Part shown: piece after piece, positions 1 to 32,907 of the stretch | Layout of the letters: each line of letters opens with the position of its first letter | How positions within the stretch are numbered: position 1 is the first letter of the stretch | From: Muribaculaceae bacterium | GTDB taxonomy: Bacteria; Bacteroidota; Bacteroidia; Bacteroidales; Muribaculaceae | Direction: 5' to 3' | DNA: 32,907 bases | Assembly: GCA_016290765.1 (NCBI GenBank) | Contig: JAEEVE010000007.1 | Span: forward strand, 1 to 32,907 | Notes under the pieces: model-generated | What the model was told of the DNA's origin: nothing | The model's database searches: none | What the model saw: only the letters and a program-made list of their open reading frames with translations | Position numbers and translations under genes: made by a program

Positions 1-173
1 ATAAGAGTAGAATCTTTTTCATAATGTATCAATCGCGTTTTTAGACTAAAAAGACAAAAAGAACAAAATGTTTCGCGTGATTCGCGTTTTTTTCAAATCT
101 CGCTGAGTGTCAAGCAGCGCGCAGTTTTCTACCAGTCCGAAAGACGGTCTACCAGTGCGTAGCGCGGTCTTAA

Positions 174-2351
174 TTATTGCGGGACGCCCACCAGTGTCAG
201 CTCGGCCAGCTGGAAGACGTAATAGGTGTTGTTCCAGAGATCACGGCCGCCAATCTCGATGACCTCGAAGCGGTAGTACTTGTACGCCTTCGTCACGTCG
301 TTGAACTCGAAGGTATAGTCAGTGTTGTTGTATCTACCCAGCCCGGAACCGTCGCTCACATGAGCCAGTTCGGTCCACGACTCGCTCTCGCTGTTACGGC
401 CATAGATCTTCCAGTTCTTCGGGTTGCGGGTATAGAACGAGTAGGTGTCGTCACCTGTGGTCAAGATGTAACTGGTGGGTCTGAAGGCGACATCGCACTG
501 GAGGTCAATGCTGATGGTTTCCCATGCCCCAGAGCGATTCTCCACGCACCACTTGGTGCTTCGGTTGCCGTCCACCAGCTTGGCATACCCTTGGTCGCCA
601 TCATTATCCAGGCCGTTGTGTGGGATGTTATAGCCGATGGCCGTAAGCGACTGAGCCGTGGGGTCAACCTCCGGTGGCGTGACCGGCTGCGTCTTGCCCA
701 AGATGATGTTGATGACGGCGTTCACATCGCTGACGTCGATATTTTCGTCACCTGTTATGTCGCCTACATCGGTCTGCGTTGCCTTGCCCAGTATCATGTT
801 GATGATGGCGTTCACATCGCTGACATCGACTGAACCTTCACCCGTCACATCGCCCTGGATGGGTGGCATCGGAGGATCTACCTGCTTGCCACGAAGCGTC
901 AGCTCGGCCAGTTGGAAAATGTAATTGCCATTCGCGTCTGCGCCATTGATCTGCCGCACCTCAAAGCGGAAGTATCGATAGCCTTCGGTAAGGCCTGTGA
1001 TATCAAATGAGAAGTCGGTGGCGGACTGAGCGCCCAAACCGGCTTGCTCGCCATCGGTTACATGCACCACCTCCGTCCAGTCGTCATCGTCAAAAGTCTT
1101 GCCATAGAGGACCCACTCCTTGGGGTTGCGTTCGGGGCGAGGCCCGGTATCGTTGCCCGTCGTAAAGGTGTAGCCCTTGGGGATGAACCATATATCGCTT
1201 TCAAACTCCAGCCAGATGGTCTCCCAGGCCCCAGAGTCGTTCACAACACACCACTTGGTGGACTTGTTCTGGTCAATCAACTTGGCATATCCTTGATCGC
1301 CCGTATTGCTCAAGGTGTTGTGGGGAACATGAAAATCGGTTGATGTGAGTGTCGGCTCAACGTGGATTTCTGGGGGATCCACATACGTGCCTATAAACTG
1401 CAACTCGGCCAGTTGGAAAATGTAGTTGTTATTTGGGGCTTGACCATTGATTTGCCGCACCTCAAAGCGGAAGTAGCGATAGCCCTCGGTAAGGCCCGTG
1501 ATATCAAATGAGTAGTCGGTGGTGTTTTGGGTACCTAGGCCGGCTTGCTCGCCATCGGTCACATGCACCAACTCCGTCCAGTCGTCATCTTCAAGAGTCT
1601 TGCCATAAATGACCCACTCCTTGGGGTTGCGCTCGGGGTGCTCCTTGGTGTCGTTGCCTGTCGTTAAGATATAACCGTTGGGGGTGAACCACAGTTCGGT
1701 CTCGAAGTCCAGCCAAATGGTCTCCCACTGCCCGGAGTTGTTCTCCACACACCACTTGGAGCCCTTGTACTGGTCAATCAAATTGGCATACCCCTCATTG
1801 CCCGTATTGCTCAAGGTGTTGTGGGGGATGTGGAAATCATTGGGAGAAATCGTGAAGTAAGGGGTGGTGACAAGTGGCGTAGTCTCTACCTCAACCGCCG
1901 TGTAGCTGCTTTCCCCAGGCTGATTCATAGTCGTCATATTACCATCATTACTTATGTAGCCAACGTAATATTTGTATGTTTTATACCAAAAGTAGATATA
2001 GAAACTGCCATCGCTGTTCCATTCAATATGGTTAAGGTAAGGCGCACCATAGATATCGTTCATGTCGCCTAAAACCATGTAGCGCTGGCGTCCACGGTTG
2101 TAAATAATAACATTGGAGCTGTCCGCCTCGTCGCCTACAAAGCAGAACAAGTAAGTGTCATCAGTTGACGGGGACGATGAGGTCGTGAAACGGTTAGTGG
2201 ACGATTCGTAGTACAGATAGTTGTTGTTTTGAGTTTTGATCTGATACCATTTGGTTGTCGGTAAAGTCGGATGATGAGTCACCTCGACCGGCAACGACCA
2301 TGCGCTTGCTGCCATCAGCAGCATCGCCAAGAGGGATAAAAACTTTTTCAT
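174..2351 (-). CDS. Secreted protein with three F5/8C (discoidin-like) repeats and an internal dockerin type I doublet
   Basis: ORF 725 aa; signal peptide MKKFLSLLAMLLMAASAWS; three repeats of 'ERNPKEWVIYGK...YRYFRFEVRQING...YIFQLAEL'; doublet GDVTGEGSVDVSDVNAIINMILGK / GDITGDENIDVSDVNAVINIILGK between repeats 2 and 3. Confidence 0.85.
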   Translation of the reverse strand: MKKFLSLLAMLLMAASAWSLPVEVTHHPTLPTTKWYQIKTQNNNYLYYESSTNRFTTSSSPSTDDTYLFCFVGDEADSSNVIIYNRGRQRYMVLGDMNDIYGAPYLNHIEWNSDGSFYIYFWYKTYKYYVGYISNDGNMTTMNQPGESSYTAVEVETTPLVTTPYFTISPNDFHIPHNTLSNTGNEGYANLIDQYKGSKWCVENNSGQWETIWLDFETELWFTPNGYILTTGNDTKEHPERNPKEWVIYGKTLEDDDWTELVHVTDGEQAGLGTQNTTDYSFDITGLTEGYRYFRFEVRQINGQAPNNNYIFQLAELQFIGTYVDPPEIHVEPTLTSTDFHVPHNTLSNTGDQGYAKLIDQNKSTKWCVVNDSGAWETIWLEFESDIWFIPKGYTFTTGNDTGPRPERNPKEWVLYGKTFDDDDWTEVVHVTDGEQAGLGAQSATDFSFDITGLTEGYRYFRFEVRQINGADANGNYIFQLAELTLRGKQVDPPMPPIQGDVTGEGSVDVSDVNAIINMILGKATQTDVGDITGDENIDVSDVNAVINIILGKTQPVTPPEVDPTAQSLTAIGYNIPHNGLDNDGDQGYAKLVDGNRSTKWCVENRSGAWETISIDLQCDVAFRPTSYILTTGDDTYSFYTRNPKNWKIYGRNSESESWTELAHVSDGSGLGRYNNTDYTFEFNDVTKAYKYYRFEVIEIGGRDLWNNTYYVFQLAELTLVGVPQ

Positions 2352-2383
2352 ACTTGATGCCTATTATAAAGTTAAATTATTTG

Positions 2384-4012
2384 TCATTTTCCGAGCATGA
2401 TGTTGATGACGGCATTCACATCGGCAATGTCGACATGATTGTCACCCGTCACGTCGCCAGCGGCAGTCGCCGTGGCCTTGCCCAGCATCATGTTGATGAT
2501 GGCATTCACATCGGCAATGTCGACGGTGTTGTCATCGTTTACATCGCCAGGCGTTGCATGATAGGCATGGCCTCTCAACCGCAACTCTGCCAGTTGGAAC
2601 ACATGGTTGCCATTCTCAGTGCCGCATAACTCATCTACCTCAAAACGGAAGTACTTGTATTCTTTGTTGACGCCTTCAAGCCTGAAGTTATACTCAGTCA
2701 TGTTGTTGGTGCCTAGGCCTGCTGCCGCACCATCGGTTACGGTAGCAATGAGTTCCCACTCGTCATCCCATACAGGCAATATTGTAGCATAGAGCTTCCA
2801 TGACTTGGGGTTGCGGTTGGGATGGGCATTGGTGTCATCGCATGTTGTTAATACATAGCCCACTGGCACAAACGATTGGTCGCTCCTGAAGCTGACATAG
2901 AATGGCTGCCATGTCTCCATGGATAGTTGCCATTTGGTGTAGGAATTCTTGTCAAACATTCTCATGAAGTTGCTACCCCCCTCGGCATCGAATGCCGAGT
3001 TGCTGATTGAATAGCCTGTAAATGTCAGGTCAAGTTCCGGCTCCTCGAGTTTGGGAATGACGAAGACCTTCTCGGCCTCAAGTGGCACCATGCCAGTGTA
3101 TTCGATTCTCGCTTTCATGGTGATGGTTTGGTCCACGTCGGTGCGCGCTATGGTGTAAGGGTTAGACACCTGTGTGCCATTGGCAAAGAGCGTGAGTATG
3201 TAAGTCCCGGTACCGACGTAGTCAGCAGTAATGACACACTCGCTTTCACTTTGGGAATAATAGAACTCAATGTAACCGGTATACTCTTGTTGCCCGAGGG
3301 CAGGAATGGTGATGGAACTGTGCTTCACTAAGGGGTCCATGCCGTTAAAACGAACAGTAGCCGTCACATCCAATACCTGGTCAGTATAGGTACGGTTAAT
3401 TCTGTAAGGATTGTTCACGTTCTGCCCGTTCACATTCAGGGTAATCGTGTGTTCTTCGCTGCCACTATAGGCAGCCCTGATCATACAATAACTGTCCAGC
3501 ACTTCAAGGTTTAACGATAGTTCTCCGTTTGGAGTGGGTTTCTCCTCTTGAACTAATGCCTCGATGGCAGTAAACGAATGCATTTTCCAGGCAGGGCTGT
3601 GCAAACCGTTGTCCTCATCATAGTCCAGATAAAACTTGGTCTGCTCGGCATTGAAGCAGATGTAGAACGTGTTGCCACTTCCTTCTTCCACGTAGTTGAT
3701 GTTTGACTGCGACTGGTTGCTGGTCAATAGGTCACCGCCCGCCATGTATTGCCGCTTCGCCTTGTTGAAAATTAATGTCTTGCCCGATGATGTGGAAATG
3801 AAGCACCACAGATAGGCATCGGCAGTCGATGCAGTCGTGCTCGCATCAACGTCGGTCCATTGTCCTTGATGAGCGTAGAGATACATGCCGTTAATCTTCA
3901 GTTGATACCAGTGAATGGGATAGGTCGACTCACTGGGTGTGGTTACAAACGGCAATGCCAAGGCACTTGCTGCCACCAGCAACATCGCTACAAGAGATAG
4001 AAACTTTTTCAT
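2384..4012 (-). CDS. Secreted protein with one discoidin-like domain and a C-terminal dockerin type I doublet
   Basis: Start taken at internal Met (MKKFLSLVAMLLVAASALA) rather than 4045; C-terminus GDVNDDNTVDIADVNAIINMMLGK...GDVTGDNHVDIADVNAVINIMLGK; N-terminal region paralogous to the 174-2351 product (KWYQIK/HWYQLK, YLFCF/YLWCF, RQRYMVLGD/KRQYMAGGD). Confidence 0.85.
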   Translation of the reverse strand: MKKFLSLVAMLLVAASALALPFVTTPSESTYPIHWYQLKINGMYLYAHQGQWTDVDASTTASTADAYLWCFISTSSGKTLIFNKAKRQYMAGGDLLTSNQSQSNINYVEEGSGNTFYICFNAEQTKFYLDYDEDNGLHSPAWKMHSFTAIEALVQEEKPTPNGELSLNLEVLDSYCMIRAAYSGSEEHTITLNVNGQNVNNPYRINRTYTDQVLDVTATVRFNGMDPLVKHSSITIPALGQQEYTGYIEFYYSQSESECVITADYVGTGTYILTLFANGTQVSNPYTIARTDVDQTITMKARIEYTGMVPLEAEKVFVIPKLEEPELDLTFTGYSISNSAFDAEGGSNFMRMFDKNSYTKWQLSMETWQPFYVSFRSDQSFVPVGYVLTTCDDTNAHPNRNPKSWKLYATILPVWDDEWELIATVTDGAAAGLGTNNMTEYNFRLEGVNKEYKYFRFEVDELCGTENGNHVFQLAELRLRGHAYHATPGDVNDDNTVDIADVNAIINMMLGKATATAAGDVTGDNHVDIADVNAVINIMLGK

Positions 4013-4063
4013 GCTTGGAATGATATTTGAGCTACATTTAAACAATAATTACCAATTTGGCTG

Positions 4064-4095
4064 CAAAAATAAAATAATTGGGCCTGATTGCCAAA
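4064..4095 (-). promoter_or_regulatory. Bacteroidetes-type promoter for the dockerin gene pair
   Basis: On the minus strand TTTG (4095-4092), 20 nt, TAttTTTG (4071-4064); matches the known -33/-7 consensus TTTG-N19-21-TAnnTTTG. Confidence 0.65.
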
Positions 4096-4112
4096 AGATT
4101 GTTTAAAAAGTT

Positions 4113-4179
4113 GGTTACACTTTTGTCTTTTGTAACCAAATAAACAAAAGTGCAACCACGTTGACAAAAGTGCAACCAC
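4113..4179. promoter_or_regulatory. Operator-like repeat cluster between divergent promoters
   Basis: ACAAAAGTGCAACCAC at 4144-4159 and 4164-4179 (20-bp period); inverted partner GGTTACACTTTTGTC at 4113-4127 (one mismatch to the inverse of 4163-4177); GGTTACA/TGTAACC inverted repeat 4113-4119/4131-4137. Confidence 0.6.
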
Positions 4180-4199
4180 TGCATTTTTTGCGCTAAAGC

Positions 4200-4231
4200 T
4201 TTGTCAGTGTGCCGAAAAATGCTTACTTTTG
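4200..4231 (+). promoter_or_regulatory. Bacteroidetes-type promoter for the AraC-family gene
   Basis: TTTG 4200-4203, 20 nt, TActTTTG 4224-4231. Confidence 0.65.
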
Positions 4232-4235
4232 CCGC

Positions 4236-5321
4236 ATGGAACAATTGTATCGCATACTTGATGCATTTTTTGCTCCAGGTATCCTGCTGGGTATTGCGGT
4301 GTGCCTGTTTTTCCTCGCCATACCGCCCAAGCCCGCACTGCGCAACTATCGTGTGGCGCGCTATGTGATGGGCGCGGCCTATCTCTTTTATGCCTTGTGC
4401 ATCTATCTGGAGTATCATGTCCTGGGCATGGGAGGAGATGAATTATCGCGACCAATCATCCTCTCCATTGCTTCGGTCCAGGCTTTCCTGTTTACTTTTA
4501 CCCTCATCACCCTCATCCACCTGAACTTTGTCACTTCTGGCAGATTGTTGCTCGAGCTTGTGCCAATCGTGGTGATGTCGGTGGCTTTGTTTGTCCCATA
4601 CCTTTATGGGAGCGAGTTGGCACAATGGGCGTTCTGGCTGTTTGTGCTGATTTATGTGGGTTTGTTGGCGCGTTATGTGATATTGTTCAGGCGAGAGTAC
4701 CGGCGCTATGAGATGCAGATGGACAATTACTTCTCTGATGAGGATGCCCGTCGCTTGCATTGGGTCAAGCGGTCGTTCTACATCGCGTTGACGATTGGGG
4801 TGTTGGCGCTAGTCTATGCATTGATGCCTGTCGCGCCCGTGGCATCGGTGTTCATGGCTGTTGTTATTGTGTTTTATACCGCCTTCGGGGTGCGGTTTAT
4901 CAACTATGCGTTGCATTTCCCGGCTATAGAGACTGCCATCACCGCCGACGATGATGTGGAACTGAGCGACCCCCAAGCCGATGATCTGGTAATGATGAAG
5001 CGCATTGATGACCTGATGAATCAGGAAAAACTGTATCGCCGACTTGACCTGTCGGTCGGTGACATCGCCGAGCGGCTTGACGAGAAGCCCAGGGTGGTTT
5101 CGTCGGTGATAAGGGCATGTCGGCAGATGAACTTCAAAACCTATATCAACGAGTTTAGAGTGCAAGAGGCCAAGCGCCTGTTTGACGAGGACAAAGAGAA
5201 CACCCGCACCATCGAAGCCATCTCGGTGGAGGCGGGGTTTGCCAACCGCAGCAGTTTCTACCGTGTGTTCAAGAGTTCACAAGGCATTTCACCCACCGAC
5301 TACCGACTGGCCACAAAATGA
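4236..5321 (+). CDS. Membrane-anchored AraC-family transcriptional regulator
   Basis: Several hydrophobic helices in the N-terminal ~230 aa, then AraC HTH (TIEAISVEAGFANRSSFYRVFKSSQGISPTDYR). Confidence 0.85.
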   Translation: MEQLYRILDAFFAPGILLGIAVCLFFLAIPPKPALRNYRVARYVMGAAYLFYALCIYLEYHVLGMGGDELSRPIILSIASVQAFLFTFTLITLIHLNFVTSGRLLLELVPIVVMSVALFVPYLYGSELAQWAFWLFVLIYVGLLARYVILFRREYRRYEMQMDNYFSDEDARRLHWVKRSFYIALTIGVLALVYALMPVAPVASVFMAVVIVFYTAFGVRFINYALHFPAIETAITADDDVELSDPQADDLVMMKRIDDLMNQEKLYRRLDLSVGDIAERLDEKPRVVSSVIRACRQMNFKTYINEFRVQEAKRLFDEDKENTRTIEAISVEAGFANRSSFYRVFKSSQGISPTDYRLATK

Positions 5322-5346
5322 CGCCTCAGCGACAGTCCTTGTCGTC

Positions 5347-6435
5347 TTATTTATCTAGGGTTTCATCAAACAGTGTGGGTTCGGTGGGTTGGGGCTGAGC
5401 GAACTCGTCGCGTGGTGGGTGGCTCACTGTCAGTCCTAGCAGACGGATGGGACGGCCTGTGAAATCGACCTCGCGCAGCAGCTGCTTGGCCATGGGCAGG
5501 ATTTGTTCCTTGGTGCGCAGCACCTGGCTTTGCGTCAGGCTGCGCGTGATTTGCACAAAGTCGTGGTACTTAACCTTCAACGTCAGTGTCGTGCCCTCAA
5601 AACCGCTACGCTCCAATCGTCTCAACAGTTCACCAACAATGTGGTTCAACTCGATGATGACCTGTGTCTGAGTGGTTAGGTCGTGGGCATAGGTGAGCTC
5701 GCAGCCGGCGCTCTTACGCACCCATTGGGTCACTACCGGGCGCTCGTCGATGCCGCGGGCAAAGTTGTAGAACACGCCACCCATCTTGCCAAAGTGCGCT
5801 GTGAGCAGGCTCAGCGGCTTTTGGCGCAGGTCGGCACCGGTGTGGATGCCCAGGGCATGCATGCGGGCTGCTGTCTTCTTGCCCACGCCCCAGAACTGCT
5901 CAATCTTGAGCCCGGCAATGAAGTCGAGGGCGCGGTCGGGATGCACCGTGCACAGTCCGTCGGGCTTGCGGTAGTCGCTCGCCACCTTGGCCAGAAACTT
6001 GCAATAGCTCACGCCCGCCGAGGCCGTGAGCCGCGTCTGCTCCTTGATGCGCCGCTTGATATCGCGGGCAATGTCCACTGCCAGCTCAATGCCAGGCTTG
6101 TTGTCGGTCACGTCCAGGTAAGCCTCGTCTAGGCTCAGCGGCTCGATGAGGTCGGTGTAGTCGCTGAAGATGTCGCGAATCTGCATTGACACCGCCTTGT
6201 ACTTCTCAAAGTGTGGCTCCACGACCACCAGGTTGGGGCACAGTCGGTGGGCCATGCGGATGCTTTGTGCCGAGTGAACGCCATAGCGCCGAGCCACATA
6301 GTTGGCCGTCGATACCACGCCGCGCTCGCCGTCGTGGCCCACGGCCACCGGCAAGCCCACCAGCGACGGATTGTCCCGCTCCTCGACCGAGACAAAGAAC
6401 GCGTCCATATCGACATGAATGATTTTTCGCATCAC
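5347..6435 (-). CDS. dinB: DNA polymerase IV (Y-family)
   Basis: MRKIIHVDMDAFFVSVEERDNPSL; LSLDEAYLDVTD; ASAGVSYCKFLAKVASDYRKPDG; FWGVGKKTAARMHALGI. Confidence 0.95.
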   Translation of the reverse strand: MMRKIIHVDMDAFFVSVEERDNPSLVGLPVAVGHDGERGVVSTANYVARRYGVHSAQSIRMAHRLCPNLVVVEPHFEKYKAVSMQIRDIFSDYTDLIEPLSLDEAYLDVTDNKPGIELAVDIARDIKRRIKEQTRLTASAGVSYCKFLAKVASDYRKPDGLCTVHPDRALDFIAGLKIEQFWGVGKKTAARMHALGIHTGADLRQKPLSLLTAHFGKMGGVFYNFARGIDERPVVTQWVRKSAGCELTYAHDLTTQTQVIIELNHIVGELLRRLERSGFEGTTLTLKVKYHDFVQITRSLTQSQVLRTKEQILPMAKQLLREVDFTGRPIRLLGLTVSHPPRDEFAQPQPTEPTLFDETLDK

Positions 6436-6590
6436 TACTTATATAACCGCGAAAAAGGCAAATTATTTTGAAACCATGTTCCCCACAATTCATTGAAATA
6501 TGGGTTAAAAACTATCTATGGGGGCCAACAGGTATAAAAACGGGTAAGAAAAATGTTGTGGTCTCTGTGGTGTAACAGAAATTTTTTTTG

Positions 6591-6598
6591 TACTTTTG
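6591..6598 (+). promoter_or_regulatory. Candidate -7 element for the nuo/atp supercluster
   Basis: TActTTTG about 140 nt upstream of nuoA; -33 element not clear. Confidence 0.4.
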
Positions 6599-6680
6599 CA
6601 CCGAGAAAAATTGTTTCTATTGCACTGATTTTGGCTTTCAGAGCCTAAGTCGGTGTGTGTGAGATGTTTGTGTAGTTATG

Positions 6681-6712
6681 CTTAACTGCTTAACGACTTG
6701 ACTGCTTAACGA
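6681..6712 (+). repeat. Four-unit octamer tandem repeat in the nuoA leader
   Basis: CTTAACTG CTTAACGA CTTGACTG CTTAACGA. Confidence 0.85.
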
Positions 6713-6740
6713 CGAAATTTTTTAACTACTTACAAAGTAT

Positions 6741-7115
6741 ATGGATATTTCAATATTCGGTATTCAAAGTACGACCTTGGCGGTCACGGCGGCACTCACT
6801 GCGGTGGTGCTGGTGGCTGGAGCCTTGATTATCGCGTGGCTCGTGGGACCGCGCAGCTACACCGAGAAGAAGGGTGAGCCCTATGAGTGCGGTATCCCCA
6901 CCCGTGGCGAGTCGATGGCACAGTTCCATGTGGGTTATTACCTGTTTGCCATCCTCTTCCTCATGTTTGACGTCGAGACCGTGTTCCTGTTTCCGTGGGC
7001 GGCCATCTGCCGCAGCCTGGGCAGTGGTGCGTTGCTTGCCGTGGGCACATTCTTGGTGATTCTGGTTTTAGGTCTGGCTTATGCCTGGAAGAAAGGAGCG
7101 TTGAGATGGAAGTAA
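6741..7115 (+). CDS. nuoA: NADH-quinone oxidoreductase subunit A
   Basis: [42 protein letters not shown]. Confidence 0.95.
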
Positions 7116-7705
7116 AGAAACCGAAAATCAAGAGCATGCGTTATGAGGACTTCAAGGACAACGAGTATATTGAATCGCTCGTTGAGCAACTGAATGCCTC
7201 GGGTGTCAATGTCGTGGTGGGTAAGCTCGACCAGCTGCTGAACTGGAGCCGCAGCAACTCGCTGTGGCCGTTCTGCTTCGGCACCAGCTGCTGTGCCATC
7301 GAGTTCATGTGCTTGGGCGCTGCCCGTTACGACATGGCCCGTTTTGGCGCCGAGGTGGCGCGCAACAGCCCCCGTCAGGCCGACTATATCATGTGCCAGG
7401 GTACCATTACCTATCGCATGGCACCCGTGCTCAAGCGTCTGTATGAGCAGATGGCCGAACCCAAATATGTCATCGCTTGCGGTGCCTGCACCGTCAGTGG
7501 CGGCCCCTTCAAGAACAGCTACTGCGTGGTCAAGGGCATCGACGAGATTATCCCCGTCGATGTCTATCTGCCTGGATGTCCCCCGCGGCCCGAGGCAATG
7601 TTCTACGCACTGATGCAGCTGCAACGCAAAATCAAGGTCACACGCTTCCTGGGTGGTGACAACCGCAAAGAGAAGCGCATGGAGTATGTGCCAGCCGAAA
7701 AGTGA
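7106..7705 (+). CDS. nuoB: NADH-quinone oxidoreductase subunit B
   Basis: [62 protein letters not shown] at 7106 preceded by AAAGGAG; 10-nt overlap with nuoA. Confidence 0.95.
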
Positions 7706-7746
7706 CACACATTCAACCACACGAAACGCATATACATTAATAATAT

Positions 7747-9396
7747 ATGGTAGACTTACAACAACAGATTGCTGCATTGTGCCCACAGGCGCAGTTTGAC
7801 ACCGTCGACAACCTGCTCATGGTCACCGTCGACGACGCACAGTGGCACGCACTGGCACAGCAACTCAAGGACAACCTGCACTTTGACCAGCTCAGCTGCC
7901 TGGCAGGTGTCGATTGGAAAGACTCCATCGGTGTAGTCTATTACTTGACCAACACCGACACGCAGGAGATGATGCATGTCAAGGTCGCCACCACCGACCG
8001 TGAGCACCCCATGTTGCACTCGGTGAGCGATATCTGGGCAGTGGCTAACTACCAGGAACGCGAGGCATACGACTTCTTCGGCATCGTGTTTATTGGTCAC
8101 CCTGACATGCGCCGATTCTTCCTGCGCAACGACTGGGTGGGACACCCCCTGCGCAAGGACTATGACGAGAATCCCGAACTCAACCCTATCCGCCTCGATG
8201 ACGAGCAGAACGAGGACTATACTTGCACCTATGTCGAGGATGAGGACGGTAATGTCAAAAAGATTGACGGAAAGGTGTTTGAAGACGATGAATACGTCAT
8301 CAACTTTGGTCCGCAGCATCCCAGTACGCACGGCGTGCTGCGCTACCGCGTGTCGCTCGATGGCGAGATGGTCAAGAAGGTCGATGTGGTGAGTGGATAC
8401 ATTCACCGCGGCATCGAGAAGATGTGCGAGAGCCTGACCTATCCGCAGACTCTGCTCTACACCGAGCGTATGGACTATATGGCCGCCCACATCAATCGTC
8501 ACTGCCTGTGCATGTGCATCGAGAAGGCGCTGGGCATCGAGGTGCCCCGCCGAGCTGAGCTGATCCGTCTGATGATGGACGAGCTGATGCGCTTGTCGTC
8601 GCACTTGCTCAGTTATGGCTGCTTGACCATGGACCAGGGCGCAACCACAGCATTCTTCTATGGCTTCCGCGAGCGTGAGCTCATCTATGATATCTTTGAC
8701 CGCACTTGCGGTGCACGCATGTCGATGAGCTATAGCACCATTGGTGGTGTTGTGGCCGATGTGCATCCCGACTTTATCAAGGACGTGCGCCACGCCTGCG
8801 ATGTCATTGAGTCCAAGCTCAAGGAGTACCACCAGCTGTTCACCGGCAATGTCATCGCACGCAACCGTATGGTGGGCGTGGGTGAATTGCGCAAGGAAGA
8901 TGCCATCAACTATTGCATCACCGGCCCCAGCGGACGCGCCAGCGGCGTGCACTGCGACGTGCGCAAGACCCATCCCTACTCGCTCTACGACGAGTTTGAC
9001 TTCGACGAGGTCATCCGCACCGAGGGCGACTCGATGGCGCGCTACATGGTGCGTATGGACGAGATGGTGCAGTGCATCAAGATTCTGCGTCAGGCATGCG
9101 ACAAGCTCGAAGCTTGCGAGGGCAATGAGTACATCGCCGAGAAGGTGCCCAAGATGATTAAGCTGCCCGCTGGCCACTGGTACCAGCAGGTCGAGGCAAG
9201 CCGCGGCGCATTCGGTGTATACCTGGAGAGCGATGGTGACCCCAAGCCCTTCCAGAAGCCCTACCGCTTGCACTTCCAGTCGCCATGCTTCAACCTCATT
9301 GGCGTGGTCGACCTCACGTGCCGTGACAACATGATCGCCGACCTGATCACCATCACCGCCTCTATTGACTTTGTTATCCCCGACATCGACCGCTAA
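7747..9396 (+). CDS. nuoCD: Fused NADH-quinone oxidoreductase subunits C and D
   Basis: NuoC-type ANYQEREAYDFFGIVFIGHPDMRRFFLRNDWVGHPLRKDY fused to NuoD-type INFGPQHPSTHGVLRYRVSLDGE...GYIHRGIEKMCE. Confidence 0.95.
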   Translation: MVDLQQQIAALCPQAQFDTVDNLLMVTVDDAQWHALAQQLKDNLHFDQLSCLAGVDWKDSIGVVYYLTNTDTQEMMHVKVATTDREHPMLHSVSDIWAVANYQEREAYDFFGIVFIGHPDMRRFFLRNDWVGHPLRKDYDENPELNPIRLDDEQNEDYTCTYVEDEDGNVKKIDGKVFEDDEYVINFGPQHPSTHGVLRYRVSLDGEMVKKVDVVSGYIHRGIEKMCESLTYPQTLLYTERMDYMAAHINRHCLCMCIEKALGIEVPRRAELIRLMMDELMRLSSHLLSYGCLTMDQGATTAFFYGFRERELIYDIFDRTCGARMSMSYSTIGGVVADVHPDFIKDVRHACDVIESKLKEYHQLFTGNVIARNRMVGVGELRKEDAINYCITGPSGRASGVHCDVRKTHPYSLYDEFDFDEVIRTEGDSMARYMVRMDEMVQCIKILRQACDKLEACEGNEYIAEKVPKMIKLPAGHWYQQVEASRGAFGVYLESDGDPKPFQKPYRLHFQSPCFNLIGVVDLTCRDNMIADLITITASIDFVIPDIDR

Positions 9397-9441
9397 AACT
9401 GCGCTTTGCGTGGGTAGACAGCGTTGATCCGAGGTTCTACA

Positions 9442-9487
9442 TAACTACCTTTAACTACTCTAACTACTTAACTACTCAAGATATATG
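9442..9487 (+). repeat. Duplicated leader, copy 1 (upstream of and including nuoH ATG)
   Basis: TAACTACCTTTAACTACTCTAACTACTTAACTACTCAAGATATATG; TAACTAC units spaced 10, 9, 8 nt. Confidence 0.9.
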
Positions 9488-10561
9488 TTTGACTTTTCTA
9501 CAGTCACCAATTGGCTACATGAGTTGATGCTCGGTGCCATGCCCGCATGGCTTGTGACCACGATTGAGTGTGCGCTGGTAGCGTTGTTCCTGTTGCTGGC
9601 CTACTCGGTGCTTGCCATGATTTATATCATGTATGAGCGCTGGGTGTGCGGCTGGATTCAGTGCCGTCGAGGCCCCATCCGTGTGGGTCCTGCGGGCTCG
9701 CTGCAGATTTTTGCCGATGTGTTCAAAATCCTCACCAAGGAGATTATCACCCTGTGGCACACCGACAAGTTCCTGTTCTTCCTTGCCCCCTTCCTGGTGG
9801 TGCTGGCGTCGGTGCTTACCTTCGCTTGCCTGCCCTGGGGAAAGGGTATGCAGCTGATTGACTTCAACATTGGCGCGTTCTTTATCATCGCCGTGTCGTC
9901 GATTGGCGTGTTGGGCATCTTGTTGGCAGGATGGTCGAGCAATAGCAAGTACACCCTGATTGGTGCTATGCGCTCTGGTGCACAAATGATTAGCTATGAG
10001 CTGTCGGTGGGTATCTCGGTGCTCACTATGGTGTGTTTGGCGGGCACGATGAGCATCACGGGCATCGTTGAGGCGCAGAAGGACGGCTGGTTCCTGTTCA
10101 CGGGACACATTCCCGCCATCATTGCCTTCCTCATCTATATCGTAGCTGCAAATGCCGAGAACAACCGTGGCCCGTTTGACCTCCCCGAGGCCGAGCACGA
10201 GCTGACAGCCGGATACCACACCGAGTATTCGGGTATCCACTACGGACTGTTCTACCTTGCCGAGTACCTCAACCTGTTTGTAGTCAGTGGCATCGCTTCA
10301 CTGCTCTTCTTGGGCGGCTGGATGCCGTTGCACATTCCTGGTTGGGAAGGCTTCAACGCGGTGATGGATTACATTCCCAGCACCCTGTGGTTCCTGGGCA
10401 AGGCGTTCTTCATGACATTCATCTTCATGTGGATACGCTGGTCGTTCCCGCGCGTGCGTATCGACCAGATGCTTGCTCTGGAGTGGCGCTACCTCATGCC
10501 CATGGGACTTGTCAACTTGGTGGTGATGGCCATTGTCGTCACCCAGGGATGGCACTTCTAA
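9485..10561 (+). CDS. nuoH: NADH-quinone oxidoreductase subunit H
   Basis: YERWVCGWIQCRRGPIRVGPAGSLQIFADVFKILTKE; NRGPFDLPEAEHELTAGYHTEYSG. Confidence 0.95.
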   Translation: MFDFSTVTNWLHELMLGAMPAWLVTTIECALVALFLLLAYSVLAMIYIMYERWVCGWIQCRRGPIRVGPAGSLQIFADVFKILTKEIITLWHTDKFLFFLAPFLVVLASVLTFACLPWGKGMQLIDFNIGAFFIIAVSSIGVLGILLAGWSSNSKYTLIGAMRSGAQMISYELSVGISVLTMVCLAGTMSITGIVEAQKDGWFLFTGHIPAIIAFLIYIVAANAENNRGPFDLPEAEHELTAGYHTEYSGIHYGLFYLAEYLNLFVVSGIASLLFLGGWMPLHIPGWEGFNAVMDYIPSTLWFLGKAFFMTFIFMWIRWSFPRVRIDQMLALEWRYLMPMGLVNLVVMAIVVTQGWHF

Positions 10562-10624
10562 AATGCATGCAGTAGCAGTCCTTTTTGCTCTGTATGCCAC
10601 GGTTAAGCCAAGCAAGGCACTACT

Positions 10625-12167
<1,543 letters not shown>

Positions 12168-12184
12168 CATACTGTCCCTCCAAG

Positions 12185-12198
12185 CCCCCTAAAGGGGG
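12185..12198. repeat. Intercistronic REP-like hairpin between atpD and atpC
   Basis: CCCCCT-AA-AGGGGG within GTCCCTCCAAGCCCCCTAAAGGGGGACC. Confidence 0.7.
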
Positions 12199-12216
12199 AC
12201 CCTAAATTATAATAAG

Positions 12217-12453
12217 ATGACACTCAAAATCATATCGGCTCAACAGATTGAGTTTGAAGGCGAGGTGACCAGCGTCACCCTGCCAGGTGCCATGGGCAAG
12301 TTCCAGGTGCTTAATAACCATGCCGCGCTCATCGCTGCGCTGGCAGCCGGACAGGTGCACTATGTTACCGCCGACGGACAGGCCCAGGAGCGTGCTATTC
12401 AGGGCGGTGTGGCCGATATCAAGAACAATGTGGTGAGTGTGTGTATGTATTAA
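12217..12453 (+). CDS. atpC: F1Fo ATP synthase subunit epsilon (short form)
   Basis: 78 aa; TLKIISAQQIEFEGEVTSVTLPGAMGKFQVLNNHAALIAAL; beta-sandwich domain only; position after atpD. Confidence 0.9.
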   Translation: MTLKIISAQQIEFEGEVTSVTLPGAMGKFQVLNNHAALIAALAAGQVHYVTADGQAQERAIQGGVADIKNNVVSVCMY

Positions 12454-12457
12454 TGTT

Positions 12458-13528
12458 ATGAAGAAAGTAATAGCATCAATTATTGGCATCCTCATAGGGG
12501 CGTTGATTGCGTTAGGCTACTACAGCGCTGCGCATCATCGCGCACAGGGCGAGTCCCACGAGCTGAACCCCAAGGAGACCATCTTTGAGCACTTGGGCGA
12601 TGCCTATGGTTGGGAGGTTCCCTTCAACCACAACGCCCGTATCCCCTTGCCCATCATCGTCAAGGGGCAAGACGGCTGGCACTGCTTCATGAGCAGCAGG
12701 GTCACTGACGGGCAGACCTACGAGGGTTACCGCATCGGCCAAAGCGAGGAGCATCATGGTAAGGTGGTGCAAGTCTTGCCCGATGGTACCGAGTACCGTC
12801 CGCTTGACTTCTCCATTACCAAGAATGTGGCTGGAATCTTCATCGCAGCCATCTGCGTGATTATCCTGGTGATGTCGATGAAGCGTTACTATGTCAAGAA
12901 CGGCATGAAGGCGCCCCGCCGTGGAAAGGGTCTGTTGGAGCTGATCATCGACTTTGTCTATGGCGACACCATCAAGCCCATCTTGGGCAAGCATGCGCCC
13001 AAGTATGCACCCTACTTGCTCACAGTGTTCTTCTTCATCCTGACGATGAACCTGCTGGGACTGATTGTCATCTTCCCGGGTGGTGCAAACTTGACAGGCA
13101 ACATCGCCGTCACCCTGGTGCTGGCGTTGATCACTTTCTTGATTACCACCTTCAGCGGCACACGCGAGTACTGGAAGGAAATTTTCTGGCCCGAGGTGCC
13201 CGTAGCACTCAAGTGCCCCGTCCCCATGATGCAAATCATCGAGGTGCTGGGTATGTTCACCAAGCCTCTGGCGCTGATGATTCGTCTCTTTGCCAACATG
13301 ATGAGTGGTCACATGGTGGTGCTGGTGCTGATGCTGCTCATCTTTATCTTTACCAACCTGTTCGGTGTGGCAGTGGGCGGTGGAACGGCCATCTTCTCGG
13401 TGGCGTTCACCTTGTTCATGTTGTTGCTCGACACGTTGGTGAGTTTCATCCAGGCCTATGTGTTCACCATCCTCTCGACCATCTTCATCTCGATGGCGCT
13501 GGTCGAGCCGCATCATCAGGCCGAATAA
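12458..13528 (+). CDS. atpB: F1Fo ATP synthase subunit a
   Basis: KPLALMIRLFANMMSGHMVV with conserved Arg; start taken at MKKVIASIIG. Confidence 0.93.
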   Translation: MKKVIASIIGILIGALIALGYYSAAHHRAQGESHELNPKETIFEHLGDAYGWEVPFNHNARIPLPIIVKGQDGWHCFMSSRVTDGQTYEGYRIGQSEEHHGKVVQVLPDGTEYRPLDFSITKNVAGIFIAAICVIILVMSMKRYYVKNGMKAPRRGKGLLELIIDFVYGDTIKPILGKHAPKYAPYLLTVFFFILTMNLLGLIVIFPGGANLTGNIAVTLVLALITFLITTFSGTREYWKEIFWPEVPVALKCPVPMMQIIEVLGMFTKPLALMIRLFANMMSGHMVVLVLMLLIFIFTNLFGVAVGGGTAIFSVAFTLFMLLLDTLVSFIQAYVFTILSTIFISMALVEPHHQAE

Positions 13529-13577
13529 TAACTTTTGAATTTTATCAAACAATAATAACAATTTAAAACTTAAGACT

Positions 13578-13817
13578 ATGTTAGGAATGATTTTAGCAGA
13601 TGCTATGGCCAATCTGGGTGCAGCAATTGGCGCAGGTATCGCAGCAGTGGCTGCAGGTATTGGTATTGGTAAGATTGGCGGCTCGGCCATGGAGGCCATT
13701 GCCCGTCAGCCCGAGTCGACCGGTGACATCCGCAGCAACATGATTGTGATTGCTGCTCTGATCGAGGGTGTGGCTTTCCTTGCCCTCATCGTGTGTGTGC
13801 TGGCTATTATTATGTAA
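13578..13817 (+). CDS. atpE: F1Fo ATP synthase subunit c
   Basis: 79 aa hairpin; AAGIGIGKIGGSAMEAIARQPE; carboxylate in AALIEGVAFLAL. Confidence 0.95.
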   Translation: MLGMILADAMANLGAAIGAGIAAVAAGIGIGKIGGSAMEAIARQPESTGDIRSNMIVIAALIEGVAFLALIVCVLAIIM

Positions 13818-13837
13818 TCATTTTTCCGATTCAATAA

Positions 13838-14335
13838 ATGGAACTTTTCACGCCTGAATTTGGCCTGGTTTTCTGGATGTTTGTGGCATTCCTGTGCCTA
13901 TACTTCATCCTTGCCAAGTATGCCTGGCCCTACATCATCAAGTCGATGGAGGAACGAGCCGAGCTGATTGACAAGGGTGTCGCCTATGCCCAGGAGGCTA
14001 AGGTGCAGCTCGACAACGCCAAGAGCGAAGCCGACCACCTGGTCGCCGAGGCACGACAGCAACAGGCCGATATCTTGCGCGACGCCGCCAAGATGCGCAA
14101 CCAGATCATTGAGGATGCGCGTGGCGAGGCCGCCGTCGAGGCAAAGAAAGTTTCTGATGCCGCCATGGTGTCGATCGAGCAGGCAAAGAAGGAGAGCGAG
14201 AAACAGCTCAGACTGGAAGTGAGCGAGATCGCCCTGCAGATTGCCGAGAAGGTGCTGCGCAAGAACGTCAGCGACGACAAGGCGCAGCGCGAACTCGTCG
14301 ACAAGTACCTCAACGAGGTGGAGACCAAAAACTAA
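13838..14335 (+). CDS. atpF: F1Fo ATP synthase subunit b
   Basis: One N-terminal TM then long charged coiled coil; locus context. Confidence 0.93.
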   Translation: MELFTPEFGLVFWMFVAFLCLYFILAKYAWPYIIKSMEERAELIDKGVAYAQEAKVQLDNAKSEADHLVAEARQQQADILRDAAKMRNQIIEDARGEAAVEAKKVSDAAMVSIEQAKKESEKQLRLEVSEIALQIAEKVLRKNVSDDKAQRELVDKYLNEVETKN

Positions 14336-14341
14336 CGGACT

Positions 14342-14881
14342 ATGAATGACGGACTCATCCCCAAGCGATATGCCAAGGCCTTGTACAAACTGGCCGTCGA
14401 AAATGGCGACTCGCAAGAGATTTATGAGCAACTTAAACCGCTGAGCCGAGGACTGAAGGGACTTGACGACCTCAAGCGCGTACTGCTCAACCCTCATGTC
14501 AAGGAAGAAGACAAGGGGCGTGTGATGATGCAGCTCGTCGGGGCAAAGCCCGGTAGTTCGCTCGAGAAGTTCTTGTTATTGGTCATCAGAAACAATCGTG
14601 CCGAGTTTTTGAGAAAAATCGCATTGTCCTATGTGAACCTCTATCGCGAGGAGCATGACATCGCCAAGGTCGATATTTTATCGGCTACCGAGTTGCCCGA
14701 GCAGCAGGTCGAGGCTATCGTCGACATCATTCGTCGTCGCATGCCCGGAACCACCCTAGAGGTGCAGCACACCATTGCCCCCGAGCTCATCGGAGGTTTT
14801 ATCGTTAGGGTAGGCGATGTCTTGCTCGACGCCTCGGTCAAGAATGAATTGAATAATTTGCGTTTAAAACTTTTAAGTTAA
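14342..14881 (+). CDS. atpH: F1Fo ATP synthase subunit delta
   Basis: [55 protein letters not shown]. Confidence 0.93.
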
Positions 14882-14886
14882 TTCAA

Positions 14887-16461
14887 ATGATTAACCCAAG
14901 CGAAATATCCGACATACTGAAACAGCAACTGAGCGACATTGAGCGCAATGTATCGTTCGAGGAGGTCGGTACGGTGCTAGAGGTGGGCGACGGTGTGGCG
15001 CACGTCTATGGCCTGAGCAATGTCGAGGCCAACGAGCTCGTCGAGTTTGAGAACGGCGTCACTGGCGTTGCCATGAACCTCGAGGAGAGTGACGTGGGTG
15101 TCATCCTGCTCAACGAGGTGGACTCCATCAGCGAGAATATGAAGGTTCGCCGCACGGGCGAGATTGCTTCCATTCAGGTGGGCGAAGGCCTGCTGGGACG
15201 CGTCATCAACGTGCTAGCCGAACCCATTGACGGTGGTGGCTCCATCGACGGCAAGCGCGTCCGCCTGCCGCTCGAGCGCAAGGCACCGGGCGTCATCTTC
15301 CGTCAGCCGGTCAACCAGCCGCTGCAAACGGGACTCAAGGCTATTGACTCGATGATTCCCATCGGCCGTGGTCAGCGTGAGCTCATCATCGGTGACCGAC
15401 AGATTGGCAAGACCGCCATCGCTGTCGATACCATCATCAATCAGCGCCAGAACTATGAAGCCGGCAAACCTGTCTATTGCATCTATGTAGCCATTGGACA
15501 GAAGGCATCGACTGTTGCAGCCCTGGTCAATACGCTCAAGGCCCACAACGCTATGGACTATACTGTGGTGGTCGCTGCTACCGCTGCCGACTCGGCCTCG
15601 ATGCGTTACTATGCACCCTTTGCTGGTGCAGCCATTGGCGAGTACTTCCGCGACACCGGTCGCGATGCCCTGGTCATCTATGACGACTTGTCAAAGCATG
15701 CTGTGGCCTATCGCGAGATTTCGCTGATTCTTAAGCGTCCGTCTGGACGTGAGGCATATCCTGGTGATATCTTCTACCTGCACAGCCGCCTGCTTGAGCG
15801 TGCCGCCAAGATTAACGAGAACCAGGCGGTGGCGTCGGTCATGAACGACCTGCCAGACGTGCTCAAGCCCATGGTAAAGGGTGGTGGCTCGCTAACCGCA
15901 TTGCCCATCATCGAGACGCAGGCTGGCGACGTGAGTGCTTATATCCCTACCAACGTCATCTCGATTACCGATGGCCAGATTTACTTGGAGACCGCACTAT
16001 TCAACGCTGGTATCCGTCCGGCTGTCAATGTGGGTATCTCGGTGAGCCGTGTGGGTGGTAATGCCCAAATCAAGTGTATGAAGAAGGTTGCTGGTACGCT
16101 TAAGATTGCCCAGGCACAATATCGTGAGCTCGAGGCGTTCACCAAGTTTGGTGGCGATATCGACCCAGTGACTGCGCGTACCATCGACACCGGTCGTAAG
16201 AACGAGCGACTGCTCGTGCAGCCGCAATATGAGCCAATGGCTGTCGAGGAACAGGTCGCCATCATCTTCTGCGGCGTCAACGGATTGCTGCAGCGGGTGC
16301 CGGTCGACCAGGTGGGTGAGTTTGAGAAACTCTTCGTCCAGTACCTCAAGGCCAAGCATCAGAGCGACGTGCTCGACGTGCTGCGCTTGGGCAAGATTGA
16401 CGACGACGTGATGGCTAAGCTTAAGAACGCCGCCCAAGAAATCGCCGGGAAGTACGAGTAA
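14887..16461 (+). CDS. atpA: F1Fo ATP synthase subunit alpha
   Basis: [76 protein letters not shown]. Confidence 0.97.
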
Positions 16462-16498
16462 TCAATTAAGAATTCTCCATTCTCAATTAAAAGAATAA

Positions 16499-17383
16499 GT
16501 GTCAACACTACGTGAATTGAAGAGCCGCATCGGGTCGGTTGCGTCGACGCAGAAAACCACAAGCGCGATGAAGATGATTTCGTCGGCTAAGATGCGCAAG
16601 GCAACTTATCAACTGCAGCGCCTGTCGCCTTATCGTGCAATGGTGCAGCGGGTTATAAGTCACTTGCTCGTAACCGACCAGGAGTTTTCGTCACCGCTCA
16701 TTGTTACGCGCGATGTGCATCGCATGGCATTGGTGGTGTTCGGCAGCGACGACGGCTTGTGCGGAGCATTCAACATCAATCTGTTCAAGCACTTGCTAAG
16801 CGCTATCAATCAAGTGCGTGAGCAGTATGGTAAGGACCTCAAGCTCACGGTCATTCCTGTGGGCAAGAAGTTGACCAAGGCGGCGCTGAAGCTTGCTGGC
16901 AACGACATCCAGGTCGAGCGTACAAGTCTGAATACGCGCAGCACAGCCGATGAGCTCAACGAGCTCACAGGATTGTTGCGGCAGCGTTTCCTTGACGGGG
17001 AACTCGACCGCGCCGAGGTGCTCTATATGCACTTTATCAGCACTAGCCGCCAGGTGTTCACTCGTGAGCAACTGTTGCCGGTGAGCTACGAGTCGATTGC
17101 CGAGCAGATGGATGCCCGTGCCGCAGCCGAGCCTTGCTTGTTTGAACCCGATGCCAACACCATCTTTAACAGTGTGCTACCCCTGCATCTGCGCGCCATG
17201 ATGCAGGAGGTATACACCGAAAGTGCTGCTAGCGAGCAAGCATCGCGCGTGATGGCCATGCAGACCGCCAGCGACAATGCCAAGGAACTGCTCGACGAGC
17301 TGAACCTCGAGTACAACAAGTTGCGCCAGCAGAGCATCACCACCGAGTTGCTCGACATCATCGGTGGACAGGTGCAACGATAA
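16499..17383 (+). CDS. atpG: F1Fo ATP synthase subunit gamma
   Basis: GTG start; STLRELKSRIGSVASTQKTTSAMKMISSAKMRKA; ASRVMAMQTASDNAKELLDELNLEYNKLRQQSITTELLDIIGG. Confidence 0.95.
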   Translation: MSTLRELKSRIGSVASTQKTTSAMKMISSAKMRKATYQLQRLSPYRAMVQRVISHLLVTDQEFSSPLIVTRDVHRMALVVFGSDDGLCGAFNINLFKHLLSAINQVREQYGKDLKLTVIPVGKKLTKAALKLAGNDIQVERTSLNTRSTADELNELTGLLRQRFLDGELDRAEVLYMHFISTSRQVFTREQLLPVSYESIAEQMDARAAAEPCLFEPDANTIFNSVLPLHLRAMMQEVYTESAASEQASRVMAMQTASDNAKELLDELNLEYNKLRQQSITTELLDIIGGQVQR

Positions 17384-17406
17384 TAGCTTTATAAATACTA
17401 TAAGAT

Positions 17407-17946
17407 ATGAGCATTCAGGAATATTTTGTTTCGCTTTTCAAGGGCATCCACAGCCTGATCAAGGGTATGGCGGTCACTGGCAAGGAACTGGTGTCGCCCA
17501 AAGTCACTGAGCAGTACCCCGAGAATCGGGCAACATTGAAGATACCCGAGCGGTTCCGTGCAACACTCACCCTCATCTATGATGAGAACGGTAACCACAA
17601 GTGCATCGCTTGCAAGACCTGTGAGCGCAACTGTCCCAATGGCACTATCCACATTGACACACGCATGGTCGACCTGCCCAACGGCAAGAAGAAGGTGAAG
17701 CTCGACAAGTATATCTATGACTTGGGCAGCTGTACGTTCTGCGACTTGTGCGTCACCACGTGTCCTACACACGCCTTGGAGTTTTCCAACGACTTTGAGC
17801 AGGCGGTCTTCCGTCGCGAGGCGCTGGTCAAGCAGCTCAACTACCTTCCCGAGAAGGATGAGCCAGCTCCCGCACCTGCTCCTGCACCTGCCGACAAGCC
17901 CGAGGAAGCAACAAAGCCTGTAGCTCCGGAACCCCCAAAAGAATAA
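17407..17946 (+). CDS. nuoI: NADH-quinone oxidoreductase subunit I, 2x[4Fe-4S]
   Basis: CIACKTCERNCP and CTFCDLCVTTCP; low-complexity tail PAPAPAPAPADKPEEATKPVAPEPPKE. Confidence 0.93.
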   Translation: MSIQEYFVSLFKGIHSLIKGMAVTGKELVSPKVTEQYPENRATLKIPERFRATLTLIYDENGNHKCIACKTCERNCPNGTIHIDTRMVDLPNGKKKVKLDKYIYDLGSCTFCDLCVTTCPTHALEFSNDFEQAVFRREALVKQLNYLPEKDEPAPAPAPAPADKPEEATKPVAPEPPKE

Positions 17947-17947
17947 T

Positions 17948-17984
17948 GTCTAGTGCATCTAGCTAGTCTGGTGCTTCTAGTTTA
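17948..17984 (+). repeat. Imperfect ~18-nt tandem duplication in the nuoI-nuoJ spacer
   Basis: GTCTAGTGCATCTAGCTA / GTCTGGTGCTTCTAGTTTA. Confidence 0.6.
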
Positions 17985-18016
17985 TCAATAATAATCCTCA
18001 ATTTTCAATTGAAAAA

Positions 18017-18532
18017 ATGGAATCCTTAGGAAATATCATCTTATATTTCGTGATTGCTCTGGCAATTATCGTGTTCTCGGTGTTGACCGTCACCACGCGA
18101 CAGATTCTGCGCTCGGCAACCTACCTGTTGTTCGTGCTATTTGCCACGGCAGCCATCTACTTCCAGATGGACTATCCTTTCCTGGGTGCCGTACAAATTG
18201 CCGTCTATGCCGGTGGCATCGTGGTGCTGTTTGTGTTCTCAATCTTGCTGACCCACCAGCCGGGTAAGGATGCCCAGCGTATCGAGTCGTCGAGGCGTGT
18301 ACTGGGGGCTATCGCGGCGCTGCTGGGCGTGGGAGCGTGCGGATTTGCATTGTTCTCTTATGCCAACTTCTGCGGACGCCAGTTGCAAGAGGCGCATAGC
18401 TGGGACATCAACGAGATTGGGCAGTTCTTGCTCAGTACCGACAAGTTTGGATATCTCTTGCCATTCGAGGCTGTCAGTGTGTTGTTGCTGGCATGCATCA
18501 TTGGTGGCGTAGTCATTGCACGACGTCGTTAA
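18017..18532 (+). CDS. nuoJ: NADH-quinone oxidoreductase subunit J
   Basis: ATYLLFVLFATAAIYFQMDYPFLGAVQIAVYAGGIVVLFVFSILLT. Confidence 0.93.
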   Translation: MESLGNIILYFVIALAIIVFSVLTVTTRQILRSATYLLFVLFATAAIYFQMDYPFLGAVQIAVYAGGIVVLFVFSILLTHQPGKDAQRIESSRRVLGAIAALLGVGACGFALFSYANFCGRQLQEAHSWDINEIGQFLLSTDKFGYLLPFEAVSVLLLACIIGGVVIARRR

Positions 18533-18555
18533 TCTAAGAAAGGAGGAAACAGACA

Positions 18556-18867
18556 ATGAATCTCACCTTACTCATGTATCTCGTGCCCAGCCTCATTATG
18601 TTTGGCTGTGGCGTGTATGGCTTTCTGACTCGCAAGAACATGATTGCCATCATGATTTCGCTCGAGTTGATGCTCAACTCAGTCGACATCAACTTTGTCG
18701 TGTTTAATCGCTACTTGTTCCCTGGGCAGATGGACGGCATGTTCTTCACGCTGTTTGCCATCGCCATTGCGGCTGCCGAGACAGCATTGGCACTGGCCAT
18801 CATCATCAACGTCTTCCGTGTGGCTCGCAAGGTCGACATCAACGAACTCATTAAACTGAAATTCTAA
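18556..18867 (+). CDS. nuoK: NADH-quinone oxidoreductase subunit K
   Basis: GVYGFLTRKNMIAIMISLELMLNSVDINFVVF...AAAETALALAIIINVFR. Confidence 0.95.
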   Translation: MNLTLLMYLVPSLIMFGCGVYGFLTRKNMIAIMISLELMLNSVDINFVVFNRYLFPGQMDGMFFTLFAIAIAAAETALALAIIINVFRVARKVDINELIKLKF

Positions 18868-18872
18868 TAGCT

Positions 18873-20864
18873 ATGCCTTTAAGTTATACAATTGCAGTGA
18901 TTGCGATACCCTTGTTCATGTTCTTCTTCTTGGGACTGGCAGGGGTGAAGATGGGACGGAAACTCACCGGCTGGCTGGGCGTGATTGGAATGCTCATCAC
19001 CACTATCCTGGCCTATGGCGTTGCGCTGACCTATTTCTTTGGCACCGACCAGGGACAGGTTGTTGATGGCGTGCGCAAGGCGGTGGTGGTGTTCAACCCC
19101 GACTGGCTCTCGTTCACCAAGGACTTGGTGGTGCGCATGGGCATCATGCTCGACCCGATTGCAGCCATGATGTTAATTGTCATCACCACCGTGTCGATGA
19201 TGGTGCACCTCTACAGCTTGGGCTACATGAGCGACCATCACGGCAACGCCGAGAAGGGCTTCCAGCGCTACTATGCGTTTCTGGCATTGTTTACCTTCTC
19301 GATGCTGGGATTGGTGGTGGCCACCAACTTGTTCCAAATCTTCATTTTCTTTGAGATGGTGGGTGTGTCATCCTACCTGCTCATCGGATTCTATTATCAT
19401 TCGCCCGCAGCGGTGCACGCCAGCAAGAAGGCGTTCATCGTCACACGTTTGGCCGACTTGTTCTTCCTGCTGGGTATCATGATCCTGAGCTTCTACACTG
19501 GCACGTTCGACTTCGACAAGCTAGTGTTTGGAGATGGCGCCAACAGCCTGGAGGTAGCACAGAGCGCGATTTCCACAGCACAGGGCGCAACCTTTATGGG
19601 ATGCTCGGTTATGGCATGGGCGCTGACCTTCATCTTTATCGGCGGTGCCGGCAAGAGTGCAATGTATCCGTTGCACATTTGGCTGCCCGACGCCATGGAG
19701 GGCCCCACGCCCGTTTCGGCGTTGATTCACGCCGCCACGATGGTGGTCGCCGGTGTCTTCCTGGTGGCGCGTCTGTTCCCGCTCTATGTCATTGAGCAGG
19801 GAGCGATGGAGATTATCTGTGTCGTGGGCGCTTTCACCGCTTTCTATGCCGCAGCCATCGCTTGTGTGCAGAGCGACATCAAGCGAGCACTGGCATTCTC
19901 GACCATCTCGCAAATCGCATTCATGATGACTTCGTTGGCTGTTAGTTCGGCAGATGGTGGCCTGATCGAGATACACGGAGGACATGGTCTGGGCTATATG
20001 GCCTCGATGTTCCACTTGTTCACCCACGCAATGTTCAAGGCATTGCTCTTCCTCTGCGCTGGTGCCATCATCCACGCTGTGCACAGCAACGAGAACAGTG
20101 ACATGCATGGCTTGCACAAGTTCATGCCCATCACCAGTTTTGCCTTCCTCATTGGCTGCCTTGCCATTGCGGGTATTCCGCCATTTGCTGGCTTCTGGAG
20201 CAAGGACGAGATTCTCGTTGCTTGCTACAGCAAGGGCTTGGGTTGGGGCATTTGGATGTCGATGGTCGCTGGTTTGACTGCGTTCTACATGTTCCGCATC
20301 TATTTCCTCATTTTCCACTGGAAGAAGCACGAGGTGCACACCGAGCATGCTCCTGCCGACCAGCCCTGGACAATGACCCTGCCGCTGATTATCCTGAGTG
20401 TTGTCTCGATTATCGCAGGTTTTGCACCCGCAGCCAAGTTGCTTGGATGGGACGGTAAGGAACTGCACACCCATCTCGATTGGACGGTGGCAGGCACTAG
20501 CGTGCTCATCGCCTGTGTCGGCATTGGACTGGCGTTCAAGATGTACTACAAGGAGAACGACCTGCCCGACAAGCTGCAAGCACGCTTCAGTGGTCTGTGG
20601 GAGGCTGCTTATCGCCGTTTCTATATGGACGAGCTCTATCAGTTTATCACCCACAAGGTGATCTTCCAGAGCATCTGCAAGCCCATTGCCAAGTTTGACC
20701 GTGGCATCATCGACGGTTTCTTCAACATGCTGGCCAATGTTACTGGACATGCTGCCTATGGAATTCGCCGACTGCAGAACGGCTCGATTCAGAGTTATGT
20801 ATATGTCTATCTGGTGGGAGTCCTCGCTTTGGCACTCATCACCATGGTGTGTGTGTTAATTTAA
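18873..20864 (+). CDS. nuoL: NADH-quinone oxidoreductase subunit L
   Basis: FFEMVGVSSYLLIGFYY; GKSAMYPLHIWLPDAMEGPTPVSALIHAATMVVAGVFLVAR. Confidence 0.95.
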   Translation: MPLSYTIAVIAIPLFMFFFLGLAGVKMGRKLTGWLGVIGMLITTILAYGVALTYFFGTDQGQVVDGVRKAVVVFNPDWLSFTKDLVVRMGIMLDPIAAMMLIVITTVSMMVHLYSLGYMSDHHGNAEKGFQRYYAFLALFTFSMLGLVVATNLFQIFIFFEMVGVSSYLLIGFYYHSPAAVHASKKAFIVTRLADLFFLLGIMILSFYTGTFDFDKLVFGDGANSLEVAQSAISTAQGATFMGCSVMAWALTFIFIGGAGKSAMYPLHIWLPDAMEGPTPVSALIHAATMVVAGVFLVARLFPLYVIEQGAMEIICVVGAFTAFYAAAIACVQSDIKRALAFSTISQIAFMMTSLAVSSADGGLIEIHGGHGLGYMASMFHLFTHAMFKALLFLCAGAIIHAVHSNENSDMHGLHKFMPITSFAFLIGCLAIAGIPPFAGFWSKDEILVACYSKGLGWGIWMSMVAGLTAFYMFRIYFLIFHWKKHEVHTEHAPADQPWTMTLPLIILSVVSIIAGFAPAAKLLGWDGKELHTHLDWTVAGTSVLIACVGIGLAFKMYYKENDLPDKLQARFSGLWEAAYRRFYMDELYQFITHKVIFQSICKPIAKFDRGIIDGFFNMLANVTGHAAYGIRRLQNGSIQSYVYVYLVGVLALALITMVCVLI

Positions 20865-20893
20865 TCGATTACGGTCCCTAAAAATATAGTAAG

Positions 20894-22423
20894 ATGGAAA
20901 TTTTCAGCAATATCTTAATCTATTTTGTGATTGTGCCGGTGCTTACACTGGCGGGCCTGGCTCTGTGCAGCAACAAGGGCATTAAGGCCATTCGGACCGT
21001 AGCTGTCGTCGGTGCGTCGGTACTCGTGGCTCTGGCCATCTACCTGGTGTGCCTGTTCCTGCAGGCACGCGGCAGCGGTGACACCAGCGAGATGATTTTG
21101 CGCAAGGATGTGATGTGGTATGCGCCCTTCAACGTTAAGTTGGCTTTGGGTGTCGATGGCATCTCGGTGGTGATGATTCTGCTGTCGGCGTTCATCGTGT
21201 TTGCGGGCGTGTTTGCCTCGTGGAAGATGAATCCGCTGCCCAAGCAGTTCTTCCTTTGGTTCTTCCTGTTGTCGACTGGTGTGTTCGGCTTCTTCATCTC
21301 GATTGACCTGTTCACCATGTTCATGTTCTACGAGGTCGCGCTCATCCCGATGTATCTGCTCATTGGCGTGTGGGGCAGCGGAAGCAAGAACTACAGCGCC
21401 ATGAAGCTTACCCTGATGCTGATGGGTGGCTCGGCATTCTTGATGCTGGGTCTCATCGGTATCTACTTCCATTCGGCAGCCGACGGCAACCTGACGATGA
21501 ACGTGCTCGAGATTGCGCATAACGACGCCATTCCGCACGACTGGCAGATGTGGCTGTTCCCGTTGACATTCATAGGCTTTGGTGTGCTGGGAGCCATGTT
21601 CCCGTTCCACACTTGGTCGCCCGATGGTCATGCCAGTGCCCCCACGGCTGTGTCGATGTTGCACGCCGGTGTGCTGATGAAGCTGGGAGGCTATGGCTGC
21701 TTCCGCATCGCTATCTACCTGATGCCGTTTGCTGCCAACGAGTTGGCGTGGATTTTCCTCACGCTCACGGGCATTAGCATCGTCTATGGTGCCTTCAGCG
21801 CGTGTGTGCAGACCGACCTCAAGTATATCAACGCTTATTCCAGCGTGAGCCACTGTGGTATGGTACTATTCGCCATCCTCATGTTCAACACTACTGCTAT
21901 GACAGGTGCAGTGCTGCAGATGCTCTCGCACGGCTTGATGACGGCATTGTTCTTCGCCCTCATTGGTATGATTTATGGCCGTACGCACACTCGTGATATC
22001 CGCGACATGGGCGGTATGATGCACATCATGCCCTATCTGGGCGTGGGATATGTCCTTGCCGGTCTGGCATCGCTGGGTCTGCCGGGATTGAGTGGCTTCG
22101 TTGCCGAGATGACCATCTTCTTTGGCTCGTTTGAGCACACCGATGTCTTCCGCCGCGTGCTTACCATCGCCGCCACTTGCTCGATTGTCATCACCGCGGT
22201 TTACATCCTGCGTGTGGTGGGCAAGCTGCTCTTCGGCGAGGTTCAGGACGAGCATCATCGTCAGCTCACCGACGCCACCTGGGAGGAGCGTCTGTCGACG
22301 GCGACCCTGATTGTCTCGGTGGCCATCATCGGTTGCTTCCCCAACTTCTTTGTAAACATCATCAGTGACAGTTTCCTGCCGGTAGTCAAGGCTCTGGAAT
22401 CTTTTATCCCTGCTGCTGTGTGA
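20894..22423 (+). CDS. nuoM: NADH-quinone oxidoreductase subunit M
   Basis: FYEVALIPMYLLIGVWG; FPFHTWSPDGHASAPTAVSMLHAGVLMKLGGYGCFR. Confidence 0.95.
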   Translation: MEIFSNILIYFVIVPVLTLAGLALCSNKGIKAIRTVAVVGASVLVALAIYLVCLFLQARGSGDTSEMILRKDVMWYAPFNVKLALGVDGISVVMILLSAFIVFAGVFASWKMNPLPKQFFLWFFLLSTGVFGFFISIDLFTMFMFYEVALIPMYLLIGVWGSGSKNYSAMKLTLMLMGGSAFLMLGLIGIYFHSAADGNLTMNVLEIAHNDAIPHDWQMWLFPLTFIGFGVLGAMFPFHTWSPDGHASAPTAVSMLHAGVLMKLGGYGCFRIAIYLMPFAANELAWIFLTLTGISIVYGAFSACVQTDLKYINAYSSVSHCGMVLFAILMFNTTAMTGAVLQMLSHGLMTALFFALIGMIYGRTHTRDIRDMGGMMHIMPYLGVGYVLAGLASLGLPGLSGFVAEMTIFFGSFEHTDVFRRVLTIAATCSIVITAVYILRVVGKLLFGEVQDEHHRQLTDATWEERLSTATLIVSVAIIGCFPNFFVNIISDSFLPVVKALESFIPAAV

Positions 22424-22462
22424 CGTGTTGTTGAACCTTAGTAAAAAAGTAAGAATACGATA

Positions 22463-23932
22463 ATGGATTATTCTCAGTTTTTATTCATGCCGCAGGAAAT
22501 CGGACTCCTGTTTGTCTTCCTGCTAGTGTTTATCTACGACACGTTCATGCCGGCTCGCATGGGGAAACATCTGCCTATGTTTACCACCATCCTGACCGCA
22601 CTATATACCGTCTATGCCTTCTTCCCCTGCCCCGACATGTTCGGTACGGCTTTCGGAGGAATGTATGAGTCCAATCCAGCCACATGGGTGATGAAGAACA
22701 TCCTCAACATCGGCGTGCTCATCGTCATGTTGCAGGCGGTGAAATGGACCAACGACGATTTTGTCAGTGTGCGTCGCGGTGAGTTTTACGAGCTAATTCT
22801 GCTCACCCTCTTCGGCATGTTCCTAATGATTTCGGCGCGTCATTTCCTGCTCTTTGTCATCGGTCTCGAGACCGCCTCGCTGCCTATCGCTGCGTTGGCT
22901 GCCTTTGAGAAACGCTACTACGAGAGTCATGAGGCTGCAGCCAAGTATATCTTCACCGCAGTGTTCTCCAGCGCCATTTTCTTGCTGGGCATCTCGTTTG
23001 TCTATGGCATGAGCGGCTCGTTATACTTCCAGGACATCGCCACCAGCATCATGGGTCTCAAGTCGCCATTGCTCATTCTCGCCGTGGCATTTGTCATTGC
23101 CGGTGTGGGCTACAAACTCTCGTTGGTGCCATTCCACCAGTGGACAGCCGATGTCTATCAGGGTGCTCCCACTGCGGTGACCAGTTACCTCTCGGTCATC
23201 AGTAAGGGTGCTGCAGCATTCGCCTTCATGGTAATTCTGGTGCAGGTGTTTGGCTCCATCTATTCACAGGTATGGGAATGGATGCTCTATGCCATCATCA
23301 TCCTCACCATCACCATCGGTAACCTCTTTGCCATGCGGCAGCGCAACCTCAAGCGCTTCCTGGCCTACTCGTCGATTTCGCAGGCCGGTTACATCATGCT
23401 CGGCGTGATTGCAGCCAGCCAGGTGGGGATGACCTCGATGATCTACTATGTGCTCGTCTACATCTTCTCTAATCTCGCCGCCTTCGGTGTTATCGCCGTC
23501 ATTGAGCGCGCCACAGGCAAGGTGACGATGGACGACTACAACGGCTTGTTCCGCACCAACCCCTGGTTGGCGTTCACGATGATGCTTGCCATGTTCTCGT
23601 TGGGTGGCATCCCGCCCTTCGCCGGATTCTTCAGCAAGTTCTTCATCTTTGTCGGCGCTTGCCAGACGGGCAGCGTTGCCATCTACGTGCTGGTGTTCAT
23701 CGCCCTGGTCAACACCATCATTTCGCTCTACTACTACCTGCTGGTGGTCAAGGCGATGTTCTTGCGTCAGGACGACTGTGTGATTCCTTACATCGACAGT
23801 CACTGGACCGAGGAGTTGGCGCTCACCGTCTGCGTTATGGGCATCATCGCGGTGGGTGTTGCCAGCGGAATCTACACCTTCCTCAACCAGGTAACTGGCA
23901 CCATCGCTCCCATGTTCACTATGGTAGGGTAG
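22463..23932 (+). CDS. nuoN: NADH-quinone oxidoreductase subunit N
   Basis: LVPFHQWTADVYQGAPTAVTSYLSVISKGAA; LKRFLAYSSISQAGYIMLGV; LGGIPPFAGFFSKFFIF. Confidence 0.95.
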   Translation: MDYSQFLFMPQEIGLLFVFLLVFIYDTFMPARMGKHLPMFTTILTALYTVYAFFPCPDMFGTAFGGMYESNPATWVMKNILNIGVLIVMLQAVKWTNDDFVSVRRGEFYELILLTLFGMFLMISARHFLLFVIGLETASLPIAALAAFEKRYYESHEAAAKYIFTAVFSSAIFLLGISFVYGMSGSLYFQDIATSIMGLKSPLLILAVAFVIAGVGYKLSLVPFHQWTADVYQGAPTAVTSYLSVISKGAAAFAFMVILVQVFGSIYSQVWEWMLYAIIILTITIGNLFAMRQRNLKRFLAYSSISQAGYIMLGVIAASQVGMTSMIYYVLVYIFSNLAAFGVIAVIERATGKVTMDDYNGLFRTNPWLAFTMMLAMFSLGGIPPFAGFFSKFFIFVGACQTGSVAIYVLVFIALVNTIISLYYYLLVVKAMFLRQDDCVIPYIDSHWTEELALTVCVMGIIAVGVASGIYTFLNQVTGTIAPMFTMVG

Positions 23933-23963
23933 GATAGATAGCAGATAATAGATAACAGATTAC

Positions 23964-24010
23964 AGACAAGTGTACATGGGTAACAGAATCATGTACACTT
24001 GTCTATTTTT
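23964..24010 (+). terminator. Rho-independent-like terminator after nuoN
   Basis: Perfect 15-bp inverted repeat AGACAAGTGTACATG (23964-23978) / CATGTACACTTGTCT (23990-24004), 11-nt loop, followed by ATTTTT. Confidence 0.8.
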
Positions 24011-24188
24011 GACAGTAATCCATTTGGATTGTGCTAGACCTTTCAATTTTTTTGGGGAGTTATATACCAGTTGTCCCCAGTTGCTATCATTCGCCTAGTG
24101 ACTGACACACACCTTCACCGCAAAGCAGCACCCCTCCATACTCCCCCTAGCTCCACATACTCCCCCTGGCCCCCTATACTCCCCCCGA

Positions 24189-24296
24189 CCCCCTCTATCT
24201 TAGAGGGGGAGCTGCTCATCTTGACGTGAGTTCGACGAGAATAAGTTGCTGATACTCAAGTCCTCCCCTAAGTTAGGGGAGGTGGCCCAAAGGGCC
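24189..24296. repeat. Composite of three hairpins in the intergenic region
   Basis: CCCCCTCTA-tct-TAGAGGGGG (24189-24209); CCTCCCCTA-agt-TAGGGGAGG (24262-24282); GGCCC-aaa-GGGCC (24284-24296). Confidence 0.75.
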
Positions 24297-24480
24297 GGAG
24301 GAGTGTGTAATTCACATTTGGCTAGGACAATCTGCCTTGGAGGACGACCGGTATATAACATATCTTGCGTGTTTTGACACGAGAAAAAAGACTCACACAA
24401 AAAATCTAGATTGCACAGAATGAGCAACTTAACGAGTGTTTCGTCATTATTGACGCACTAATATGGGTGGCGGTAGAAAC

Positions 24481-24502
24481 GCAACCACGGCATGTTTTTT
24501 GC
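24481..24502 (+). promoter_or_regulatory. Second copy of the AraC-region motif, upstream of the LRR/dockerin gene
   Basis: GCAACCACGGCATGTTTTTTGC versus GCAACCACTGCATTTTTTGC at 4172-4191. Confidence 0.45.
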
Positions 24503-24531
24503 TAGATGATTGATGTTATTTAGCATTTTCC

Positions 24532-24562
24532 TTTGATTTGTTAAATAATTTCACTATCTTTG
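24532..24562 (+). promoter_or_regulatory. Bacteroidetes-type promoter for the 24640 gene
   Basis: TTTG 24532-24535, 19 nt, TAtcTTTG 24555-24562. Confidence 0.65.
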
Positions 24563-24639
24563 CAAATTGAACACTAGTCTTTAACTGCCTCACTCTCTTT
24601 CTCCCTTTAGAGGGCTAGAGGGGCCAAACAATAACAATT

Positions 24640-27600
24640 ATGAAAAAATTACTCACTCTCATCTTCGCCCTGGTGGCGGTCATGGCCGGCGCGTTCGACA
24701 ACGGTGACTTCACCTACACCATCATGAGCGACGGCACGGCGCGCATCGACGGCTTCAAGAGCAGCTACACCGGCACGCCCACGACCCTCACCATTCCGGG
24801 CTATGTCTACGACTCGGGCACGCAGAAGTACTACCAGGTGAAGACCATCCAGAACAGTGCTTTCAGCAACAATAAGACTAGGAGCCTGACGAAAGTCACC
24901 ATCCAGTATGGTGTGGAGGACATTTACTCGTACGCCTTCGCCGATTGCTCCAGCTTGACGACCGTCTATCTGCCCAGCAGCATCAAGGGCCTCGCTAATC
25001 GTGTGTTCAACAACACGCCATTGACCTATGTCAACTGCGCCGCCGAGGTCATGCCCTCCATCACTGAATATGGGCTTGCCGGCATCACCAGCGACGTCAA
25101 CTCCCGCACTTGGAGCTGCGCCACGCCCGACGGTCAGGCCGCCGCCAACGAAGTAGACCGCATCACCAGCAACTTCACCACGGGCTGGAACCCCAGCTCG
25201 GCCGACCTCACCGAATTGACTTTCGGCAGCAGTTCGGCTGGCACCCTGTGCAACGTGTACCTGAACATCACCGAGGGTTGGAACCCGTCGACACAGGACT
25301 ATGGCAAGGCCAAGCTGCTGTGTGCTACCGCCAACTCGTCCAACACCACGGGCACGCTCAAGTTTGACTACAACCAGAGTGTGCTCCAGGGCATGGCGCA
25401 CTTCTACGTCACCGAGATTGACAAGTCGTTCCGTCTCCACGGCTCGAGCATCAAGATCCTCGACATGAGCCAGACCAGCAAGGTGGAGAAGATCGGTGCC
25501 CAGGCCTTCTACAACTGCACGAACCTCACGCAGGCCAAGGTCACCGCCAAGGTCATCGAGGGCGGCGCTTTCAACTACTGCACCAACCTGTCGAGCGTGC
25601 AGCTGTACGGCACCAGCGAGAGCAACTGCGTGCAGTCGCTGGGGACGTTCGCGTTCGCCCGTACCAAGGTGTCGAGCATTTACATCCCCGCCGGGCTCAC
25701 CAGCTACGGCGCCGGCGCCTTCGCCTACTGCACCAACCTGTCGAGCATCAGCGTGTCGAGCAGCAACAACACCTTCGCGACCCACGCTGCCACGCCGGGC
25801 TGCCTCTACAACAAGGCCAAGACCATCCTCTACCAGGCCGCTGGCAAGTTTGGCGACCTCTACTTTGGCAACAACGCCCCCGACGCGCTCACCAACATCA
25901 CGACCTATGCCTTTGCTGGCAACACGGGCATGGTCTCGCTCGATGTGCCGTACGGCGTGAAGACCATCGGCTCCTACGCTTTTACCGAGATGCCCAACCT
26001 GATCTCGTTGTCCATTCCCAGTTCGGTGACCTCGTTCGTTTCCAACTCGTTCTATAACCTGAAGGCGCTGACTCTGTTCTCGTTCAACCACGCCACCATC
26101 CCCAGCTCCCTGAACGGCTCCAACACCTTCTACGGCATCAAGAGCGGCTGCAAGCTCAAGGTTCCCAAGTGGCGCACGGCGTACTATCGGAACAGCGTGT
26201 GGAACTCGGCCTTCAGCGGCGGCATCAGCGAGGGGTCGTGTGACTTCTACGGCTACTATAGTGATAACATGTTCTACTACACCGTCACCAGCACCGCCAG
26301 CTACACCGACGACTTGGTGGAACCTGCGACAACCGATGGACAGCTCAAGCTCGTCAACGGAGGCTATGGTTTCGACACGACAAGAGTTGAGCTCATTTTG
26401 CCTGATGTGGTGACGCACCGTGGCAAGACCTACACCGTCACCGAGATAGAGCGTGAGACCTTCCGCAGCGATCATATCTCGATCAAAAAGGTCAGTGGCG
26501 GTGCTGGCATCAAGAAGATTGGCGCCTTGGCATTCGCCGGCGATATTCTCAATGATGAATTGTCATGGTCTGGCCATAGCCTCAGTGGTTTCAATATCCC
26601 CAACCCCGTGGAGTTTGGCGACTCGATGTGTATGGGCTGCTATATGAGAGATGCCTCTCTCAAGATAGGCGAACGTCTGGAGCGTATCGGTGTGCGTGCG
26701 TTCTCTAAATGTTTTCATGGTAACTATCTTATTTACTACATTCGCGAGATCACTCTGCCCGAGACCTTGACCGAGATTGGAGATTACGCATTCGATAATT
26801 GCGGTAGGATCAATTATTATATTACCAGCACCCAAAGGGTCACCATTGGCCAGAATATGTTTTTTCCCGGAGTAGCTAAAAATCGGGATATTTATGGCGT
26901 GATATATGCTCCGTTGGACCAGTATCTGGACATTAGCCGCCAGACACAGTCCTGGATAAACAATACCGAATGGCACCAAACCCTGCGAGCCTTATACAAG
27001 CCAAAGACTAGATGGTCGTTGATTTCGGTGCCCGATAGCAGGAATCTCAAAATGCCCGATGATCATTGCTATGTAGTCACAGGATATAACAAGTCTGAGA
27101 GTACATTTAGTTTTGCACCTTTGGGCGAGAATGTCATCCTTCCTGGTTTTACGGGAATTTTGTTCAAAGGAACACCCGGCAATATATATAAATTCGAGCC
27201 TTCTGGTCTGAATGTTGCCAATCTGCCGAATGACTATCTCGTTGCCCCGCAAGGTGATGCCCAGTATTTTAGCTCCAGTCAAGGCAATGGATTGGTCTAT
27301 GTCTATGACGGAGCCTCTGAAATGTTTAATTTGCAGGATGCGACCATCTATAGCGGTGGAGCGGTGCTTCGCATTCCACAGTCAGTATTCGGCACCGACA
27401 CGCCGCCCGTCAATGTGGACTGTGGCATTGATTTTTTACCATCTGTCTATATCAATGGTGTGAAAGTGACCGCAGCCAATGCTAGCGACCTGAGTGTAAT
27501 CGATGGCGTCTCGGGAGGATTGTCGTTCGATTTTGCGACCAATACTTTGAAGATGAACAATGCCACCATCACATGTGAGAATAATAACTGCATTGAAATC

Positions 27601-29019
27601 TATTCTGATGACATTATCATTGACCTTCAGGGCGTTAACACACTTAACAGAGGAGAGGGGGATACCACCTACGCCAATGCAGCATTCTTCAGTTATGGTA
27701 GTTCTGAAAAGAATTACTCATTAACCATCCGCAATACGGGAACCCTCAACGTGAACAGTCCAACATGGAGTGGCTTTAGACAGTACTATGGCACCCTTAT
27801 CGTCAAAGATGGCGCTCAGGTTCATCTGAATGGAAAGTATGGACTAGAGGGAGGACAGGCTGGACGAAATACACTGTTGATGCGTGGAGACAACACCAAG
27901 TTGGTTACCAATGGAACAAGCGCTTCACTCCGCGATTTTAACACGATCTACTTGCTCGACGGCCTGGCCATCACCCAGCCGGCAGGAGCACATCTGGTCG
28001 CAGATACAATCCATCAGAACACTTATGATATTATTCTATCCTCTTTGCGGGATGCCGACGGCAATACCATCAGTAACCAGGATGTGGTCATCTGCAAGCC
28101 CGCCACCTCGCAGTACCGCGTGGGTGACATCAATGCCGACAACAAGGTCGATGTGAGCGACGTGAACATCGTCATCAACATCATGCTCGGCAAGGCACAG
28201 GCCAGCAGTTATCCGGGCCACGCCGATGTTACTGGCGATGGCCGTGTTGACGTGAGCGACGTGAACATGATTATCAACATCATGCTGGGCAAACTCACGC
28301 CCGAAGTGCCCGAAGAAGAAATACTGGCACAAACCTTCACCGTGGGTGGCGTGTCGTTCAAGATGGCAAAGGTCAAGGGCGGTACATTCACCATGGGTGC
28401 CACCAGCGAACAAGCCGGCGAAGCCCAGAGCAACGAGTCTCCCGCGCATAGTGTGACCTTGAGCGACTACTTCATTGGCGAGACCGAGGTCACCCAGGAA
28501 CTCTGGCAGGCAGTGATGGGCAGCAATCCCAGCCAGTATATAGGCATAAATCGCCCCGTTGACTATGTCAGCTGGAACGACTGTCAGACGTTCATCACCA
28601 AACTGAACCAGATGACGGGCAAGACGTTCCGCCTGCCCACCGAGGCCGAGTGGGAGTATGCCGCCCGTGGCGGGGACAAGAGCCAGGGCAACAAATATAG
28701 CGGTATTCTCAACGATGTCACGAATGTGGCATGGTATATTGACAACAGTAATAGTAAGACTCATGTGGTCGGCAAGAAAATTCCTAACGAGTTGGGCTTG
28801 TACGACATGAGCGGCAACGTGTGGGAATGGTGCAGCGACTGGTATGGCAGCTACAGCAGCAGCGCCCAGACCAATCCCACCGGTCCCGCATCGGGCTCCT
28901 ATAAGGTGGCTCGTGGTGGCAACAGCCTAGGCGAAGCCACCACCTGCCGTGTCTCACGCCGTCAAGTCTTCACTACCACAGCCCATGGCCTCATCGGCCT
29001 CCGCCTTGTCATAGATTAG
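24640..29019 (+). CDS. Large secreted protein: BspA-type leucine-rich repeats, beta-helix-like region, internal dockerin doublet, C-terminal FGE/SUMF1-like domain
   Basis: Signal peptide MKKLLTLIFALVAVMAGA; LRR_5-like repeats (KIGAQAFYNCTNLTQAKV, TIGSYAFTEMPNLISLSIPSSV); GDINADNKVDVSDVNIVINIMLGK...GDGRVDVSDVNMIINIMLGK; VKGGTFTMGAT...TEVTQELWQAVMGSNPS...RLPTEAEWEYAARGG...GNVWEWCSDW. Confidence 0.9.
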   Translation: MKKLLTLIFALVAVMAGAFDNGDFTYTIMSDGTARIDGFKSSYTGTPTTLTIPGYVYDSGTQKYYQVKTIQNSAFSNNKTRSLTKVTIQYGVEDIYSYAFADCSSLTTVYLPSSIKGLANRVFNNTPLTYVNCAAEVMPSITEYGLAGITSDVNSRTWSCATPDGQAAANEVDRITSNFTTGWNPSSADLTELTFGSSSAGTLCNVYLNITEGWNPSTQDYGKAKLLCATANSSNTTGTLKFDYNQSVLQGMAHFYVTEIDKSFRLHGSSIKILDMSQTSKVEKIGAQAFYNCTNLTQAKVTAKVIEGGAFNYCTNLSSVQLYGTSESNCVQSLGTFAFARTKVSSIYIPAGLTSYGAGAFAYCTNLSSISVSSSNNTFATHAATPGCLYNKAKTILYQAAGKFGDLYFGNNAPDALTNITTYAFAGNTGMVSLDVPYGVKTIGSYAFTEMPNLISLSIPSSVTSFVSNSFYNLKALTLFSFNHATIPSSLNGSNTFYGIKSGCKLKVPKWRTAYYRNSVWNSAFSGGISEGSCDFYGYYSDNMFYYTVTSTASYTDDLVEPATTDGQLKLVNGGYGFDTTRVELILPDVVTHRGKTYTVTEIERETFRSDHISIKKVSGGAGIKKIGALAFAGDILNDELSWSGHSLSGFNIPNPVEFGDSMCMGCYMRDASLKIGERLERIGVRAFSKCFHGNYLIYYIREITLPETLTEIGDYAFDNCGRINYYITSTQRVTIGQNMFFPGVAKNRDIYGVIYAPLDQYLDISRQTQSWINNTEWHQTLRALYKPKTRWSLISVPDSRNLKMPDDHCYVVTGYNKSESTFSFAPLGENVILPGFTGILFKGTPGNIYKFEPSGLNVANLPNDYLVAPQGDAQYFSSSQGNGLVYVYDGASEMFNLQDATIYSGGAVLRIPQSVFGTDTPPVNVDCGIDFLPSVYINGVKVTAANASDLSVIDGVSGGLSFDFATNTLKMNNATITCENNNCIEIYSDDIIIDLQGVNTLNRGEGDTTYANAAFFSYGSSEKNYSLTIRNTGTLNVNSPTWSGFRQYYGTLIVKDGAQVHLNGKYGLEGGQAGRNTLLMRGDNTKLVTNGTSASLRDFNTIYLLDGLAITQPAGAHLVADTIHQNTYDIILSSLRDADGNTISNQDVVICKPATSQYRVGDINADNKVDVSDVNIVINIMLGKAQASSYPGHADVTGDGRVDVSDVNMIINIMLGKLTPEVPEEEILAQTFTVGGVSFKMAKVKGGTFTMGATSEQAGEAQSNESPAHSVTLSDYFIGETEVTQELWQAVMGSNPSQYIGINRPVDYVSWNDCQTFITKLNQMTGKTFRLPTEAEWEYAARGGDKSQGNKYSGILNDVTNVAWYIDNSNSKTHVVGKKIPNELGLYDMSGNVWEWCSDWYGSYSSSAQTNPTGPASGSYKVARGGNSLGEATTCRVSRRQVFTTTAHGLIGLRLVID

Positions 29020-29173
29020 ATAACAGATAAAAGATAATAGATGATAGGTGGACAAAAAGAATAAAAATTGATGAGTTTTGATAGCTTTGATGAAAAAACT
29101 CCACCAAATTCGCCAAACCTCATCAAAATAAATTCTATAATTCGAAAATTCGTGATAAAAAAACATGAAAGTT

Positions 29174-29761
29174 ATGAAAAGAACGATTCAATTATTTGCA
29201 CTCTTGGCGGCGATAGTCGCCATGGTGACTGCTTGTGATGTGACCACGCCCAACCCGGGTGCTCTCGAAGGCCTGTGGGGCGAAGGAATGATTAAAAGTG
29301 GGAACGACGACATCGAAGTGGTGATGAGATTCACGCCCAATGCGCAGGACAGCACCAAGGGCGAGTTTATCATCTGGTATGACGGCACGGCGACCACCGA
29401 AGATGACGCTGGCGAGTTCAGCGTCGACTACAGTGTGTGCGACCTAGGCACCTACAAGGTCGAGGGCGACCAGGTGGTGCTGAACTACGACCCCGAGAAG
29501 GTGGGGGTGAAGCTTGACGAGGACGATGCGCTTGACCATGCCAAGGAGTTGCAGGAGGCAGGCGAGGAAGGCAGTGTCGAGGCCATTGCCGAGGACTTCA
29601 AGGACATGTTCAGTAGCTTCCTGGGCGAAAAATTCCAAAAGCTGTTCAAGGACCGTAACAACGGCCTGAACCGCCACACTTTCAAGGTGGAAGGCGACCA
29701 GTTGACCCTCGCCAGTGGCGATGTCAACGACCTCATCCTCACCCGCCAGGAAGAAGAGTAA
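29174..29761 (+). CDS. Small putative lipoprotein of unknown function
   Basis: Signal with lipobox (LLAAIVAMVTAC); upstream in-frame ATG at 29165 also possible. Confidence 0.7.
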   Translation: MKRTIQLFALLAAIVAMVTACDVTTPNPGALEGLWGEGMIKSGNDDIEVVMRFTPNAQDSTKGEFIIWYDGTATTEDDAGEFSVDYSVCDLGTYKVEGDQVVLNYDPEKVGVKLDEDDALDHAKELQEAGEEGSVEAIAEDFKDMFSSFLGEKFQKLFKDRNNGLNRHTFKVEGDQLTLASGDVNDLILTRQEEE

Positions 29762-29819
29762 TTAACGCTCTTCGTGGTTCTCGCGAAGCGATAAAAATCG
29801 TATCAAAAGTTTCGAATGA

Positions 29820-29838
29820 TTCGCGTGCCTTGCGGTCA
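29820..29838 (+). repeat. TTCGCGTG-family intergenic repeat copy
   Basis: TTCGCGTGCCTTGCGGTCA. Confidence 0.5.
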
Positions 29839-29909
29839 TGTTAGGCATAAGGACAAAAGACTTGGCATTGTTTTTGCAACAACAATAGGTAACCCCAAAT
29901 AATATAACT

Positions 29910-30542
29910 ATGCGACAAATCCAATTATCCAGCATTTTGCGCAAGGCAAGCATTTGCCTTGTATTGGCATGCATCTGCCTCAGTGCCGCTGCACAGGGCA
30001 TGATTGACCTGTCAAAGATTCCCGTTCTGTGCGACCAAATCAATACATACCAACTCAAGAAGGTGCTGTCCGACGGATATGTATATGACACCAGCGGCGA
30101 TGCCGGGGAGATTGTTCTCACGCGTGACAAGGATAACCCCAACCGCTACACGTCGAGGTATCCCCAGTCACCTTACATGAAAGGATGCGACTATGAGGTG
30201 AAACAGCTTGGAGCGACGGTGGCTCTGTTCGGTTATCTAGGTCACTACCAGGGTGATCATCCTTACGTGCTACTTTTCGCTGCCGATAGCCACGAGAAGT
30301 ACTGCGAGCAGTGGCAAGAGCGGATGAAAGGCGGTATCGAGCATTGCGATTGGCTCTTCAACGTTCCTGTCGATGACTACTTCTTCATGGAGGTTGACAT
30401 CGACCAGCTCCAGCAAATGCTTTCCATGCTTGAGCAGTCCAAGCGAAGTGACGCGTTGGTCAGTTTCAATATCACGAAGCTGAACCAGCTCATTGAGCAA
30501 TACTACGAAATGGAGGAGGCCGACGACTGCGAAGCACAATAG
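29910..30542 (+). CDS. Exported protein of unknown function
   Basis: 210 aa with N-terminal signal (ASICLVLACICLSAAAQG); no recognised domain. Confidence 0.7.
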   Translation: MRQIQLSSILRKASICLVLACICLSAAAQGMIDLSKIPVLCDQINTYQLKKVLSDGYVYDTSGDAGEIVLTRDKDNPNRYTSRYPQSPYMKGCDYEVKQLGATVALFGYLGHYQGDHPYVLLFAADSHEKYCEQWQERMKGGIEHCDWLFNVPVDDYFFMEVDIDQLQQMLSMLEQSKRSDALVSFNITKLNQLIEQYYEMEEADDCEAQ

Positions 30543-30587
30543 CCCCTGTCGCGATGCGCGGTAATATTTGACAAAAGAACAAAAATA

Positions 30588-30713
30588 TTCGCGTGCTTCG
30601 CGGTTAAATCAGACAACAATAACAACACTTACAACAGATAATATAAGTTGTCGATGTTGTCAAAGTTGTCTGATCTTATTTTGCGTGAGATTTTTTCGCG
30701 TGTTTCGCGGTTA
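30588..30713. repeat. Palindromic element flanked by 19-bp direct repeats
   Basis: TTCGCGTGCTTCGCGGTTA (30588-30606) and TTCGCGTGTTTCGCGGTTA (30695-30713), 18/19 identical; ATCAGACAAC (30608-30617) / GTTGTCTGAT (30665-30674) inverted repeat between them. Confidence 0.7.
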
Positions 30714-30758
30714 TTTTAAAAAATCTGCGTATATTTGTTGTCTAAAACCCTGACGACT

Positions 30759-31808
30759 ATGGAAAAGAATAATCTACTGATGTTTTTTGCAGTGGTCGCG
30801 CTCTTCGCACTGTCGCTCAGCGCCCGCACCCCGCTGGTTGACTCCCCGGGACATATCCGTATGCTCGAACGCCTCGGCATACGCATGGATAGCCTCTACT
30901 GGATGGGCGACACCGTCAGAATGGAAGACTTTGGCTATTATGCCATCGATAAGGAGAAGCCCGCCCTGCTGGGCAAGGTGCATGGCTTCGGCGAACTGGA
31001 GAACGACGAAGAGGCCGACATGGGCATCTACAGCATCGCTGGCGTGAAGCAGTACCAGACCGTCATGGCGCTGGTGCTCTACAGCGTGGAGCATGGCGAC
31101 GGCTCGCATCAGGAACTCGCGGCTTACCACCCGCGTGGAGAACTCGTAGATTTTATCAACATGGGCTACTGGCACGACTGGATGGGCTATAACATGGATG
31201 ATGACCCTGTGAGCGATGTGGAGGTTGTCACCAACACTTTCATGACCCTGGATGACGAAGGCTTTGCCTTGCACATCGTGGACGAGGTGTTTGACATCCA
31301 TGAGCGGGAACAATCTCCCCAGAACCGTAAGGGCCGTGCCGAGAAGGTGGTGTACTACGCCTACGACGGCATGAACGGCTTTGAGCTGCAGGGCTTTGAC
31401 TATACTCATGACGGGCTGTATGTCGCCCAGCGCTATGCGCACGACGACATCCGCAACCTGCGCTATTATCCCCTGACCGACACCAAGGTGTTTGACCGCC
31501 TCAACGAGATTGCCGCGCAGCATGCCGTCACCCGTGAGGAGCCTGACGACTACTTTGACGACATCGACGGTGAAATACAAGATATCGTGTCCAATATGAT
31601 ATGGTACCGCCCCAAGTCCTTCATGCAGTGGCTTTACAGACACCGCGACGACCCCAACAACCACCTCACAGCCATCGCCACGATGTGTTTTGTCAGCGGC
31701 CGCTGCGATATTGGGCCAGTCCTCAGCGTACTCAAGGGCAAGGATGTCGCCAAGGTCCGTAAATACGTCTCCCACCTTCTAGACGGTTGGCAGGAGAACA
31801 ACCCTTAA
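30759..31808 (+). CDS. Exported protein of unknown function
   Basis: MEKNNLLMFFAVVALFALSLSA signal; ~349 aa; start moved from 30735. Confidence 0.75.
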   Translation: MEKNNLLMFFAVVALFALSLSARTPLVDSPGHIRMLERLGIRMDSLYWMGDTVRMEDFGYYAIDKEKPALLGKVHGFGELENDEEADMGIYSIAGVKQYQTVMALVLYSVEHGDGSHQELAAYHPRGELVDFINMGYWHDWMGYNMDDDPVSDVEVVTNTFMTLDDEGFALHIVDEVFDIHEREQSPQNRKGRAEKVVYYAYDGMNGFELQGFDYTHDGLYVAQRYAHDDIRNLRYYPLTDTKVFDRLNEIAAQHAVTREEPDDYFDDIDGEIQDIVSNMIWYRPKSFMQWLYRHRDDPNNHLTAIATMCFVSGRCDIGPVLSVLKGKDVAKVRKYVSHLLDGWQENNP

Positions 31809-31836
31809 TAACGCGAATAAAACAAATGATTCATCT

Positions 31837-31866
31837 GTAGGGGCGTGGCGGGAGCCGCGTCCCTAC
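31837..31866. repeat. Stem-loop 3' of the 30759 gene
   Basis: GTAGGGGCGTGGC-GGGA-GCCGCGTCCCTAC; 13 paired positions including two G.U; no T-run. Confidence 0.65.
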
Positions 31867-31900
31867 TTAGTGTGCATACCTACCTTAATACCGATTGGTC

Positions 31901-31918
31901 TTATTGTAATTACAATAA
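31901..31918. promoter_or_regulatory. Perfect 18-bp palindrome upstream of the TolB-like gene
   Basis: TTATTGTAATTACAATAA equals its own reverse complement. Confidence 0.55.
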
Positions 31919-31966
31919 TCATAATCACAATTATCATAAACACAATAATTATTTTTTGGTCGATGA

Positions 31967-31998
31967 TTTGGTCACCCGTTGGAAGTGTTGTAACTTTG
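31967..31998 (+). promoter_or_regulatory. Bacteroidetes-type promoter for the 32037 gene
   Basis: TTTG 31967-31970, 20 nt, TAacTTTG 31991-31998. Confidence 0.7.
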
Positions 31999-32036
31999 TG
32001 GCAATAATTATTTACGATTGAATGATGTATTATTTT

Positions 32037-32907
32037 ATGAAAAGAATCGCTTTGGCTGCGATGCTGGTGGCCGTGACATCCGTCACCGTTATGGCGCAGC
32101 CGGTAACTGTCGTGTCGACCCGCGTACTCGTCGACTCGTGTGCCTATTTTCCTCAGCTCAGTGCCGATGGCTCTCAGTTGCTTTACTCCAATACCGAAGC
32201 ATCTGTGCTCTACCTCAAGGATCTTGCCAGCGGACATGTTACCACGGTCGCCGATCAGGGATTGCCGGGCTTTGACGCCCGCTTCGCCCCCGACGGCAAG
32301 GTCTACTACGTGACGCAGCAGTTGAGCAAAGACAATCTCGTCTATCGTGCCGCCCATGTCTATGACCCTGCCACAGGCAGGTCACACCAGGTGCTCAAGC
32401 CCCAGCATGGTGCCGTCTATGTCATCGCCACACCCAAGGGAGTTGCCATCGAGGGTGAGTACGACAGCTATGTCTCAACCAAAGACATTGGTCTCTATGC
32501 CTACAGCCGCGATAGCAAGCTGTACCTTTCGAACGGCACGGGTGTGAGCGTCACCTCGCCTGCTGGCGAATGCGCGGGATACCTTTGGGCATCGTCCACT
32601 AACACTCAGATAATGTTTGAGGCCGCTGGCAAAGGACTGTACATCTGCGACTTGCAAGGCAATGTGAAGCATCGCCTGCCATCGGCATCGATGCCTGTGT
32701 GGCTTGATTACAATCTCATCGTTGCGATGACCAACACAAACTTCGGTGCCCAGAAAGACAAAGGAACCTACCTCTATGTCACCACCTTTGGCGGAGATGT
32801 GCAACGCCTCACTGAACCTGAAGAACATGCTGTACAACCGATGGTGGCAGGCAACAAACTCGTCTACGTTGCCGATGGTGGTCAAATCAAAGAGGCCACC
32901 CTGCAAT
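32037..32907 (+). CDS. TolB-like/PD40 beta-propeller exported protein, 3'-truncated by window end
   Basis: Open frame not in the supplied track: MKRIALAAMLVAVTSVTVMAQPVTVVSTRVLVDSCAYFPQLSADGSQLLYSN...FDARFAPDGKVYYVTQQ...; in-frame ATGs also at 32022 and 32025. Confidence 0.75.
   Translation, partial: MKRIALAAMLVAVTSVTVMAQPVTVVSTRVLVDSCAYFPQLSADGSQLLYSNTEASVLYLKDLASGHVTTVADQGLPGFDARFAPDGKVYYVTQQLSKDNLVYRAAHVYDPATGRSHQVLKPQHGAVYVIATPKGVAIEGEYDSYVSTKDIGLYAYSRDSKLYLSNGTGVSVTSPAGECAGYLWASSTNTQIMFEAAGKGLYICDLQGNVKHRLPSASMPVWLDYNLIVAMTNTNFGAQKDKGTYLYVTTFGGDVQRLTEPEEHAVQPMVAGNKLVYVADGGQIKEATLQ

Follow-up and report, generated by a model that had tools for sequence, protein, structure and literature searches.

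The DNA analysed here, called the window throughout, is a 32.9-kb stretch from the MAG of an uncultured Bacteroidales (83.5% complete, 5% contamination); the related MAGs come from the rumen and bear the labels Prevotellaceae, Muribaculaceae or Bacteroidales. Two promoters point away from each other in it, one towards a pair of dockerin genes and the other towards the gene of a membrane AraC-type regulator, and the space between them, from 4111 to 4179, holds an array of one inverted and three direct half-sites (Table 1). The promoter-proximal dockerin gene is predicted to be the first of the target operon, and the second, which lies 32 bp 3' of it, is probably co-transcribed. Beyond the regulator, the window has a DinB-like polymerase gene (5347-6435), and the relatives G049, G041 and G104 have at that place a gene that by eye is UvrA-like (L074 from 6547, L176 from 6776 and L178 1-2682, respectively). 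Another dockerin protein is encoded at 24640-29019, a 1459-aa chain that combines BspA-type LRR, dockerin and FGE-sulfatase domains; the promoter of this gene has no copy of the half-site. Although dockerin proteins are many in this MAG (in the window, 174-4012 and 24640-29019), it gave no match to cohesin (PF00963), a domain that was matched above cut-off in 14 of 31 genomes of the genus.

Table 1. Genes, promoters and half-sites at the divergent locus (window coordinates)
Feature	Position	Strand	Sequence or basis
Second secreted dockerin protein; also carries F5/8 type C	174..2351	-	
Secreted LPF-WYQLK family protein, C-terminal dockerin type I	2384..4012	-	Pfam Dockerin_1
Dockerin-operon promoter, Bacteroidota type	4064..4095	-	TTTG, N20, -7 box TATTTTTG (4071-4064)
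Half-site A	4111..4126	-	ACAAAAGTGTAACCAA; inverted, nearest to the dockerin promoter and facing it
Half-site B	4131..4139	+	TGTAACCAA; forms a palindrome with A; degenerate in its 5' part
Half-site C	4144..4159	+	ACAAAAGTGCAACCAC, exact, direct
Half-site D	4164..4179	+	ACAAAAGTGCAACCAC, exact, direct; faces the regulator promoter
Regulator promoter, Bacteroidota type	4200..4231	+	TTTG (4200-4203), N20, -7 box TACTTTTG (4224-4231)
Membrane AraC-type regulator, 361 aa	4236..5321	+	Pfam HTH_18, hydropathy, AlphaFold2

Both promoters lie where the preliminary description of this DNA had drawn two outward-facing Bacteroidetes promoters; the Bacteroidota consensus used for that of the dockerin operon is a published one (PMC7366714). 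The -7 box of the regulator promoter ends only 4 nt 5' of the ATG (4236), so that little or no leader is predicted for the regulator mRNA. Across the clade I loci introduced below, this box (mostly TAATTTTGCAACATG) ends 4-7 nt before an ATG or GTG (4224-4238 in the window), and their regulator mRNAs are likewise predicted to be leaderless or almost leaderless. In B. thetaiotaomicron, leaders shorter than 10 nt make up only about 3.7% (PMC7366714).

The two exact 16-nt repeats 20 bp apart that had been reported between these promoters are half-sites C and D. Their inverted partner also exists, as half-site A, which is a copy of ACAAAAGTGCAACCAC with 2 mismatches, and its limits are those of Table 1 rather than 4113-4127 as first given. 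The preliminary description had missed half-site B, whose core TGTAACC (4131-4137, plus strand) shares one 20-bp register with C and D and which forms with A the palindrome TTGGTTACA-N11-TGTAACCAA. In general terms the half-site is about 16 bp long, ACAAAAGTGYAACCA, and is repeated every 20-22 bp. When ACAAAAGTGCAACCAC was searched at up to 3 mismatches, the whole window gave 3 matches against 0.33 expected, all within a single 70-bp stretch, and none of 100 shuffles reached 3 matches. An Rfam scan of 3900-4400 returned no family at gathering score, with chance sub-threshold matches to miRNA/sRNA families alone.

Hydropathy and AlphaFold2 predict seven transmembrane helices within residues 2-225 of the regulator; in the model (mean pLDDT 79.8) these seven long N-terminal helices are followed by a linker, flexible or disordered at residues 229-243, and by the HTH domain. 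The C-terminus (residues 278-357; Pfam HTH_18, E 8.2e-14) has the tandem double HTH that defines the AraC/XylS family, and its predicted fold resembles AraC-type domains, 3oou and 6swi among them (best E 0.006). The direct repeats of the array are also those of AraC/XylS operators, being spaced by about two helical turns (20-22 bp in nearly all arrays by sequence). A Pfam scan of the protein gave HTH families only, and no histidine kinase, receiver or periplasmic sensor domain. The predicted topology would keep the HTH domain in the cytoplasm and the seven-helix part in the membrane. In a fold search the membrane part matched only generic seven-helix bundles, GPCRs and rhodopsins, at a level too weak to indicate homology (TM about 0.3-0.55, E above 0.02).

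A profile search of 101 genomes of one rumen Bacteroidales genus retrieved regulator homologues in 30 of them, among which 14 orthologues, 59-70% identical to the window protein, constitute clade I. All 14 have the array upstream, degenerate in places, with one inverted and three direct half-sites arranged as TTGGTTNCA ... TGYAACCA - GACAAAAGTGYAACC - GACAAAARTGCAACC in steps of 20-22 bp, although the proximal sites of G041, G046, G123 and G124 are degenerate enough that their recognition rested partly on position. The equivalent of half-site B (TGYAACC) is kept in nearly all of these arrays. Nearly every locus has a dockerin protein as its divergent neighbour; the contigs of G090 and G123 stop too soon for this gene to be read, and in G124 the neighbour has no recognisable dockerin, but the unlinked targets of this genome do carry one. 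Conservation of the repeats at orthologous loci that retain the same gene pair, on which the preliminary description had made its proposal depend in part, is seen at all 14 loci, with the dockerin neighbour kept in almost all of them.

Nine further genomes carry regulators of a sister clade, designated clade II and only 26-29% identical (about 27%), with the same layout of inverted and direct sites wherever it is readable, if weakly in G112 and G122. Their half-sites have a different core, CCACAC in place of GCAACC, so that AAAAGTGCAACC becomes AAAAGTCCACAC. Genome-wide pattern searches, allowing at most 1 mismatch and compared with reversed-pattern controls, found the clade I site 39 times in the 14 clade I genomes against 2 control matches (31 against 2 when the window's genome is left out, some of the counted genomes having supplied the motifs). 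For clade II genomes the two counts were 2 and 4, and for all others 28 and 29. The clade II site was found 19 times against 0 in the nine clade II genomes, 1 time against 3 in clade I genomes and 15 against 27 elsewhere. This is a double dissociation, in counts that ignore kinship: genomes of the same genus are non-independent, and orthologous arrays are of common descent. On the protein side, HTH1 differs strongly between the clades and the recognition helix of HTH2 is similar (RSSFYR/RSYFYR), which agrees with a half-site whose AAAAGT part is shared and whose second half is altered; HTH1 would then read the altered half, and HTH2 the shared one. The LPF dockerin family follows the regulators as well, being present in 23 of the 23 genomes with a clade I or II regulator versus 18 of the 78 others (p 6e-12, kinship ignored). 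G094, in which the search for LPF dockerins found none, has a clade II-like regulator with no array upstream.

A natural experiment bears on the partnership of site and protein. G089, which has a clade II regulator only, keeps the window dockerin gene at 91% DNA identity (nuo genes, 86%), and the 2.6 kb that contain the array, the regulator and dinB are replaced there by 185 bp with neither a clade I nor a clade II site, which may reflect a loss or the ancestral state. It could be argued that a different transcription factor binds the half-sites and that the membrane AraC gene is merely one more of its targets, as the own genome holds about 18 further AraC-domain matches (E <= 0.001) and binding of the regulator to the array is putative. 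Array and regulator, however, are absent together from G089, the presence of sites follows the regulator clade in both directions over the 101 genomes, and the core changes along with the clade, all of which makes a foreign factor an unlikely explanation.

The sites are not confined to the regulator locus. In the window's own genome, inverted site pairs precede dockerin-family genes on C25, C138 and C186, and unlinked arrays lie ahead of further secreted-protein genes in G011, G049, G124, G033 and G088. Dockerin_1 was recognised in 9 of the 10 unlinked target proteins tested, in one of the nine at 0.8 bits below the cut-off, and several of them combine the dockerin with LRR_5, F5/8 type C or FGE-sulfatase domains. 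Since sites also precede these unlinked dockerin genes, the window array is one operator of a regulon and not solely a local switch. The own-genome pairs raise the objection that inverted repeats of this kind could act as intrinsic terminators or RNA hairpins instead of operators, for they follow the stop codon of an upstream dockerin gene and can form stems of 15-19 bp (-24 to -29 kcal/mol) followed by a T-rich stretch (L009 1380-1445, L010 about 6350-6400, L011 5720-5770). The window array, by contrast, sits between divergent promoters and not at a gene end, and neither the terminator scan nor Rfam at gathering score detected anything there; moreover, the targets on C16 of G011 and C2 of G124 have direct repeats only, at the same 49-bp position, the former without a stable hairpin and the latter with a separate hairpin and T tract upstream. 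These direct-repeat-only targets contradict a terminator function for the arrays in general, which is therefore regarded as very improbable, while the pairs on C25, C138 and C186 may double as operator and terminator.

Site position relative to the promoters is given as the distance that separates the final C of the site facing the promoter and the final base of the -7 box. In the window this distance is 49 bp on the dockerin side (half-site A, 4113, to the G at 4064), and 20 of the 21 targets of clade I (13 linked and 7 of 8 unlinked) have values of 48-50 bp, the exception being the own-genome target on C186, at 46 bp, whose -7 box is degenerate. In clade II it is 39-40 bp in 11 of 11 targets (7 linked, 4 unlinked), that is, the clade I distance minus one helical turn. 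The spacer itself is 37% identical between loci versus 31% for shuffles, and the sites 82%. A functionless origin of the array, with repeats arisen by chance or copied along with paralogous dockerin promoters, could be suspected from the own genome, where dockerin genes are tandem paralogues with common promoter sequence. Other genomes, however, keep the sites and their spacing around spacers that have diverged to near-random identity, which contradicts this reading, and sites also stand ahead of LRR-dockerin genes of a different type, so that chance or duplication is extremely improbable. Most of these target promoters have no TTTG 20 bp away from their -7 box, and lack of the canonical -33 element is usual for activated promoters. 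A fixed length, a diverged spacer and a difference of one turn between the clades together point to contact with RNA polymerase, and thus to activation.

On the regulator side the spacing is far less uniform. Clade I distances fall at 47-49 or 57-59 bp, at 54 bp in the window (half-site D to the regulator -7 box) and at 132-144 bp, and those of clade II are scattered from 26 to 167 bp. These values bear on the proposal, made in the preliminary description, of an autoregulated divergent switch; in terms of the present half-sites, C and D would repress or activate the regulator gene and A and B would serve the dockerin operon. The operator and its rigid dockerin-side spacing uphold one half of that proposal, and 10 of the 14 loci of clade I do have their last direct site facing the regulator promoter at 47-49 bp, which is the dockerin-side spacing, or at 57-59 bp, one helical turn more. 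Against this, the window copy is half a turn off both classes, two clade I loci have distances of 132 and 144 bp, the values of clade II are scattered, and the unlinked operators of the regulon precede secreted-protein genes only. Because the regulator-side spacing is variable and the dockerin-side spacing rigid, autoregulation is the weaker half and not a fixed feature; judged from these distances, it is likely in part of clade I. The switch as proposed, which is compatible with activation of a dockerin regulon, is given about an even chance.

The array is very probably the landing site through which its neighbour switches on cell-surface or secreted proteins, and we hold with considerable confidence, on the comparative sequence evidence, that it is the operator via which this membrane one-component AraC protein activates a dockerin regulon. 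The model proposes that the cytoplasmic double-HTH domain would bind a number of half-sites along a single face of the DNA, with the seven-helix N-terminus holding the DNA-bound regulator at the membrane. Bound just upstream of the -33 region, the regulator would activate the dockerin operon and, likewise, the unlinked dockerin genes, the trigger presumably being a signal perceived by the membrane module; in many genomes the regulator may also control its own gene through the sites directed at its promoter. A broader proposal, which we put forward tentatively and at somewhat less than even odds, is that these proteins are a novel family of seven-helix one-component membrane receptors whose cytoplasmic AraC domain directly activates dockerin surface-protein regulons, and in which HTH1 and the operator core switched together between lineages while architecture and helical register were kept. 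If so, bacteria would possess in this membrane module a seven-helix receptor with a direct connection to a promoter. Literature searches found nothing on membrane-bound AraC regulators in Bacteroidetes and, for dockerin with AraC, only metagenome or genome papers that appear unrelated by title and abstract; as far as that literature shows, control of these dockerin proteins is undescribed. For the secreted proteins with dockerins in uncultured rumen Bacteroidales, this gives an assignment of regulator, operator and regulon that can be tested, and the 49-bp and 39-40-bp spacings with their two cores offer a natural test set for AraC-type activators at the unusual Bacteroidota promoter, which also bears on the evolution of HTH1 specificity and on the reach of a membrane-held activator to unlinked promoters.

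At araBAD, the half-sites used by AraC are direct repeats that lie upstream of the core promoter and follow one another at about two turns. The array shares this spacing and placement, but its site sequence is another one, and the regulator has no arabinose-binding cupin domain and carries a membrane anchor. The closest precedent is provided by HTCS operators: sixteen AraC-type HTCS regulators of Bacteroides thetaiotaomicron have predicted direct repeats averaging 21 bp (PMC3878776), which makes the likeness to AraC-family tandem sites, drawn at the outset, an apt one. HTCS (PMC3878776; PMC11253607) also have a membrane-anchored AraC/XylS double HTH (HTH_18) with direct repeats two helical turns apart, and the similarity of their motifs tracks the regulator tree. 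Classification as an HTCS is nevertheless ruled out, since the 361 residues comprise seven transmembrane helices and an HTH in a one-component protein lacking the COG3292 periplasmic sensor, the histidine kinase and the receiver; in addition, an inverted site that faces the promoter accompanies the three direct ones in the array, and the targets are dockerin proteins instead of polysaccharide utilisation loci. YSIRK-adjacent AraC regulators of Gram-positive bacteria (NCBIfam TIGR04094) similarly adjoin a secreted or surface-protein gene that they are thought to control, as does the AraC regulator Spy1337 beside the surface-protein gene R28 (PMC7098570). Their N-terminal part is not shared with the regulator described here, which scored 31.4 bits against a cut-off of 200, with the HTH alone matched, and is not a member. 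ToxR and CadC have a winged helix and one transmembrane helix. They likewise join a DNA-binding domain and a membrane sensor in one chain and activate transcription from the membrane (PMC5430869, PMC6320335), but the protein of this locus is set apart from their type by a C-terminal AraC double HTH and about seven transmembrane helices.
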